NCBI RefSeq assembly: GCF_003319185.1
Contig: NZ_QOHJ01000001.1
Location: 372,001 to 436,000 of the forward strand
Origin: Blastococcus sp. TF02A-30
GTDB taxonomy: Bacteria > Actinomycetota > Actinomycetes > Mycobacteriales > Geodermatophilaceae
DNA length: 64,000 bases
Reading direction: 5' to 3'
Part shown: positions 1 to 64,000 of the stretch, one piece after another
Numbering within the stretch: the stretch's first letter is position 1
Layout: the number at the start of each line of letters is the position of its first letter
Notes under the pieces: model-generated
Told to the model about the DNA's origin: nothing
Databases searched by the model: none
The model's input: only the letters and a program-made list of their open reading frames with translations
Made by a program: the position numbers and the translations under genes

Positions 1-102
1 GGAGGGGCCCCCGTCGTCCGGGACGGCCGCTCCACCCGCGTCGACGTGGACGTCCTGCGCGCCGACGTCGCCGAGCGGGCCGCGCGCCTCGCCACCGGCT
101 GA
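1..102 (+). CDS. C-terminal end of an unidentified protein (5' end outside window)
   Basis: The first reading frame is open from the window edge to a TGA at 100-102, giving 33 residues that end in ...RAARLATG. The piece, with a VVRDGR segment followed by a helical Ala/Arg-rich tail, would fit the end of an amidohydrolase or deaminase, but it is too short to assign. Codon use is typical of the neighbours. The ArsR operon follows after 85 bases with its own promoter. Confidence 0.5.
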   Translation, partial: GGAPVVRDGRSTRVDVDVLRADVAERAARLATG

Positions 103-110
103 CGCTTCTT

Positions 111-174
111 CAACCAAGCGGTTGACAACCGCTGGAGTCCGGTCCTACGGTGTTGTTCAACCGCAAGGTTGAAC
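111..174 (+). promoter_or_regulatory. Promoter and palindromic operator of the ArsR-SRPBCC operon
   Basis: A TTGACA -35 box (122-127) and a TACGGT -10 box (146-151) are separated by 18 bases. Overlapping them are two CAACC-N4-GGTTG dyads: CAACC-aagc-GGTTG at 111-124, and a longer GTTCAACC-gcaa-GGTTGAAC at 155-174 with perfect 8-bp arms. A third dyad, GCGGTTG-a-CAACCGC, covers 118-132 and includes the -35 box. I infer autorepression by the ArsR protein encoded just downstream, the usual arrangement in this family. Confidence 0.65.
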
Positions 175-187
175 GAGGAGGACGTGC

Positions 188-541
188 ATGGCGGCGGATC
201 CGCTCTCCCGGGTGTTCTCGGCGCTGGCCGACCCCACCCGGCGGGACATCGTGGCGCGGCTCGCGGTCGCCGACGCCACGGTCAACGAGCTCGCCGCGCC
301 CTACGACGTGACCGTCCAGGCCGTGTCCAAGCACCTCAAGGTGCTCGAGGACGCCGGCCTGGTGAGCCGGAGCCGGGAGGCGCAGCGCCGCCCGGTGCAC
401 CTCGAGGCGGAGGTCTTCGACCTCATGACCAAGTGGATCGAGCGCTACCGCCGCCAGGCCGAGGAGCGCTACCGCCGTCTCGACGACGTCCTGCGGTCGA
501 TGCCGGACGCCCCGCCCGCCCCTGGAGGAGATCCGTCATGA
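188..541 (+). CDS. ArsR-family winged-helix transcriptional regulator
   Basis: The 117-residue protein has the classic ArsR/SmtB N-terminus (FSALADPTRRDIVARL) and a winged helix-turn-helix with recognition helix VSKHLKVLEDAGLV, followed by a wing rich in Arg. No metal-binding Cys is present, as is usual for ArsR proteins linked to SRPBCC genes rather than to metal resistance. ATG 188 is preceded by GAGGAGG. Its stop overlaps the next start (ATGA, 538-541), so the regulator and the SRPBCC genes form one operon. It probably represses its own operon through the CAACC-N4-GGTTG dyads upstream; the inducing ligand is unknown. Confidence 0.9.
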   Translation: MAADPLSRVFSALADPTRRDIVARLAVADATVNELAAPYDVTVQAVSKHLKVLEDAGLVSRSREAQRRPVHLEAEVFDLMTKWIERYRRQAEERYRRLDDVLRSMPDAPPAPGGDPS

Positions 542-1038
542 CGAACACCGTGCCCAGCGAGGCCCGGATCACCGCGGACCCCGACGTCCCGCTGATCCGG
601 ACCACCCGCGAGTTCGACGCACCGAAGGAGAAGGTGTTCCGGGCGCACGCCGATCCCGACCTCGCCGCCCGGTGGCTGGGGCCGAACGGCACGCGGACCC
701 GGATCGACCGGTGGGAGTGCCGCACCGGGGGCTACTTCCGGTACGTGTCCGTCAACGACGGCGAGGAGTACGGCTCCGGCCAGGAGTTCGCCTTCTTCGG
801 CAGCTTCCACCAGGTCCGGCCCGGCGAGCTGATCGTGCAGACCTTCACCTACGAGGGCGTCCCCGACGGGGTCTTCCTGGAGAGGCTGCACCTGGAGGAC
901 ATCGGCGGCGGGCGCAGCCGGCTGACCTCCACCTCGCTCTGCGACTCGTTCGCCGATCGCGACGCCATGCTCTCCGGCATGGACGTCGGCGTGCACGAGG
1001 GCTACGCCAAGCTCGACGAGCTGCTGGCCCGCGGCTGA
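538..1038 (+). CDS. SRPBCC family protein (AHSA1-like), first tandem copy
   Basis: This 166-residue protein has the AHSA1/START-like pattern: TREFDAPKEKVFRAHADPDLAARWLGP at the front and a C-terminal helix ending VHEGYAKLDELLA. The fold forms a hydrophobic pocket for small ligands; no catalytic function can be assigned from sequence. The start ATG overlaps the ArsR stop (ATGA), so translation is coupled, and GGAGGAG lies just upstream. It is clearly paralogous to the next gene, sharing DPDVPL.R..REFDA..EKVFRAH and GGRSRLTSTSL-type segments, so the pair arose by tandem duplication. Confidence 0.88.
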   Translation: MTNTVPSEARITADPDVPLIRTTREFDAPKEKVFRAHADPDLAARWLGPNGTRTRIDRWECRTGGYFRYVSVNDGEEYGSGQEFAFFGSFHQVRPGELIVQTFTYEGVPDGVFLERLHLEDIGGGRSRLTSTSLCDSFADRDAMLSGMDVGVHEGYAKLDELLARG

Positions 1039-1069
1039 GAGTTCCCACCCACCCAGGAGGAGAAGTGGC

Positions 1070-1552
1070 ATGACCAGCACGCAGCACCGCGAGACCCAGA
1101 TCGTCCTCGACCCCGACGTCCCGCTCGTCCGGATCGTGCGCGAGTTCGACGCCCGGCCCGAGAAGGTCTTCCGGGCGCACGTCGACCCGGAGCTGTTCGC
1201 CCGGTGGACCGGCCCGAGGGACATGGAGATCCGGATCGACCGGCACGACTGCCGCACCGGCGGCTCCTACCGGTACGTGATGTCGCAGGACGGCGAGGAG
1301 TACGCCTTCAACGGCGCCTTCCACGAGGTGCGGGAGAACGAGCTCATCGTCCAGACGTTCGCCTTCGAGGGAATGCCCGACGACGTCGCCCTGGAGAAGA
1401 TCGTGCTCGAGGACCTCGGGAACGGGCGCACGCGGCTCACCTCGACGTCGCTGGTCGACTCGTTCGAGGGGCGCGACGGTTTCGTCGCCAGCGGCATGGA
1501 GGTCGGCGTGAACGAGGGCTACGAGAAGCTCGACGAGCTGCTGGCCGGCTGA
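1070..1552 (+). CDS. SRPBCC family protein (AHSA1-like), second tandem copy
   Basis: The 160-residue paralogue of the preceding gene keeps the REFDARPEKVFRAHVDPELFARW start and the NEGYEKLDELLAG end. It starts at ATG 1070 after AGGAGGAGAAGTGGC, 31 bases past the previous stop, in the same operon. The ligand is unknown; the pairing of ArsR with SRPBCC genes is common in Actinobacteria and appears again at 46.3-47.2 kb in this window. The main differences from the first copy lie in the middle strands, which line the ligand pocket, so the two may bind different molecules (inference). Confidence 0.88.
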   Translation: MTSTQHRETQIVLDPDVPLVRIVREFDARPEKVFRAHVDPELFARWTGPRDMEIRIDRHDCRTGGSYRYVMSQDGEEYAFNGAFHEVRENELIVQTFAFEGMPDDVALEKIVLEDLGNGRTRLTSTSLVDSFEGRDGFVASGMEVGVNEGYEKLDELLAG

Positions 1553-1586
1553 CCGGTCAGGCGCCGGCGAGCGTGGCGTCGTCGGT

Positions 1587-1634
1587 CCAGGCGTAGAGGT
1601 GGTCGTCCACCACGACGGCCACCTCTACGCCTGG
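1587..1634. repeat. Perfect 16-bp inverted repeat between convergent genes
   Basis: CCAGGCGTAGAGGTGG at 1587-1602 is repeated inverted at 1619-1634 with a 16-base loop that itself has a short TCGT/ACGA dyad. The element lies between the convergent SRPBCC and MBL-fold genes, 34 bases after the SRPBCC stop. It could be a bidirectional transcription stop, but there is no T tract. Read on either strand the arm encodes HLYAW, so it may be a relic of an inverted duplication within a lost gene. The rest of 1553-1784 shows no convincing gene. Confidence 0.7.
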
Positions 1635-1720
1635 CACAGGCGGGCCTGCTCGCCGGCGAGGTCGGGCCAGCTGCCGCCGCCGTCGAACGGCATGCCGACG
1701 AGCCTGGTCGAGCAGGGGAT

Positions 1721-1737
1721 CCGCCCGCGTCGGGCGG
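1721..1737 (-). terminator. Small GC hairpin downstream of the MBL-fold gene
   Basis: CCGCCCG and CGGGCGG flank a CGT loop (7-bp stem), 48 bases beyond the stop of the minus-strand hydrolase gene. It has no U-rich tail, so this is only a possible terminator of the kind often seen in high-GC genomes. Confidence 0.3.
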
Positions 1738-1784
1738 GGCGGTGATCCTCGGCGGCGATCGCGTCCGCCCGGGGGATGACCCGG

Positions 1785-2588
1785 CTACGCGCGCAGGCTG
1801 ATCGTCTCGCCGCGGTGCACCGTGCGCAGCTCGCCCGGAAGGCGGCGGCGCCGCACCTCCGCGACGAAGTCGCCGAGCGGGGACTTGAAGCGGTCGTAGT
1901 CGTCGAAGTGGATCGGCACGGTCACCGGCGGCTTGAGCAGCTCCACGAGGTCCGCGCCCTGGCGGTCGTCCATCGTCACCGTGAGGCCCAGTGCCTTGGT
2001 GCCGCCGAGGTGCGGGATGACCACGTCCAGCGGTCCGCACCGCTCCAGCACCTCGCCCAGGAACGGGCGGTAGAGGGTGTCGCCGGTGATGTAGCCGCGC
2101 CAGGAGACCGCGTCGCCGCGCACCAGCTCCAGCACGCTGCCCATGACGGGCGGCAGGACCTTCGCCAGCGGGCCCGGGCCGTGCACGCCCGGCACCGAGG
2201 TGATGCGCAGCTCGTCGTCGCCGGAGGCCAGCACGTGCTGCTGCCACGGCTTCAGGTCCGACGTGGCGGCGAAGCCCTTGCGCTCCAGCGCCCGGGCCGC
2301 CTCCTGCGTGGTCACCAGCGGCGTCGCCTTGTCCAGGTACCGCGTGGCGATGTCGTCCCAGTGGTCGCCGTGCAGGTGGCTGAGCAGGATCGCGTCCAGC
2401 GGTGGCAGCTGGGTCGGCTGCAGCGCGGGGTCGGTGAGCCGCTTCGTCCAGAGCCCCTTGCCCAGGTAGGCGCGCTGCCCCCGGTGCAGGAAGCTCGGGT
2501 CGGTCAGCAGCGTGAACGGCCCCAGGTGGAGCAGCGTGGTCGCGTTGCCGCCGAAGGTGAGGGTGACGTCGTCCGCTGGTGCGGTCAT
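1785..2588 (-). CDS. MBL-fold metallo-hydrolase (UlaG-like)
   Basis: The 267-residue protein has the metallo-beta-lactamase signature HLHGDHWDD near residue 92, an ITGDT segment further on (metal-bridging Asp) and a late HFDDYDRF His, as in the UlaG/YtnP-like cytoplasmic MBL group. These enzymes bind one or two zinc or other metal ions and hydrolyse esters, lactones or phosphodiesters; the substrate cannot be told here. There is no signal peptide. It is encoded on its own, 75 bases after the epoxide-hydrolase-like gene on the same strand, and the two might be co-transcribed. Confidence 0.88.
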   Translation of the reverse strand: MTAPADDVTLTFGGNATTLLHLGPFTLLTDPSFLHRGQRAYLGKGLWTKRLTDPALQPTQLPPLDAILLSHLHGDHWDDIATRYLDKATPLVTTQEAARALERKGFAATSDLKPWQQHVLASGDDELRITSVPGVHGPGPLAKVLPPVMGSVLELVRGDAVSWRGYITGDTLYRPFLGEVLERCGPLDVVIPHLGGTKALGLTVTMDDRQGADLVELLKPPVTVPIHFDDYDRFKSPLGDFVAEVRRRRLPGELRTVHRGETISLRA

Positions 2589-2663
2589 GGCGGCGGGCTA
2601 CCCCCCGGCGACCGGTCCCCAACCCCGGGAGGACGAGGCGGCGCGGCTCGCGGGCGGTCCCGC

Positions 2664-3539
2664 TCAGGCGGCATCGATCCGTCCCCAGAAGTCGAGCAGG
2701 GCCGTCGCCAGCCGGTCGGGGGCCTCCAGGGCGACGTGGTGACCGACCCCGTCGAGCTGCACGGTCGCGACCTCCCCGGTGGTCACCTGCCGCATGGTCG
2801 AGGCGGTGAACGCCCCGCCGCCGGCCCCGACGGCCAGCACGGGCATCGTCAGCGGACGCGCCGTGACGAGTTCCCGGACGTCGTCGCCCTCGGCCAGCAT
2901 CGAGCGGTAGAGCCCGGCTGCGCCACGCCAGCCGTTCGGGCGGGAGTACGTGCGGGTGAGCTCGCCGACGTCGGCCCGGGTGACCGCCCCGGGCACGGCC
3001 GTCATGGCCGGGAACCACATCCGGCCGAGGAACTCCTCTTCCCGCCCGGCCAGCAGCAGCTCCGGGACGCCCGGTGCGGCGAGGGCGCCGATGTGCCAGG
3101 AGCCGCCGTGCGTCACGTCGGCCAGCCCCTCCAGCCCGAAGCCGGGCAGCCCCATCTCGATCGCGGTCAGGCTGCGGACGTCCTCCGGGTGGCACGCCGC
3201 CAGCCGGACGACCGCGGCCCCGCTGATGTCCTGTGCCGCCAGGTGCACCGGACCGAGGCCGAGCTGCCCGATGAGCTGGTGCAGGTCCTCGGCCGAGTCG
3301 GCGCTCCCGTGGCCGGGGCAGTCGAGCCCCGAGTCGCCGAACCCCCGGAGGTCGACCGCCAGCACCCGGTGCCGGGCGGCCAGCAAGGGGACCAGCCGGT
3401 GGAAGGTCCACCACGTCTCGGGGAAGCCGTGGACCAGCAGGACCGGTGAGCCGGTCGAGCCCGCCGCGACCCAGTGGATCGTCGTTCCGTTGACCGGGGC
3501 GGTGTGATGGGTGACGACGGGTAGAGCGGGACCGCTCAT
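2664..3539 (-). CDS. Alpha/beta hydrolase, epoxide-hydrolase-like
   Basis: The 291-residue protein has the oxyanion-hole motif HGFPETWW and a nucleophile elbow AAQDISG in which the nucleophile is Asp rather than Ser; the His is in GVGHHVALEAP. Asp nucleophile plus HGxP is the signature of epoxide hydrolases and haloalkane dehalogenases, and HGFPE favours an epoxide hydrolase. The substrate is unknown. It is transcribed divergently from the MarR gene with two operator palindromes between them, so it is probably repressed by that MarR protein and induced by its substrate or a similar compound (inference). Confidence 0.85.
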   Translation of the reverse strand: MSGPALPVVTHHTAPVNGTTIHWVAAGSTGSPVLLVHGFPETWWTFHRLVPLLAARHRVLAVDLRGFGDSGLDCPGHGSADSAEDLHQLIGQLGLGPVHLAAQDISGAAVVRLAACHPEDVRSLTAIEMGLPGFGLEGLADVTHGGSWHIGALAAPGVPELLLAGREEEFLGRMWFPAMTAVPGAVTRADVGELTRTYSRPNGWRGAAGLYRSMLAEGDDVRELVTARPLTMPVLAVGAGGGAFTASTMRQVTTGEVATVQLDGVGHHVALEAPDRLATALLDFWGRIDAA

Positions 3540-3554
3540 GACAGCTCCTCAGTT

Positions 3555-3595
3555 GGACAACCTGGTTGTCCTTCACAGTAGACAACCAGGTTGTC
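3555..3595. promoter_or_regulatory. Two palindromic operators between hydrolase and MarR genes
   Basis: GGACAACC-t-GGTTGTCC at 3555-3571 (8-bp arms) and GACAACC-a-GGTTGTC at 3581-3595 (7-bp arms) are two copies of one dyad with centres 25 bp apart, in the divergent intergenic region. Dyads of this length and position are typical MarR-family operators, so I infer that the neighbouring MarR protein binds here and controls both directions. Confidence 0.75.
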
Positions 3596-3611
3596 GAACG
3601 CCAGGGGCTCC

Positions 3612-3617
3612 TACCCT
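3612..3617 (+). promoter_or_regulatory. Likely -10 box of a leaderless MarR transcript
   Basis: TACCCT sits exactly six bases before ATG 3624 and no Shine-Dalgarno sequence is visible at a useful distance. This TANNNT-N6-start spacing is the known signature of leaderless genes in Actinobacteria. The second operator palindrome (ending 3595) would overlap the -35 region. Confidence 0.5.
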
Positions 3618-3623
3618 CCTCCC

Positions 3624-4103
3624 ATGTCCCGGTCCGGCGCCGACCTCGCGCTGCTCCTGCTGAGCGGCTACCGCTCGCTCGTCGACGCCACCACCGACGA
3701 GCTGGCCGCGCAGGGGTTCGCCGACTTCCGCCCGGTCCACGAGTTCGCGATGCGCGCCATCGCTGCCGGGGCCGACAACGCCTCGGAGCTCGGCCGGCGC
3801 CTGTCGGTCTCCAAGCAGGCGGCGGCCAAGGTGATCGCCGTCCTGCTCGACCGCGGCTACGTCACGCGCGACGCCGATCCCCGCGACGCGCGGCGCAAGC
3901 GCCTGCAGCTGACCCCGCTGGGGGCGTCGGTCCTCCGGCAGGGGGAGGCCGTGCTGCAGGCGCGGCGCGAGGAGTGGGCCCGCCGGATCGGCGCCGCGGA
4001 GCTCGCTGCCCTCGAGGAGCGGCTGTCCGTGCTCGTCGGGGACGCGGTCGTCCGCCCGGGGGCTCCCGCCTGGCGCGGCGACGACCCCGCGGAGGCGCGG
4101 TGA
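3624..4103 (+). CDS. MarR-family transcriptional regulator
   Basis: The 159-residue protein shows a MarR winged helix: NASELGRRLSVSKQAAAKVIAVLLDRGYVTRDADPRDARRKRLQLT, including the DxRxxR wing, with flanking dimerisation helices. I chose ATG 3624; an earlier in-frame TTG at 3591 would fall inside the operator. The gene is divergent from the hydrolase and probably controls it and itself through the paired GACAACC dyads. The ligand is unknown. Confidence 0.87.
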   Translation: MSRSGADLALLLLSGYRSLVDATTDELAAQGFADFRPVHEFAMRAIAAGADNASELGRRLSVSKQAAAKVIAVLLDRGYVTRDADPRDARRKRLQLTPLGASVLRQGEAVLQARREEWARRIGAAELAALEERLSVLVGDAVVRPGAPAWRGDDPAEAR

Positions 4104-4176
4104 CGCGCGGGACCGATCCGTAGCGGGGCGAAGTATCCCGTCGTGCCGGGCGGGACGGGCTGGTAGACACAGCCGC

Positions 4177-5691
4177 GTGCCACAGACCCGCGCGATCGAC
4201 GAGTCCTTCCTCGCGCTCCCGCTGTCCGCGCTCACCGACGCCGCCCTGACCCGGGCGGTCGACCTCGGCTGCGAGCACGCCGACATCCGGGTGGAGCGCA
4301 TCCGCACGCAGGTGATCAGCCTGCGCGACGCCCGTCCCGAGGCGTTCTCCGACGCCGAGGACCTCGGCCTCGCGGTGCGGGTCGTCCACGAGGGCACCTG
4401 GGGCTTCGCCGCCGGCGTCGTCCTCACCGCGGCGGAGGCCGTGCGCCTGGCCGAGGAGGCCATCGCGGTGGCCACGGTGTCGGCGGCGGTGAACAGCGAC
4501 CGGGTGGAGCTGGCGCCCGAGCCCGTGTACCGCGACGTCGAGTACGTCTCGGCCTACGACGTCGACCCGTTCGCCGTGCCCGACGCCGAGAAGACGGCGC
4601 TGCTCACGGAGTTCTCCGAGCAGCTCATGGCCGCCGACGGGGTCGAGCACGTCCAGGCCACGTGCATGCTGGTCAAGGAGCAGAAGTACTACGCCGACAC
4701 CGCCGGCACCCGCACCCGCCAGCAGCGCATCCGGCTGCACCCGGAGTTCACGGCGCTGACCGTCGACCGCGCCACCGGCTCGTTCGAGAGCATGCGCACC
4801 CTCGCCCCGCCGGTCGGCCGCGGCTGGGAGTACCTGACCGGCACCGGCTGGGACTGGCGCGCCGAGCTGGCCGAGATCCCCGAGCTGCTGCGGGAGAAGA
4901 CCAAGGCGCCGTCGGTGCAGGCCGGCCGCTACGACCTGGTGGTCGACCCGTCGAACATGTGGCTGACCATCCACGAGTCGATCGGCCACGCCACCGAGCT
5001 GGACCGCGCCCTGGGCTACGAGGCGGCCTACGCCGGCACCTCGTTCGCGACCGTGGACAAGCTCGGCACCCTGCAGTACGGCTCGCCGCTGATGAACGTC
5101 ACGGGCGACCGCACCGCCCTGCACGGCCTGTCCACGGTGGGCTGGGACGACGAGGGCGTGGCCGCCCAGCAGTGGGACATCGTCAAGGACGGCGTGCTCG
5201 TCGGCTACCAGGTCGACCGGAACATGGCCCGGCTGCGCGGGATGGAGCGCTCCAACGGCTGCTCGTTCGCCGACTCCCCGGGCCACGTGCCGGTGCAGCG
5301 GATGGCCAACGTGTCGCTGCAGCCCGCGCCCGACGGGCCGTCGACCGAGGAGATCATCGGCGGCGTCGAGCGCGGCATCTTCGTGGTCGGCGACAAGAGC
5401 TGGTCGATCGACATGCAGCGCTACAACTTCCAGTTCACCGGCCAGCGGTTCTACCGGATCGAGGGCGGGAAGCTCGCCGGTCAGCTCAAGGACGTCGCCT
5501 ACCAGGCGACGACGACGGACTTCTGGGGCTCGATGCGGGTCGTCGGCGGCCCGCAGACCTACGTGCTCGGCGGCGCCTTCAACTGCGGCAAGGCCCAGCC
5601 CGGCCAGACCGCCGCGGTGAGCCACGGCTGCCCCAGCGCGCTGTTCGAGAACGTCACCATCCTGAACACCGTCCAGGAGGCCGGCCGATGA
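4177..5691 (+). CDS. tldD: TldD-family metalloprotease
   Basis: TldD and TldE/PmbA form a heterodimeric zinc protease that degrades unfolded peptides and matures some ribosomally made peptides. This 504-residue subunit carries the HExxxH zinc motif at H266-H271 (HESIGHATELD), which marks it as the catalytic subunit. GTG 4177 lacks a clear Shine-Dalgarno sequence and has TAGACA at 4164-4169, seven bases upstream, so it may be leaderless. The stop overlaps the start of the partner gene (ATGA at 5688-5691). Length and motifs match the family. Confidence 0.93.
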   Translation: MPQTRAIDESFLALPLSALTDAALTRAVDLGCEHADIRVERIRTQVISLRDARPEAFSDAEDLGLAVRVVHEGTWGFAAGVVLTAAEAVRLAEEAIAVATVSAAVNSDRVELAPEPVYRDVEYVSAYDVDPFAVPDAEKTALLTEFSEQLMAADGVEHVQATCMLVKEQKYYADTAGTRTRQQRIRLHPEFTALTVDRATGSFESMRTLAPPVGRGWEYLTGTGWDWRAELAEIPELLREKTKAPSVQAGRYDLVVDPSNMWLTIHESIGHATELDRALGYEAAYAGTSFATVDKLGTLQYGSPLMNVTGDRTALHGLSTVGWDDEGVAAQQWDIVKDGVLVGYQVDRNMARLRGMERSNGCSFADSPGHVPVQRMANVSLQPAPDGPSTEEIIGGVERGIFVVGDKSWSIDMQRYNFQFTGQRFYRIEGGKLAGQLKDVAYQATTTDFWGSMRVVGGPQTYVLGGAFNCGKAQPGQTAAVSHGCPSALFENVTILNTVQEAGR

Positions 5692-7076
5692 CCTACCAGC
5701 GCCCGCAGGACGTCGTCGAGAAGGCGCTGGCCGCCTCCACCGCCGACGGTCAGATCGCGTTCGTCGTCGAGGGCTCCGAGGCGAACCTGCGGTGGGCGGG
5801 CAACAGCCTCACCACCAACGGGGCGATGCGCTCGCGGCGCGTGGTCGTCGTCTCCTTCGTCGACGGCGGCGCCGGCATGGCCGCCGGCACCGTGACCCGC
5901 TCGGGGACGCCGGACATCGCCGAGCTGGTGGCCGCCAGCGAGCAGGCCGCCCGCGACGCCGGGCCGGCCGAGGACGCGATGCCGCTGATCTCCGAGACCC
6001 CGCCCGGCGCCGGCGACTGGGACGCCGACCCCGCCGAGACGTCGATCGGGGTGTTCGCCGACTTCGCCCCCGCGCTCGGCGAGGCGTTCGGCGAGGCGCG
6101 CGACCGGGACGAGCTGCTGTTCGGGTTCGCCGAGCACCAGATGTCCTCGACGTACCTGGGCAGCTCCACGGGGCTGCGGCTGCGGCACGACCAACCCACG
6201 GGCCGGGTGGAGCTCAACGGCAAGAGCCCCGACTTCAGCCGGTCGGTGTGGTCGGGGGTCAGCACCCGCGACTTCCGCGACGTCTCCGTGGCCGGCATGG
6301 CCCGCGAGGTGGAGCAGAAGCTGGCCTGGTCCAGGCGCCGCATCGACCTGCCGGCCGGCCGCTACGAGACGCTGCTGCCGCCGTCGGCGGTCAGCGACCT
6401 CATGGTCTACCTCTACTGGACGATGGAGGCCCGGGACGCCGACGAGGGCCGCAACGTCTTCGCCAAGGCCGGCGGTGGCAACCGGATCGGCGAGCGGCTG
6501 GCCGCGCTGCCGCTCACCCTGCGCAGCGACCCGTTCGAGCCCGGCCTGGAGACGGCACCGTTCCAGGTGACCGGGTCATCGTCGGGGTCGGCCTCCGTCT
6601 TCGACAACGGGATGGCCACCCCCGCGATCGACTGGCTGACGGGTGGCGTCCTCACCAACCTCGTGCGGCCGCGGGCCTGGGCGCTGAAGACCACCGCGCC
6701 GGCCACCGCCGCCGTCGACAACCTCGTGCTCGAGGACCCCACCGCCACGCAGACCCCGGCGGAGATGGTCGCGGCCACCGAGCGGGGGCTCCTGCTCACC
6801 TGCCTCTGGTACATCCGCGAGGTCGACCCGCAGACGCTGCTGCTCACCGGGCTCACCCGCGACGGCGTCTTCCTCGTGGAGAACGGCGAGGTGACCGGCG
6901 CGGTGAACAACTACCGGTTCAACGAGTCCCCGGTCGACCTGCTGGGCCGCGCGGTGCAGGCCTCCCGCACCGAGCGCACGCTGCCCCGCGAGTGGAACGA
7001 CTGGTTCACCCGGGCAGCCATGCCGATGCTGCGCGTGCCGGACTTCAACATGAGCTCGGTGTCGCCGGCCAGCTGA
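5688..7076 (+). CDS. TldE/PmbA-family protease subunit
   Basis: The 462-residue partner of TldD has the PmbA-like fold but no HExxxH motif, as expected of the non-catalytic subunit. A typical late segment is GLTRDGVFLVENGEVTGAVN. It begins at ATG 5688, overlapping the TldD stop, so the two are made in equal amounts by coupled translation. No peptide precursor or radical-SAM gene is seen nearby, so a peptide-maturation role has no local support; general peptide turnover is more likely. Confidence 0.92.
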   Translation: MTYQRPQDVVEKALAASTADGQIAFVVEGSEANLRWAGNSLTTNGAMRSRRVVVVSFVDGGAGMAAGTVTRSGTPDIAELVAASEQAARDAGPAEDAMPLISETPPGAGDWDADPAETSIGVFADFAPALGEAFGEARDRDELLFGFAEHQMSSTYLGSSTGLRLRHDQPTGRVELNGKSPDFSRSVWSGVSTRDFRDVSVAGMAREVEQKLAWSRRRIDLPAGRYETLLPPSAVSDLMVYLYWTMEARDADEGRNVFAKAGGGNRIGERLAALPLTLRSDPFEPGLETAPFQVTGSSSGSASVFDNGMATPAIDWLTGGVLTNLVRPRAWALKTTAPATAAVDNLVLEDPTATQTPAEMVAATERGLLLTCLWYIREVDPQTLLLTGLTRDGVFLVENGEVTGAVNNYRFNESPVDLLGRAVQASRTERTLPREWNDWFTRAAMPMLRVPDFNMSSVSPAS

Positions 7077-7311
7077 ACCCTGCGACCGTTGTGACGGAAG
7101 TGGTCCGGGCGTCCCGTTCGACAACCGGCGTGGTGCTTCCTGGCGAGAACTGACGGCGACGACGCGGACATGTCGACTTACCGTGAGTGCACCAACAACT
7201 ACGGGGCGGAACGCTTTACCCGCACCGGGATTCTGCCGAAACCTCTTCCGTAGCTGTTCTTCCGCACAACGCACGCGGGCCCGGGACCCCGGGCCGTCGA
7301 GGGGAGCTCCC

Positions 7312-7614
7312 GTGAGCCGGAGTCGCAAGCCGTCCGTCTTCCAGATCGGCAAGGTCCGGGACGACGGCCACACCGTGGTCATCTCCGGCTGGGGCCTGGG
7401 CCTGTGTGCCTCGGCCTGCGCCTGCCACCGCCACCCGTCCGCCGGATCGCTCGCGATCGCCGAGGACCAGGCCGGCGGCCGCCTCGGGCTGGTCTCCTAC
7501 GCCGAGAACGGCTGCGACTGCTGCGAGGCGTGGACCGCCGACGAGCTCTCCGCCGTCCTCCGCGACTTCCAGGCCATCGCCGGCCTCCAGGCGCAGGAGC
7601 CCCTCGCCGGCTGA
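7312..7614 (+). CDS. Small Cys-rich hypothetical protein
   Basis: Starting at GTG 7312, after GGGGAG, the gene encodes 100 residues. The middle holds a tight cluster C-x3-C-x-C-HRH followed about 33 residues on by GCDCCEAW, six Cys and two His in all, which suggests a bound metal or a redox role. There is no signal peptide or membrane segment. The frame is open further upstream to 7183, but that part looks non-coding in composition. I recognise no family. A strong hairpin terminator follows directly, so the gene appears to be monocistronic. Confidence 0.7.
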   Translation: MSRSRKPSVFQIGKVRDDGHTVVISGWGLGLCASACACHRHPSAGSLAIAEDQAGGRLGLVSYAENGCDCCEAWTADELSAVLRDFQAIAGLQAQEPLAG

Positions 7615-7631
7615 CCGCGCACCGACCACGG

Positions 7632-7668
7632 CGACGGCGCCGCACTCCACGGGGGTGCGGCGCCGTCG
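7632..7668 (+). terminator. Strong hairpin terminator after the Cys-rich gene
   Basis: A perfect 14-bp stem (7632-7645 with 7655-7668, arms CGACGGCGCCGCAC and its complement) encloses a 9-base loop, beginning 17 bases after the stop codon. It is followed by a T/C-rich stretch rather than a pure T tract, as is common in very GC-rich genomes. Confidence 0.75.
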
Positions 7669-7677
7669 TCGTCTCCT

Positions 7678-7695
7678 GCTCTCGGTACCGGGAGC
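7678..7695. repeat. Single copy of the GGTACC-centred palindrome
   Basis: GCTCTCGGTACCGGGAGC is a near-palindrome of the same type as the copies at 53.0 and 54.1 kb. Its one imperfect position would form a G-U pair in RNA. It stands ten bases after the terminator hairpin of the Cys-rich gene, in the intergenic region before the NlpC/P60 gene. Confidence 0.6.
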
Positions 7696-7863
7696 TGGGG
7701 TGGGTGGCAACCGCTGGGGCGGGTGTGACGGGCGAGGCGGCTCTCGACCGTCCGTTCGCGCGGCCTCCATCACGTCTCGGCAACGCCTGCCTACGGTCCG
7801 TGCTGACGCGCATCGAACAGCGCCCCTTCCCCGGGCGCCGGCGCAGCCGAACGGAGGGCCGAC

Positions 7864-8883
7864 GTGCAGGTCTCGCGCACGACTCCCCGGCGCCGCTCGC
7901 GCGCCGCGCTCGTCCTGAGCACCGCGCTGATCGCCGCCGCCACCGGGCTCCTGGCGCCGGGCACCGCCGGCGCGGTCCCGGGCACCGCCGCCGAGGCGAG
8001 CGCCCTCATGCGGGAGACCGCCCAGCAGCTGAGCGCCGTCGACGAGCAGGTGCACGAGGCCGAGCTGCTCGTCGCCGAGCAGCAGCGGCAGGCCGACGCG
8101 TCCGCCGCCCAGGCCGCCGCGGCGCAGCAGGCGCTGGCCACCTACGAGCCGCAGCTGCGGGCCATCGCCCAGAACGGCTACACCGGCCAGACGCAGTCGC
8201 GCGTCGCCGCCTTCCTCACCAGCGCCTCGGCCGACGAGCTGGTCACGAAGATGACCACGCTCGACCTCATCGCCAACCACACGAACGGCCTCATCGCAGA
8301 GGTCGCCGTCGTGAAGGCGGCCGCCGACCAGGCGCAGGCCGCCGCCGACGAGGCCGCCGCCACCGCCCGCGCGGGCCTGGAGCAGCTCACCGCGCAGAAG
8401 GCCGACCTGGAGCAGAAGGCCGCGGCCTACCAGGCCGACTTCGCCCGGCTCTCCGCCGCCGAGCAGGCCGCGGTGAACAACACCGTCGCCGGCCGCTCGC
8501 TGGCCGCGCCCCGCGACCTGCCGATGCCCCCCGGCGCGGCCGGTGTCGCGATCCAGACCGCGCTGTCGAAGGTCGGCGCGCGGTACGTGAGCGGCGGCTC
8601 GGGCCCCGACGTCTTCGACTGCTCGGGCCTGACCATGTACGCCTACGCCGCCGCCGGCATCTCGCTGCCGCACTCGAGCCGCGCGCAGTCCACGCTGGGC
8701 ACCCAGGTGACCCGCGCCGAGCTGCAGCCCGGTGACCTGGTCTTCTTCTACAACCCGATCAGCCACGTGGGCCTCTACATCGGCAACGGGATGATGGTGC
8801 ACGCCCGCACCTACGGCGTCCCGCTGTCGGTGACCAGCGTCGACCAGAGCGGCTTCCGCTGGGGCGTCCGCCTCCCCGGCTGA
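7864..8883 (+). CDS. NlpC/P60-family cell-wall endopeptidase with coiled-coil domain
   Basis: The 339-residue protein has a signal peptide (Arg-rich start, hydrophobic core, cleavage near GTAGAVPG), a long Ala/Gln-rich coiled-coil region (about residues 40-210) and a C-terminal NlpC/P60 domain. The catalytic triad is visible: C253 in DCSGL, H301 in ISHVGLYIG and H313 in MVHA. Enzymes of this RipA-like layout cut peptidoglycan stem peptides during cell separation. GTG 7864 follows GGAGGG. A close paralogue lies at 60.2 kb, but unlike that one, this gene has no c-di-AMP riboswitch upstream; a TACGGT -10 box at about 7792 may drive it. Confidence 0.92.
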   Translation: MQVSRTTPRRRSRAALVLSTALIAAATGLLAPGTAGAVPGTAAEASALMRETAQQLSAVDEQVHEAELLVAEQQRQADASAAQAAAAQQALATYEPQLRAIAQNGYTGQTQSRVAAFLTSASADELVTKMTTLDLIANHTNGLIAEVAVVKAAADQAQAAADEAAATARAGLEQLTAQKADLEQKAAAYQADFARLSAAEQAAVNNTVAGRSLAAPRDLPMPPGAAGVAIQTALSKVGARYVSGGSGPDVFDCSGLTMYAYAAAGISLPHSSRAQSTLGTQVTRAELQPGDLVFFYNPISHVGLYIGNGMMVHARTYGVPLSVTSVDQSGFRWGVRLPG

Positions 8884-8912
8884 CCCGCCCGACGGCGCGC
8901 GACGGGGATCTG

Positions 8913-8918
8913 GACAAT
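8913..8918 (+). promoter_or_regulatory. Possible -10 box of a leaderless leader-ORF transcript
   Basis: GACAAT (within TGGACAAT) lies six bases before GTG 8925, the first codon of a ten-codon ORF that overlaps the permease start. The spacing fits leaderless transcription. I see no clear -35 box. Confidence 0.4.
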
Positions 8919-8924
8919 CGCCGC

Positions 8925-8957
8925 GTGACCGCTTCGCTGATGCGACGCCGCGGGTGA
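8925..8957 (+). CDS. Ten-codon leader ORF overlapping the permease start
   Basis: GTG 8925 begins a frame encoding MTASLMRRRG that stops at TGA 8955-8957. The stop overlaps the permease start codon (GTGA, 8954-8957), the same overlap used for coupling real genes in this window. The permease has no Shine-Dalgarno sequence of its own, so translation of this leader could be needed to start it. The three consecutive Arg codons (CGA CGC CGC) could serve as a sensing stretch if the permease carries a basic amino acid; that is speculation. Confidence 0.4.
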   Translation: MTASLMRRRG

Positions 8958-10420
8958 CCGCGGCCGCTCCCGCCGTCCCGACCGGCGCCACCCTCCGCCC
9001 CGACGCCGTCGGCTTCCTCGACAGCCTCGTCATCGGCCTCGCGGCCACCTCGCCGGCCTACTCGCTGGCTGCCGTCCTCGGCCCGATCGTCGCCCTGGTC
9101 GGGGTGCACGCCCCGGGCGTGCTGCTCGTGTCCTTCCTGCCGATGCTGCTCATCGCCGGGGCGTTCGCGGCGCTCAACCGCGCCGACCCCGACTGCGGGA
9201 CGACGTTCTCCTGGGTCACCCGGGCGCTGGGCCCGTGGGCCGGGTGGATCGGCGGCTGGGCGATCACGATGACCGGCGTCCTCGTGCTGGGGTCGCTGGC
9301 CGAGGTCGGCGTCCGGTTCACCCTGCTGGCCGTCGGGCTCGACGGCTGGGCGGCGTCCACGCCCGCGGTGATGGGCCTGTCGGTGCTGCTCATCGTGGTC
9401 ATGGCCGCGATCTGCGTGCGCGGCACGGAGCTGTCCGCGCGGCTGCAGAACGGGCTGATCGTGGCGCAGACCGTGGCGCTGAGCGTCTTCGCCGTCGTGG
9501 CGGTCGTCCGCGGGGTGTCCGGCGACAGCCCGTTCGGCGGGCTCACCCCCGACTGGAGCTGGCTGGACCCGTTCGGCTCCGGCGGCGCGGCGCTCACCGG
9601 CGGCCTGCTGCTCGGCGTCTTCGCGTTCTGGGGCTGGGAGTCGGCGGTCAACCTCACCGAGGAGACCCGCGACCCGCTCCGGGCCCCCGGGCGCGCCGGC
9701 GTGTGGTCGACCGTCGTCCTGCTGCTCACCTACCTCGGCGTCGCGACCGCGGTGGTCTCCTTCGCCGGCACCGGGTGGCTGGCCGGCAACGCCGACGAGG
9801 AGGAGGCGGTGTTCGCGCTGCTGTCCGGGCAGGCCATGGGCGGCTGGGACTGGGTGGTGCTGCTCGCCGTCGCCACCTCGGCCATCGCCTCGACCCAGAC
9901 GACGATCATCCCGGCGTCCCGGACCGGCCTGTCGATGGCCCGCCGCGCCGCGCTGCCCGCCCGGTTCGGCTCGATCACGCCCGCGCACCGCACGCCCGAC
10001 GTCTCCACCTGGTGGGTCGCCGGGGTGGGGGTGGCGTGGTACCTGGGCGTCGGGGCGATCAGCGAGAACGCGCTGTTCGACTCGATCACCGGGCTGTCGC
10101 TGCTGATCGCGCTGTACTACGCGCTCACCGGCATCGCCTGCGCCGTCTGGTTCCGCCGCCGGCTGACCCGCAGCGTCCGCGAGTTCCTGCTGCTCGGGGT
10201 CGGCCCGCTGCTGGGGGCCGGCATGCTGGTCTGGCTGCTCGTGCTCTCGGTGCGCGACCTGGCTGACCCGGCCAACTCCTACACCGGGCAGGCGTGGTTC
10301 GGCCTCGGCCCGCCGCTGGTCATCGGGGTGGCGGTGATGCTGGCCGGCGTCGTCCTCATGCTGGCCTGGCGGCGGCGCGACGCGCGTTTCTGGCAGGAGC
10401 GGGCCTCGCTCGCCCCCTGA
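8954..10420 (+). CDS. APC-family amino acid permease
   Basis: This 488-residue integral membrane protein has about 12 predicted hydrophobic segments. It begins with the APC-superfamily pattern GFLDSLVIGLAATSPAYSLA and has the conserved FWGWESAVNLTEE segment about halfway, typical of amino acid/polyamine/organocation transporters. The substrate cannot be told. GTG 8954 is the only reasonable start, because the frame directly upstream belongs to the leader ORF whose stop it overlaps. The gene runs tail to tail with the YdeI-like gene, separated by three bases. Confidence 0.9.
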   Translation: MTAAAPAVPTGATLRPDAVGFLDSLVIGLAATSPAYSLAAVLGPIVALVGVHAPGVLLVSFLPMLLIAGAFAALNRADPDCGTTFSWVTRALGPWAGWIGGWAITMTGVLVLGSLAEVGVRFTLLAVGLDGWAASTPAVMGLSVLLIVVMAAICVRGTELSARLQNGLIVAQTVALSVFAVVAVVRGVSGDSPFGGLTPDWSWLDPFGSGGAALTGGLLLGVFAFWGWESAVNLTEETRDPLRAPGRAGVWSTVVLLLTYLGVATAVVSFAGTGWLAGNADEEEAVFALLSGQAMGGWDWVVLLAVATSAIASTQTTIIPASRTGLSMARRAALPARFGSITPAHRTPDVSTWWVAGVGVAWYLGVGAISENALFDSITGLSLLIALYYALTGIACAVWFRRRLTRSVREFLLLGVGPLLGAGMLVWLLVLSVRDLADPANSYTGQAWFGLGPPLVIGVAVMLAGVVLMLAWRRRDARFWQERASLAP

Positions 10421-10423
10421 CCG

Positions 10424-11002
10424 TCAGTGGTGGGTGCGGCCCTCGCGCAGCATCGCGACGGCGGCGGCGATCCGCTTCGCCCGCGTCTGCGGGGTGTGCG
10501 CGGTCTGCACCCGCCACAGGACGGCGTACCGGTTCTGCCCGGTGAGGCCGTCGAAGGCGGCGCGGGCGGCCGGCTCGGCGTCCAGGGCGGCCGCGAGGTC
10601 GTCGGGCACGGTGATGGTGGCCGGGCCGGCGTAGGCCCGCTCCCAGCGGCCGTCGGCCTTGGCCGCCTCGACCGCGGCCAGCCCCGCCGGGCGCACCCGG
10701 CCCTCGGCGACCAGCCGCTCCACCGTCTCGACGTTCTTCAGCGACCAGACGCTCTTCTTCCGGCGCGGGGTGATGCGCTGCACGTACCAAGTGTCGTCGA
10801 GCCGGTTGGCCCGCCCGTCGATCCAGCCGAAGCACAGCAGCACCTCGACCATCCCGGCCCAGTCGACCGAGGGGATGCCGGTGCCCTTCTTGGCGATCCT
10901 CACGTAGAGGCCCGGGGCGGTGCCGTGGTTCTCCTCCAGCCACGCCTCGAGCGCCGCGGCGTCGGCGAAGGCCAGGACGGGCAGGTCGGTGGGCTCGGTC
11001 AC
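10424..11002 (-). CDS. YdeI/OmpD-associated family protein
   Basis: The 192-residue protein shows the YdeI-like pattern: an N-terminal AWLEENHGTAPGLYVRIAKKGTGIPSVDW, then LCFGWIDGRANRLDDTWYVQRITPRRKKSVWS, and a C-terminal TPQTRAKRIAAAVAMLREG. Members are small cytoplasmic proteins annotated as bacteriocin-protection or OmdA proteins; their molecular role is poorly known. GTG 11002 is preceded by GGGGAGGA at a good distance. The 64-base gap to the divergent histidine phosphatase gene must hold both promoters. Confidence 0.85.
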   Translation of the reverse strand: MTEPTDLPVLAFADAAALEAWLEENHGTAPGLYVRIAKKGTGIPSVDWAGMVEVLLCFGWIDGRANRLDDTWYVQRITPRRKKSVWSLKNVETVERLVAEGRVRPAGLAAVEAAKADGRWERAYAGPATITVPDDLAAALDAEPAARAAFDGLTGQNRYAVLWRVQTAHTPQTRAKRIAAAVAMLREGRTHH

Positions 11003-11066
11003 GGCGTCATCCTCCCCGCGGGGGCCGACGGTTTCGCCGGGCAGCCGCGGGGCTACCCGCGTCCGG

Positions 11067-11807
11067 GTGAGCGATCGGGGACCGGGGCCGTCGGTGGTGT
11101 GGCTCGTCCGCCACGGCGAGAGCACGGGCAACGTCGCCGACGCGCAGGCGCAGGCGATCGGCGCCGGCCGCCTCGAGCTCGACGTCCGCGATCCCGACGT
11201 CCCGCTCTCCGACACCGGCCGCGCCCAGGCCGAGGCCCTGGGCCGGCACTTCGCCGCCCTGCCCGAGGACCAGCGGCCGACCGCCGTGCTCAGCTCCCCG
11301 TTCGCCCGCGCGCTGACCACCGCGCAGCTGGCCACCGCGGGCCTCGGCGTCCGGGTGCGCACCGACGAGCGGCTGCGCGAGCGCGACTTCGGCGCCTTCG
11401 ACGGGATGACCGGCACGGGCATCCGCGAGCACTTCCCGGACGAGGCGCGGCGGCGCGACCTGCTCGGCAAGTTCTACTACCGGCCGCCCGGCGGCGAGAG
11501 CTGGGCCGACGTCGCGCTGCGGCTGCGCAGCCTGCTGGCCACCGAGGGGCTGCGGCACGACTGCGAGCGGCTGGTGGTGGTCGCCCACCAGGCGGTGATC
11601 ATGGTCTTCCGCTACGTCCTGGAGGAGCTGACCGAGCAGGAGCTCCTGGCCGTCGACCGGGACGAGCGGGTCGCGAACGCCTCGTTCACCCGGTACGAGA
11701 TGGACGACGCCGGCGACCTGCGGCTCGCGGAGTTCAACGTCGTCGACCACCTGGTCGCCGCCGACGAGGACGTCACCGAGGAGCCCGATGCCGCACCACG
11801 CCCCTGA
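11067..11807 (+). CDS. Histidine phosphatase (phosphoglycerate-mutase-like)
   Basis: The 246-residue protein opens with the catalytic RHG motif in VVWLVRHGESTGN and has the second histidine in VVVAHQAVIMVFRY, the hallmark of branch-1 histidine phosphatases (cobC/GpmB-like). It probably removes phosphate from a small metabolite; the substrate is unknown. GTG 11067 has TACCCG seven bases before it and no Shine-Dalgarno sequence, so it may be leaderless. The 3' end overlaps the NAD(P)H-hydrate dehydratase gene by 20 bases, indicating an operon. Confidence 0.88.
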   Translation: MSDRGPGPSVVWLVRHGESTGNVADAQAQAIGAGRLELDVRDPDVPLSDTGRAQAEALGRHFAALPEDQRPTAVLSSPFARALTTAQLATAGLGVRVRTDERLRERDFGAFDGMTGTGIREHFPDEARRRDLLGKFYYRPPGGESWADVALRLRSLLATEGLRHDCERLVVVAHQAVIMVFRYVLEELTEQELLAVDRDERVANASFTRYEMDDAGDLRLAEFNVVDHLVAADEDVTEEPDAAPRP

Positions 11808-12693
11808 CCAGCGGCGCCCCGACCCGACGCCGGTCACGCCCGACCTCCTCCGCGGGTGGGCGCTGCCCGAGCCCGCCGGGGACAAGAACTCCCGCGGCTC
11901 GATCCTCGTGATCGGCGGGAGCACCGAGACCCTGGGGGCGGTGCTGCTCGCCGCGGAGGCCGCCATGCGGGCCGGCGCCGGGAAGCTGCAGGTCGCCACC
12001 GTGGCCTCCCGGGCCGCCGTCGCGGCCGCGGCGCTCCCCGAGGCGCTCGTCCGCGCGCTGCCCGAGACCGGCGACGGCGCGATCAGCCCCGACGCTGCCG
12101 CCGACGTCCGCGACCTGGCCGAGAACGCCGGTGCGGTGCTGATCGGGCCGGGGATGGCCGACGAGGAGGCGACCCGCGTCCTCGGCGAGCGGCTGCTGCC
12201 GCACCTGCGCGGCCCGGTGGCGCTCGACGCCCTGGGCCTGGCCGCGGTCACCGCCGACACCACCTGCCTGCACCACCTCGAGGGCCGGGCGGTGCTCACG
12301 CCGAACCCGACCGAGATGGCGTTCGCCCTGCACGTCGAGGACGACGAGGTCGAGGCCGCTCCCGCACGGGCGACGGCGGACCTGGCCGAGCGCGCCCGCG
12401 TGGTGGTGGGGCTGGGCGGGGCGACGTCGTGGATCGCCACCCCGGACGGCCGGATGTGGCAGGACGACAGCGGCAACGCCGGGCTGGGCGTCTCCGGCTC
12501 GGGCGACGTCCGGGCCGGGATCACCGGCGGGCTGCTGGCGCGCGGCGCCGACCCGGCCCAGGCCGCGGTCTGGGCCGCCTGGCTGCACGGCCGGACGGGG
12601 GAGCGGCTGGCGTCGTCGGTTGGCCGGCTGGGCTTCCTGGCCCGGGAGCTGCCGGCGGAGGTGCCCCGGGCGCTGCAGGAGGTCGCCCCGTGA
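11788..12693 (+). CDS. ADP-dependent NAD(P)H-hydrate dehydratase-like protein
   Basis: The 301-residue protein belongs to the ribokinase-fold dehydratase group that converts damaged, hydrated NAD(P)H back to NAD(P)H. Visible motifs are GDKNSRGSILVIGGS, VLTPNPTEMA and the active-site segment GVSGSGDVRAGITGGLLARG. Only the C-terminal (NnrD) half of the bifunctional Nnr enzyme is present; the epimerase half is absent. It starts at ATG 11788 after GAGGAG, inside the end of the phosphatase gene. The pairing with a phosphatase suggests metabolite repair (inference). Confidence 0.88.
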   Translation: MPHHAPDQRRPDPTPVTPDLLRGWALPEPAGDKNSRGSILVIGGSTETLGAVLLAAEAAMRAGAGKLQVATVASRAAVAAAALPEALVRALPETGDGAISPDAAADVRDLAENAGAVLIGPGMADEEATRVLGERLLPHLRGPVALDALGLAAVTADTTCLHHLEGRAVLTPNPTEMAFALHVEDDEVEAAPARATADLAERARVVVGLGGATSWIATPDGRMWQDDSGNAGLGVSGSGDVRAGITGGLLARGADPAQAAVWAAWLHGRTGERLASSVGRLGFLARELPAEVPRALQEVAP

Positions 12694-12719
12694 GCGCCCC
12701 GGCGGCCCGCGTACGTTGA

Positions 12720-15138
<2,419 letters not shown>

Positions 15139-15163
15139 GCCGCGAGTGTGCTGGGGTGGGGCC

Positions 15164-15742
15164 GTGGCCGACAACTACATCGCCGAGCTGCCCTTCGGCG
15201 CCCCGAAGATCGACGACGACGCCTTCGTCGCGCCCACGGCGGTCGTCGTGGGCGCGGTGACCCTGGGCCCGCGCGCCAGCATCTGGTACGGCGCGGTCGC
15301 CCGGGCCGACACCGAGACGATCGAGATCGGCGCGGACTCCAACATCCAGGACGGCTGCACCCTCCACTCCGACGCCGGCTTCCCGCTGGTCGTGGGGGAG
15401 CGGGTGTCGGTGGGGCACCGGGTGGTGCTGCACGGCGCCCGCATCGACGACGACGTGCTCGTCGGCATGGGCAGCATCGTCATGAACGGCGCGCACATCG
15501 CCTCGGGCTCGATCGTCGCCGCCGGCGCCGTGGTCACCCAGGGCAAGGAGTTCCCGCCGGGGTCGGTGATCGCCGGCGTCCCGGCCAAGGTCGTGCGCGA
15601 GGCCACGGAGGACGACCGGCTGCACATCCGGGGCAACGCGCTCAGCTACACCGAGCGGCTGGACTCCGCCCGTCGGGTGCGCCCGGTGGTGCGCGGCAAG
15701 CTGCCGCCGGCCGGGCACCAGCCCGGCGACGACATGGCCTGA
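15164..15742 (+). CDS. Gamma-carbonic anhydrase family protein
   Basis: The 192-residue protein is a left-handed beta-helix of hexapeptide repeats (for example ASIWYGAVARADTETIEIG and GCTLHSDAG) with the metal-binding pair in VGHRVVLHG. Family members are trimers that bind zinc or iron between subunits and may hydrate CO2; many act as acyltransferase-like or scaffold proteins instead, so activity is not certain. It starts with GTG 15164, divergent from the MetE-like gene with only 25 bases between the two start codons, so promoters must overlap the coding ends or be leaderless. Confidence 0.88.
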   Translation: MADNYIAELPFGAPKIDDDAFVAPTAVVVGAVTLGPRASIWYGAVARADTETIEIGADSNIQDGCTLHSDAGFPLVVGERVSVGHRVVLHGARIDDDVLVGMGSIVMNGAHIASGSIVAAGAVVTQGKEFPPGSVIAGVPAKVVREATEDDRLHIRGNALSYTERLDSARRVRPVVRGKLPPAGHQPGDDMA

Positions 15743-15809
15743 GCGGCCCCCGTCCGCCGGGAGGGGTCAGCGCAGGGCGCGCAGGGCGCGGAGGTCGGCG
15801 TCCACCGGG

Positions 15810-16940
15810 TCAGCCCAGCAGCTCGCGCAGCAGCGCGCCGACCGCCTGGGTCTCGATGAGGAAGCCGTCGTGGCCGTAGGGGGAGGGGATCAGCCGCAGC
15901 GGGACGCCGAGTCCGTCGGCCACCTCCTGCTGCAGCGCCGGCGGGTACAGCCGGTCGCTGTCGATGCCGGCCACGACCGCCCGGGCCGTCACGCGGTCCA
16001 GCGCGGCGGCCACCCCGCCGCGACCGCGACCGACGTCCCAGGTGTTCATGACCTCGGTGAGCAGCACGTAGCTGCCGGCGTCGAACCGGCCGGCCAGCTT
16101 GCCGGCGTGGTGCTCCAGGTAGGAGGCGACCGCGAAGCGGCCGTCCTCCTGCACGAGGGAGCCGAACCGGGTGTCCAGCTCCAGCGCGCTGCGGTAGGTG
16201 AGGTGCGCGATCCGCCGGGCGATGCCCAGGCCGTCGACCGGCGGGTCGTCGAGCGGGTAGTCCCCGTCCCGCCAGCGCGGATCGGCGCGGACGGCGGCCT
16301 GCTGGGTGGTCTGGGTGCCGATCTGGTCGGCGCTCGCCGCGGCGCCCGAGGCGAGGAAGAAGAGCGCGTCCACCCGGCCGGGCAGCGCGACCGCCCACTC
16401 CAGCGCCCGCATGCCGCCCATCGAGCCGCCCACCACGCAGGCCCAGCGGTCGACGCCGAGCGCGTCGGCCAGCGCGGCCTCGACCCGCACCTGGTCGGCG
16501 ACGGTCACCTCGGGGAAGCGCGCACCCCACGGCGCGCCGTCCGGGGCGGTGGACGACGGGCCGGTCGTGCCCTGGCATCCGCCGAGGACGTTGGCGCAGA
16601 CGACGAAGAACCGGTCGGTGTCCAGCGCCGCGCCGGGACCGACCAGGCCCGCCCACCAGCCCGGGGTGGCGTGCCCCGGACCGGCCGCGCCGACGACGTG
16701 GCTGTCGCCGGTCAGGGCGTGCTCGACGAGGACGGCGTTGCCGCCGTCCGGGGCCAGGGTGCCCCACGTCTCGTAGGCGACCCGCACCCCGGGCAGCCGC
16801 CCGCCGCGCTCCAGCTCGAACGGTCCCGGCAGGTCGAGGAACCGGCGGTCGCCCACCGGGTCGCCCTCCCGCCAGCCGCCCGGGCGGGCCGGGGTCCGGG
16901 ACGACGGACCCCGGTCCGCCACCTCCCGGACCCCGGTCAC
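15810..16940 (-). CDS. metX: Homoserine O-acetyltransferase
   Basis: MetX transfers acetyl from acetyl-CoA to homoserine, the activating step of methionine synthesis. The 376-residue alpha/beta-hydrolase-fold protein has the nucleophile elbow GGSMGGM, the family segment ANVLGGCQGTTGP, the Asp in AGIDSDRLYPP and the His in YGHDGF. GTG 16940 lies two bases after the metY stop, so the two are co-transcribed and under the SAM-IV riboswitch upstream of metY. Length matches the family. Confidence 0.93.
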   Translation of the reverse strand: MTGVREVADRGPSSRTPARPGGWREGDPVGDRRFLDLPGPFELERGGRLPGVRVAYETWGTLAPDGGNAVLVEHALTGDSHVVGAAGPGHATPGWWAGLVGPGAALDTDRFFVVCANVLGGCQGTTGPSSTAPDGAPWGARFPEVTVADQVRVEAALADALGVDRWACVVGGSMGGMRALEWAVALPGRVDALFFLASGAAASADQIGTQTTQQAAVRADPRWRDGDYPLDDPPVDGLGIARRIAHLTYRSALELDTRFGSLVQEDGRFAVASYLEHHAGKLAGRFDAGSYVLLTEVMNTWDVGRGRGGVAAALDRVTARAVVAGIDSDRLYPPALQQEVADGLGVPLRLIPSPYGHDGFLIETQAVGALLRELLG

Positions 16941-16942
16941 CG

Positions 16943-18234
16943 TCAGGCGCCCTTGGCGGCGCGGAACCCGGCCTCGAGGTCGGCGAGGATGTCCTCGATG
17001 CCCTCCAGGCCGACGGCGAGGCGCACCAGGCCCGGGGTGACGCCGGTGGTCAGCTGCTCCTCGGCGGTCAGCTGGGAGTGAGTCGTCGAGGCGGGGTGGA
17101 TGACCAGGCTGCGCACGTCGCCGATGTTGGCCACGTGGCTGTGCAGCTCCAGCGCCTCGACGAACCGCTGCCCGGCCTCCTTGCCGCCGTGCAACTCGAA
17201 GGTCAGGACGGCGCCGGCGCCCTTGGGCGCGTACTTCTGCTGCGCGGCGTGCCACTGGTTGGTGGGCAGGCCGGCGTAGTTGACCCGGTCGACCGCGTCG
17301 TGGGCTTGAGGAACTCCGCCACCCGCTGGGCGTTGGCCACGTGCCGCTCCATGCGCAGCGACAGCGTCTCGATGCCCTGCACGACCAGGAACGCGTTGAA
17401 CGGCGAGATGGCCGGGCCGAGGTCGCGCAGCAGCTGCACGCGGGCCTTGAGCGCGTAGGCCGGCGCACCGAGGTCGGCGTAGACGACGCCGTGGTAGGTG
17501 GGGTCGGCCGTGGTGAACATCGGGTGCCGGCCGCCGCGCCAGTCGAACGTGCCGCCGTCGACGATCAGGCCGGCGATGGCGGTGCCGTGCCCGCCGAGGT
17601 ACTTGGTGGCCGAGTGGACGACGATGTCGGCACCGAACTCCAACGGCCGGATCAGGTACGGCGTGGCGATCGTGTTGTCCACGATCAGCGGGACGCCGTT
17701 GCGGTGCGCCACGGCGGAGACGGCCTCGATGTCGAGGATGTCGCCCTTCGGGTTGCCGATGGTCTCGGCGTAGAAGGCGCGGGTGTTGTCCTGCACCAGC
17801 GCCTGCCACGCCTCCGGGTCGTCCGGGTTCTCCACGAAGGAGACGGTGATGCCGAGCTTGGGCAGCGAGTGGTGCAGCAGGTTGTACGTGCCGCCGTAGA
17901 GCGAGGCGGAGGCGACGACGTGGTCGCCGGCCTCGGCCAGGTTGAGGATCGCCAGGGTCTCGGCGGCCTGGCCGGAGGAGACCGCGAGCGCCGCGACGCC
18001 GCCCTCCAGCGATGCGACGCGCTGCTCCAGCGCGTCCTGCGTCGGGTTCATGATCCGCGTGTAGATGTTGCCCATCTCGGCCAGCGCGAACAGGTCCGCG
18101 GCGTGCTGGCTGTCGCGGAACTGGTAGCTCGTGGTGGCGTAGATGGGCAGGGCGCGCGCCCCGGTGGTGGGGTCGGGGCTGGCCCCTGCGTGGATCTGCC
18201 GGGTCTCGAAGCTCCAGGCCTGCGGGTCGGTCAT
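16943..18234 (-). pseudogene. metY: O-acetylhomoserine sulfhydrylase (MetY), single-base frameshift
   Basis: MetY is a PLP enzyme that makes homocysteine from O-acetylhomoserine and sulfide. The N-terminal frame from ATG 18234 reads correctly (MTDPQAWSFETRQIHAG, the PLP lysine in SATKYLGGHG) until VAEFLK at about 17307. From there the family sequence continues one base out of frame (AHDAVDRVNYAGLPTNQWH, then ARL-type ending to 16945). Restoring one C at about 17305 on the plus strand joins both halves into about 430 residues. Both halves are well conserved, so this is a sequencing error or a very recent mutation. The gene heads the metYX operon. Confidence 0.9.
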
Positions 18235-18302
18235 GCGCCGTCTCCAATCGCTCGCGGGAGATCCCGCGGCGCGCAGGAGCTCCGTCCTTGCCGGACGGCG
18301 GA

Positions 18303-18402
18303 CGCCGTCCCGACCGGCTCTTCCCCTGGGAGCACCTCAGACGGAGTTGAGGTTGCCGGGCAGCCAGCCAGGTGCTTGTCGCTGCCTCTCGTGAGCCACC
18401 GC
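18303..18402 (-). promoter_or_regulatory. SAM-IV riboswitch upstream of metY
   Basis: Read on the minus strand, the leader of metY begins GGCTCACGAG and contains GGCAGCGACAAGC, then CTGCCCGGCAACCTC, then GAGGTGCTCCCAGGGG and closes with AAGAGCC. GGCTC and GAGCC form the closing stem. This order and these conserved blocks match the SAM-IV class of S-adenosylmethionine riboswitches of Actinobacteria, which shut down methionine genes when SAM is abundant. It ends about 70 bases before ATG 18234. The assignment of class IV rather than class I rests on the GCGACAAGC element and the lack of a SAM-I start. Confidence 0.82.
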
Positions 18403-18515
18403 CGATGGTAGGCGGTACCGATGTCCCACGTGAAACACGGGTCCCACGACGCGGGATGCGGCCCCGGTGCAGGGGCTTACGCCGAGCGCGCGAGGCGTGG
18501 GGGGAGCGGGATCCT

Positions 18516-19295
18516 TCAGAGCACCTTGGAGAGGAACGCCTGTGTGCGCTGGTGCCGCGGGTCGGTCAGCACCTGGCGCGGGTCGCCGGCCTCGACGACG
18601 ACGCCGTCGTCCATGAAGACCAGGGTGTCGCCGACCTCGCGGGCGAAGCCCATCTCGTGGGTCACCACGACCATCGTCATGCCGTCGGCGGCCAGCCCGC
18701 GCATGACGTCGAGGACCTCGCCGACCAGCTCGGGGTCCAGCGCCGAGGTCGGCTCGTCGAAGAGCATCAGCTTGGGCTCCATCGCCAGCGCGCGGGCGAT
18801 CGCCACCCGCTGCTGCTGGCCGCCGGAGAGCTGCGCCGGGTAGTTGTGCACCCGGTCGCCGAGGCCCACCCGCTCCAGCAGCTCGGCGGCCCGCTCGCGG
18901 GCGGCGGCCTTGCCCACGCCCTTGACCTGCACCGGCGCCTCGGCGACGTTCTCCAGCGCCGTCATGTGCGGGAACAGGTTGAACCGCTGGAAGACCATCC
19001 CGATGTCGCGGCGCTGGGCGGCCACCTCGCGGTCGCGCAGCTCGTAGAGCTTGCCGCCCTTCTCGCGGTAGCCGACCAGGTGCCCGTCGACCCACAGCCG
19101 GCCGGCGTTGATCTGCTCCAGGTGGTTGATGCAGCGCAGGAAGGTGCTCTTGCCCGAGCCCGAGGGCCCGATGATGCACATGACCTCGCGGGGGGCGACC
19201 TCCAGGTCGATGCCCTTGAGCACCTCGACGTGGCCGAAGGACTTGTGCACCGCCTCGGCCTTGACCATCGGGGCGGTGCTGACGGCGCTGCTCAC
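18516..19295 (-). CDS. Polar amino acid ABC transporter, ATP-binding subunit
   Basis: The 259-residue ATPase has Walker A GPSGSGKS, the signature [16 protein letters not shown], Walker [16 protein letters not shown] and the H-loop [19 protein letters not shown] is typical of the GlnQ/HisP group. It powers uptake of a polar amino acid. GTG 19295 overlaps the permease stop (GTGA), so the three genes binding protein-permease-ATPase form one operon read leftward. The Gln/His-type assignment is by family; the substrate is not visible. Confidence 0.93.
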
Positions 19296-20248
19296 TTGGT
19301 GCTCCCCACCTCGGCGGCCCGCCGGGCGGCCCGCTGCGCCCGGGTCTCCCGCGTGCCGAACCCGCGGCTGAACCGCCGCTCGAGGAAGTACTGGCCGACC
19401 ATGAGCACGCTCGACAGCGCCAGGTACCAGAGCAGCGAGGCCACGGCCATCGGGATGACCTGGAAGGTGCGGCTGCCGATGGCCCGCAGCTGGAAGTTCA
19501 GCTCGATGGTCACCGGGACGGCGATGAGCAGCGCGGTGTCCTTGAGCATGGCGATCGTCTCGTTGCCGGTCGGCGGGATGATCACCCGCATCGCCTGCGG
19601 CAGCACGATCCGGCGCATGACCTTGGCGCGGCTCATGCCCAGGGCGCTGGCGGCCTCGGCCTGGCCCGGGTCCACCGACTGGATGCCGGCCCGCACGATC
19701 TCGGCCATGTAGGCCGCCTCGGAGAGGAACAGCCCCAGCAGGCCGGCGGTGAAGCCGACGAAGATCTCGTTGCCGTCGAAGCCGAACAGCCGCCAGTCGC
19801 CCTCGAAGCCGAACAGGTCCATCAGCTGCTGGTCGAACGGGAAGCCGAACTCGTACCGCGCGTACAGCGTGCCGAGGTTGGCGGCGAAGAACAGCAGCAC
19901 GATCCGCGGGATGGCGCGGAAGAACCAGATGTAGGCCCAGGCCGCGCCGGAGACGACCGGGTTGGCCGACAGCCGCATGACGGCCACGACGATGCCGAGC
20001 AGCACGCCGAGGACCATGGCCAGCACGGTCATGATCAGCGTCGTGCGCGCGCCCCTGAGCACGGGCTCGCTGAACATGTTCTCGACCATGAAGTCCCACT
20101 GGAACACCGGGTTGGTGACCAGCATGTGGACGAACATCGCCGCGAGGACGGCGATGACGGCCGCCGCGATCCAGCGGCCGGGGTGGCGGACCGGCACCGC
20201 CTCGATCTGCTCGGGCGGTGCCGGCCGCGCCGGTGTCTCGGAGGTCAT
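19292..20248 (-). CDS. Polar amino acid ABC transporter, permease subunit
   Basis: The 318-residue membrane protein has the HisM/GlnP-type permease core: [17 protein letters not shown] and the EAA-loop segment [31 protein letters not shown] that docks the ATPase. About five hydrophobic segments follow a cytoplasmic N-terminal tail. It is slightly longer than usual because of an insert around residues 130-155 ([16 protein letters not shown]). A single permease gene implies a homodimeric channel. It sits between the binding-protein and ATPase genes. Confidence 0.92.
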
Positions 20249-20261
20249 GCTGCGCGAAGGG

Positions 20262-21212
20262 TCAGCCGACGGCCGGGTTCACGGTCGGGTCGTCGATGGC
20301 GCCGTCCTCCACGCCCCAGTTGGCGAGGACCTCCTCGTAGGCGCCCTCGTCGATCAGCGCCTGCAGCGCGCGCTGCAGGGCCTCGGCGAACTGGGTCTGC
20401 TCGAGCGGCACGACGTAGCCGTAGGGGGCCGAGTCGTAGATGTCGCCGAGCAGCTCCAGCTGGCCGTTGGTCTGCGTCACCGCGTATGCCATGACCGGGG
20501 AGTCGGCGAGCCCGGCGGCGACCCGGCCGGAGGCGATCGCCGCGGTGGCGTCGGCCTGCGACTCGAACTGCTGGATGTCGATCGGCTCCTCGCCGGCCGC
20601 CTCGCACTCCGCCGAGCGGGCGGTCAGGTCGTCGACCTGCACGGTGCCGACCTGCACGGCCACGGCGAGACCGCAGGCCTCGTCCGGGTTCACGTCGTCC
20701 GGGTTGCCCGTGCGCGTGGACCACTGGGTGCCGGCCGAGAAGTAGCTGACCATGTTCGCCTCGGCCAGGCGCTCGGGGTTGATCGTGAACGAGGAGACGC
20801 CAGCCTCGTACCGGCCGGAGCCGACGCCGGCGATGATGTTGTCGAACGGGGCGGTCTCGAACTCGACCTCGAGGCCGAGCTTCTGGCCCACCAGCGTGAA
20901 CAGGTCGACGTCGAAGCCGATGATCGTCTCGCCGTCCTCGTCGAGGAACTCGCTCGGCGCGTAGGTGGTGTCGCTGCCCACGCTGATCACGCCGTCCTCG
21001 GCGATCTCGGCGGGGACCAGCGCCGCCAGTTCGGCGTCCTCCTCGACCGTGGGCAGCTCCGAGCTGCTCGCGCCGGTGTCGCCGCCACCGCCACCGCCCC
21101 CGTCGCCGGAGCTGCCGGAGTCGTCGTCGCCGCAGGCGGTGAGCACGAGGACGGCGCTGGTGAGCGCGGCGGCGGCGGTGGCCGCGCGGCGGGTCAGGGT
21201 TCGGGACGACAC
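20262..21212 (-). CDS. Amino acid ABC transporter, substrate-binding lipoprotein
   Basis: The 316-residue protein has a lipoprotein signal (SAVLVLTACG, lipobox LTAC), a Gly/Ser/Asp linker and a type II periplasmic-binding fold (ISVGSDTTYAPSEFLDEDG, IIGFDVDLF, PFDNIIAGVGSGRYEAG, ADSPVMAYAV). It is anchored outside the membrane and hands an amino acid to the permease. GTG 21212 follows AAGGAGAG at the right spacing; a longer frame upstream to 21323 is not needed. First gene of the transporter operon. Confidence 0.92.
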   Translation of the reverse strand: MSSRTLTRRAATAAAALTSAVLVLTACGDDDSGSSGDGGGGGGGDTGASSSELPTVEEDAELAALVPAEIAEDGVISVGSDTTYAPSEFLDEDGETIIGFDVDLFTLVGQKLGLEVEFETAPFDNIIAGVGSGRYEAGVSSFTINPERLAEANMVSYFSAGTQWSTRTGNPDDVNPDEACGLAVAVQVGTVQVDDLTARSAECEAAGEEPIDIQQFESQADATAAIASGRVAAGLADSPVMAYAVTQTNGQLELLGDIYDSAPYGYVVPLEQTQFAEALQRALQALIDEGAYEEVLANWGVEDGAIDDPTVNPAVG

Positions 21213-21333
21213 GTCAGGCTCTCCTTCAGCACGGTGCGGAGCATCGATCTTGCCCTGCGCCGTGTTCCGGTGGGGAGTCGGCCGTGTCCCGGCTCGGTCA
21301 CGATGTCCCCCGGACGGGCGCACCGGCGACCGG

Positions 21334-21828
21334 TCAGGGCGTCGTCGGCGCCGTCGGGGCGGGCCCCGTCCCCTCGGTCGGGGCCTCGTCGGTGGGGGTC
21401 GTCCGCCCCGTGGTGGGCGTCGTCGTCCCGGGCGTCGTCGTGCCCGGCGTCCCCGTCGTCGTCCCGGTCGGGGTGGACGGAGCCATCTCCGTCGGTTCCT
21501 CGGTCGGCTCCTCGGGGGCGGTCGTCGTCTCCGGTGCCGTGGTCGTGGGCGGCGGCGTGGTCGCCGGCGTCGTCACCTGCCCGGTCTCGGTGCTGCGGCT
21601 CGCCCGCTCCTGCCGCTCCTCCGGGCGGACGTACAGGTACAGCGCCCCGATCAGCAGGAACAGGACGCAGAGGACCACCGTCGAGGTGCGCGCCCGGCCG
21701 AGGTGGTCGGGGACCGACGACCAGTGCCAGCGCGACCGCGGCGACGGCGGGGCGGCCCCGGCCGGCGCGGTGCTGACCGACGGGCTGGCGACCTGGTCGG
21801 GGGTCTCCTCCCGCGGCGTCTCGCTCAC
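21334..21828 (-). CDS. Membrane-anchored Thr/Pro-rich hypothetical protein
   Basis: The 164-residue protein has a polar N-terminal stretch (about 50 residues), one membrane segment (TVVLCVLFLLIGALYLYVRP) and an outer tail made almost wholly of Thr, Pro, Glu and Gly (TTTPTTGRTTPTDEAPTEG). Such tails are usual in proteins that span the actinobacterial wall. GTG 21828 overlaps the stop of the MscS gene (GTGA), so the two are co-translated, and the protein may work with the channel (inference). I know no named family. Confidence 0.75.
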   Translation of the reverse strand: MSETPREETPDQVASPSVSTAPAGAAPPSPRSRWHWSSVPDHLGRARTSTVVLCVLFLLIGALYLYVRPEERQERASRSTETGQVTTPATTPPPTTTAPETTTAPEEPTEEPTEMAPSTPTGTTTGTPGTTTPGTTTPTTGRTTPTDEAPTEGTGPAPTAPTTP

Positions 21829-22724
21829 GCGTCCTCCCCGTCCCGTGCGAACTGCGCCGTCGGCTGGTCGTCGGCCGCCGGCGGCGGCACCACCTGCAGG
21901 CCCTGCGCGCGGAAGGCGAGCACCACCCGCACCCGCAGGTCGCGGCCGACCTCGAACTGCTTGCCGGGCAGCGTCCGCGCCACCATCCGCACGCTCACCT
22001 CGTCCAGACCGAGGCTCTCCACGCCCATGACGGTGGGCGGGTCGAGCAGCAGCGGCCGCATGGCCGGGTCGCGGAACGCCTCGCGGCCCACCTCGCGCAG
22101 GATCTCGTTCACCCGGTTGACGTCGGCGTCGCTCGGCACCGGGACGTCGACCACCGCCCGCGCCCAGTCGCGGGACAGGTTCACCACCTTGACGATCTGG
22201 CCGTTGGGCACGGTGACGACCTCGCCGTTCGGCGAGCGCACCCGCGTCACCCGCAGGGTCACGTCCTCCACGGTGCCGGTGGCCGGGTCGCCGCCGCCGA
22301 CGACCTGGATGGACACGACGTCGCCGAAGCCGTACTGGCGCTCGGTGATGATGAAGAACCCGGCCAGGACGTCGCCGACGATCCGCTGGGCGCCGAAGCC
22401 CAGGCCCACGCCGAGGACCGTCGCGGGCGCGACCAGGCCGGTCACCGGGACGCCGAGCCGGTCGAGCACGAAGAAGACGGCGACGGCGTAGATCAGCACG
22501 ATCGCCGTCCAGGTGATGACCTGGGTGAGCGAGTGGCGGTGCTTGGCGGCCTCGGAGCGGACCAGCGCGTCGCCGCCGGTGGCCTGCGCGTCGATGCGGG
22601 TGGTGACCCGGTCGCCCGCCCAGCTGACGAAGCGGGCCAGCAGCACCGAGCCGAGGACGATCAGCACCACCTCGAGGCCGCGGCCGGACAGCCAGTCGAC
22701 CAGATCCCCGAACGCGCCGCTCAC
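21825..22724 (-). CDS. Small-conductance mechanosensitive channel (MscS family)
   Basis: The 299-residue protein has three N-terminal membrane segments; the third, pore-lining one is in TGLVAPATVLGVGLGFGAQRIVGDVLAGFFIITERQYGFGD, with the Gly/Ala packing and the family signature. The beta domain follows (VSIQVVGGGDPATGTVEDVTLRVTRVR) and then the cytoplasmic alpha/beta cage. Such channels open on hypo-osmotic shock to release solutes. GTG 22724 follows GGGGGAG. It is co-translated with the Thr/Pro-rich membrane protein downstream. Confidence 0.9.
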   Translation of the reverse strand: MSGAFGDLVDWLSGRGLEVVLIVLGSVLLARFVSWAGDRVTTRIDAQATGGDALVRSEAAKHRHSLTQVITWTAIVLIYAVAVFFVLDRLGVPVTGLVAPATVLGVGLGFGAQRIVGDVLAGFFIITERQYGFGDVVSIQVVGGGDPATGTVEDVTLRVTRVRSPNGEVVTVPNGQIVKVVNLSRDWARAVVDVPVPSDADVNRVNEILREVGREAFRDPAMRPLLLDPPTVMGVESLGLDEVSVRMVARTLPGKQFEVGRDLRVRVVLAFRAQGLQVVPPPAADDQPTAQFARDGEDA

Positions 22725-22791
22725 CGGTTGCTCCCCCTCGTCATCGTCCCCACCCTCGCCGATCCCGGTGCGCCCTGCCAGCGCGGCACGC

Positions 22792-23583
22792 TCACCGCGG
22801 CTCGACGAACAGCGACTGCGTGGAGCGCCCGACGGCCCCCTCGGCGTCGAAGAGGACGGCGGAGCACTGGGCCGCGCCGCTGCCGCCGAGCACGGTGGCC
22901 GCGTCCATGCCCAGCCAGGTGCCGCGCGGCGGCCGGTGGAGGGCGACGGTCAGGTCGACGTTGGCGAAGGTCGCCGTCGTCCAGTCCAGGACCGCGGAGA
23001 TGCCGCTGGCGGCGTCGGTCATGACCAGCAGGTGCTCCAGCGGCGTCATCGGCTCGCCGTCGACCAGGTCGCAGTTCGGCCGGGTCCAGGCCGCCGCGGG
23101 GCCGGGGGAGTTGAAGCTGCCGGCCGCGAACCGCCAGTCCAGCGCCCGGTGGTAGGCGACGTCGGCGGTGAAGAAGGCCGCCTGCTCCGGGGTGCTGGCC
23201 TCGACGCCGGCCGGAGCCGGGTGCGGCGGGGGCTCGGCGGGTGCCAGGCCGTCGGGGCGCACCCGCATCCGCCAGGCGGACAGGCGCATGAGCGGCCGTC
23301 CGTCGCCGGCGTCCAGGACCGCCTCGACCAGCTCGATCCGCCGGCCCGGCCGGACGACGGAGGTGGTGATCCGCACCGCCCCGACCGGCACCGGGGCGAA
23401 GATGTCGTAGGACAGCCGCACCGCCTGCCCGCCCTCGATGCCGCCGGCGCGCTCCGCTGCACGGGCGAGCAGGGCGGCCGGCGGACCGGCGTGCTGGAGA
23501 CCGGTGTCCCAGGGCCCGATGGTGAGCGCCGTGGCCGTGAAGCCGTCGCCGTCGGGGACGTAGAGGGCGGTGGGCAGCTCCAT
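22792..23583 (-). CDS. Acyl-CoA thioesterase family protein (double hotdog)
   Basis: The 263-residue protein has two hotdog halves: the first contains GPPAALLARAAER and VRLSYDIFAPVPVG, the second LLVMTDAASGISAVLDW and TFANVDLTVALHRPPRGTWLGMDA. This is the TesB-like/PaaI-like thioesterase family of Actinobacteria, which hydrolyses acyl-CoA. The substrate chain length is unknown. It starts at ATG 23583. It is divergent from the DMT exporter gene, with 65 bases between the starts. Confidence 0.8.
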   Translation of the reverse strand: MELPTALYVPDGDGFTATALTIGPWDTGLQHAGPPAALLARAAERAGGIEGGQAVRLSYDIFAPVPVGAVRITTSVVRPGRRIELVEAVLDAGDGRPLMRLSAWRMRVRPDGLAPAEPPPHPAPAGVEASTPEQAAFFTADVAYHRALDWRFAAGSFNSPGPAAAWTRPNCDLVDGEPMTPLEHLLVMTDAASGISAVLDWTTATFANVDLTVALHRPPRGTWLGMDAATVLGGSGAAQCSAVLFDAEGAVGRSTQSLFVEPR

Positions 23584-23648
23584 GACCGACAGTCTCGCCC
23601 ACCCGGCTGGTAGGCGGCTCGCGGGGTTTGGAGGACTACGGTGCGCCC

Positions 23649-24608
23649 GTGCCCCGCCTCGCCCGCCCGGTGCTCGGCTACGCCTTCACGCTCGCCGCCG
23701 CCGGCTTCTTCGCGGTCAACGGGACCGTCTCGACGCTCGCCCTGCAGGCCGGCATCCCGGCCACCCGCCTGACGGCGCTGCGCTGCACCGGGGCGGCGGT
23801 CGGCCTGCTGCTGGTGCTCGCGGTCGCCTCGCCGCGGCGGCTGCGGGTGACCTGGCGGGAGGTGCCCTTCCTCGCCGTGTTCGGCGTGGTCGGGGTGGCC
23901 CTCACCCAGTTCCTCTACTACGTGGCGATCGGGCGGATGCCGGTCGGCATCGCGCTGGTCTTCGAGATGACGGCGCCGGTGTTCATCGCCCTCTACGTGT
24001 GGCTGGTCCGCGGCGAGCGGGTCCGCAGCCGGCTGTGGGTGGCGCTGCTGCTGTCGCTCGGCGGGCTCGTGCTGGTCGCGCAGGTGTGGGAGGGCGGCGG
24101 CTCGCTGCAGCTCACCGGCGTGCTGGCGGCGCTGGCGGCGGCGCTGTGCCTGGCGACCTACTACCTGATGGGCGAGCGGGGCACCGTCGCGCGCGACCCG
24201 GTGACGCTGGCCTGCTGGAGCTTCGTGGCCGCGGCGGTGTTCTGGGCCGTGGCCGCGCCCTGGTGGCGGTTCGACGCCGCCGTCCTGGGGGAGCGGGTGC
24301 CCGTCTCGCTGGGCGAGCTGCGGCTGCCGCTGTGGCTGCTCGTGGGGTGGATCGTGGTGCTCGGCGCGATCGTGCCCTTCTGGCTGTCGATCGCCGCCCT
24401 GCCGCACCTCTCGCCGACGACGGCGGGGCTGGTGGCCACGGTGGAGCCGGTGTTCGCCTCGATCGTGGCCTGGCTGTGGCTCGAGCAGGTGCTCACCGGC
24501 TGGCAGGTGGCCGGCGGCGCCGTCGTCCTCACCGGGATCGCGCTGGCGCAGACGGCGCGGACCGCGGCCGTGCCGGTGCCGGAGACGCCGGCGGCGCTGT
24601 CGTCGTGA
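23649..24608 (+). CDS. EamA/DMT-family transporter
   Basis: The 319-residue protein has ten hydrophobic segments in two EamA repeats (first beginning AFTLAAAGFFAVNG, second after ALCLATYYLMGERG), the layout of drug/metabolite exporters such as RhaT/YdcZ relatives. The conserved end of the second repeat, ALPHLSPTTAGLVATVEPVFASIVAWLWL, is clear. GTG 23649 is favoured: TACGGT at 23637-23642 lies six bases before it, indicating a leaderless transcript, although a GGAGG is also present further up. The exported compound is unknown. Confidence 0.87.
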   Translation: MPRLARPVLGYAFTLAAAGFFAVNGTVSTLALQAGIPATRLTALRCTGAAVGLLLVLAVASPRRLRVTWREVPFLAVFGVVGVALTQFLYYVAIGRMPVGIALVFEMTAPVFIALYVWLVRGERVRSRLWVALLLSLGGLVLVAQVWEGGGSLQLTGVLAALAAALCLATYYLMGERGTVARDPVTLACWSFVAAAVFWAVAAPWWRFDAAVLGERVPVSLGELRLPLWLLVGWIVVLGAIVPFWLSIAALPHLSPTTAGLVATVEPVFASIVAWLWLEQVLTGWQVAGGAVVLTGIALAQTARTAAVPVPETPAALSS

Positions 24609-24629
24609 CCAGCGCCGCCGGGGCCCCGG

Positions 24630-25637
24630 TCAGCTGACCTTCCGCGCCTCGGTCAGGTAGCCGGCCAGCTCCTCCATGTAGGCGGCCTGGGCGACGTAGT
24701 CGGGGCCGATGTACTTCCACGGGTAGAGCTGGCCCGCCTGGACGGCGGGGAGCAGCGCGGCGGTGGGCTGGGCGGCGATCTCCTCCGGCGTCATGCTGAA
24801 CCGCAGCGAGTAGAGGAGCACGTCGCTGGGGTGGTTCGGCACCTCTTCCCAGCTCACGGAGTTCCAGAAGTAGCCCTCGCCGCCCGGGTCGACGAAGTTC
24901 ACGCCGAGGTCCTGGTAGAGCCTGAGCTGGGGGTCGTCGGGGGCCTTGGCCATCCACCAGCCGTCGGCCTCGGTGGCGAACACCGGCAGCACGCTGACCC
25001 CGCCGGTCGCGGCCTCGCGGAGCGCCTCGGAGGCGGCCTCGAAGTCCGCCCGGGCGTCGGCGACGTCGCCGCTCCCGGTGTCGACGCCCAGCGCGCCCGC
25101 CAGCTCGACGACGCGGTCGATCACCTCGGCGGCCGAGCCCCGGTAGGCGATGTGGATGACCGGCGCGATCTCCGCGACCTGCTCCTCCTGCTCCAGGTCG
25201 TTGAACCCGTAGCCGGCCGTGCCCTCGGGGATGTCGCCCGAGGAGTCCACCGGGTAGATGGTGGTGACGATGACGTCGGGATCGGCGGCGGCGAGCGCCT
25301 CGAGGTCGATCTCGCCGTAGGAGGAGCCGACGATGGCGACGTCGGAGAGGTCCCGGCCCTCGAAGGCGACGTCGTCCTCGGCGGAGGTCTGGCCGAACGT
25401 GGCCACCGGCTCGATGCCGTAGTTCCACAGCGAGGCGGCGAGGTCGTTGAGGCCGGCGACCCGCTCGGGGGCGGCGTCCAGCTCGACGGTCTGGCCGAGG
25501 TCGTCGGTGAACGACCAGCCCTCGTCGGAGGCGGCGGGCGAGCTGCCGCCCTCGTCATCGGAGGCGCAGGCGCCGGCGGTGGCCACCACGCCCAGGGCCA
25601 GCAGGCCGCCCAGCAGGCGGCGCGGAGTGCGGTGCAA
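24630..25637 (-). CDS. Iron-siderophore ABC transporter, substrate-binding lipoprotein
   Basis: The 335-residue lipoprotein (signal ending ATAGACAS) has the FepB/BtuF-like fold: PERVAGLNDLAASLWNYGIEPVATFGQ at the front, a central long helix and the late segment FSMTPEEIAAQPTAALLPAVQAGQLYPW. It captures ferric siderophore outside the cell. TTG 25637 is chosen because GGGAG precedes it at five bases. It lies in a cluster with the ATPase and two permease genes, all on the same strand, and an iron-box-like dyad is just upstream, which points to control by iron. Confidence 0.9.
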   Translation of the reverse strand: MHRTPRRLLGGLLALGVVATAGACASDDEGGSSPAASDEGWSFTDDLGQTVELDAAPERVAGLNDLAASLWNYGIEPVATFGQTSAEDDVAFEGRDLSDVAIVGSSYGEIDLEALAAADPDVIVTTIYPVDSSGDIPEGTAGYGFNDLEQEEQVAEIAPVIHIAYRGSAAEVIDRVVELAGALGVDTGSGDVADARADFEAASEALREAATGGVSVLPVFATEADGWWMAKAPDDPQLRLYQDLGVNFVDPGGEGYFWNSVSWEEVPNHPSDVLLYSLRFSMTPEEIAAQPTAALLPAVQAGQLYPWKYIGPDYVAQAAYMEELAGYLTEARKVS

Positions 25638-25684
25638 CGGAACTCCCTCGGGTCAGGGGATGCGTGATCATCCCCGGTCGCCGG

Positions 25685-25702
25685 GAAGGTTAGCTGTCCT
25701 AA
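25685..25702 (-). promoter_or_regulatory. Possible iron box (DtxR/IdeR-like) ahead of the binding-protein gene
   Basis: GAAGGTTAGCTGTCCTAA matches the two halves of the DtxR/IdeR consensus (TTAGGTTAG and CTAACCTAA) at 14 of 18 positions, but without the usual central base. It lies about 50 bases before the TTG start of the siderophore-binding lipoprotein gene, a position where repression by iron-loaded regulator would work. Confidence 0.45.
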
Positions 25703-25737
25703 GTTGCCTGCGGCAGGGGGTCGTCGCCGTGCACGGA

Positions 25738-26574
25738 TCAGCGCAGCCGGCGCACCGGGACGACCATCGGCGTGCCGGTCACCGGGTCGGGCAGGATCCG
25801 CGCGTCGAGGTCGAACACGTCGGCCAGCAGCTGCTCGGTGAGCACCTCTGCGGGCGTGCCCGAGGCCACCAGCGCGCCGTCCTTCATCGCCACCAGCCGC
25901 TGCGCGTAGCGCGCGGCCAGGTTGAGGTCGTGCAGCACGACGACGACGGTCCGCCCGCGCTCGGCGTGCAGCCGGCCGACCAGCTCCAGGACGTCGATCT
26001 GGTGCGACAGGTCGAGGTAGGTCGTGGGCTCGTCGAGCAGCAGCAGGTCGGTGCCCTGCGCCAGCGCCATGGAGATCCACGCCCGCTGCCGCTGACCGCC
26101 GGAGAGCGCGTCGACCGGCCGGTCGCCGAGCCCGGCCATGTCGGTCCACTCCAGCGCCTCGGCGACGACGGCCTCGTCGTCGCGGGACCACTGGCGCAGC
26201 CAGTTCTGGTGCGGGTGCCGGCCGCGGGCGACGAGGTCGGCCACGGTCAGCCCCTCCGGTGCGACCGGCGCCTGGGGGAGCAGCCCCAGCACCTTGGCCA
26301 CCTCGCGGGTGGGCGTCCTCGCGATCTCCCGCCCGTCGAGCAGCACCCGGCCCGAGGTGGGGCGCATGAGCCGCCCGAGCGCACGCAGCAGCGTGGACTT
26401 CCCGCAGCCGTTCGGCCCGACGATGGCGGTGAACGACCCCTCGGTCAGCTCCAGGTCGAGGTCGTCGACGACCACCCGCTCGTCGTAGGCGAGGCGGACG
26501 GAGTCGGCGGCCAGCCGGACCCGGGCGGGGTCGCCGGTCGTCGCGGGCGAGCCGCGGTGCAGGACGTCGGTCAC
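25738..26574 (-). CDS. Iron-siderophore ABC transporter, ATP-binding subunit
   Basis: The 278-residue ATPase has Walker [18 protein letters not shown], signature [17 protein letters not shown] and Walker [17 protein letters not shown]; the YLDLSHQ variant is typical of FepC/FhuC siderophore ATPases. It starts at GTG 26574, 13 bases after the stop of the upstream permease gene, in one operon with both permeases. Confidence 0.94.
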
Positions 26575-26587
26575 AGCGGGGCCGTCC

Positions 26588-27703
26588 TCATGTGAGCTGC
26601 CGCCTTCCGCGGACGAGGAGCCAGAGCAGGTAGGGCGCGCCGATGACGGCGGTGAGGATGCCGACCGGCAGCGCCGTCGGCAGCACGGTGCGGGTGACCA
26701 GGTCGGCGGTCACCACCAGGACGGCGCCGAGCAGGCCGGAGGCCAGCAGCGGGGGCCGGGAGCCGCCGGCCAGCCGGACGGCGATCTGCGGGACGACGAG
26801 CGCCACGAAGGTGATCGGCCCGGCGGCGGCCACCGCGGCGGCGGTGAGGCCGACCGCGAGCAGGACGACGGCGGCCTGCGCGCCCGCCAGCCGCAGCCCG
26901 AGCCCCCGCGCGGTGTCGTCGCCGAACTGCATGACCGACAGCGCCCGCCCGGTGGCCAGGGCCAGGGGCAGGAGGACGGCGAGGGCGACGGCCAGCGGCA
27001 CCGCCTGGTCCCAGGTGCGGGCGTTGAGCGAGCCGGTGATCCAGACGTAGGCAGAGGCGGCGTCGTAGATCTCGGCGTTGGTGAGCATCCAGTCGACCAG
27101 TGCCGCGCCCATCGACCACAGCGCGATGCCGACCAGCACCAGCCGGTACCCGTCGACCCCCGCGCGCCAGGCCAGCAGGAACAGCAGCAGCCCGGTGACC
27201 AGCGCGCCGAGCAGGGCGGCGAGCGGGATGCCGAGCCCGCCGAGGAGGGCACCGGCCGAGGTGCCACCGCTGAGCACGATCGCCGCGACCGCGCCGACCG
27301 AGGCGCCCATCGTGATGCCGAGGGTGTCGGGGGCGGCCAGCGGGTTGCGGGCGAAGGTCTGGAACACCGCACCCGCGACGCCGAGGGCGAGGCCGACCAG
27401 CAGCCCGACCACCACCCGGGGCGCGCGCAGCCGCAGCACGATGAACTCCTGCGGCCCGTCGCCCAGCCCGACCACCGTGCGCAGCACGTCGGGGATGCCG
27501 ATCGGGTAGTCGCCCCGCCCGATGCTCACCGCGGACACCAGCACCAGGACGACGAGCGCGACCAGCGGCACCAGCAGGTGGCGCCAGCGCAGCACGACCG
27601 ACACCGGGCCGACGCGGACGGCGGTCCGGCCGCGCGGGCCGGTCACCGGCCGCTCGAGCGCCGGGGCGCTCACGGGGGCGGTGCCCACCGGACCCGCGCT
27701 CAC
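26588..27703 (-). CDS. Iron-siderophore ABC transporter, second permease (FecCD family)
   Basis: The 371-residue FecCD-type membrane protein has the family segments [40 protein letters not shown] and [19 protein letters not shown], and about ten membrane spans. It pairs with the other FecCD permease to form the heterodimeric channel. GTG 27703 overlaps the stop of that gene (GTGA at 27700-27703). The N-terminal 40 residues are a polar extension. Confidence 0.93.
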
Positions 27704-28770
27704 AGGGCCATGCTCCGGCGGCGGCGCACGAGCGCGAGGAAGAACGGGCCGCCGACCAGCGCGAGCACGATGCCGACCTGGAGCTCACCGGGCCGGGCCA
27801 CCACCCGGCCGATGACGTCGGCGGTGAGCAGGAGGACCGCGCCGGCCAGCGCCGAGCCGGGGATCAGCCAGCGGTGGTCGGGGCCGGTGAGCGCGCGGAC
27901 CACGTGCGGGACGACCAGCCCGACGAACGCGATCGGCCCGCAGGCCGCGGTGGCCGCCCCGCAGAGCAGGGTGATGGCGGCCAGGCCGACCGCCCGGGCC
28001 AGCCAGATGCGCTGCCCGAGCCCGCGGGCGACGTCCTCGCCGAGGCCGAGCAGGTTCAGCGCCGGGGCGTTGACCACCGCCAGCAGGAGGCCGAGGACGA
28101 CGAACGGGGCGACCTGCCAGGCGACGTCGGCGTCGCGGCCGGCCAGCGCGCCGACCTGCCAGAAGCGGAAGGCGTCCAGGCTCTGCTGGTCGCTGACCAG
28201 GATCGCCCGCACCAGCGCGTAGAGCAGCGCGGACAGCGCCGCCCCGGCCAGGGCGAGGGTGACCGGCGTCGGCCCGCCGCGGCCGGCCGAGCCCACGGCG
28301 TAGACCAGCACGGTGCCGGCCAGCGCGCCGGCGAAGGCGAACCAGACGTAGCCGCCCGGAGAGGTGATGCCGAAGGCCCAGATGGCGACGACGACGGCCA
28401 GCGAGGCGCCGGCCGTGACGCCGAGCAGCCCCGGATCGCCCAGCGGGTTGCGGGTGTGGCCCTGCATGAGCGCGCCGGCCACCCCGAGGGCGGCGCCGAC
28501 CATGAGCCCGAGCACGGTGCGCGGCACCCGGAGCTGGCGGACGATCACCGACTCCTCGGTGGTCAGGTCGCTGTCGAGCAGGCCGCGCCAGACGTCGCCC
28601 AGCCCGATCGAGCGGGTGCCCACCGCGATGCTGGCCAGCCCCGCCGCGACGACCAGCAGCAGGAGCACGAGCAGGACGGCCAGCCGGCGGCCGCGGGCGG
28701 TGCGGCGGGCGGCGGGCGTACCGGACGGCGCCGCGCCTCCCCGGACCGGGGCGTCGGCCGTGGTGGTCAC
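27700..28770 (-). CDS. Iron-siderophore ABC transporter, first permease (FecCD family)
   Basis: The 356-residue FecCD permease shows QLRVPRTVLGLMVGAALGVAGALMQGHTRNPLGDPGLLGV and GPIAFVGLVVPHVVRALTG, the ATPase-docking segment. About ten membrane spans follow a polar N-terminus. It is the first gene of the permease-permease-ATPase operon and has an iron-box-like element about 35 bases before its GTG/ATG-type start region. Together with the binding protein at 24.6 kb it makes a full ferric-siderophore importer; no siderophore synthesis genes are in the window. Confidence 0.93.
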   Translation of the reverse strand: MTTTADAPVRGGAAPSGTPAARRTARGRRLAVLLVLLLLVVAAGLASIAVGTRSIGLGDVWRGLLDSDLTTEESVIVRQLRVPRTVLGLMVGAALGVAGALMQGHTRNPLGDPGLLGVTAGASLAVVVAIWAFGITSPGGYVWFAFAGALAGTVLVYAVGSAGRGGPTPVTLALAGAALSALLYALVRAILVSDQQSLDAFRFWQVGALAGRDADVAWQVAPFVVLGLLLAVVNAPALNLLGLGEDVARGLGQRIWLARAVGLAAITLLCGAATAACGPIAFVGLVVPHVVRALTGPDHRWLIPGSALAGAVLLLTADVIGRVVARPGELQVGIVLALVGGPFFLALVRRRRSMAL

Positions 28771-28803
28771 GAGCGGCTCCCCGGAACGGACGGCTGTTTG
28801 CTG

Positions 28804-28817
28804 AGGCTTACCTTAGC
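28804..28817 (-). promoter_or_regulatory. Possible iron box ahead of the permease operon
   Basis: AGGCTTACCTTAGC (plus-strand reading) has the AGG-N4-CCT core of DtxR/IdeR boxes and lies some 35 bases upstream of the first permease gene. The match is partial, but the second such site in the same importer cluster (25685-25702) supports it. Confidence 0.4.
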
Positions 28818-28849
28818 TCGCGCCGCCCGGCCGGCGGTGCTCGTCGCGC

Positions 28850-28966
28850 TCAGCGCGGGAGCAGCGCCTCGACGGCGGTGCGCACCTCGGGGGCGTCGGG
28901 CTGGGTCGTCGGCCGGAAGCGGGCCGCCACCTCACCGTCGGTGCTGATCAGGAACTTCTCGAAGTT
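28850..28966 (-). pseudogene. Orphan native 3' end of the glutathione peroxidase gene
   Basis: From 28966 down to the TGA at 28850-28852 the minus strand reads 38 residues beginning NFEKFLISTDGEVAARF and ending AVEALLPR. This is the C-terminal end of a glutathione peroxidase and is closely similar to the last 41 residues of the intact gene at 31201-31704 (NFEKFL...ARFRP..QPDAPEVR.A.EALL). It has host-like GC (about 80 % in the 60 bases from 28861). Upstream of NFEKF the homology stops abruptly: Trp is replaced and unrelated low-GC DNA begins. It is therefore the original gpx end, cut off by the insertion. Confidence 0.9.
28950..28966. repeat. Left direct repeat (att-like) of the gpx insert
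   Basis: AGGAACTTCTCGAAGTT, identical to 31310-31326. It encodes NFEKF plus part of Leu of gpx on the minus strand and contains a dyad, AACTTC-tc-GAAGTT, as often seen in recombinase crossover sites. Here it joins the orphan native gpx end to foreign DNA. Confidence 0.8.
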
Positions 28967-29279
28967 TCGAGGATCACGTCTCCCGTCTGCCGAGGCGCCC
29001 CTTCGGACAGACCGGGCATGGCGTGGGTGAGTAAAGACTCGGCGACGTTGACTTCGGTGACTCAGCGGAGACGGCCGGCGCCCCAGTGCTCGGCCGCCAA
29101 CTCTTCGCCCCTAAACGGCCCACACAGGGACGCTCAGCCGGTGCTTCGTTCGGATGGCCGCACAGTTGCGAGAGCGTCTTGCCCGGTTCAGCCGTCCAGT
29201 CGACACTCGGGCGCACGCGGACAAGGAGCTTAGAAGCAACGCGCCGGAGCGCCCGCCTGGTACGCGACGTTGGTGCCGA
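28967..29279. other. Non-coding left part of the insert
   Basis: This 313-base stretch between the left repeat and the stop of the ATPase gene is intermediate in GC and holds only short frames without sensible composition. I see no recognisable gene, tRNA, terminator or riboswitch. It could contain recombination sites or a small RNA, but nothing in the sequence shows this. Confidence 0.5.
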
Positions 29280-31055
29280 TCAGTCTGCGACAAGCGTGGC
29301 CAGGAGATGAAGGACGGACTGAGGCGTGTAATCCGGGACGTCACCCATGGCTCGCCTCACAAGCTCACGCTTGAGGTTGCTCTGGTACCTCCTGAGAGAA
29401 GGAAATTCGTCGACGACTCGATTCTCCAGGTCATGGCCCCGCTCCTCCAGGATGACCTGCGACACGTCGACGTGAAACCCTCCTCGGTAAGCGCAAGAGA
29501 CGGTAGGGCCAGGCAATTGCAAGCGCTGGCTTATAGCGTCTGCCAAGGGCTGAGCGTGCTTCGGCCCAAGCTCGAAGTGGCGCACTTGTGGCGGGAGCCC
29601 GAGGTCCGCGGCTGACACCATCTGTTCGCGCAGGAGGAAAGTCCCAAGCAGCAGAGGGTCGAACACGAGATTCTCAATCGAGTGACGGTCGTCGATGAAG
29701 TGGACGTGAGGTGGCGCCGCGCTGCGGTTATCTCGATCCACGACTCCGAAGACTGTACTTGCACCTGTGCCACGCAGGTCCGTAACCAGCCGATTAACGG
29801 CGTCGCACCCACCGCCCACATCTCGCCTGCCGGCGGCGATGAACTCCAGAGACTTCTCGGGCGACAGGTCGTTCTTGTGTATGGAGAAAATCTCCTGGAA
29901 GACCGCTTGGTCATATTCGCTCTCAACGAAGACCTGTCGCCTATTCTCCATTCGCACGCTTAGTGATGAAATTCCTACAGTCAAAGCGCTGACCGCTTCG
30001 TCTGACGATGCGGCTCTGAGCCTGCTCCCGTAGCGACTCATGATGTGAACGGCACCCTCGGGCGCTAGGGCTACCGTAGTCGGCGAATGGGTGCTGAGGA
30101 TGACGTGAACGCCGTACTGCCTCACGAAGACGTCTTCGATCACCTGTATGAGGCTCTGCACCATCGACGGATGAAGGCTCGCGTCAGCTTCGTCCAGCAG
30201 GAGAAGGCGCGGCAACTCGATCGCCTCACTCATCCGCGTACCGGAGAATAAGCTGATCGCAATCGCCAAGATTGTTCGCTCACCTGAGGACAGCTCGGCG
30301 GGCCTCACGGCGACGCCCTCGGGGCCTATGAGCGCGGCCTCGTAATTCGCGGTGTCACTCCCCTCCGGCGGTGGCACGAACCTGTAGTTCAGGCCCAGCA
30401 GCGTCAAGACGTCGTCGAGGACCGACCACGGCGGAGCTCCGAACCGTGACTCGAACTCCTCATCCGAAAGCGCCGTCCCCCGACCCTTTGTATGAAGAAC
30501 ATATTGGGCGACATCGTTGAGATGCCGCCGGTGTGCATAGGAAAGGAATACCTCACTAATCGAGGTCGTGAAGGGATCTTTGATGCCAGATACCATCGGG
30601 CCGAAGTTCTTGAAGTCGTCAAGACTGAACTCGTCCAGCTGCTTACCGGCCTGTTGCTCCATACGAATGAGCGCTGCGCGAGTCAGTAGACGACTGCTAT
30701 CAAGATTTGAATAAAGCCATGACAGGAACTGATCGCGCGACGGGAAATTCGCTTTGTTGGACAGCCAAGACTGCACCGTGTTGTAAAGCTGCGCCCAAGG
30801 TTCGAGGAACTGGGCGACACTTGTGGGTGCATCCGCGTTGGCGATCAACTCGCCGAGACGGAAAAGACGAACCTGCACTCCAGTCTGGAGGTGCCCGTAC
30901 TCGTCGAAAATAACTGCGTTGTCGTTCAGTGCTTCAAGCAAGTTTGACTTGCCGGACCCATTCGCGCCCGTGAGGACCGTGAGCAAGGGCAAAGTCACGC
31001 CGTCGACTGATCCTGGCTGAAGTGACCGAAAGGGCCTGTTTGTACGAAGCGGCAC
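29280..31055 (-). CDS. AAA ATPase fused to a TOPRIM/DUF4435-like domain (candidate defence protein)
   Basis: The 591-residue protein starts with an AAA15/AAA21-type ABC-like ATPase: Walker A GANGSGKSN at residues 30-38, a long insert, signature LSSGERTILAIA at about 260, Walker B RLLLLDEADASLHPSM near 290 and the switch His in VILSTHSPT. The last 200 residues fit a TOPRIM/DUF4435 domain: VESEYD at about 385, VFGVVDRDN at about 440, then DDRHSIENLVFDP. OLD-family nucleases and the AriA/AriB proteins of PARIS phage defence combine these two modules; here they are in one chain. GTG 31055 has TAGCGT six bases upstream and no Shine-Dalgarno sequence, so it is probably leaderless. GC is far below that of its neighbours. 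Confidence 0.85.
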   Translation of the reverse strand: MPLRTNRPFRSLQPGSVDGVTLPLLTVLTGANGSGKSNLLEALNDNAVIFDEYGHLQTGVQVRLFRLGELIANADAPTSVAQFLEPWAQLYNTVQSWLSNKANFPSRDQFLSWLYSNLDSSRLLTRAALIRMEQQAGKQLDEFSLDDFKNFGPMVSGIKDPFTTSISEVFLSYAHRRHLNDVAQYVLHTKGRGTALSDEEFESRFGAPPWSVLDDVLTLLGLNYRFVPPPEGSDTANYEAALIGPEGVAVRPAELSSGERTILAIAISLFSGTRMSEAIELPRLLLLDEADASLHPSMVQSLIQVIEDVFVRQYGVHVILSTHSPTTVALAPEGAVHIMSRYGSRLRAASSDEAVSALTVGISSLSVRMENRRQVFVESEYDQAVFQEIFSIHKNDLSPEKSLEFIAAGRRDVGGGCDAVNRLVTDLRGTGASTVFGVVDRDNRSAAPPHVHFIDDRHSIENLVFDPLLLGTFLLREQMVSAADLGLPPQVRHFELGPKHAQPLADAISQRLQLPGPTVSCAYRGGFHVDVSQVILEERGHDLENRVVDEFPSLRRYQSNLKRELVRRAMGDVPDYTPQSVLHLLATLVAD

Positions 31056-31061
31056 GTGTCA

Positions 31062-31067
31062 ACGCTA
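31062..31067 (-). promoter_or_regulatory. Likely -10 box of the ATPase-TOPRIM gene
   Basis: On the minus strand TAGCGT ends six bases before GTG 31055, the TANNNT-N6-start spacing seen at other leaderless genes in this window. No good -35 box is visible. If correct, the insert carries its own promoter. Confidence 0.45.
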
Positions 31068-31200
31068 GCCGTTGCCGACGGCCGGTGTCGGCCCGTGCAA
31101 GCATGTCGAGCAGGCTAGGCCCGAGAATCTACTCAAGCCGCCATCTCTGCCGGTGTCCCTGAAGCCGCCCTCAGGGCGAAGGCTGCCGGGCGGCGCGGTT

Positions 31201-31704
31201 CTAGCGACCTTCGGCCAGTAGGAGGGCCTCGATCGCTACGCGAACTTCGGGAGCGTCGGGCTGGACCTGAGGCCGGAACCGGGCAACTACCTCAAGACGT
31301 GATGAGCAGAGGAACTTCTCGAAGTTCCACTGGACTTCGCCCGCCGCGCCGCTGCTGTCGGCCGCCTGGGTGAGCTGCTGGAACAGCGGGTGCGCGCCGG
31401 GTCCGTTGACCTCCAGCTTCTCGGTCATCGGGAAGGTGACGCCGTAGGTGGCCGAGCAGAACGCGGCGATCTCCTCCGCCGTCCCGGGCTCCTGGCCGGC
31501 GAACTGGTTGCACGGGACGCCGACGACGGTGAACCCGCGGCCGGCGAACTCCTCGTGCAGCTGCTCGAGCTGCCGGTACTGCGGGGTCAGCCCGCACCTG
31601 CTCGCCACGTTGACCACCAGGGCCGGCCCCCCGCCGGCGAGCTGCCGGAGGGTCGCCGGTTCGCCGGCGAGCGTGCTCAGGGGCAGGTCCAGCAGGTCGC
31701 TCAC
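31201..31704 (-). CDS. Glutathione peroxidase family protein with insert-supplied 3' end
   Basis: The 167-residue thiol peroxidase has the active-site segment NVASRCGLTPQY (peroxidatic C37), the Gln segment VPCNQFAGQEPG and the Trp in WNFEKF. Most bacterial members reduce peroxides with thioredoxin. Residues 1-126 are host-like; from NFEKF (127) onward the 41 codons come from the insert, with lower GC (67 % against 80 % in the displaced native end) and five changes or more in the tail, including an added Cys after KFL. The frame is intact, so the enzyme is probably still made. ATG 31704. Confidence 0.92.
   Translation of the reverse strand: MSDLLDLPLSTLAGEPATLRQLAGGGPALVVNVASRCGLTPQYRQLEQLHEEFAGRGFTVVGVPCNQFAGQEPGTAEEIAAFCSATYGVTFPMTEKLEVNGPGAHPLFQQLTQAADSSGAAGEVQWNFEKFLCSSRLEVVARFRPQVQPDAPEVRVAIEALLLAEGR
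31310..31326. repeat. Right direct repeat (att-like) of the gpx insert
   Basis: The second copy of AGGAACTTCTCGAAGTT, where native gpx 5' sequence meets the insert-borne 3' end. Here the dyad extends to GGAACTTC-tc-GAAGTTCC (31311-31328). Confidence 0.8.
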
Positions 31705-31717
31705 GCGCGGGTCTCCC

Positions 31718-32119
31718 TCAGTCGAGGCTGCTCAGGTCGTCGGGGACGTCGACGGCGTTCTGGCGCAGCGCCTCCAGGGGTACCACCTCGAGCGCCCGCT
31801 CGTTGGTGGCGGCCAGCACGACCCCCGCCGCGGCACCGGCCTGGTAGGCCTGCAGCCACCTGGTGGCCACCACGCACCAGCGGTCGCCGGGGCGCAGCCC
31901 GGGGAAGCCGTACTCGGGGCGCGGGGTGGAGAGGTCGTTGCCCAGCTCCGCCTGCAGCGCGAGGAACTCCGCCGAGACGACGACGCAGACGACGTGCCGG
32001 CCCAGGTCGTCCGGGCCGCTGGTGCAGTGCCCGTCGCGGTAGAAGCCGGTGAGCGGGTCGGTGCCGCACGCCTGCAGTGCACCGCCGAGCACGTTGCGCT
32101 CCTCGCCGGGGTCGCGCAC
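31718..32119 (-). CDS. DUF2237 family protein
   Basis: The 133-residue protein matches the DUF2237 pattern throughout: RNVLGGALQACGTDPLTGFYRDGHC, then GRHVVCVVVSAEFLALQAELGNDLSTP, FPGLRPGDRWC and VATRWLQAYQAG. The function of the family is unknown; the conserved Cys and Asp suggest a binding or enzymatic pocket. GTG 32119 follows AGGAGG. It is 13 bases upstream of gpx on the same strand, so the two are likely co-transcribed. Confidence 0.88.
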   Translation of the reverse strand: MRDPGEERNVLGGALQACGTDPLTGFYRDGHCTSGPDDLGRHVVCVVVSAEFLALQAELGNDLSTPRPEYGFPGLRPGDRWCVVATRWLQAYQAGAAAGVVLAATNERALEVVPLEALRQNAVDVPDDLSSLD

Positions 32120-32179
32120 GGGGCCTCCTCGCGTCGCTGCGCCGTGGCCGGCGCCCGCCCAGGATGGCAGGGTGCGGAC

Positions 32180-34138
32180 GTGGTCGACGTCCTCTGGCAG
32201 CCCACCCCCGAATCCGCCCGCGCCACCCGGGTCGCCGCGTTCGCGTCCTGGGTCGAGCAGCGCCGCGGCCTGTCCTTCGGCGACCCGCCGGGCTACGACG
32301 CGCTGTGGCGCTGGTCGGTCGAGCACCTCGACCAGTTCTGGGGCGACCTCGCCCGCTGGGCCGGCGTGCTCGACGTCCCGGACGAGCGGGTGCTCCCCTC
32401 GCGGGAGATGCCGGGAGCGGTGTGGTTCCCCGGGACGACGGTGAACTACGCCGAGCAGGTGTTCCGGGCGGCGTCGGACGCCCACCCCGCGCTGGTCGTC
32501 GCCGCCGAGGACGCCGAGCCCTACGAGGTCTCCTGGGCCGAGCTCCGGTCGCAGGTGGGCGCGTTCGCCGCGACGCTGCGCCGCGCGGGCGTGCGGCCGG
32601 GGGACCGGGTGGCCGGCTACCTGCCGCACGTCCCCGAGGCGGTGGTCGCGTTCCTCGGCGCGGCCTCGATCGGCGCGGTGTGGTCGTCGTGCGCGCCCGA
32701 CTTCGGCACCCGCGCCGTCCTCGACCGGTTCGCCCAGATCGAGCCCACCGTGCTGGTCGCCGTCGACGGCTACCGGTTCAACGGGACGGACCACGACCGG
32801 CGCGACGTCGTCGCCGAGCTGCGGGCCGGGCTTCCGACCGTGCGGACGACGGTCGCGGTCCCCCGGCTGTTCCCGGACGAGGTGCCCGACGACGCGCTGC
32901 CCTGGGCCGAGGCGGTCGCCGACGCGCAGGACCCGGTGTTCGAGCCGACGCCCTTCGACGCGCCGCTGTGGATCCTCTACTCGTCCGGGACGACCGGGCT
33001 GCCCAAGGGCATCGTGCACGGGCACGGCGGGGTGGTGCTCGAGCAGCTCAAGTCGGGGCTGCTGCACCAGAGCCTCGGCCCCGGTGACCGCTTCTACTGG
33101 TACACCTCGACCGCCTGGATGATGTGGAACGTCGTGGTGTCCTCGCTGCTCAGCGGGGCGACGGCGGTGCTGCACGACGGCGCCCCGGCGTACCCGTCGG
33201 TCGACGCGCAGTTCGCCCTCGCCGCCCGCGTCGGGGTCACGCTGCTGGGCACCAGCCCCGGCTACCTCGCCGCCTGCCAGAAGGCCGGGGTGCGCCCGGG
33301 GGAGCAACACGACCTCTCGGCCCTGCGGGTGCTGGCCTCCACGGGCTCGCCGCTGCCGGCCGCCTCCTACCTCTGGGTCTACGACGCCGTCGGCACCGAC
33401 CTGCAGCTCACCTCGGCGTCGGGCGGCACCGACGTCGCCACCGGCTTCATCGGGTCCAGCCCGCTGCTGCCGGTGACGGCCGGCGAGCTGCAGCGGCCGA
33501 TGCTCGGGGTGAGGGCCGAGGCGTGGGACGAGGACGGGCAGCCGGTCGTGGGCGAGCTCGGCGAGCTCGTGGTCACCGAGCCGATGCCCTCGATGCCGCT
33601 GCACTTCTGGAACGACCCCGACGGCGCCCGCTACCGCGCGGCCTACTTCGAGCCGTGGCCCGGAGTCTGGCGGCACGGCGACTGGCTGGAGATCACCGAG
33701 CGCGGCACCTGCATCATCACCGGCCGCTCGGACTCCACGCTGAACCGCGGCGGCGTGCGCATGGGCACCGCCGACATCTACGCCGCCGTCGAGGCGGTCC
33801 CGGAGGTCGTCGACTGCGTCGTCCTCGGGGTGGAGCTGCCCGAGGGCGGCTACTGGATGCCGCTGTTCGTGCAGCTGGCGCCCGGCGAGGAGCTGACCGA
33901 CGAGCTGGTCGGCCGGCTGAAGGCGGCGATCCGGGCGAACGCGAGCCCGCGGCACGTGCCCGACGAGGTCATCGCCGTCCCCGGCGTGCCGCACACCCGC
34001 ACGGGCAAGCGGCTGGAGGTGCCGCTCAAGCGGCTGTTCCAGGGCGTCGACCCGGCCAAGGCGGTCAACACCGGTGCGGTCGACGACGCCTCGCTGGTCG
34101 AGCACTACGTGCGGCTGGCCCGTTCCCGCCACGGGTGA
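32180..34138 (+). CDS. Acetoacetate-CoA ligase (acetoacetyl-CoA synthetase)
   Basis: The 652-residue adenylate-forming enzyme activates acetoacetate (or a related acid) with ATP and CoA. It starts with [18 protein letters not shown], the typical acetoacetyl-CoA synthetase N-terminus, and has the AMP-binding P-loop [33 protein letters not shown], the hinge Asp region RHGDWLEIT and the catalytic Lys in [17 protein letters not shown] 32180 gives the family length. The acyl-CoA dehydrogenase gene follows on the same strand, suggesting ketone-body or short-chain acid use. Confidence 0.92.
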
Positions 34139-34231
34139 GGCTGGTCACCTCGGCGGATGACGCCGGCCTGCGGGGGGAAGGTCCACCCGCCAAGGTGTAG
34201 TGATCACCGCCCTCAGCGAGGAGGACGAGCC

Positions 34232-35488
34232 ATGACGAGCGCCGACGAGGTCCTGGAGCCGCAGCCCCCCGTGCTGCTGCCGCCGTGGCACACGCCCGAG
34301 CGGGAGGCGCTCCAGGAGCAGGCCCGCCGGTTCGCGATGGAGGAGGTCCTCCCGGTCGCGAACGAGCTCGACCCGCAGAAGGGGCTCATCCCGGCCTCCC
34401 TGCTCGACCGGCTGGCCGAGCTCGGCTACTTCGGCATCACCGTGCCGGCCGAGGCCGGCGGCCTGGGCCTGGGCGTCTTCGAGTACTGCATGGTGAGCGA
34501 GGAGCTGGCCCGCGCCTGGATGTCGACGGCCAGCATCCTGGCCCGCTCGCAGGGCCTGGGGACGGCGGTGCCCGATGCGGAGCGCCGGCGCGACCTGCTG
34601 GCGCGCAGCGCCCGCGGCGAGTGGATCGGCGCGATCGCGCTGTCCGAGCCCGATGCGGGCTCCGACCTGGCCGGGGTATCCACCCGTGCCGTCCTGGACG
34701 GCGACGAGTGGGTGGTCACCGGCCGCAAGCGCTGGTGCGGCAACGCCGAGGCCGCCGACTTCATCCAGGTGCTGGTGCGCGAGCGGGATCCCGAGGAGGG
34801 CGAGTCCCGGTCGGCCGGGCTGCTCAACCTGCTGCTGGAGAAGAAGCGCGGCGAGTTCCCGGAGGGCCTCTCCGGCACCCCGATCGACAAGATCGGCTAC
34901 CACGGCTTCCTGACCTGGGACCTGACCTTCGACGGCGTCCGGATCCCCCGCGAGAACGTGGTCGACCAGGCCAAGGCCGCGCAGGAGGACAGCGCGGAGG
35001 AGGGGAAGGCGGCCGAGCAGGCGGGGTTCGCCGAGGCGCAGAAGTTCCTCAACACCGCCCGGGTGCACACCGCGGCCCGGGCCGTCGGGCTGGCGCGCGC
35101 GGCGCTGGAGGACTCGATCCTGTACCTGCAGGAGCGCGAGCAGTTCGGCCACCCGATCGGCGACTTCCAGGCGCTGCGCTTCGCCGTCGCGGAGATGGCC
35201 GCGCAGATCGAGCAGTCCCGCGCCTTCTACCGGCAGGTCGCCCACCTGCTCGACCTGGGCCTGCCGGTGGCCAAGGAGGCCTCGATGGTGAAGCTGGAGG
35301 CCACCGAGATGTCGGTGCGGGTGACCAACCAGGCCATGCAGCTGCACGGCGGCAACGGCTACACCACCGAGCGGCAGGTCGAGCGGCACTGGCGCGACGC
35401 CCGGCTCACCACGATCTTCGAGGGCACCAGCGAGATCCAGAAGCGGATCATCAGCGACCGCCTGCTGCCCCGGTCGCCCCTGTCGTGA
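34232..35488 (+). CDS. Acyl-CoA dehydrogenase
   Basis: The 418-residue FAD enzyme oxidises an acyl-CoA to the enoyl-CoA. It has the family segments IAIALSEPDAGSDLA-like (IGAIALSEPDAGSDLAG), the CoA/FAD loop RKRWCGNAEAADF, QFGHPIGDFQALRF, QLHGGNGYTTE and the C-terminal IFEGTSEIQKRII, whose Glu is the usual catalytic base. The acyl chain is not determinable. ATG 34232 follows GAGGAGG. It lies 93 bases after the acetoacetyl-CoA synthetase gene and may be transcribed with it. Confidence 0.93.
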   Translation: MTSADEVLEPQPPVLLPPWHTPEREALQEQARRFAMEEVLPVANELDPQKGLIPASLLDRLAELGYFGITVPAEAGGLGLGVFEYCMVSEELARAWMSTASILARSQGLGTAVPDAERRRDLLARSARGEWIGAIALSEPDAGSDLAGVSTRAVLDGDEWVVTGRKRWCGNAEAADFIQVLVRERDPEEGESRSAGLLNLLLEKKRGEFPEGLSGTPIDKIGYHGFLTWDLTFDGVRIPRENVVDQAKAAQEDSAEEGKAAEQAGFAEAQKFLNTARVHTAARAVGLARAALEDSILYLQEREQFGHPIGDFQALRFAVAEMAAQIEQSRAFYRQVAHLLDLGLPVAKEASMVKLEATEMSVRVTNQAMQLHGGNGYTTERQVERHWRDARLTTIFEGTSEIQKRIISDRLLPRSPLS

Positions 35489-35499
35489 GCGCGCAGTGA

Positions 35500-36492
35500 T
35501 CACGCGGTCAGGCGGATCGGCATCAGCAGGCTGACGTCGCCGGGACGCCGCGGGTCGCGGATCGCCAGCGGCGCCAGCGGGCCGTCGAGCTCGAGCACCA
35601 GCTGCCCGGCGCCCCCGGCGTCCAGCGCCTCGAGCAGGAACGCGCGGTTCACGCCCATCTCGACGTCGCCCAGGGTCAGCACGGTGGCGGTCTCCTCCGC
35701 GCCGTCCGGGCCGGTCGGGACGGTGCGCGTCGGCGCCTCCGCCAGGATCGTGCGCAGCTCGGCGGCGTCGACGTCGAGGCGGTGCTCCGCGCCGGCAGGC
35801 AGCACGCGGCGGTAGTCGGGGAACTCCGCATCGAGCCGGCGGCCGCGCACGGTCCCGACGACGACGTCGTCGCCGTCCAGCTCGACCGTGACCGGGCCGG
35901 TGGTCTCGCCGGCCAGCAGCTGGTCGACCAGCGCGACCGGCAGCAGCACGCTGGCGGCCGGGCCCTCCAGCGTGGCGTCGAGGGACGCGACGGCCAGCCG
36001 GTAGCGGTCGGTGGCGGCCAGCCGGACGGCGCCGTCCCCGGCGTCGAGCAGCACGCCGGTGAGCATCGGCAGCTCGGGATCGGTGCCGACGGCGTAGCGC
36101 ACGGTGCGCAGGGCGGCGCGCAACGCCTCGGCGGTGGTGGTCAGGCGGGTGGTCATGGGGCTCTCCAGGCTCAGCAGGGTGCGGGCAGCGGAGAGCTCAC
36201 GGCGGGCGTCGGCGAGCCCCTGCTCCAGGCGCGCGAGGTGCGCCCGGAGCAGGCGGTCGACCAGGGCGGCGTCGTCCCGGTGCTCGAGCAGCCGGCGGAC
36301 CTGGGGCAACGGCATCCCCACCCGCCGGAGGCGGGCCAGCAGCCGGGCGGTGACCACCTGGTCGTCGCTGTACCGGCGGTAACCGCTCCACGGGTCCACG
36401 GCGGCCGGCACGAGCAGCCCGGCACCGTCGTAGAACCGCAGGGCGCTCACCGACAGGCCCGACTCCCGCGACATCTCGCCGATCCCGCGCAT
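35500..36492 (-). CDS. MerR-family regulator fused to DnaN-like sliding-clamp domains
   Basis: Residues 1-70 are a MerR helix-turn-helix (GEMSRESGLSVSALRFYDGAGLLVP...GYRRYSDDQ); residues 75-112 form a coiled coil. The remaining 215 residues resemble the second and third domains of the DNA polymerase III beta clamp: LRAALRTVRYAVGTD.ELPMLTGVLL, LAATDRYRLAVA, DAEFPDYRRVLP, MGVNRAFLLEAL, and the clamp-like end SLLMPIRLTA. The first clamp domain is missing, so it cannot be an ordinary processivity clamp; the domain may bind a ligand or partner proteins. ATG 36492 follows GGAGGAG at five bases. It is divergent in function from both neighbours. Confidence 0.88.
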   Translation of the reverse strand: MRGIGEMSRESGLSVSALRFYDGAGLLVPAAVDPWSGYRRYSDDQVVTARLLARLRRVGMPLPQVRRLLEHRDDAALVDRLLRAHLARLEQGLADARRELSAARTLLSLESPMTTRLTTTAEALRAALRTVRYAVGTDPELPMLTGVLLDAGDGAVRLAATDRYRLAVASLDATLEGPAASVLLPVALVDQLLAGETTGPVTVELDGDDVVVGTVRGRRLDAEFPDYRRVLPAGAEHRLDVDAAELRTILAEAPTRTVPTGPDGAEETATVLTLGDVEMGVNRAFLLEALDAGGAGQLVLELDGPLAPLAIRDPRRPGDVSLLMPIRLTA

Positions 36493-36561
36493 GCGCTCCT
36501 CCACGTCCCCGACCCTCGGGCCTCGACCGGGTCGAGAGTCAACCAGGACCCGCCGCCCGGG

Positions 36562-38931
36562 TCAGCGGCCCGCGGGCACGGGCTCCGGCGCGGGCGCGGC
36601 GGGCTGCTCGGGGCGGTCCGGCAGGCGCAGCCGCTTGAGCAGCAGCGCGTTGACCGCCACCAGGAAGCTCGACCCGGACATCGACAGCGCGGCGATCTCC
36701 GGTCGGAGCATCAGCCCGAAGGCCGGCTCGAACACGCCCGCGGCGATGGGCAGCGCGATCGCGTTGTAGCCGATCGCCCAGCCCAGGTTCTGCCGCATCT
36801 TGCGCAGCGTCCCGCGCCCGATGACCAGGGCGGTGGGCACGTCCAGCGGGTCGGACCGCATGAGGACGACGTCCGCGGTCTCGATGGCGACGTCGGTGCC
36901 CGCGCCGATCGCGATGCCCAGGTCGGCCTGCGCCAGCGCCGGCGCGTCGTTCACGCCGTCCCCGACCATGGCGACACGCCGGCCGGCCGCCTGCAGCTCG
37001 GCCACCTTCGCCGCCTTGTCGCCGGGCAGCACCTCGGCGATCACCGAGCCGATGCCGAGTTGGTCGGCGATCCGGCGGGCGGTGGCCTCGTTGTCGCCGC
37101 TGAGCATCACGACGTCGACGCCGGCCTCGTGCAGGGCGGCCACCGCTGCGGCCGCGGTCGGCCGGGCCGCGTCCGCCAGGGCGACGACCCCGGCGGTGCG
37201 GCCGTCGACGGCGACCAGCACGGCGGTCCGCCCGCTCCCGGCCCACTCCTCGCGGCGGGCGGCCAGCGCGCCGGGCGGCACGCCCTCATCGGCCAGGAGC
37301 TTCGCGCTCCCGACGAGCACCCGCCGGCCGGCCACCACGGCGGAGGCCCCGTGACCGGGCACGTTCCGGAAGCCCTCCGCGGGCAGCACCGGGACGCCGC
37401 GGGCCTCGGCGTACCGGACGACGGCTGCCGCCAGCGGGTGCTCCGACTCCCGCTCGACGGCGGCGGCCAGCGCCAGGAGGTCGTCCTCCGCCAGGCCGTC
37501 GACCGCCAGGTCGGTGACCTCGGGCTCGCCGCGGGTCAGCGTGCCGGTCTTGTCCATCACCACGGTGTCGATGCGGGCCGAGGCCTCCAGGGCGGTGGCG
37601 GTCTTGAACAGCACGCCCCGCCGCGCGCCCAGCCCGGTGCCGACCATGATCGCCGTCGGTGTCGCCAGCCCCAGGGCGTCGGGGCAGGTCACGACGACGA
37701 CCGTGATGGCGAAGAGCACGGCGGTGGCCACCGAGGCGCCCGAGAGCAGCCACACGGCGAAGGTCAGGCCCCCGCCGATCAGGGCGACGAACACCAGCCA
37801 GAACGCGGCGCGGTCGGCCAGCCGCTGGCCGGGCGCCTTGGAGTTCTGCGCCTGCTGCACGAGCGCGACGATCTGCGCCAGCGCGGTGTCGGCGCCGACC
37901 TTCGTCGCCCGCACGCGCAGCGTGCCGGTGGTGTTGACCGAGGCGCCGATCACCTCGGCACCCCGCCCCTTGGGCACCGGCAGGCTCTCGCCGGTCACCA
38001 TGGACTCGTCCACCTCGGACTCGCCGTCCTCGACGACGCCGTCGACGGGGACCTTCGCGCCCGGCCGCACGAGCAGCAGGTCGCCGGCGACGACCTCCGA
38101 GGTCGGCAGCTCCACCGGCCGGCCGTCGCGCAGGACCACCGCCCGCGGCGGGGCGAGCTCGAGCAGCGTGCGGATGGCGTCGTTGGCGCCGCCTCGCGCC
38201 CGCATCTCGAACCAGTGCCCGAGCAGGACGAAGGCGGTCAGCACCGTCGCGGCCTCGTAGAACACCTCCCCGCCGCCGGTCAGCGTGATGACGACGCTGT
38301 ACAGCCAGCCGGTGCCGACGGCCACGGCCACCAGCACCATCATGTCCAGCGTCCGCGCGCGCAGGGCCCGGTAGGCGCCGTCGAAGAAGATCCAGGCCGA
38401 CCAGAGGACGACCGGCAGCGACAGCAGCAGCGAGAAGACGTCGTCGCGCAGCCCGAACGGCGCCGCCAGGCCGAACCCGAGGACGTCGCGGCCGATCGGC
38501 GACCACAGCAGGATCGGCACGGACAGCACCGCGGCGACCAGGAACCGGTTGCGCATGTCCCGGGCCATGTCGTCCATCGACATCGAGCCGTGGTGCCCGC
38601 CGTGGCCCATGGCCTCCTGCGCGGTCGCCGCCCGGTGCCCGCCGTGCTCGTGCCCCCCGTGTCCGGCCTGCGGCTCGGCGGCCGGGTCGCAGACGTGCGC
38701 GGGGACCGACTGCCCGGCGCAGTGGTACCCGCAGTCGCGGATCCAGCCCGACAGCTCTTCCACCGAGGTGCGCGCGGGGTCGTAGGTCACCGTGGCGGTC
38801 TGGGACACCGGGTTGGCGTCCACCCGCAGGACGCCGGGCCGCCTGCCGAGCACGGTCTCCGCCACGGACTTCGACGAGGCCCAGTGCACTCCCGAGACCT
38901 CGAGGACCGCCGTCGTCTCCTGGACGTTCAT
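36562..38931 (-). CDS. Heavy-metal P1B-type ATPase, CopB-like with a CPD motif
   Basis: The 789-residue pump has the phosphorylation motif DKTGTLT, the TGES loop (MVTGESLPV), the HP motif ([10 protein letters not shown]) and [10 protein letters not shown]. The membrane metal site reads [11 protein letters not shown], that is CPD in place of CPC or CPH. The N-terminal domain looks like a heavy-metal-associated domain that has lost CxxC ([14 protein letters not shown]) and is followed by a His-rich tract ([16 protein letters not shown]) and [10 protein letters not shown], as in CopB-type pumps. Export of copper or a similar metal is likely, and a CsoR-like operator lies upstream. ATG 38931 follows GGAGGAG. 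Confidence 0.92.
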
Positions 38932-38940
38932 GGCCACTCC

Positions 38941-38962
38941 TCCCGTCGGATCACCGACGGGA
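38941..38962 (-). promoter_or_regulatory. Hairpin abutting the Shine-Dalgarno sequence of the metal ATPase gene
   Basis: TCCCGTCGG (38941-38949) and CCGACGGGA (38954-38962) form a perfect 9-bp stem with a 4-base loop. On the minus-strand mRNA its 3' arm runs into the GGAGGAG ribosome binding site, so folding could hide the site. It may tune translation, but it could also be chance in GC-rich DNA. Confidence 0.45.
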
Positions 38963-38971
38963 GGAAAGGTA

Positions 38972-38990
38972 GTACCCCTGGGGGGTATAC
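38972..38990 (-). promoter_or_regulatory. CsoR-like copper operator
   Basis: GTACCCCTGGGGGGTATAC is a quasi-palindrome with ACCCC and GGGGT blocks inside TA-rich ends, the form bound by the copper-sensing repressor CsoR. It lies about 45 bases before the metal ATPase gene. No csoR gene is in the window. Confidence 0.7.
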
Positions 38991-39002
38991 GCAAGGGTCG
39001 GG

Positions 39003-40724
39003 TCAGAGACGCAGGACGCGGGCCTCCCACGGGCGCAGCTCCGCCGGGTCGTCGTCGGGCAGGTTGCCGAGGACGAGCTCGGCGGCCGGCGCCTCGGGCA
39101 GCAGCTCGCCCAGCCGCTGCGTGGTCCGCGACAGGTTGCAGACGACGAGCAGCGTGCGGCCGGCCAGCGAGCGGGTGAACGCGTACACCTCCTCGTGCTC
39201 GGCGAGCAGCATGGTGAAGTCGCCCAGCGCGACGACGTCGTCGGTGTGCCGCAGCTCGATGAGCCGCCGGTAGTGGGCCAGGACGGAGGTCGGGTCCTCC
39301 CGCTGCGCAGCGACGTTCCACTCGACGTGGTCCGGGTTGGCCGCCAGCCACGGCGTCCCGGTGGTGAAGCCGGCGTGCGGCGAGGCGTCCCACTGCACGG
39401 GGGTGCGGGCGTTGTCCCGGCTCATCGTCCGCAGCGCGGCCAGCACCTCCGCCGCGTCGTGCCCGGCCGACACCGCGTGCACGTGGTGGTTGAGCGACTC
39501 GACGTCGGCGAACTCGTCGAGCGAGCGGAACGGGTAGTTGGCCATCCCGATCTCCTCGCCCTGGTAGACGTACGGCGTCCCCCGGTGCAGGTGCAGCAGC
39601 GTGGCCAGGCAGGTCGCGGAGTCACGGCGGTACTCCGGGGAGTCGTCGCCGAAGCGGGAGACGGCGCGCGGCTGGTCGTGGTTGTCCCAGTAGAGGGAGT
39701 TCCAGCCGACGTCGGCCAGCCCCGCCTGCCAGCGGCCGAAGGAGGCCTTGAGGTCGCGCATCCGCAGCGGGTGGACGTCCCACTTCGACGTCCCGTGGTC
39801 CAGGCCGACGTGCTCGAACTGGAAGACCATGTCCACCTCACCGCGGGCCGGGTCGGTGAACAGCCGCGCCTCCTCGACCGTCACGCCGGGCATCTCGCCC
39901 ACCGTGAGCAGCCGGTCGGGGCGCCCGGCGAAGACCTCGCGGTGCATCTCCTGCAGGAACTCGTGGATCCGCGGGCCGCACAGGTAGGAGGCCGAGCCGT
40001 CACCCAGCGACGAACCCGGCAGCGGGGGCCCGTCGTGCAGGTGCCCGTCCGCGGCCCCGTCCCGGCCGCGCAGGTCCTTGCTGATCATGTTGATGACGTC
40101 CATGCGGAAGCCGTCGACCCCGCGGTCGAGCCACCACCGCATCATCTCGTAGATCGCCTGCCTGACCTGGGGGTTCTCCCAGTTCAGGTCGGGCTGCCGG
40201 CGGTCGAAAAGGTGCAGGTAGTACTCGCCGCTCGCCTCGTCGAGCTCCCACACCGGGCCGGAGAAGAACGACTGCCAGTTGGTCGGCTCCGCGCCGGGGT
40301 CGCCCGCCGCCATGCCCGCGCGCGGGGGGCGCCACCAGTACCAGTCGCGCTTCGGGTTGTCGGTCGACGACCGGGACTCCTGGAACCACGGGTGCGCGTC
40401 GCTGGTGTGGTTGACCACCAGGTCCATGACCAGCTTCATCCCGCGGGCGTGCAGCGCGGCGATCAGCTCGTCGAGCTGCGCCAGCGAGCCGAACAGCGGG
40501 TCGATGTCCTGGTAGTCGCTGATGTCGTAGCCGTTGTCGGCCTGCGGCGAGGGGTAGACCGGCGAGAGCCAGACGACGTCGACGCCGAGATCGGCCAGGT
40601 GGTCGACGCGCTGCAGGATCCCGCCCAGGTCACCGATGCCGTCGCCGTCGGAGTCCATGAACGAGCGCGGGTAGATCTGGTACACGACCGCGCGGGTCCA
40701 CCAGGGCGGGGTCTGGTCGGGCAC
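39003..40724 (-). CDS. GH13 alpha-glucosidase (oligo-1,6-glucosidase-like)
   Basis: The 573-residue glycoside hydrolase family 13 protein opens with [30 protein letters not shown], has DLVVNHTS (region I), the nucleophile Asp in [10 protein letters not shown], the acid Glu in LTVGEMPG and the third carboxylate in WDNHDQPR. This set is typical of alpha-glucosidases and oligo-1,6-glucosidases acting on isomaltose-, maltose- or trehalose-like sugars; the exact bond is not determined. It has no signal peptide, so it is cytoplasmic. GTG 40724 follows GGAGGAG. The VOC gene is 17 bases upstream on the same strand. Confidence 0.92.
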
Positions 40725-40741
40725 GGCGGCTCCTCCGCAGG

Positions 40742-41128
40742 TCAGGACGGCGGGCCGTGGTGCACCGCCTCGACGTTGTTGCCGTCGGGATCCCGGAAGA
40801 AGACCCCGTAGTAGCCCGGGTGGTACTCGGGCCAGATCCGCGGCTCGTGCAGGATCTCCGTGCCCGTCGCCCGGGCGGCGGCGAACACCTCGTCGACAGC
40901 CTCGCGCGAGGGCGCCGCCAGCGCCAGGTGGACCGGCCGGTGCCCGGTGTCCTCCATCGGGCTGACCCACAGCTGCGGCTGGCCGTCGGGGCCGCACAGG
41001 CCGATCACCGGCCCGCCGGGGGTGTCGATGCGCATGGCCTCGCGCACGCCGCACGCGGCGAAGACCTGCAGGTAGAAGGTGGCCGCCGCCGCGCTGTCGG
41101 CGACCTGGAGCCCCAGGTGGTCGATCAT
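40742..41128 (-). CDS. VOC (glyoxalase/dioxygenase superfamily) protein
   Basis: The 128-residue protein has the two beta-alpha-beta-beta-beta halves of the vicinal oxygen chelate fold: MIDHLGLQVADSAAAATFYLQVF at the start and VFFRDPDGNNVEAVHH at the end. His5, a central His (HRPVHLALAA) and the late Glu form the usual metal-site pattern. The substrate is unknown; many such single-domain members act in thiol or antibiotic detoxification. ATG 41128 starts at the family position. Confidence 0.85.
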   Translation of the reverse strand: MIDHLGLQVADSAAAATFYLQVFAACGVREAMRIDTPGGPVIGLCGPDGQPQLWVSPMEDTGHRPVHLALAAPSREAVDEVFAAARATGTEILHEPRIWPEYHPGYYGVFFRDPDGNNVEAVHHGPPS

Positions 41129-41253
41129 GGCGCGGACCGTAGCGGCGGGGACCGACAGCGGGGGCCGCGCGCTGCGCCGTGGGTGAAATGGCGTGCGTCC
41201 TGTCGTACCCGTCGTCGACGATGAGCGCCCACCCACCCGCGGAGGACCACCCC

Positions 41254-42623
41254 ATGACCGCCCTGCCGCGCGCGCTCGCCCCGCTGCGGCACGACGCGTA
41301 CCGCCTGCTCGCCACGTCCCTCGCCCTCTCCCTGCTCACCCAGGGCCTGTGGGCGATCGCGTCGTGTGGCAGGTGGTCGAGCTCGAGGGTGGGCCGGCCG
41401 CGCTGTCGCTGGTCACGGGGCTCAGCGCGGTCGGGATGCTGATGACGACGCTGCTCGGCGGCGCGCTGGCCGACCGCGTGCCGCAGCGCCGGATCCTGCT
41501 CGCCGTGACGACGGCGCAGACGGTGGCGGTCGCCGTCGCCGCGGTGCTCTCGCTCTCCGGGGTCCTGGAGCTGTGGCAGCTGGCGGTGCTGGCGCTCGCC
41601 GACGGCGTCGTGGCCGGCCTCTACTACCCCGCGTACTCGGCGCTGGTCCCCGCGCTGGTGCCCGACGACGAGCTGCTCGCCGCCAACGGCCTTGAGGGCG
41701 TGGTGCGCCCGGTGCTGGCCCAGGCCGCGGGACCGGCGGCCGCCGGCTTCCTCGTCGCGGCCTTCTCCCCGGGTGCGGCGCTGGCGGTCACCGCGCTGGC
41801 CTCGCTGCTCGCCGCCGCCTGCGTCGCGGGGCTGCCGCGCACGCCCCTGCGCCGGGACGACACGGAGAAGGGAGCCGGCGTCGCGGCCCTGCTGGGGGAC
41901 GTCCGCGAGGGCTTCGCCTACATGGCCCGCACGCCCTGGCTGCTGGCCACGCTGCTCTACGCGTCGGTGATGGTCCTGGTGTTCATCGGGCCGTTCGAGG
42001 TGCTGGTGCCCTTCGCGCTCCAGGACATCGGCGGCGGCCCGCGCGACCACGCCTGGGCGCTGGCCGCCTTCGGCATCGGGGGTGCGCTGGGCTCGGTCGT
42101 CGTGGCGTCGCTGCGGCTCCCGCGCCGCTACCTGACGGTGATGAACCTGCTCTGGGGCCTGGGCTGCGTGCCCATGGTGGTCTTCGGGTTCGCCACCGAG
42201 CTGTGGCCGTTCTTCGTCGCCAGCGCGGTCATGGGCGCCACCTTCCAGGCCGCGACGGTCATCTGGGGCACGTTGCTGCAGCGCCGGGTGCCGCCCGCGC
42301 TGCTCGGCCGGGTGTCCAGCCTGGACTTCTTCATGTCGCTGAGCCTCATGCCGCTGTCGATGGCGCTGGCCGGCACGGTGGGCGAGGTCATCGGCCTGAC
42401 GACGACGTTCCTGGTCGCCGGGCTGGTGCCGCCGGTGCTCGCCGTGATCGCGATCCTGGTCGCGCGGCTGCCGGCCGACGAGCTGGCCCACCCGCTGGAC
42501 ACCGCACCCCCCGGGGCGGCGGTCGCGGCCCACGTCGAGGAGAGCCCCGTGCCGGCCACTGCTTGGATGGAGCCCGAGGCCGGGAACGCCCCGGCTCGGG
42601 AGGGAGAACCGTGGCCGAGCTGA
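41254..42623 (+). pseudogene. MFS exporter (EntS-like) with a single-base frameshift
   Basis: From ATG 41254 (after GGAGGA) the frame reads MTALPRALAPLRHDAYRLL...QGLWAIA, the start of an EntS-type major-facilitator exporter, then breaks at about 41360. One base out of frame the family sequence resumes (VVWQVVELEGGPAALSLVTGLSAVGML) and continues to a TGA at 42623, with about 12 membrane segments in all and motif A-like GGALADRVPQRR. Adding one G at 41361 restores one frame of about 457 residues. As the rest is fully conserved, this is probably a sequencing error. It could export a siderophore or drug; the 3' end overlaps the FKBP gene. Confidence 0.88.
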
Positions 42624-42988
42624 GCCGACCGGACGTCGAGCCGCCGACCGGGCCTGCCCCGGACGACCTGGTGATCGAGGACCTCGTCGTCGGCGACGGC
42701 CCCGAGGCCAAGGCGGGCGACCTGGTGAGCGCGCACTACGTCGGCGTCACCCACGACGGCGGCGAGCAGTTCGACGCCTCCTGGGACCGGGGCGACCCGC
42801 TGGAGTTCCGCGTGGGCGTCGGCATGGTCATCCAGGGCTGGGACGAGGGCATCGTCGGCATGAAGGTCGGCGGCCGCCGCCGGCTGACCATCCCGGCGCA
42901 CAAGGCGTACGGCGAGCGCGGCGCCGGTGGCGTCATCAAGCCCGGCGCGACGCTGGTCTTCGTCGTCGACCTCGTCGGCGTCCGCTAG
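42611..42988 (+). CDS. FKBP-type peptidyl-prolyl cis-trans isomerase
   Basis: The 125-residue protein is a single FKBP domain: GDLVSAHYVGVTHDGGEQFDASWDRGDPLEFRVG, then VIQGWDEGIVGMKVGGRRRLTIP, KAYGERGAGG and a final ATLVFVVDLVGV. It speeds up proline isomerisation in protein folding. There is no signal peptide, so it acts in the cytoplasm. GTG 42611, preceded by GGGAGGGAG, starts 13 bases before the end of the MFS gene, so the two are co-transcribed. Confidence 0.93.
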   Translation: MAELSRPDVEPPTGPAPDDLVIEDLVVGDGPEAKAGDLVSAHYVGVTHDGGEQFDASWDRGDPLEFRVGVGMVIQGWDEGIVGMKVGGRRRLTIPAHKAYGERGAGGVIKPGATLVFVVDLVGVR

Positions 42989-42997
42989 GGGGCGCAT

Positions 42998-43025
42998 GCC
43001 CCGGTGCCCTCCGGGGCACCGGGGC
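42998..43025 (+). terminator. Hairpin between FKBP and CDF genes
   Basis: GCCCCGGTGCC and GGCACCGGGGC form a perfect 11-bp stem with a 6-base loop, starting nine bases after the FKBP stop and ending four bases before the next ATG. It lacks a T tract. It probably ends or attenuates transcription, and it also occupies the place where the CDF gene would need its ribosome binding site. Confidence 0.6.
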
Positions 43026-43029
43026 TGCC

Positions 43030-44046
43030 ATGACGCAGCCCGCCCCGGCCTCCGAGCACGCCCTGGTGAAGGCGGCCACCGGCGAGGGCGGTGAGTCCAC
43101 CGCCACCGTCGTCGTCGCCGGGCTGGCGAACCTCGGCATCGCCGTCGCCAAGCTCGTCGGCGGCCTGATCAGCCACTCCTCGGCGATGCTGTCGGAGGCG
43201 GCGCACTCGCTGGCCGACACCATCACCGAGGTGCTGCTCTTCGTCGCGCTCAAGCGCGGCGACAAGGACCCCGACGAGCGGCACCCGGTCGGCTACGGCC
43301 GGGAGACCTACTTCTGGGCCCTGCTGGCCTGCCTGGCCACCTTCACGCTCGGCGCGGGCTTCTCGATCTGGCAGGGCGTGAGCACCATCCGCGCCGGCGA
43401 GGAGCAGGGCGAGCCGCTGATCGCCTACATCGTGCTGGCGATCGCGTTCGTGCTCGAGGGCTCCTCGCTGCTCAAGGCGGTCAAGCAGGTCCGCTCGGAG
43501 GCCCGGAAGTGGGGGACGACGCCGCGCCGCTACCTCGCCGAGACCAGCGACACGACCGTCAAGGCGGTCACCTTCGAGGACAGCGCCGCGCTGGTCGGGC
43601 TGGTGCTCGCCGCCGCCGGCCTGTTCCTGGAGCACGTCACCGGCGACCCGCTGTGGGACGGCGTCGCCGCGACCCTGATCGGCGTCCTGCTGCTGCTCGT
43701 CGCCGGCTCGCTGGCGCGGGCGAACGTCTCGCTGCTCATCGGCCAGTCGATCGCGCCGGGGCTGCAGGAGGAGCTGCGGCAGGAGATCCTGGCGCTCCCG
43801 CAGGTCAGCGACGTGCCGTTCCTGCTGACGACGGTCATCGGCCCGGGCCAGCTGATCGTCTCGGCCAAGGTCGACTTCGCCGACACCGCGACCGTGGCCG
43901 ACGTCGAGCGGGCGTCGGACGAGGCCGAGCGGCGGCTGGTCGCCCGGCACCCCGGCGTCCGCTACGTCTTCCTCGACCCGACGCCCGGCGACGGCCGCGC
44001 CCGCGCCGACGTCCACCCCGCGGAGGGTGACGCGCGGAATGGTTGA
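43030..44046 (+). CDS. Cation diffusion facilitator transporter
   Basis: The 338-residue CDF protein has six membrane segments, with metal-site residues in SSAMLSEAAHSLADTITE and TVKAVTFEDSAALVG, and a cytoplasmic C-terminal domain (LTTVIGPGQLIVSAKVDF...ADVERASDEAERRL). It exports zinc, manganese or a similar divalent ion by proton exchange; the ion cannot be told. ATG 43030 has no Shine-Dalgarno sequence because a hairpin ends just before it; a GTG at 43066 is an alternative start. Confidence 0.9.
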   Translation: MTQPAPASEHALVKAATGEGGESTATVVVAGLANLGIAVAKLVGGLISHSSAMLSEAAHSLADTITEVLLFVALKRGDKDPDERHPVGYGRETYFWALLACLATFTLGAGFSIWQGVSTIRAGEEQGEPLIAYIVLAIAFVLEGSSLLKAVKQVRSEARKWGTTPRRYLAETSDTTVKAVTFEDSAALVGLVLAAAGLFLEHVTGDPLWDGVAATLIGVLLLLVAGSLARANVSLLIGQSIAPGLQEELRQEILALPQVSDVPFLLTTVIGPGQLIVSAKVDFADTATVADVERASDEAERRLVARHPGVRYVFLDPTPGDGRARADVHPAEGDARNG

Positions 44047-44070
44047 CGCCGCAACGAGGTTGCGCGGGGC

Positions 44071-44763
44071 ATGCAGGTGGAGATCTGGTCCGACGTCGTG
44101 TGCCCGTGGTGCTACATCGGCAAGCGTCGTCTGGAGACCGCGCTGAAGCAGTTCCCGCACCGCGACCAGGTCGAGATCGTCTGGCGCTCGTTCCAGCTCG
44201 ACCCGAGCGTCCCCGAGGGCGAGACGCACGCGACGCTGCCCGCCCTGGCCCGCAAGTACGGCGCCAGCGAGGACCAGATGCGGGCGAACATGGCCCAGGT
44301 CGAGGAGGTGGCCGCGGGTGAGGGGCTGCACTACGACCTGGCGAACGGCGTCAGCGGCAACACCCTGCGCGCCCACGAGCTGCTGCACCTGGCCGCCGAG
44401 CATGGCCGGCAGGGCGAGCTCAAGGAGCGCCTCCTGCACGCGCACTTCGAGGAGGGGCGCGACGTGTTCGCCGTCGACTCCCTCGTGGCCCTCGCCGTCG
44501 AGGTCGGGCTGGCCGAGGCCGAGGTCCGCGAGGTCCTGGCCGACCGCCGCTACCTGCCCGCGGTGCAGGACGACATCGCCACGGCCCGCACCCTCGGCGC
44601 GACCGGCGTCCCGTTCTTCGTCGTCGACCGCAAGTACGGCGCCGCCGGCGCCCAGCCCGCCGAGCTGCTGCTGCAGATCCTGGAGCGCGCCTGGGCCGAC
44701 GCGAACCCCCTGGTCACGCTCCCGGCCGCCGACGGCTGCACCGACGACAGCTGCGCCGTCTAG
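44071..44763 (+). CDS. DsbA-family (FrnE-like) thiol oxidoreductase
   Basis: The 230-residue thioredoxin-fold protein begins MQVEIWSDVVCPWCYIGKRRLE, with the CPWC active site at residues 11-14, and has the cis-Pro loop GATGVPFFVVDRKYG. FrnE-like members are cytoplasmic disulfide oxidoreductases or isomerases. No signal peptide is present. Two further Cys occur at the very end (CTDDSCAV). It lies 24 bases after the CDF gene and is probably in the same operon; its stop shares a CTAG with the convergent nitronate monooxygenase gene. Confidence 0.9.
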   Translation: MQVEIWSDVVCPWCYIGKRRLETALKQFPHRDQVEIVWRSFQLDPSVPEGETHATLPALARKYGASEDQMRANMAQVEEVAAGEGLHYDLANGVSGNTLRAHELLHLAAEHGRQGELKERLLHAHFEEGRDVFAVDSLVALAVEVGLAEAEVREVLADRRYLPAVQDDIATARTLGATGVPFFVVDRKYGAAGAQPAELLLQILERAWADANPLVTLPAADGCTDDSCAV

Positions 44764-45722
44764 CCGAGCAGGCCGACCGCCCGGCGCAGGGCCACCTCGG
44801 CGTCCGCGGCGAGAGAGCGGACGACATCGGCCGCCGACCGCTCCTCGGTGACCAGCCCGACCGACTCGCCCGCGTAGAGCGGCCCCTGCTCCAGGTCGTC
44901 GGTCCGCCGCGCTTCGACCACGCGGCGGGAGGCCTCGTCGTCCCGCGCCAGCTCCTCCTCCCGCCCGTGCCAGGTCCGGGAGAACTGGTTGACCAGGGCC
45001 CGGCCGGGCCAGCGCTCCGGCCACGGCAGCCGCTGTGCCACGTCGAAGGCCCGGGTGAGCACGGTGCTCTCGCCCGCCGCGCCCAGCACGCGGGCCCGGG
45101 CGGCGGGGGAGTTGGTCGCCTCGGCGCAGGCGAGCAGCGGCGTCCCGATCCACGCGCCCGCCGCCCCCGCGGCGAGGACGGCGGCGAGCCCGGCGCCGGT
45201 GGCGATGCCCCCGGCGGCCAGCACGGGCCGGTCGGTGAGCGCGAGGACCTCCTGCAGCAGCGGCAGGGTGGCCCGGTGCCCGGTGTGGCCGCCCGCCTCG
45301 GTGCCCTGGGCGACCACGATGTCGACGTCGGCGGCCTCGGCCCGGCGTACGTCGTCGACGGTGTTCACCTGCATCGCGACGGGGATCCCGGCGTCGTGCA
45401 GGCGGCGCACGAACGGTGCCGGGTCGCCGAAGGACACCGACACGAGGTCCGGAACGGCGTCGATCGCGGTGTCGAGCAGGTCCGGTCGGTCGGCCAGCGC
45501 CCACGCCATCAGCCCGACACCGAACGGCAGCCCGTCGGCGCGGGGGATCGCGCACTGCTCGGCCAGCCACGAGGACGGCGTCGCGCTGCCCACCCCGATC
45601 ATCCCGAGCCCACCGCCCAGCGAGACCGCCCTGGCGAGCTCGCCGCCCGCGACCCCGGCCATCGGGGCGCCGACGACCGGGGCGGTGAGTGCGAAGCGGC
45701 GGGTCAGCGCGGTGGTGAGCAC
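44760..45722 (-). CDS. Nitronate monooxygenase family protein
   Basis: The 320-residue FMN-dependent TIM barrel has APVVGAPMAGVAGGELARAVSLGGGLGMIG, the segment VAQGTEAGGHTGHRATLPLL with the catalytic His, and LAAGGIATGAGLAAVLAAGAAGAWIGTPLL. The family oxidises nitroalkanes and related nitronates to carbonyl compounds, protecting cells from poisons such as propionate-3-nitronate. GTG 45722 starts the gene, 16 bases after the stop of the small helical protein gene on the same strand. Confidence 0.9.
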   Translation of the reverse strand: MLTTALTRRFALTAPVVGAPMAGVAGGELARAVSLGGGLGMIGVGSATPSSWLAEQCAIPRADGLPFGVGLMAWALADRPDLLDTAIDAVPDLVSVSFGDPAPFVRRLHDAGIPVAMQVNTVDDVRRAEAADVDIVVAQGTEAGGHTGHRATLPLLQEVLALTDRPVLAAGGIATGAGLAAVLAAGAAGAWIGTPLLACAEATNSPAARARVLGAAGESTVLTRAFDVAQRLPWPERWPGRALVNQFSRTWHGREEELARDDEASRRVVEARRTDDLEQGPLYAGESVGLVTEERSAADVVRSLAADAEVALRRAVGLLG

Positions 45723-45738
45723 CTGCCCATCCTGCCGC

Positions 45739-45981
45739 TCACTGCGTCGCGGGACCGCCCTGAGAGGTGCCCTGCAGGCGGCCCAGGAACTCGTGGCAGC
45801 GCTTCGCGCGCGCGGAGTCCTGCTCCATCACCTCGCGGAAGAAGGCCGCGATGTCGTCCAGGCCGGCGTTCTCGGCGTCCCGGACGTACTGGCCGTAGTC
45901 GTGCCCGGCCTTGAGCGAGTGGTACTGGACGGAGACGAGGTCGTAGAAGACGTCCTCGAAGCCGGTCTCACCGGTGGCCAT
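45739..45981 (-). CDS. Small all-helical protein, possibly ferritin-like
   Basis: The 80-residue acidic protein (MATGETGFEDVFYDLVSVQY...) is predicted to be two or three helices, with Glu/His spacing in LVSVQYHSLKAGHDYGQYVRDAE and REVMEQDSARAKRCHEFL that recalls ferritin-like folds. No enzyme motif is certain. ATG 45981 follows CGAGGAGGACC. It lies just upstream of the nitronate monooxygenase gene, in the same direction. Confidence 0.7.
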   Translation of the reverse strand: MATGETGFEDVFYDLVSVQYHSLKAGHDYGQYVRDAENAGLDDIAAFFREVMEQDSARAKRCHEFLGRLQGTSQGGPATQ

Positions 45982-46051
45982 CGGTCCTCCTCGGTTCAGC
46001 TGGCGGGAACGCGCGCAGCCATACCCGGGCCGGACCGATCCGTCACACGGT

Positions 46052-46270
46052 TCAGGCCTCCGGCGTCTCGGAGAACGCACCGCCGGTGACGTCGCTGCCG
46101 CCGGCCTCGTCCTCGAGGTTCGCGCTGGTGGCGAGCTCGTCCTCGCCGGTGGCGGTCGGGTCGTCCTCCGTCGAGGCGAGATCGGCGCCCTGGGCAACGG
46201 CGCCGGGGTCGGCCTGGGTCGTGCGGGGGTCGTTCAGCGGGTCCGGGGTGTCGGGATCGGTGACGGTCAT
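46052..46270 (-). CDS. Small acidic, probably disordered hypothetical protein
   Basis: The 72-residue protein (MTVTDPDTPDPLNDPRTTQ...) is made mostly of Asp, Glu, Thr, Ala and Gly with no hydrophobic core, so it is likely unstructured. ATG 46270 is preceded by AGGAGGAGCCC, a strong ribosome binding site, which supports a real gene. It is divergent from the second ArsR gene. I recognise no family. Confidence 0.65.
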   Translation of the reverse strand: MTVTDPDTPDPLNDPRTTQADPGAVAQGADLASTEDDPTATGEDELATSANLEDEAGGSDVTGGAFSETPEA

Positions 46271-46317
46271 GGGCTCCTCCTAACCCGGCCCGGCACGCGG
46301 CAACCCCTGGCGGAACG

Positions 46318-46337
46318 CGTAACTGATGTGTTACGTA
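46318..46337 (+). promoter_or_regulatory. Operator and -10 box of the second ArsR-SRPBCC operon
   Basis: CGTAAC (46318-46323) and GTTACG (46330-46335) form a dyad with a 6-base centre. TACGTA at 46332-46337 overlaps it and ends six bases before GTG 46344, fitting the -10 box of a leaderless transcript. Binding of ArsR here would block its own promoter. Confidence 0.55.
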
Positions 46338-46343
46338 TTCACC

Positions 46344-46673
46344 GTGCACGCACTGGAGGCGCTCGCCGACCCCACGCGGCGCGAGATCGTCGCACTGCTG
46401 GCGGGCGGCGAACGGTCCGCCGGCGAGGTCGCCGACCGCTTCCCGGTCAGCCGGCCGGCCATCAGCCGGCACCTGCGCGTGCTCCGGGAGGCCGGGCTGG
46501 TCAGCGCGCGCACCGACGGCCGGCACCGCTTCTACGCGCTGGACCCGCGACCGCTGCGGGAGCTCGACAACTGGCTGGAGCCCTACCGCGATCTGTGGGC
46601 CTCCCGGCTGGATGCCCTGGACACCGAGATCGCCCGCGGACGGCGGGCGCGCACGAACGGAGCGAACCCATGA
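46344..46673 (+). CDS. ArsR-family transcriptional regulator (second module)
   Basis: From GTG 46344 the protein is 109 residues: ALEALADPTRREIVALLAGGERSAGEVADRFPVSRPAISRHLRVLREAGLVSARTDGRHRFYAL, a complete ArsR winged helix without metal-binding Cys. An ATG at 46326 would add six residues but lies inside the operator dyad; GTG is favoured by the -10 spacing. Its stop overlaps the start of the SRPBCC gene (ATGA), as in the module at 0.2-1.6 kb. Confidence 0.88.
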   Translation: MHALEALADPTRREIVALLAGGERSAGEVADRFPVSRPAISRHLRVLREAGLVSARTDGRHRFYALDPRPLRELDNWLEPYRDLWASRLDALDTEIARGRRARTNGANP

Positions 46674-47194
46674 GCGAGACCACCGAGACCGCCTCCGGCC
46701 GCCGCGGCGTCGTCACCAGGCAGCCCGACGGGCGCCAGCGGCTGGAGTTCCGCCGCTCGTGGCCCGATCCGGTCGAGGACGTCTGGGCGGCGCTCACCGA
46801 GCCCGACCGGCTGGTCCGCTGGATCGGCACGTTCGACGGAGAGCGCCGCCCGGGCAGCACGGGGACCTTCACGATGACGCACGAGGCCGAGCCGGCCGGC
46901 GAGCCGATGCGGATCGTCGAGTGCGACCCTCCGCGGCGCCTGGTCGTCGAGTGGACGCAGGAGGACACCGACGCCTGGCGGATCGACCTCGACCTGTGGC
47001 AGGAGGACGGTCGCACCCAGCTGCGGTTCGTCCAGGTCTTCGGCGCCGACGCCGACGTCACCGACTTCGCGATGGGGTGGCACTGGTACCTCGACAAGCT
47101 CGCCGCCGAGGTGGCCGGCGCGCCGCAGCCGGGAAGCTGGGACGTCTTCCTGGCCGAGGTCGGGCCGGCCTACGGGCGGACCGCGGCGGGCTGA
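46670..47194 (+). CDS. SRPBCC family protein (AHSA1-like)
   Basis: The 174-residue protein has the AHSA1 pattern EFRRSWPDPVEDVWAALTEPDRLVRWIGTF and MRIVECDPPRRLVVEWT, ending with a long helix (MGWHWYLDKLAAEVAG). It is co-translated with the ArsR gene before it (ATGA overlap). It probably binds a small hydrophobic ligand. It is only distantly related to the two SRPBCC copies near the start of the window. The 3' end overlaps the convergent membrane protein gene by 25 bases. Confidence 0.87.
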   Translation: MSETTETASGRRGVVTRQPDGRQRLEFRRSWPDPVEDVWAALTEPDRLVRWIGTFDGERRPGSTGTFTMTHEAEPAGEPMRIVECDPPRRLVVEWTQEDTDAWRIDLDLWQEDGRTQLRFVQVFGADADVTDFAMGWHWYLDKLAAEVAGAPQPGSWDVFLAEVGPAYGRTAAG

Positions 47195-47652
47195 CCCGGT
47201 CGCGCCAGCAGTGCCATCGCCACCGCGCCGGCGAGCCCGGTGGCCACGAGCGGCGTCTCGACCGCGTCTGCGCCACCCGGGGTGAGGCGGGCCCGGCAGA
47301 GCCGCTCCAGCAGGTAGCCGGGCACCATCACGGTGCTCAGCGCGAGGAGCACCGCGCGGGCCCGCTCGTCGGGCCCGCCGGCCAGCCGGGCCGTCCCCCA
47401 CGCCTGCGCGATCAGCATCGTGACGGGCGCGCTCAGCGCCGTCCCCAGCACCAGCGAGTCCCGGCCCACCGCGTCCGGGCTGCCGCCCATGAAGGGGGTG
47501 TCGTAGGCGCGCCGGCGCCGGAGTGCGACGACCTGGCCGCCGAGGCCGGCTGCGAGCTGGACCGCAGAGACGGCGACGAGCGCCCGACGGTGCGCCATGC
47601 GCCAGAACGGTAGGCGCACGGCGCCGGTCGCGGCAGGGGTTGCCGCGCGCAT
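47170..47652 (-). CDS. Hypothetical membrane protein
   Basis: From ATG 47652 the protein has 160 residues with about three or four hydrophobic segments (ALVAVSAVQLAAGLGGQVVAL, LVLGTALSAPVTMLIAQAWG, ARAVLLALSTVMVPGYLLERL, PLVATGLAGAVAMALLA) and a short Arg-rich loop after the first. I know no family. An internal ATG at 47598 is an alternative start. It overlaps the end of the SRPBCC gene tail to tail. Confidence 0.7.
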   Translation of the reverse strand: MRAATPAATGAVRLPFWRMAHRRALVAVSAVQLAAGLGGQVVALRRRRAYDTPFMGGSPDAVGRDSLVLGTALSAPVTMLIAQAWGTARLAGGPDERARAVLLALSTVMVPGYLLERLCRARLTPGGADAVETPLVATGLAGAVAMALLARPGQPAAVRP

Positions 47653-47729
47653 GGTGTGGCCCAGATCGCCCTCGTGCCAGGGGCTTTCGACCTGAGGACA
47701 AGACGTCCTATACGTAACATCTCTCACGG

Positions 47730-47757
47730 TTACAGACGTCTAGAACGTCGGTAGCCT
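47730..47757 (+). promoter_or_regulatory. Promoter of pckG
   Basis: TTACAG (47730-47735) and TAGCCT (47752-47757) are spaced by 16 bases, about 100 bases before the pckG start. Upstream are ACGT-rich repeats (GACGTCC, TACGTAAC, GACGTC, AACGTC) that may bind a regulator. Confidence 0.5.
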
Positions 47758-47761
47758 GACG

Positions 47762-47801
47762 CGATCCGGACCGCCGACAACGGCGTCGGCGGCCCGGATC
47801 G
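47762..47801 (+). promoter_or_regulatory. Stem-loop at the 5' end of the pckG mRNA
   Basis: CGATCCGG/CCGGATCG and CCGCCGAC/GTCGGCGG stack into a 16-bp stem with one mismatch and a 6-base loop, beginning right where the transcript should start (about seven bases after TAGCCT). It may protect the message or act in regulation. It does not match a riboswitch class I know. Confidence 0.5.
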
Positions 47802-47854
47802 ACGCCAGCGCCCGGGGCACCGCCGCCCCCGGCGACGCAGAGGATGGAGACGCC

Positions 47855-49672
47855 GTGACTTCCCTGGCCACCCCCGGTCTCGACAACGCCCCGACCACCC
47901 ACCCCCGGCTGCTGGCCTGGGTCCGGGAGATGGCGGAGCTGGCGACCCCGGACCAGGTCGTCTGGGTAGACGGCAGCGACGAGGAGTGGGCGCGGCTCAC
48001 CGGGAAGCTGGTCGACGCCGGCACCTTCACCCCCCTGGAGAAGAAGCCCAACTCCTTCTGGTGCGCCTCCGACCCCAGCGACGTCGCCCGCGTCGAGGAC
48101 CGCACCTACATCTGCTCGGTCGACGAGGCCGACGCCGGCCCCACCAACAACTGGATGGACCCGGCCGAGATGAAGTCGGTCATGACCGAGCTGTACCGCG
48201 GGTGCATGCGCGGCCGGACGATGTACGTCATCCCGTTCTGCATGGGCCCGGTCGAGGCCGAGAACCCGATGTTCGGCGTCGAGCTCACCGACTCCGAGTA
48301 CGTCGTCGTGTCCATGCGGGTCATGGCCCGCATCGGGCAGCACGTGCTGGACGCCATGGGGGAGGACCGCCCGTTCGTCCCGGCCATGCACTCCCTCGGT
48401 GCTCCGCTGGAGCCCGGTCAGGCCGACGTCCCGTGGCCGTGCAGCGAGACCAAGTACATCGTCCACTTCCCCGAGGAGCGGATGATCTGGTCCTACGGCT
48501 CGGGCTACGGCGGCAACGCGCTGCTCGGGAAGAAGTGCTACTCGCTGCGGATCGCCTCGGTCATGGCCCGCGACGAGGGCTGGCTCGCCGAGCACATGCT
48601 GATCCTCAAGCTGACCAGCCCGCAGCAGAAGGTCTACTACGTCGCCGCCGCCTTCCCGAGCGCCTGCGGCAAGACGAACCTGGCCATGCTCGAGCCCACG
48701 ATCCCGGGCTGGAAGGTCGAGACCCTCGGCGACGACATCGCCTGGATGCGCTTCGGCGAGGACGGCCGGCTCTACGCGCTCAACCCCGAGTACGGCCTGT
48801 TCGGCGTCGCCCCGGGCACCGGCTGGGACACCAACCCCAACGCCATGCGCACCATCGACCAGGGCAACTCGGTGTTCACCAACGTCGCGCTGACCGACGA
48901 CGGCGACATCTGGTGGGAGGGCATGACCGACGAGGCCCCCGCCCACCTCACCGACTGGAAGGGCCGGGACTGGACGCCGGAGAGCGGCGAGCTCTCCAGC
49001 CACCCGAACAGCCGGTTCTGCACCCCGATCACCCAGTGCCCGATCCTGGCGCCGGAGTACGACGACCCGAAGGGCGTGCCGATCTCGGCGATCCTGTTCG
49101 GCGGCCGCCGCAAGACCACGATCCCGCTCATCACCGAGGCGCGGGACTGGAACCACGGCGTCTTCATGGGGGCCACGCTCTCGTCCGAGACGACGGCGGC
49201 GGCCACCGGTGCGGTCGGCGTCGTGCGCCGCGACCCGTTCGCGATGCTGCCGTTCATCGGCTACAACGCCGGCGACTACTTCGGCCACTGGGTCGAGACC
49301 GGCAAGCAGCACGACGCCACCAAGCTGCCGCGGATCTTCTACGTGAACTGGTTCCGCCGCGACGAGGACGGCGGCTTCCTGTGGCCGGGCTTCGGCGAGA
49401 ACAGCCGGGTGCTCAAGTGGGTCGTCGAGCGGCTCGAGGGCACCGCCGCCGCCGTCGAGACCCCGATCGGCCACGTGCCGACGCCGGACTCCCTCGACGT
49501 CGCCGGGCTGGAGATGACCGGCGAGCAGGTCGAGAAGGCGCTCGCGGTGAAGCCGGAGGAGTGGCGCGAGGAGATCCCGCAGATCACCGAGTGGTTCGAG
49601 AAGTTCGGGGACAAGCTGCCCAGCACCATGTGGGACGAGCTGGAGATCCTCAAGCACCGCCTGGACGGCTGA
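47855..49672 (+). CDS. pckG: Phosphoenolpyruvate carboxykinase (GTP)
   Basis: The 605-residue enzyme interconverts oxaloacetate and PEP with GTP, the entry to gluconeogenesis. Motifs: the kinase P-loop [12 protein letters not shown] (S269 to T274), the active-site Cys within it, [20 protein letters not shown] for substrate binding, [11 protein letters not shown] and the guanine-binding end region [28 protein letters not shown] 47855 follows GGATGGAGA. It is monocistronic, with a strong hairpin 24 bases after the stop. Confidence 0.95.
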
Positions 49673-49695
49673 ACCCCGTCCTGGCTCACCGCCAG

Positions 49696-49731
49696 GGGTC
49701 CTGGCTCACCGTCGACCGTGAGCCAGGACCC
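49696..49731 (+). terminator. Hairpin terminator after pckG
   Basis: GGGTCCTGGCTCAC (49696-49709) pairs perfectly with 49718-49731 across an 8-base loop. The left arm sequence GTCCTGGCTCACCG also occurs once more directly upstream (from 49679), making a 20-base tandem duplication. There is no T tract. Confidence 0.65.
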
Positions 49732-49735
49732 GCGG

Positions 49736-49754
49736 TGATCAGGTGACCTGATCA
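49736..49754. promoter_or_regulatory. Perfect 19-bp palindrome upstream of an MFS gene
   Basis: TGATCAGGTGACCTGATCA has 9-bp arms around a single G. It lies between the pckG terminator and the MFS transporter gene (start 49847). Its form is that of a GntR- or LacI-type operator. No regulator gene is adjacent, so the binding protein is unknown. Confidence 0.6.
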
Positions 49755-49846
49755 ACGGCGGCCGCACCGGTGATCGACGAGCCCGCCGTCGCGGAGTCGG
49801 TTAACTTCGGTAGGCCGCACCCCGGTCGACGGAGGCACTTCCCCAC

Positions 49847-51061
49847 GTGGCGAATCCCTACCTGCAGGTCCTGCGCACGCCGCACGCCCTGCCCATGGTG
49901 CTGGCCGCGTTCGTCGGACGGCTGCCGCTGTCGATGGTCGGGCTGGGCTGCGTGCTGCTGGTCGCCTCCGAGACCGGCTCCTACGGCCTGGGCGGCGCCG
50001 TCGCCGCCGTCGGGGCGCTCACCACCGCCCTCGCTGGCCCGCTGATCGGCCGGCTCGCCGACACGCACGGCCAGCGCCGGGTGCTGCTGCCGGTGCTGGC
50101 GGTCTTCGTCGCGGCAGGAGCGGTCTTCATCGCCGCCGTGCGGGACGGCTGGCCCACCTGGACGGTGTTCGCCGCGGCGGGCGTCGCCGGCACCTGCATC
50201 CCGCCGGTCTCCTCGATGATCCGGGTGCGCTGGACCCACCTGCTGCGCGGCAGCCACCGGCTGCACACCGCGCTGGCGATGGAATCCGTCGTCGACGAGC
50301 TGGTCTTCATCGCCGGCCCGGTCCTGGTCACGTTCCTGTCCACCACCGGGCACGCCACGTCCGGCGTCGTCACCGCGTTCACCCTCGCCGCCGTCGGCAG
50401 CCTGCTGTTCGCCGCCCAGCGGCGCACCGAGCCCCCGCCGGCGCCCCACGAGCACCGCAACGGCCCCTCGCCCATGCGGATCGACGGGCTCAAGGTGCTC
50501 TTCGTGGTGGGCGCCGCCGTCGGCGCCGTCCTCGGCACGCTGGAGATCGCGCTGGTCGCCTTCGCCGACGAGAACGGCGTGCGGTCCATGTCCGGTGTGC
50601 TCATCGCCGGTCTGGCCGTGGGCTCCATGGCCAGCGGGATCGGCTGGGGCACGTTCCACTGGCGGCTGCCGCTGCGGCTGCGGCTGGCCGGGGTGCTGAT
50701 CGCCCTCACCGTGCTCAGCGTCCCGCTGCTGGTCATCCGCGACGTCTGGCTGATGGTGCCGTTCGTGGTGCTCGCCGGGATCGCCGTCTCGCCGTCGCTG
50801 ATCAGCTCCTTCAGCCTGGCGGAGCTGCTGGTCCCGCGGGCGGCGGTCACCGAGGCGTTCACCTGGATCGGCACCTCGCTGGCCCTGGGGGTGGCGATCG
50901 GCGCCTCGCTGGCGGGCAAGATCGTCGACGTGTCCGGGGCCAACGCGGCGTTCGTCGTCGCCACCGTCGCGGCGGCCGTGGCGGCCGTCGTCGTCACGCT
51001 GGGCCAGCGCCAGCTGCACGTGCCGGCCGAGCACGCGCCGACGCCCGCCCTGGCGCGCTGA
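49847..51061 (+). CDS. MFS transporter
   Basis: The 404-residue protein has 12 hydrophobic segments, motif A-like GRLADTHGQRR between the second and third, and a central cytoplasmic loop (EPPPAPHEHRNGPSP). It resembles sugar- or drug-efflux MFS proteins of Actinobacteria; the substrate is unknown. GTG 49847 follows GGAGG at a distance of about 11 bases. The hydrolase gene starts directly after its stop (TGACGTG), indicating an operon of three genes. Confidence 0.88.
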   Translation: MANPYLQVLRTPHALPMVLAAFVGRLPLSMVGLGCVLLVASETGSYGLGGAVAAVGALTTALAGPLIGRLADTHGQRRVLLPVLAVFVAAGAVFIAAVRDGWPTWTVFAAAGVAGTCIPPVSSMIRVRWTHLLRGSHRLHTALAMESVVDELVFIAGPVLVTFLSTTGHATSGVVTAFTLAAVGSLLFAAQRRTEPPPAPHEHRNGPSPMRIDGLKVLFVVGAAVGAVLGTLEIALVAFADENGVRSMSGVLIAGLAVGSMASGIGWGTFHWRLPLRLRLAGVLIALTVLSVPLLVIRDVWLMVPFVVLAGIAVSPSLISSFSLAELLVPRAAVTEAFTWIGTSLALGVAIGASLAGKIVDVSGANAAFVVATVAAAVAAVVVTLGQRQLHVPAEHAPTPALAR

Positions 51062-51062
51062 C

Positions 51063-52313
51063 GTGAGCCGCTACGAGATCCCCGGCGCGCTCGTCACCGA
51101 CCGGTCGGTGCCGGTGCCGCTGTGGTGGGGGAGCGACGACGGCGCGGCGACCGAGGTCTTCGTCCGCGAGCTGGTGCACCCCGACCGCCGCGACGCCGAC
51201 CTGCCCCTGCTGCTCTTCCTCCAGGGCGGCCCGGGCGGCCGGTCGCCGCGGCCCACCCGCGGCGGCTGGATCGAGCGCGCGCTGCGCGACTTCCGGGTGG
51301 TGCTGCTCGACCAGCGGGGCACCGGCCGCAGCTCCCGCGTGACGGCGCGGCGGATCGCGGCGTTCGACGACCCGCGCGCCGCCGCGGAGCACCTGCTCGC
51401 CTTCCGCGCCGACTCGATCGTCGCCGACGCCGAGCACGTGCGGACGACGCTCTACGACGGCCGGCCCTGGACGACGCTGGGGCAGAGCTACGGCGGGTTC
51501 ATCACCCTGACCTACCTGTCGTTCGCGCCCCAGGGCCTGCAGCGCTGCCTGGTCACCGGCGGGCTGGCGGGGCTGCGGCCGGACGCGCGGGAGCTGTACC
51601 GGCGCACCTATCCCCGCGTCGCCGCGAAGACCGCCCGGTTCTACGAGCGCTACCCCGACGACGTCGCCCTGGTGGCGGGGGTCGCCGACCGGCTCACCGC
51701 CCGGCCGGCGCTGCTGCCCGACGGCGACCGGCTGTCGGTGCGCCGGCTGCAGACCACCGGCCAGGTACTGGGCACCAAGGCCGGACCCGAGGAGCTGCAC
51801 TGGCTGTTCGAGGAGGCGCTGGAGGACGACGGGCTGTCCGACACCTTCCTCGACCAGGTGGCCCGGCGGACGTCGTTCTGGGACAACCCGCTCTACGCCG
51901 CGCTGCACGAGAGCATCTACGCCTCCGGGGCCGGCGCGACCGGCTGGGCGGCGGAGGCCGAGCGGGGCCCGGAGTTCGACGGCTCCCGCCGCCCGCTGCC
52001 CTTCACCGGCGAGATGATCTACCCCTGGATGTTCGACGAGATCGCCTCGCTGCGGCCCTTCGGCCCGGCCGCGCACGCCCTCGCCGAGATCGAGGAGTTC
52101 CCCGCGCTCTACGACCCGGCCCGCCTGGCGGCCAACGAGGTGCCGGTCGACGCCGCCGTCTACTTCGACGACATGTACGTGGACGCGGCGCTGTCCCTGG
52201 AGACCGCCGAGGCCGTGGGCAACGTGCGCACCTGGGTCACCAACGAGTTCGAGCACGACGGGCTGCGCACCGGCGACGTGCTCGACCGGCTGCTGCCGCT
52301 GCGCTCCCGATGA
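51063..52313 (+). CDS. Proline iminopeptidase-like alpha/beta hydrolase
   Basis: The 416-residue protein has the prolyl aminopeptidase pattern: LLLFLQGGPGGRSPRP (oxyanion loop), VVLLDQRGTGRSS, nucleophile elbow GQSYGGF and the late His in TNEFEHDGLRTG. It removes N-terminal proline or other residues from peptides, or acts on related amides. GTG 51063 starts one base after the MFS stop. The stop overlaps the next start (ATGA at 52310-52313). Confidence 0.9.
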   Translation: MSRYEIPGALVTDRSVPVPLWWGSDDGAATEVFVRELVHPDRRDADLPLLLFLQGGPGGRSPRPTRGGWIERALRDFRVVLLDQRGTGRSSRVTARRIAAFDDPRAAAEHLLAFRADSIVADAEHVRTTLYDGRPWTTLGQSYGGFITLTYLSFAPQGLQRCLVTGGLAGLRPDARELYRRTYPRVAAKTARFYERYPDDVALVAGVADRLTARPALLPDGDRLSVRRLQTTGQVLGTKAGPEELHWLFEEALEDDGLSDTFLDQVARRTSFWDNPLYAALHESIYASGAGATGWAAEAERGPEFDGSRRPLPFTGEMIYPWMFDEIASLRPFGPAAHALAEIEEFPALYDPARLAANEVPVDAAVYFDDMYVDAALSLETAEAVGNVRTWVTNEFEHDGLRTGDVLDRLLPLRSR

Positions 52314-52975
52314 CCCGCGCCCGGCCGGCGGCGGGCGGGGGACGGCGGCTCGGCGTCGCCCCCGAGCGGCTCGGGAGGTGGCTGGACGGCGTCGCCGAGC
52401 GGCACGGCGCCTTCACCGAGGTCCGGGCCGACGACGGTGTCGTCCGCGTCACCTGCGCCGACAGCACGACCCTCGCCCTGCGGGCGCCGTTCGGCTGGAC
52501 GCCGGGGACGCCGCTGCTGGGCACCTTCACCGCGGTGGCCCGCGCCGAGCGGCGGGCCGCGGTGCTGCTGGTCCGCCGAGGGCGCTGGGCGGTGGGCGTC
52601 TTCGACGGAGGCCGGCTGGTGGCGTCCAAGGTCGACGCCCGGCAGGTGCAGGGGCGGACGGCGGCCGGGGGCTGGTCGCAGCAGCGGTTCGCCCGGCGCC
52701 GGTCGAACCAGACCGACGCCGTCGTCGCGCACGCGGTGGAGACGGCGGTGCGGGTGCTGCTGCCGCACGCCGCGGACGTCGTCGCGCTGTTCACCGGCGG
52801 TGACCGCGGCCTGGCCGACGACGTGCTGTCCGACCGCCGGCTGGCGCCGCTGGCCGCGCTGCGCCGGGAGGCGCACCTCGACGTCGGCGATCCGACGAAG
52901 GCGGTGCTGCTCGGGACGCCGGCGCAGTTCCGCGCCGTCGAGGTGACGATCGTGGAACCCGCCGACCGCCCCTGA
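52310..52975 (+). CDS. acVLRF1-type peptidyl-tRNA hydrolase / release factor (Vms1-like)
   Basis: The 221-residue protein resembles the actinobacterial branch of the VLRF1 (Vms1/ANKZF1) family, eRF1-like enzymes that cut the nascent chain from tRNA on stalled ribosomes. The catalytic loop is in RTAAGGWSQQRFARRRSNQ, where GGWSQQ replaces the GGQ of classical release factors. The fold continues with DVVALFTGGDRGLADDVL. It starts at ATG 52310, translationally coupled to the peptidase gene. The link with a peptidase may be meaningful: released peptides could be degraded (inference). Confidence 0.82.
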   Translation: MTRARPAAGGGRRLGVAPERLGRWLDGVAERHGAFTEVRADDGVVRVTCADSTTLALRAPFGWTPGTPLLGTFTAVARAERRAAVLLVRRGRWAVGVFDGGRLVASKVDARQVQGRTAAGGWSQQRFARRRSNQTDAVVAHAVETAVRVLLPHAADVVALFTGGDRGLADDVLSDRRLAPLAALRREAHLDVGDPTKAVLLGTPAQFRAVEVTIVEPADRP

Positions 52976-52977
52976 CA

Positions 52978-53028
52978 GCTTTCGGTACCGAGAGCCGGGT
53001 GAGGAGCTGCGCTCCCGGTACCGAGAGC
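52978..53028. repeat. Two GGTACC-centred palindromes between convergent genes
   Basis: GCTTTCGGTACCGAGAGC (52978-52995) and GCTCCCGGTACCGAGAGC (53011-53028) are near-perfect palindromes 33 bases apart, filling the whole gap between the acVLRF1 and alcohol dehydrogenase stops. As RNA each forms a hairpin with G-U pairs. They belong to the same family as the arrays at 54.08-54.16 kb and 7.68 kb. Confidence 0.8.
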
Positions 53029-53033
53029 TGCGG

Positions 53034-54056
53034 TCAGGGCTGGAGCACGAGGCGGATCGGGTTGCCCTCCTTGCGGGCGAGCTGCTCGACACCGCTCGCG
53101 GCGTCGGCCAGCGGCAGCGTGCCGGAGATCGAGCGGGACAGGTCGAGCCGGCCGTGCCGGATCAGCCGCACCAGCTCCTCGACGTGGGCGGGCTCCGAGC
53201 CGTAGTGGCCGAGGATGCGCTGCTGGAAGTAGCTGAACTGCGTGCCGTTGCGGATGGTCAGCGGCTGGTCGGTGAGGCCGACCAGCACCAGCGCGCCGTC
53301 CCGCTCCAGGGTGCGCACCGCCTGCTCCCGGACCGGGGGCACGCCGGCGAAGTCGAACGCGTAGGCCAGGCCCGCGCCGCCGGTGAGCTCGCGGACGCGG
53401 GCGGCGACGTCCTCGGACGGGTCCAGCGCCAGGTCGGCGCCGAAGTCCATCGCCCGCTGCCGCGCCTCGGGCACCGGGTCGACGGCGACGATCGGGGCGG
53501 CCCCGGCCGTGCGCAGCAGCTGCACGGCGTGCGCCCCGAGCCCGCCGATGCCCCAGACGCCGACGGGCTGGGCGGTGCGGACCTGCGCGGTCGCGACGAT
53601 GGACGCGTACGGCGTCGAGACGGCGTCCGGGACGATGCACGCCTGCTCGAAGGGCAGCTCGTCCGGGATCGGGACCAGCGTGCCGGTGGTGGCCACCGCG
53701 TACTGCGCCCAGCCGCCGTCGTAGTCGACGCCGCGGGTGTGCACCCAGCCGCCCTTCTCCTCGCCGGCCTGCAGCAGCACCCGCGTGCCCACGGCCGGGC
53801 CGGCGACCCCCGGGCCGAGCGCGGCGACCGTGCCGGCGACCTCGTGGCCGAGCGTCACCTCGTCGCCGGCGAGGAACAGCGGCGAGAGCATCCCCTCGAT
53901 CAGGTGGACGTCGGAGAGGCAGATGCCCGCCGCGGCCACCCGGACCAGGACCTCGCCCGGACCGGGGGAGGGGGTGGGCACCTCCTTCACCGCGAACGCG
54001 CGGGTGCGCACGTCGAGCCGTCCGGCCAGCATCGAGTCGGGGATCGCCTGTGTCAT
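53034..54056 (-). CDS. Zinc-dependent alcohol dehydrogenase
   Basis: The 340-residue medium-chain dehydrogenase has the catalytic zinc Cys region AAGICLSDVHLIEG, GHEVAGTVAALGPGV, and the NAD(P)-binding VWGIGGLGAHAVQLLRTAGA. The usual four-Cys structural zinc loop is absent, as in some quinone-reductase-like members. The substrate is unknown. ATG 54056. GGTACC palindromes lie directly beyond both ends of the gene, three upstream and two downstream. Confidence 0.9.
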   Translation of the reverse strand: MTQAIPDSMLAGRLDVRTRAFAVKEVPTPSPGPGEVLVRVAAAGICLSDVHLIEGMLSPLFLAGDEVTLGHEVAGTVAALGPGVAGPAVGTRVLLQAGEEKGGWVHTRGVDYDGGWAQYAVATTGTLVPIPDELPFEQACIVPDAVSTPYASIVATAQVRTAQPVGVWGIGGLGAHAVQLLRTAGAAPIVAVDPVPEARQRAMDFGADLALDPSEDVAARVRELTGGAGLAYAFDFAGVPPVREQAVRTLERDGALVLVGLTDQPLTIRNGTQFSYFQQRILGHYGSEPAHVEELVRLIRHGRLDLSRSISGTLPLADAASGVEQLARKEGNPIRLVLQP

Positions 54057-54075
54057 GGCCCCACCCTCCCAAGCA

Positions 54076-54161
54076 GCTTTCGGTACCGAAAGCCGAGCGG
54101 AGGGCGGCAGCTTTCGGTACCGAAAGCCGAGCGGAGGCCGGCGGCTTCCGGTACCGAAAGC
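54076..54161. repeat. Array of three GGTACC-centred palindromes with 34-base period
   Basis: GCTTTCGGTACCGAAAGC occurs at 54076-54093 and 54110-54127, and GCTTCCGGTACCGAAAGC at 54144-54161: exactly 34 bases from start to start each time. The 16-base spacers are near-identical (CGAGCGGAGGGCGGCA and CGAGCGGAGGCCGGCG), so the 34-base unit was duplicated. The array lies in the divergent region between the alcohol dehydrogenase and HelR-like genes, where it could serve as phased operators or as a REP-like repeat. Confidence 0.85.
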
Positions 54162-54203
54162 TGGTGGACCGGGCGCGGGCAGCGCGCGTAACGTCCTCCG
54201 ACC

Positions 54204-56261
54204 GTGTCTCACCGATCCGCACCCGAGACCACCGTCCCCGACCCCTCCGTCCCCGATCCCGTCCTGGACGCCGAGCGCGCCCACCTCGCCCGCGCCGAGG
54301 CGTGCCTGGCGCAGATGCGGGTCGCCGCCACCGCGGTGACCGACGCCGGCGTCGACGCCTGGGCCTCCGAGCGGCTCGGCGCCGCCCGGGCCGAGCGGCT
54401 GCGGGCGCTGGCCGCCGATCCCGGCGTCCCGCCCTTCTTCGGGCGCACCGACAGCCCGTACGAGACGTTCCACATCGGCCGCCGGCACGTCCGCGACGAC
54501 GCCGGCGACCCGGTGGTCATCGACTGGCGCGCGCCGATGAGCCGGCCGTTCTACCAGGCCAGCGCCGTCGAGCCCCAGGGCCTGAGCCGGCGCCGCCGGT
54601 TCGGCTTCGCCGGCGGCGAGCTGACCGGCTACGAGGACGAGCACCTCACCGCCGACGACGGCGAGAGCGCGTTCCTCCGGAGCGAGATCGAGCGCCCGCG
54701 CAGCGGCCCGATGCGCGACATCGTCGCCACCATCCAGCCCGACCAGGACGACATCGTGCGCGCCCCGCTCGCCGAGTCGGTCTGCGTCCAGGGCGCCCCG
54801 GGCACCGGCAAGACCGCCGTCGGCCTGCACCGCGCCGCCTACCTGCTCTACACGCACGGCGGGCAGCTGGCCCGCACCGGCGTGCTCGTCGTCGGCCCCA
54901 ACCGGGCGTTCCTGCGCTACATCGAGCAGGTGCTGCCCACGCTGGGCGAGGTGGACGTCGAGCAGACGACGGTCGCCCAGCTGACCGCCCGCGTGCCGGT
55001 GCGCGCCGTCGACCGGCCCGAGGTGGCCGTGCTCAAGGGCGACGCCCGCATGGCCGAGGTGCTCCGGCGGGCGCTCTGGGGCGAGATCCGCAAGCCCGCC
55101 GACGACGTGCTGGTGCCGCTGGTCGGCCGGAGGTACCGGGTGCCGGTCGAGCGGCTCAAGCGCTACGTCGACGACCTGCGCCGCCGCGCGCGGGGCGACG
55201 ACGACCAGCAGCTGCTGCACTACGCGGCGGGCCGGGAGCGCCTGGCGATGCTGCTGGCCGAGGACGCCCGGCGGCAGAAGGAGGCGGCCGGTGGCAGCCC
55301 CACCGACGCCGAGACCCGGCGGGCGGCGCGCAGCCCCGAGGTGCGGGCGTTCTGCGACGAGGTCTGGCCCGCCCGCGACGCCGCCGGGCTGCTGCTCGCC
55401 CTCTACACCGACGAGGCGCTGCTCGCCCGGGCCGCGCGCGGCGTCCTCACCGACGACGAGCGGGCGCTGCTGCGCTGGGACGCCGCTCCCCGGTCGGCGC
55501 GCACGGCGCCGTGGACCGAGGCCGACGCGGTGCTGGCCGACGAGGCCGCCGGCCTGCTGGAGCGGACCAGCGGCTACGGGCACGTGGTCGTCGACGAGGC
55601 GCAGGACCTCTCGCCGATGCAGTGCCGGGCGGTGGCCCGCCGGCTGGCCGCGGGGTCGCTCACCGTGCTCGGCGACCTGGCGCAGGCGACCAGCCCGTGG
55701 TCTTCGTCGGACTGGGCGCGCACGCTGGCCGACCTCGGCCGCCCGGGCGCCGTCGTCCGCCCGCTGACCCGCGGCTACCGGGTGCCGGCCGAGGTCCTCG
55801 ACTACGCCAACCGGCTGCTGCCGCTCATCGCCCCCGGGTTGCCGCCCGCGAGCGCGGTCCGCAGCGAGCCCGGCGCGCTGCGGGTCCGCCCGGTGGCCGG
55901 GCTGGCCGGCCCGCTCGCCGAGGTGGTCGCCGAGCTCGCGGCCGCGCCGGGATCGATCGGCGTCGTCTGCGCCGATGCGGAGGTGGCGGAGCTGGCCCGG
56001 CTGCTGACCGGGGCGGGGGTGCCGGCGGCCGTGCTGGGCGACGACGGTGAGGCGCCGGACCGGATCGCCGTCGTCCCCGCGACGCTGGCCAAGGGGCTGG
56101 AGTTCGACGCCGTCGTGGTGGTCGACCCGGCGGCGATCGTCGCGGCCGAACCGCGCGGCCTGCACCGGCTCTACGTCGTCCTCACCCGGGCGGTGAGCAC
56201 TCTCGTGGTCCTGCACCGCGGCGAGCTCCTCGAGGCCCTGACGGCACACCCGGCGCTCTGA
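54204..56261 (+). CDS. HelD/HelR-like RNA polymerase-associated ATPase
   Basis: The 685-residue superfamily 1 ATPase has an N-terminal helical arm, Walker A QGAPGTGKT (Q196 to T204), Walker B DEAQDLSPMQ (D464), LTRGYRVPAEVLDYA and the C-terminal VYVVLTRAVSTLVVLH-type motif VI. This is the HelD class, which binds RNA polymerase and frees stalled complexes; the actinobacterial HelR form confers rifamycin tolerance by removing the drug. It is not a true helicase. GTG 54204. The three-palindrome array lies directly upstream and may take part in its control. HelR rather than general HelD is my inference from the host group. Confidence 0.85.
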   Translation: MSHRSAPETTVPDPSVPDPVLDAERAHLARAEACLAQMRVAATAVTDAGVDAWASERLGAARAERLRALAADPGVPPFFGRTDSPYETFHIGRRHVRDDAGDPVVIDWRAPMSRPFYQASAVEPQGLSRRRRFGFAGGELTGYEDEHLTADDGESAFLRSEIERPRSGPMRDIVATIQPDQDDIVRAPLAESVCVQGAPGTGKTAVGLHRAAYLLYTHGGQLARTGVLVVGPNRAFLRYIEQVLPTLGEVDVEQTTVAQLTARVPVRAVDRPEVAVLKGDARMAEVLRRALWGEIRKPADDVLVPLVGRRYRVPVERLKRYVDDLRRRARGDDDQQLLHYAAGRERLAMLLAEDARRQKEAAGGSPTDAETRRAARSPEVRAFCDEVWPARDAAGLLLALYTDEALLARAARGVLTDDERALLRWDAAPRSARTAPWTEADAVLADEAAGLLERTSGYGHVVVDEAQDLSPMQCRAVARRLAAGSLTVLGDLAQATSPWSSSDWARTLADLGRPGAVVRPLTRGYRVPAEVLDYANRLLPLIAPGLPPASAVRSEPGALRVRPVAGLAGPLAEVVAELAAAPGSIGVVCADAEVAELARLLTGAGVPAAVLGDDGEAPDRIAVVPATLAKGLEFDAVVVVDPAAIVAAEPRGLHRLYVVLTRAVSTLVVLHRGELLEALTAHPAL

Positions 56262-56377
56262 CCACGGCTTTCCCACCTGCCCGTCACGCACCGTCACGGG
56301 CTGGCTACGTTCGGCGCGGAGGGTTGTCGGGCGTGTCCCCGCTCTGCTGAGGTGTGCCCGGTCGGGAGGAGATCGGC

Positions 56378-58750
56378 ATGCGCCAGCGGAGCACCGGAGC
56401 CACGCTGTGCACGCTCGCGGGGAGCGTGCTGCTCGCCGGCGTCCTGCTGGCCGGGCTGCTCCTGCCGTGGGTGGGCGGGCCCACGCTGGCCGCCTCGCAG
56501 ACCGGCGGGTTCCTGGGCGAGCCGCCGGCCGAGCTCACCGACGAGACCCCGCCGGGCAACACCGTGGTGCTGGCGGCGAACGGCGAGCCGATCACCTGGT
56601 TCTACGAGGAGAACCGCGACCCGGTCGCCTCCTCGGAGATCGCCGAGGTGGTCAAGCAGGCGATGGTCGCGATCGAGGACGCCCGGTTCTACGAGCACGG
56701 CGGGCTCGACGTGCAGGGGACCGTCCGGGCACTGGTGACCAACGTGGTCTCCGGCGACGTCCGCGAGGGCGGGTCGACGCTCACCCAGCAGCTGGTCAAG
56801 CAGACGCTGCTGCAGTCGGCCCGCACCCAGGACGAACGCGACGCCGCCGTCGACAAGACCCTGGCCCGCAAGGTGCGCGAGGCCCGGCTGGCGCTGGCGA
56901 TGGAGGCCACCTACAGCAAGGACGAGCTGCTCACCCGTTACCTCAACATCGTCTACTTCGGGAACAACGCCTACGGCATCCAGCCGGCCGCCCGCCGCTA
57001 CTTCGGCGTCGACGCCGCCGCCCTCACCCTGCCGCAGGCGGCGCTGCTCACCGGGCTCGTGCAGAGCCCGTCGGACGACGACCCGTTCGTCAACCCCGAG
57101 CGGGCGACGTTCCGCCGCAACCAGGTGCTCACCCGGATGGCGGCGCAGGGCTACATCACCCCCGAGCAGGCCACCGAGGCGCAGGCCGCACCGCTGGGCC
57201 TGACCCCCGAGCCCGCGCCGCGGCGGGGCTGCGCGGAGGCCAGCGTCGGCGGGTACGTGTGTGACTTCGTGCAGAAGTACCTCACCCAGACGCTCGGTCT
57301 CACCACGGAGGAGCTCGAACGCGGCGGCTACACCATCCGGACGACGCTCGACGTCGACCTGCAGCGCGCCGGCGACGCCGCCGTCCTGGCCACGCTCCCG
57401 CTGGAGGACTCGCGGGCCGCGACCTTCACCGCCGTCGAGCCGGGGACCGGGCACCTGCTCGCGATGAGCGTGAACCGGGTGTTCGGCTACGACGTGACCG
57501 ACCCGACGCAGGAGTCGTACAACCTCAACGCGGCGGCCAGCGCGGGCGCGGGCTCGACGTACAAGGTGTTCGTGGCCGCCGCCGCGCTGGCCCGCGGCTA
57601 CTCGTCCACCTACACGCTGGACGCGCCGAGCCCGTACTACTCGCGGGTCTTCCGGGAGGACGGCGGCCCGTACGACGTCCGGAACTCCGGCAGCTACCGG
57701 TCCACCCTGGACATGACGACGGCGCTCTACCAGTCCTCCAACACCTACTTCCTCGCGCTCGAGGACGCCCTCGGCAGCGTGGCGGAGCCGGTCCGGATGG
57801 CCGAGGCCATGGGGCTGTACCAGTTCGACACCCAGGGCCTGGCGCAGCGGACGATCGACGAGAACAACGGCTCGTTCACCTTCGGGCCGGACGCCACCAG
57901 CCCGCTCGGGCTCGCCAGCGCCTACTCGACGCTGGCCGCGAGCGGCACGCAGTGCGACGTCACGCCGGTGACCGCGGTGCTCGACCGCCACGGGGAGCCG
58001 GTGCTGGGCGACGACGGCGAGCCGCTGGTGCCGGCCGACCCCTGCACGCCCGAGGCGATCCCGCCCGGGGTGGCCGACACGCTCACCCAGATGCTGCGCA
58101 AGGACGTCGAGCCGGGGAACCCGGGGCAGACGGCGCCGCGGGCGTACGTGCCCGGCCACCAGATCGCGGGCAAGACCGGGACGACGCAGAACAACTACTC
58201 GGTCGCCTTCGTCGGCTACACCCCCGAGATCGCGGCCAGCGTCATGGTCTTCGACCCGAAGCGGGCCCGGGACGTGGGCGGGTTCGGTGGGGACAAGGGC
58301 GCGCGCATCTGGCACGACGCGATGGCGCCGATCCTCACCGCGCGGGGCAGCGGCACCTTCCGGCCGGCCGACCCCGCCGTCGTCCGCGGCAACACCGAGG
58401 CGGTGCCGGCGTGCGCCACCGTCGACGAGTGCCGCACCGCCCTCGCCGCCGCCGGGTTCACCTCCGCGACGCGGGACGTCGACAGCGCGTTGCCGGCCGG
58501 CGCGCTCGTGGGCCTGAGCCCGGCGCGTGCGGTCCCCGGCCAGCTGGTCACCATCCAGGTGAGCAACGGCCGCGACTACGTCCCGCCCGCTCCGGAGCCG
58601 CCGCCGGTGGTGGCACCCCCGCCGGTCGTGGCCCCGCCGCCCGATCCGGTGGTGCCGCCCGTCGTGCCACCCGTGGTGCCGCCCACGCTCCCCGGGCTGC
58701 CCGGGTGGCCGGAGGACTGGCCGGCGATCCCCTGGCCGCCGGGCGGCTGA
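56378..58750 (+). CDS. Class A penicillin-binding protein with PASTA domain
   Basis: The 790-residue enzyme polymerises and cross-links peptidoglycan. After one membrane anchor comes a GT51 transglycosylase (E100 in EDARFYEHGG, GGSTLTQQLVKQ, YLNIVYFGNNAYGI), then a transpeptidase with S393 in GSTYK, SSN at 453 and KTGTT at 599. One PASTA domain (about 670-735) and a Pro/Val-rich tail follow. The last 58 codons lie antisense over the end of the BrkB-like gene. ATG 56378 follows GGGAGGA. The layout is that of actinobacterial PonA-type proteins. Confidence 0.93.
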   Translation: MRQRSTGATLCTLAGSVLLAGVLLAGLLLPWVGGPTLAASQTGGFLGEPPAELTDETPPGNTVVLAANGEPITWFYEENRDPVASSEIAEVVKQAMVAIEDARFYEHGGLDVQGTVRALVTNVVSGDVREGGSTLTQQLVKQTLLQSARTQDERDAAVDKTLARKVREARLALAMEATYSKDELLTRYLNIVYFGNNAYGIQPAARRYFGVDAAALTLPQAALLTGLVQSPSDDDPFVNPERATFRRNQVLTRMAAQGYITPEQATEAQAAPLGLTPEPAPRRGCAEASVGGYVCDFVQKYLTQTLGLTTEELERGGYTIRTTLDVDLQRAGDAAVLATLPLEDSRAATFTAVEPGTGHLLAMSVNRVFGYDVTDPTQESYNLNAAASAGAGSTYKVFVAAAALARGYSSTYTLDAPSPYYSRVFREDGGPYDVRNSGSYRSTLDMTTALYQSSNTYFLALEDALGSVAEPVRMAEAMGLYQFDTQGLAQRTIDENNGSFTFGPDATSPLGLASAYSTLAASGTQCDVTPVTAVLDRHGEPVLGDDGEPLVPADPCTPEAIPPGVADTLTQMLRKDVEPGNPGQTAPRAYVPGHQIAGKTGTTQNNYSVAFVGYTPEIAASVMVFDPKRARDVGGFGGDKGARIWHDAMAPILTARGSGTFRPADPAVVRGNTEAVPACATVDECRTALAAAGFTSATRDVDSALPAGALVGLSPARAVPGQLVTIQVSNGRDYVPPAPEPPPVVAPPPVVAPPPDPVVPPVVPPVVPPTLPGLPGWPEDWPAIPWPPGG

Positions 58751-59607
58751 GCCGCGGCCCGCTGCTGGAGCAGCTCGTCGAGCGAGCCGGTGAGCAGCCA
58801 GCCGAGCAGCACGACGACGTGCAGCAGGAAGAGCCACAGCCCGATGGCGACGACGCCGCCGACGACCGTCAGCCCGCCGAACGGTGCGCCCAGGTCCAGC
58901 GGCAGCGACAGGAACAGCACGAAGCCCTGCAGGAACCCGGAGACGCAGGCGGCCGTGAACAAGGTGCCGCAGACCAGCGCCGGCCGGTGCACCCGGCCGC
59001 CGCCGACCACCCGGAAGCCCCAGCCGAGCGGGAGGGTGAGGGCCGCCAGCACGGCGTAGAACCCGAGCGCGGTCCGGGCCAGGGCCGGGCCGGCGCCGTC
59101 CTGCGCGGCGAGGTCGGCCATCTGCGCCGCCACCAGCAGCAGCGGGTAGAGGAGGAACGGGGAGAGGAGCACCAGGGGCAGCGCGGCCAGCCGTCCGCGC
59201 CAGCCGGTCATCCCCTCCTCACGCGCGCTGAAGCGCAGCAGCGCGCGGCGCAGCCCCTCGCCGTACAGCGACAGGGGGAGCAGGGCCAGCAGGGCCCCCA
59301 GGGGCTGCAGGCCGATGCCGGCCTCGACCAGCCGGTCGACCGCGGCCGGGGCGCCCAGCTCGGCGGGCAGCAGGTCGGCGACGCGGCTGCCGAGCTCCTG
59401 CACCCGCTCGGCGGAGGTGAGCCAGGCCGTGAGGCCGAAGGCCAGCACGAGCACCGGGACGACGGCGATGCCCGCGTAGAAGGTCAGCCCCGCGGCGATG
59501 AGCGCGAGGTCGCGACCGCGCAGCCGCCGTCGGACGCCGTCGACGAGGAACCGGGTGACCGACCGCAGCCCGCGGGCGGCGGCGGGCTCGCCGGGGGCGT
59601 GCGCCAC
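58576..59607 (-). CDS. YihY/BrkB-family membrane protein
   Basis: The 343-residue protein has about six membrane segments and the family start DLALIAAGLTFYAGIAVVPVLVLAFGL; later GGVVAIGLWLFLLHVVVLLGWLLTGSLDELL. The function of the family (once mislabelled RNase BN) is not firmly known. The core ends near residue 300; the last 58 codons are Gly/Thr/Ser-rich and run antisense to the Pro/Val-rich tail of the PBP gene, with no earlier stop. GTG 59607 is the most likely start, but its ribosome binding site is weak. Confidence 0.82.
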   Translation of the reverse strand: MAHAPGEPAAARGLRSVTRFLVDGVRRRLRGRDLALIAAGLTFYAGIAVVPVLVLAFGLTAWLTSAERVQELGSRVADLLPAELGAPAAVDRLVEAGIGLQPLGALLALLPLSLYGEGLRRALLRFSAREEGMTGWRGRLAALPLVLLSPFLLYPLLLVAAQMADLAAQDGAGPALARTALGFYAVLAALTLPLGWGFRVVGGGRVHRPALVCGTLFTAACVSGFLQGFVLFLSLPLDLGAPFGGLTVVGGVVAIGLWLFLLHVVVLLGWLLTGSLDELLQQRAAAQPPGGQGIAGQSSGHPGSPGSVGGTTGGTTGGTTGSGGGATTGGGATTGGGSGAGGT

Positions 59608-59638
59608 GCCCGTCAGGTGCGCAGCCGTCGTGCGCGGC

Positions 59639-59812
59639 TCACTCGACGTCGTCGTTGACGCCGGTCTCCTCGCAGCTGGCGTCGTGCGGGTTGCTGGCCT
59701 CCTCGCCCTGCGAGTCGCAGTTGGTCTCGCCGCGCTGCAGGTCGCTGTTGTCGCCGCAGGCGACCAGGGAACCCGCGACGGCGAGCAGGAGGAGGGGTCT
59801 GCGAAGGTCCAT
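59639..59812 (-). CDS. Small predicted lipoprotein
   Basis: From ATG 59812 the gene encodes 57 residues: a lipoprotein signal (MDLRRPLLLLAVAGSLVACG, lipobox LVAC) and a short acidic tail with two further Cys (ETNCDSQG and DASCEET), which could form a disulfide. It lies just upstream of the BrkB-like gene in the same direction. No family is recognised. Confidence 0.65.
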   Translation of the reverse strand: MDLRRPLLLLAVAGSLVACGDNSDLQRGETNCDSQGEEASNPHDASCEETGVNDDVE

Positions 59813-59944
59813 GCCTTCGGTAGTGGTCGCCGGAGCGGGCGGCGAAACGGCGCCGCGCCGGTGATCCCGGACCGGTTCGTCACGCCGATCGGCAGCCATG
59901 CCCGTGATCTGGACCATCGAAACACACAAATGTCATTCGACCCG

Positions 59945-59973
59945 TTGTCACGGACCGGTAACGCCCCTACGGT
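59945..59973 (+). promoter_or_regulatory. Promoter of the riboswitch-NlpC/P60 transcript
   Basis: TTGTCA (59945-59950) and TACGGT (59968-59973) are separated by the ideal 17 bases. The transcript should start near 59980, immediately before the c-di-AMP riboswitch. Confidence 0.7.
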
Positions 59974-59979
59974 GAGTGT

Positions 59980-60165
59980 GTCCGCGGGGGCGTTCCGTCA
60001 CTGCCTGGGTGACACCTCCCGGACGCCGTCGAACCGGCCGCCCGCACAGGCGCGGAGGCCGGACCGGGGACCCACCGCAGCACAGGGGTGCAGCGGGTCG
60101 GCGCGAGCCGAGCCGCCGGGCGAACTCCCGCCCGAACCCGTCAGCTAACTCGGTAGGCGGCTCGT
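59980..60165 (+). promoter_or_regulatory. c-di-AMP riboswitch (ydaO-yuaA type)
   Basis: The leader contains CGTTCCGTCACTGCCTGGGT then GACACCTCCCGGACGCC near its 5' end and closes with the class hallmark ACCCGTCAGCTAACTCGGT followed by AGGCGG (60136-60160), which pairs back with the front half. In Actinobacteria this riboswitch often stands before cell-wall hydrolase genes and lowers their expression when cyclic di-AMP is high, linking wall cleavage to osmotic state. It ends about 30 bases before the NlpC/P60 start. Confidence 0.9.
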
Positions 60166-60193
60166 GGATGAGAAACGGAGCGCCGCCCGCACC

Positions 60194-61225
60194 ATGGCGA
60201 CCCCCCTGCGCACGTCCCGCCGCGCCGTCCTGGCCATCGCCGCCGCCGCCGGCGTCCTGCTCGCCGGCTCTCCGGCCGCCGCCACCCCCACGACGCCGAC
60301 GACGGCCGCCGAGGCCGCCGAGCTGGTGGCCGCCCGCGGGCACGAGCTCGAGGCGCTCTCGGAGCAGTTCAACGAGGCGCGCGAGACGCTGCGCGCCCAG
60401 ACGGCCGCCGCGGAGCAGGCGCAGGCCCAGGTCGCCGCCGCGACGGCGCAGCTGACCACCGCCCAGGAGCAGGTGCGCGGGATCGCCCGCAGCGCCTTCA
60501 CCGGCGACAGCACCAGCTCCTTCCGCGCGCTGATGACCAGCGCCTCCGCCGAGGAGTTCGTCGGCCGGGTGACCACGCTGCAGTCGGTCGCCGCGCACCA
60601 GTCCGAGCTGCTCGCGACGGCGGCCGCGGCCAACGAGGTCGCCACCCAGGCGCAGGCCCAGGCCGCCGCCGCGGTCGCCGAGGCCCAGGCGCAGTACGAC
60701 GCCGTCGCCCGCCAGCAGGCCGACCTCGAGGCCCAGATCGCCCAGTACCAGGGCGTCTACGACCGGCTGACCACGCAGGAGCGCCAGGCCGTCGCGGCAG
60801 TCCCCCACGAGCGGGCCAGCCGCGACGAGCGCGAGGAGGCGCCGGTCGCCGCCGCTGCTCCGGTCGTGGCCGACAGCGCGGCCGGCCAGGCGGCGGTCGA
60901 CGCCGCCATGGCGCAGCGCGGCAAGCCCTACGTGTGGGCGGCCGCCGGCCCTGGCTCGTTCGACTGCTCCGGCCTCACGCAGTACGCCTACCGCGCCGCC
61001 GGCATCAGCCTGCCGCACTCCAGCCGGATGCAGGCGCAGATGGGCCAGCCGGTCGCGAAGGCCGACCTGCGCCCCGGCGACCTGGTCTTCTTCTACAGCC
61101 CGATCAGCCACGTGGGCATCTACATCGGCAACGGCCAGATGGTGCACGCGCCGACGTCCGGCGACGTCGTGAAGGTCGCCCCGCTGATGGGCGGTTACGT
61201 GGGGGCCCGCCGCATCGCCGGCTGA
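60194..61225 (+). CDS. NlpC/P60-family cell-wall endopeptidase under c-di-AMP control
   Basis: The 343-residue secreted protein has a signal peptide (to about AAATPTTP), a coiled-coil region rich in Ala, Gln and Glu (about 35-215) and an NlpC/P60 domain with C258 (DCSGL), H306 (ISHVGIYIG) and H318 (MVHA). It cuts peptidoglycan stem peptides. I chose ATG 60194, after CGGAG; an upstream GTG at 60164 lies inside the riboswitch. It is a paralogue of the gene at 7864, with near-identical active-site sequences but a different linker ([17 protein letters not shown]). Confidence 0.92.
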
Positions 61226-61752
61226 TCCACCCGCTGGAGCAGCCCCCACACGAACACCGCCCGCTCGCCGCCGGCGAGGTGCACCTCCCAGCGGGTCACG
61301 ACGCCGGGGTCGACGCTCCGTGCACCCGGGACCCGCACCACGTCGTCGAGCACGTGCTCCCAGACCCGCAGGTCCCCCGCTCTCGCCGGGGGGACCGGGG
61401 AGCCGGGCGCGCGGGCCAGGTGCTCGTGCAGCACCGAGCCGCCGGGGCCGCTGACCACCTCCCACCACGCGTGCGGCCACAGCGGCAGCGGCCAGCGCCG
61501 CACCTGGACGTCGAGGTCGCCGAAGCGCCGGTCCTCCAGCTCCTCGGGCGGGCCGAGGACCGCGGTCCGCAGCGCCAGCCCGCGCGGTGCCCGCGGGGCG
61601 TGGTGCAGGGCCTGCCAGCGGGTGTGGGCGGCGTGCGCCTCGGCACGGGTGGCACCCAGGCGGGGCAGCGCGTCGGCCACGAGGTCGGGGCGGAGGTCGG
61701 CCATCCGGCGGAGCAGCACGAGGCAGAACTCCCTCCGCGCCAGCCCCCGCAC
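61195..61752 (-). CDS. Hypothetical protein
   Basis: From GTG 61752 the gene encodes 185 residues with a mixed, soluble composition: an N-terminal helix ([26 protein letters not shown]), and later [30 protein letters not shown]. No motif or family is recognised; repeated Trp suggests a folded domain. Its 3' end overlaps the end of the NlpC/P60 gene by 31 bases, tail to tail. The exact start is uncertain. Confidence 0.65.
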
Positions 61753-61870
61753 GGCGCCGACCCTGCCACGGCACGCTGACGGGAAGATCACACGACGGGG
61801 CGGGGACACCGCCGCGCCCCGGGCCGTTGACCCCGAGGACCTGCCGCCGACCCCGAGGACGCCCGCTCCG

Positions 61871-62197
61871 ATGAACCCCCGCTCCGTCGCCACCGCCTTC
61901 CGCGTCGTCGCGATCGCCGAGGCCTGCTCCTGGATCGGCCTGCTCGCCGGGATGTTCGTGAAGTACGTGCCGGAGACCTCGGAGATCGGGGTGAAGATCT
62001 TCGGGCCCGTCCACGGCGGGATCTTCGTGGCGTACCTGGTGGTCACGGTCGTCGCCGCCCGCGTGCTCCGCTGGTCGGTGTGGACGACGCTGCTCGCGCT
62101 CGCCGCCTCGATCCCGCCCCTGGTGACCATCTGGTTCGAGCGCCGCGCGACCCGCCGCGGTGAGCTGCCCACCGGGGACGCCGTCCCGGCCGCCTGA
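61871..62197 (+). CDS. DUF3817 membrane protein
   Basis: The 108-residue protein has three hydrophobic segments and the DUF3817 pattern: [25 protein letters not shown] at the start, [14 protein letters not shown] in the middle and a final [24 protein letters not shown]. The family is widespread in Actinobacteria and of unknown function; it is sometimes fused to MFS proteins. ATG 61871 is the family start; the ribosome binding site is weak. Confidence 0.88.
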
Positions 62198-62219
62198 ACC
62201 GGGCGTTACGGTGCCCGGC

Positions 62220-63542
62220 ATGCCCGAGCCCGTGCTGCCCACGACCGCCCGCACGATGCTGGCGCGCGTCGCCCGCGCGCAGCGCGACGGCCGCGCCCCG
62301 AGCCTGGTGGCCGGGGTGGTCCGCGACGGCGGGCTGGCGTGGTCGGCCGGCCGCGGTGCGGTCGCCGAGCCGCACACCGACGTCCAGTACCGGCTCGGGT
62401 CGATCAGCAAGACCGTGACCGCGGTCGTGGTCATGCGGTTGCGCGACGAGGGCCGGCTGGCCCTGGACGACCCGCTGGAGCGGCACCTCCCGGGGACGCC
62501 GTTCGGCGAGCGCACCGTCGGCCAGCTGCTGTCTCACCTGGCCGGGGCGTCGGCGGAGAGCCCCGGCGGCTGGTGGGAGCGCGTCCCGGGAGGCCCGCTC
62601 GAGGAGCTCGGCCTGGGCGACGACGACGTCGTCCTCGGCGCGGCCCGGCGGTTCCACTACTCCAACCTCGGCTTCGGCCTGCTCGGCGAGCTCGTCGCCC
62701 GGCTGCGCGGGACCTCGTGGGAGGAGGCCGTGCGCGCCGAGGTGCTGGCGCCGCTGGGCATGACCCGCACGACGCCCCGCCCGGTCGCGCCCGCCGCGGA
62801 CGGGACGGCGGTGCACCCGTGGGCCGACGTCGTCCTGGCCGAGCCGGAGCACCACGCGGGCGTGATGGCCGCCGCCGGCCAGCTCTGGGCCACGCTGACC
62901 GACCTCGGCCGGTTCGCCGCCTTCCTGCTCGGCGACACCGCGGACGTGCTCGACCCGGCCACGCTCGAGGAGATGACCGAGCCGGCCGGGGTGGACTCCT
63001 CCGCCGCGGGCTGGTCGGCATACGGGCTCGGGGTGCAGGTCCTGCGGGTGGACGGGCGCACGCTCGTGGGTCACGGGGGCTCGATGCCCGGCTTCCTGGC
63101 CGGCGTCTTCGTCGACCGCGACGAGCAGACCGGCGCGGTGTCGCTGGCCAACGCGACGAGCGGCGTGGACCCCGTCGTCTTCGGGCTGCTGGCCGACCTG
63201 CGCGCCGCCGAGCCGCGGATCGTCGAGGCGTGGGCGCCGTCGCCGTCGCCGGTGCCCCTGGGGTCGCTGGGCGTCTGGTACTGGGGGCCGTCGCCGTACG
63301 TGCTGCGCGCGGTGGCCGGCGGGCGGCTGCACCTCGGGCCGCTGCCCGGGCGCGGCGGCCGGGCCAGCCGGTTCTCCCGCGACGAGGACGGCCGCTGGGT
63401 CGGGCTGGACGGGTACTACGCGGGCGAGACGCTGCGCATCGCCGACGACCACCTCGACCTCGGCACGTTCGTCTTCACCCGCACGCCCTACGACCCGGCC
63501 GCGCCCGTGCCCGGCGGCGTCCACGAGGAGGGCTGGCGCTAG
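62220..63542 (+). CDS. Serine hydrolase (beta-lactamase/class C-like family)
   Basis: The 440-residue protein has the serine beta-lactamase/DD-peptidase motifs: SISK in RLGSISKTVTAVVV, YSN in FHYSNLGFGLLGEL and HGG in LVGHGGSMPGF. No signal peptide is visible, so it is probably cytoplasmic and acts as an esterase or peptidase rather than a beta-lactamase. A C-terminal extra domain of about 110 residues follows. TACGGT at 62207-62212, seven bases before ATG 62220 without a Shine-Dalgarno sequence, indicates a leaderless transcript. Confidence 0.9.
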   Translation: MPEPVLPTTARTMLARVARAQRDGRAPSLVAGVVRDGGLAWSAGRGAVAEPHTDVQYRLGSISKTVTAVVVMRLRDEGRLALDDPLERHLPGTPFGERTVGQLLSHLAGASAESPGGWWERVPGGPLEELGLGDDDVVLGAARRFHYSNLGFGLLGELVARLRGTSWEEAVRAEVLAPLGMTRTTPRPVAPAADGTAVHPWADVVLAEPEHHAGVMAAAGQLWATLTDLGRFAAFLLGDTADVLDPATLEEMTEPAGVDSSAAGWSAYGLGVQVLRVDGRTLVGHGGSMPGFLAGVFVDRDEQTGAVSLANATSGVDPVVFGLLADLRAAEPRIVEAWAPSPSPVPLGSLGVWYWGPSPYVLRAVAGGRLHLGPLPGRGGRASRFSRDEDGRWVGLDGYYAGETLRIADDHLDLGTFVFTRTPYDPAAPVPGGVHEEGWR

Positions 63543-64000
63543 CTCGCCGGGTAGAGGCCCTGGGCGTACCCGGGGCCGTAGTAGCGCTCGAGGTCGGCCA
63601 GCGACTCCTCCGGCCGCTCCAGCGCCTGCGCGATCCGGGCGCGGGAGGCGACGGCGTCCGGCTGCCAGGTGCCCACGTCCCACAGCCCGGACCGCAGGAA
63701 CGCCTTGCCGCAGTGCGAGAAGACCTGCTCGATCTCGACGACGACGGCGAGCACCGGGCGGTGCCCCTTCACCACCATGCGGTCGAGCAGCCCGGCGTCG
63801 GTGACCAGGCGGGCGCGGCCGTTGATGCGCAGCGTGTCGGTGCGGCCGGGCAGCAGGTAGATCAGCCCGACGTGCGGGTTGGCGAGGACGTTGCGGTAGC
63901 CGTCGGCCCGCCGGTTGCCGGCCCGCTCGGGCACGGCGATCGTCCGGTCGTCGAGGACCAGCGTGAAGCCGGGCGGATCACCCTTCGGCGAGACGTCGCA
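63539..64000 (-). CDS. PPOX-class pyridoxamine 5'-phosphate oxidase family protein (5' end outside window)
   Basis: The frame is open from the window edge to a TAG at 63539-63541, giving 153 residues. It shows the flavin-binding split-barrel pattern: FTLVLDDRTIAVPERAGNRR, VGLIYLLPGRTDTLRINGRARLV and HCGKAFLRSGLWD, as in the MSMEG_1061-type subgroup of F420- or FMN-binding proteins. The N-terminus is missing. Its stop overlaps that of the serine hydrolase (CTAG). Confidence 0.85.
   Translation of the reverse strand, partial: CDVSPKGDPPGFTLVLDDRTIAVPERAGNRRADGYRNVLANPHVGLIYLLPGRTDTLRINGRARLVTDAGLLDRMVVKGHRPVLAVVVEIEQVFSHCGKAFLRSGLWDVGTWQPDAVASRARIAQALERPEESLADLERYYGPGYAQGLYPAS

Follow-up and report, generated by a model that had tools for sequence, protein, structure and literature searches.

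The glutathione peroxidase (GPx) gene of Blastococcus sp. TF02A-30 raises the question of how a gene can be split by foreign-looking DNA, have its native 3′ end displaced, and remain whole. In the 64,000-nucleotide stretch analysed here (the window), gpx runs on the minus strand from 31704 to 31201 (Pfam GSHPx, 3.9e-34), and its final 41 codons derive from a low-GC insert of 2,360 bp that lies inside the gene between two 17-bp repeats. The features of the locus, with their basis in brackets, are as follows.

28850..28966, minus strand: displaced native gpx 3′ end, 38 codons plus stop, detached from any front (flank join; alignment with empty sites)
28950..28966, no strand: left 17-bp repeat, attL-like (repeat search)
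28967..29279, no strand: left part of the insert, no recognised gene (four small ORFs without Pfam match; Rfam none)
29280..31055, minus strand: sole large cargo gene, 591-aa AAA_21/AAA_15 ATPase with TOPRIM-like C-terminal motifs (Pfam, PADLOC, conserved motifs)
31056..31200, no strand: right part of the insert, from the cargo gene to the gpx stop (two overlapping small ORFs without Pfam match; Rfam none)
31201..31326, minus strand: replacement gpx 3′ end within the insert, 41 codons plus stop, LCSSR...LLLAEGR (ORF; flank join; near-equal tail in P0002)
31310..31326, no strand: right 17-bp repeat, attR-like, AGGAACTTCTCGAAGTT, encoding NFEKF(L) (repeat search)
31327..31704, minus strand: host-derived gpx front, 126 codons, through Trp of WNFEKF (ORF 31704-31201; GSHPx 3.9e-34; GC3 0.98)

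The first codon of the displaced host end (NFEKFLISTDGEVAARFRPTTQPDAPEVRTAVEALLPR and stop, 28966-28850) is that for Asn in WNFEKF, and this end lies 2,360 bp away from the one supplied by the insert (NFEKFLCSSRLEVVARFRPQVQPDAPEVRVAIEALLLAEGR and stop, 31326-31201). Joining the flanks in silico gives a single uninterrupted GPx frame with the C-terminus ...WNFEKFLISTDGEVAARFRPTTQPDAPEVRTAVEALLPR, and in this join the target sequence proves to be duplicated, with nothing lost. The two ends are homologous to each other and agree at 68% of nucleotides over 38 codons, 15 of which are identical, 12 synonymous and 11 different, and the cut falls between Trp and Asn of WNFEKF, which we take to be catalytic residues of GPx. 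GC content is 0.604 in the insert, 0.735 in the gpx front and 0.776 in the displaced end without the repeat, and GC3 separates the replacement end (0.68) and the cargo gene (0.69) from the displaced end (0.97) and the front (0.98). Judged by composition, replacement tail and cargo are foreign. Thus the earlier note, which described a 2.36-kb low-GC segment between identical 17-bp repeats splitting gpx, is confirmed as to repeats, spacing and GC; its native 38-codon 3′ end of host-like GC, kept at 28850-28966, is borne out by GC3 and the intact flank join, its diverged 41-codon end keeping gpx whole by the intact ORF and the 68% agreement, and its single large gene with no integrase inside by the ORF list and Pfam. 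Two homologous ends might also be left by an ordinary gpx paralogue, or by an ancient tandem duplication whose copies came to be separated by an unrelated gene, but the end alone is doubled and not the front, the replacement tail is foreign in GC3, and the empty sites described below have one end; we regard this origin as very improbable.

The repeat AGGAACTTCTCGAAGTT occurs at 28950-28966 and 31310-31326, with a spacing of 2,360 bp, and no further copy at up to 2 mismatches was found in the whole genome (4.13 Mb, 38 contigs). Because repeated 17-mers are common in the window (47 distinct ones, many as overlapping runs), and because AGGAACTTCTCGAAGTT encodes an invariant GPx motif, the repeat and its length count for little by themselves; what speaks for insertion in the DNA is the doubling of the gene end, together with base composition and the empty sites. 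The six small ORFs outside the cargo gene or at its edge have no Pfam match above cut-off, and the parts of the insert beside that gene (28967-29279 and 31056-31200) have no Rfam match at E<=1. Elsewhere in the window, positions 54073-54160 carry tandem near-identical palindromic units of the CTTTCGGTACCGAAAG type, with a spacing of 34 bp from first to second and a slightly different third, which look like an operator array. ARAGORN calls an unusually long tRNA-Asn (gtt) of 100 nt at 40740-40839, possibly an intron-containing gene or a false call.

Empty sites were sought among 29 gpx loci of relatives taken with 1.5-kb flanks, one of them the locus of genome G004 (Blastococcus). A fecCD gene lies in the flank beyond gpx in 19 of the 29, and the distance from the gpx stop to fecCD is 78 bp in G010 (same genus) and 74 bp in G099 (same family), as compared with 79 bp from the displaced end to fecCD in the window. 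In alignment, the DNA of both genomes matches the displaced end and the sequence beyond it as far as the start of fecCD; 5′ of the Asn codon the two relatives carry on as gpx, whereas the displaced copy in the window does not. The alignments support G010 and G099 as empty sites, and with them insertion with target restoration as the probable history of the window. The native end joined to a native front, which the earlier note had proposed to look for, was thus found in both genomes, and the outcome it named as fatal to insertion, two ends in all relatives and no empty site, did not occur: gpx is present in 23/23 genomes of the genus, with a secure second end in two, the window genome (G000) and G004. 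These two are also the sole genomes with a displaced end in the family sample, in which 86 of 112 have a GPx match. The order sample gave a GPx match in 305/397 genomes and more than one match in 32, 31 of which were re-examined together with G004 (absent from that sample), leaving out G056, which has a second GPx gene in the family sample; no secure displaced end besides those of G000 and G004 was found among the 31 and G004, nor a further one in the phylum sample (GPx match in 88/396 genomes). Weak or short second matches, among them those in G005, G036, G182 (103-aa frame), G246, G263 and G277 and, in the phylum sample, G864, were judged by score and frame length.

In G004 the same stretch of gpx is interrupted by a second insert, which brings an end of its own for the gene, has pushed the host end aside and carries a different small cargo. 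Its gpx, ending ...QVQPDAPEVRSAIEALLRAEGR, lies on contig C264, which terminates in an IS256-like transposase (Pfam Transposase_mut), and the displaced end lies on a separate contig, C15, whose start is, by eye, the apparent remainder of the same element; the 8 bases GGGCAGTG are found on both outer sides of the two halves. Excluding the IS, the insert is smaller than 1 kb and holds a ribbon-helix-helix ORF (NikA-like, 31.1 bits against a cut-off of 27) and a short ORF of no assigned identity; no recombinase besides the IS transposase was found in the assembled insert. The IS256-like transposase itself seems, by eye, to be interrupted (L055 1-1160 and L056 1-300), with contig ends TTATCTTGAGC and GCTCAAGATAA that suggest a second IS nested at the contig break. 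A guess that the G004 cargo is a toxin-antitoxin pair was dropped, having found no support on checking. The junctions of the two inserts do not coincide: the window repeat covers nucleotides 1-17 of the motif and that of G004 begins at nucleotide 17, about 16 nt away, with a shared stretch of about 37 nt that is read as split in two by the IS. Thus, of the other inserts with different cargo between the same repeats that the earlier note envisaged, the different cargo is there in G004 and the sameness of the repeat is not. Either two enzymes acted at adjacent sites, or homologous exchange made or shifted the G004 junction. The case for G004 rests on its own displaced end and not on kinship of its tail with that of the window, and we read it as one insert across two separately assembled contigs; mobility, for both inserts, is read from sequence alone. 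On this reading gpx appears to have been targeted more than once, which is new here.

A search with the tail region placed two proteins on short metagenome contigs, P0002 on one of 1,843 bp and P0003 on one of 1,175 bp, beside the window's protein. P0002 agrees with the window at 97/131 positions of the front (0.74) and 34/36 of the end (0.94; Fisher test p = 0.0062, as against 0.66 for P0003 and 1 for P0004), and with its nearest front, P0300, at 115/125 of the front (0.92) and 22/33 of the end (0.67). For a control, pairwise comparisons were made among 197 ordinary GPx proteins that the same searches had returned: in 38 of the 4,721 pairs whose fronts differ as much as those of P0002 and the window, the ends are as alike, and 1 of the 87 pairs with fronts as similar as those of P0002 and P0300 has an end as low. 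The same control, each protein being set against a near front, gave 11/426 for P0003, 11/323 for P0004 and 154/4,240 for the window. The P0003 end shares LCSSR with the window tail and reaches 0.82 against it, a value reached by 752/6,535 ordinary pairs, and the G004 end reaches 0.76, as do 2,160/6,535. By these comparisons P0002 is well supported as one extra host of a near-window tail on a clearly different front, and P0003 is suggestive as a carrier. A count in which four tails were mutual best matches was discarded, since it favours long tails; when the count is confined to the first 18 residues, ordinary tails reach 15 against 16. The codon pattern of FEKFLCSSR had one match in genome_contigs, in Lederbergia, taken as chance from the pattern alone, and neither it nor the AEGR-end pattern had any match in viral_contigs. 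The GPx C-termini of 17 viral-contig loci were translated and a displaced end was recognised in none; one viral match, L107, is not a GPx. The edge of viral contig L092 falls inside a GPx C-terminus (1-156), which may be either a displaced gpx end bordering a provirus or the mere result of a contig cut. Among phage records there were 11 matches, all below 60% identity, and among plasmid records 41, with identity of at most 61.5% among the 20 matches listed.

A homologous recombination event of the Campbell type, in which a circular or transformed molecule bearing part of gpx crosses over once with the chromosome, would need no site-specific enzyme, and it would suit the different points at which the two inserts join within one conserved region, tails of G004 and the window that are no closer than ordinary pairs, and the G004 shared stretch of about 37 nt in two pieces around the IS. 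About 37 nt of shared sequence may suffice for RecA. Against it, the window shares just 17 bp between ends that agree at 68% overall, the displaced end begins exactly at the motif, so that a donor truncated there would be needed, and the near-window tail on another front in P0002 suggests a specialised donor. We consider a crossover of this kind improbable.

The 591-aa cargo protein matches AAA_21 (2.6e-18, 67.6 bits against a cut-off of 27) and AAA_15 (43.9 against 32.1) in Pfam, and its best PADLOC match is ATPase-Toprim_I-B (6.7e-24), followed by mad3, AriA (6.8e-20) and AriAB (1.4e-16). Across 11 aligned proteins the stretches NGxGKS, LLLLDEAD, FVESEYD and VDRD are conserved, of which the first two are the Walker A and B motifs of the ATPase and the last two read as TOPRIM-like motifs. 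All 47 PDB matches are to ATPase parts only, the best being the retron Ec83 ATPase; the FVESEYD and VDRD stretches and the PADLOC ATPase-Toprim alignment, which spans residues 247-467, fit a putative C-terminal TOPRIM domain. The cargo is probably a single-gene phage-defence protein, a candidate of the OLD/PARIS-like kind. As in OLD-family, PARIS and retron ATPase-TOPRIM proteins, a single chain combines an AAA_21-type ATPase with TOPRIM-like motifs after it; unlike in those systems, the gene stands alone, no partner accompanying it in the insert, and its TOPRIM assignment comes from motifs and the PADLOC alignment only. Single-gene ATPase-TOPRIM proteins with an anti-phage effect are described in the cases of ybjD (PMC13261556) and IbfA (PMC12111858). 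The cargo family is rare: at E<=1e-60, with 3 candidates scored per listed genome, it is found in 1/394 class genomes, the window's own, and among 97 relatives the only other full-length homologue, 42% identical, is in G035 (L014 1486-3300), where it forms by itself a low-GC islet with regulator-like genes to either side, away from gpx and with no convincing flanking repeat. Of 8,000 candidates scored in the protein database, 308 are cargo relatives; annotated phages gave none, plasmids gave 17 records with partial matches, and viral contigs (IMG/VR) gave 26 loci with distant homologues of 25-35% identity, several of them within 2-5 kb of an end of contigs of about 38-45 kb. In L110, L112, L118 and L120, contigs of that size, homologues of 27-31% start within about 2-3.5 kb of a contig end. 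Prophage defence cargo often sits near element ends.

No mobility gene was recognised in the insert from ORFs or Pfam; the nearest Phage_integrase match on the window's contig lies about 63 kb away, and the 10 Phage_integrase matches and 1 Recombinase match genome-wide all lie outside it. An integrase linked to the 17-bp core, which the earlier note hoped to find, did not emerge, the core having just two copies at 0-2 mismatches; one recombinase locus (L010) and the first 60 bases of L003 were inspected, and L010 told nothing about gpx. We rejected the idea that the near-palindrome AACTTC-GA-GAAGTT points to a serine integrase, since it follows from the NFEKF codons and is broken in G004. We think it probable that the insert is an integrase-less, att-flanked, CIME-like mini-island, integrated by a recombinase that acted in trans or has since been lost. 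Its forerunner would be a DNA circle that had the beginning of a foreign gpx 3′ end (NFEKFL...) as its attachment site; a single recombination of this circle with the same motif in host gpx would yield, in order, the host front with the foreign tail, the cargo and the displaced host tail. The enzyme would be a site-specific recombinase, most likely of the tyrosine type, supplied in trans or lost later as in CIMEs, and the carried tail would spare GPx because the cut lies between Trp and Asn of the active-site motif. This reading builds on the structure of the locus, the empty sites, the foreign tail and cargo, the second gpx insert and the P0002 tail. Counting against it, no recombinase was recognised in either insert, the two junctions are adjacent and not identical, the tail in G004 resembles that of the window no more than ordinary pairs resemble each other, P0003 is suggestive only, and no further secure displaced ends were found in the order and phylum samples.

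In a variant of this history, gpx once held a larger island or prophage with an integrase gene, and decay by internal deletion left of it the two ends and the defence gene, now immobile. CIMEs are described as arising so (PMC5704250), the distant homologues in 26 IMG/VR loci, several near contig ends, point the same way, and nothing is recognisable in the stretches flanking the cargo gene; but a larger gpx-sited island with integrase was found neither in the family, order and phylum samples nor among the 17 GPx C-terminus matches in viral contigs, and two separate inserts (2.36 kb and, without IS, <1 kb in G004) must both have reached the same form. Decay is a real contender that we lean against, and it partly overlaps the mini-island, for which enzyme loss is allowed too. 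A further extension, which we hold to be doubtful and put forward tentatively, is a lineage of minimal gpx "tail-swap" cassettes without a recombinase gene, in each of which a GPx tail would be the half-site for attachment and the cargo would be small, either defence-like or regulatory; a phage or conjugative element unrelated to them would supply the recombinase. The cut being in the Trp-Asn active-site motif, GPx would be disabled if the cassette were lost imprecisely, and this would stabilise the cassette. The control makes such a lineage less likely, since in it the ends of G004 and P0003 are no closer to the window's than many ordinary pairs are.

Glutathione peroxidase is indicated as an integration target, and its tail suggested to travel as a mobile module. 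The locus offers a simple test case for the spread of defence-like genes by very small recombinase-less islands, and the LCSSR...AEGR tail a marker for finding the helper element. Beyond what the earlier note contained, the analysis adds the empty sites, the second gpx insert and the window's tail on another front. No report of gpx as an integration target of such islands was found in the literature searched, which misses most subscription papers.

Among known elements, a CIME is described as having lost its integration and transfer genes and kept attL and attR (PMC5704250). As far as that description goes, the insert resembles it in having att-like repeats in the 3′ part of the target gene, a restored gene end and no genes for integration or transfer, its one large ORF encoding an ATPase; the 17-bp repeats in the two gpx copies and the empty sites fit putative att sites. 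It differs from a CIME in its very small size, in its target, gpx, and in that no helper ICE/IME was found, nor any parent or tandem partner at gpx in the family, order and phylum samples or in viral contigs. A site-specific recombinase of its own, the trait of genomic islands and IMEs, is missing from the insert. Islands that restore their target are usually much larger and bring their own integrase. In the tDNA islands of Islander, SGI1 at the trmE 3′ end and GI21 in yicC, the target is described as regenerated and the displaced host fragment as kept (PMC4383910, PMC12884075, PMC8409611, PMC8978831). In these respects, so far as described there, the insert is like them; unlike them, it has no integrase and swaps about a quarter of a protein.
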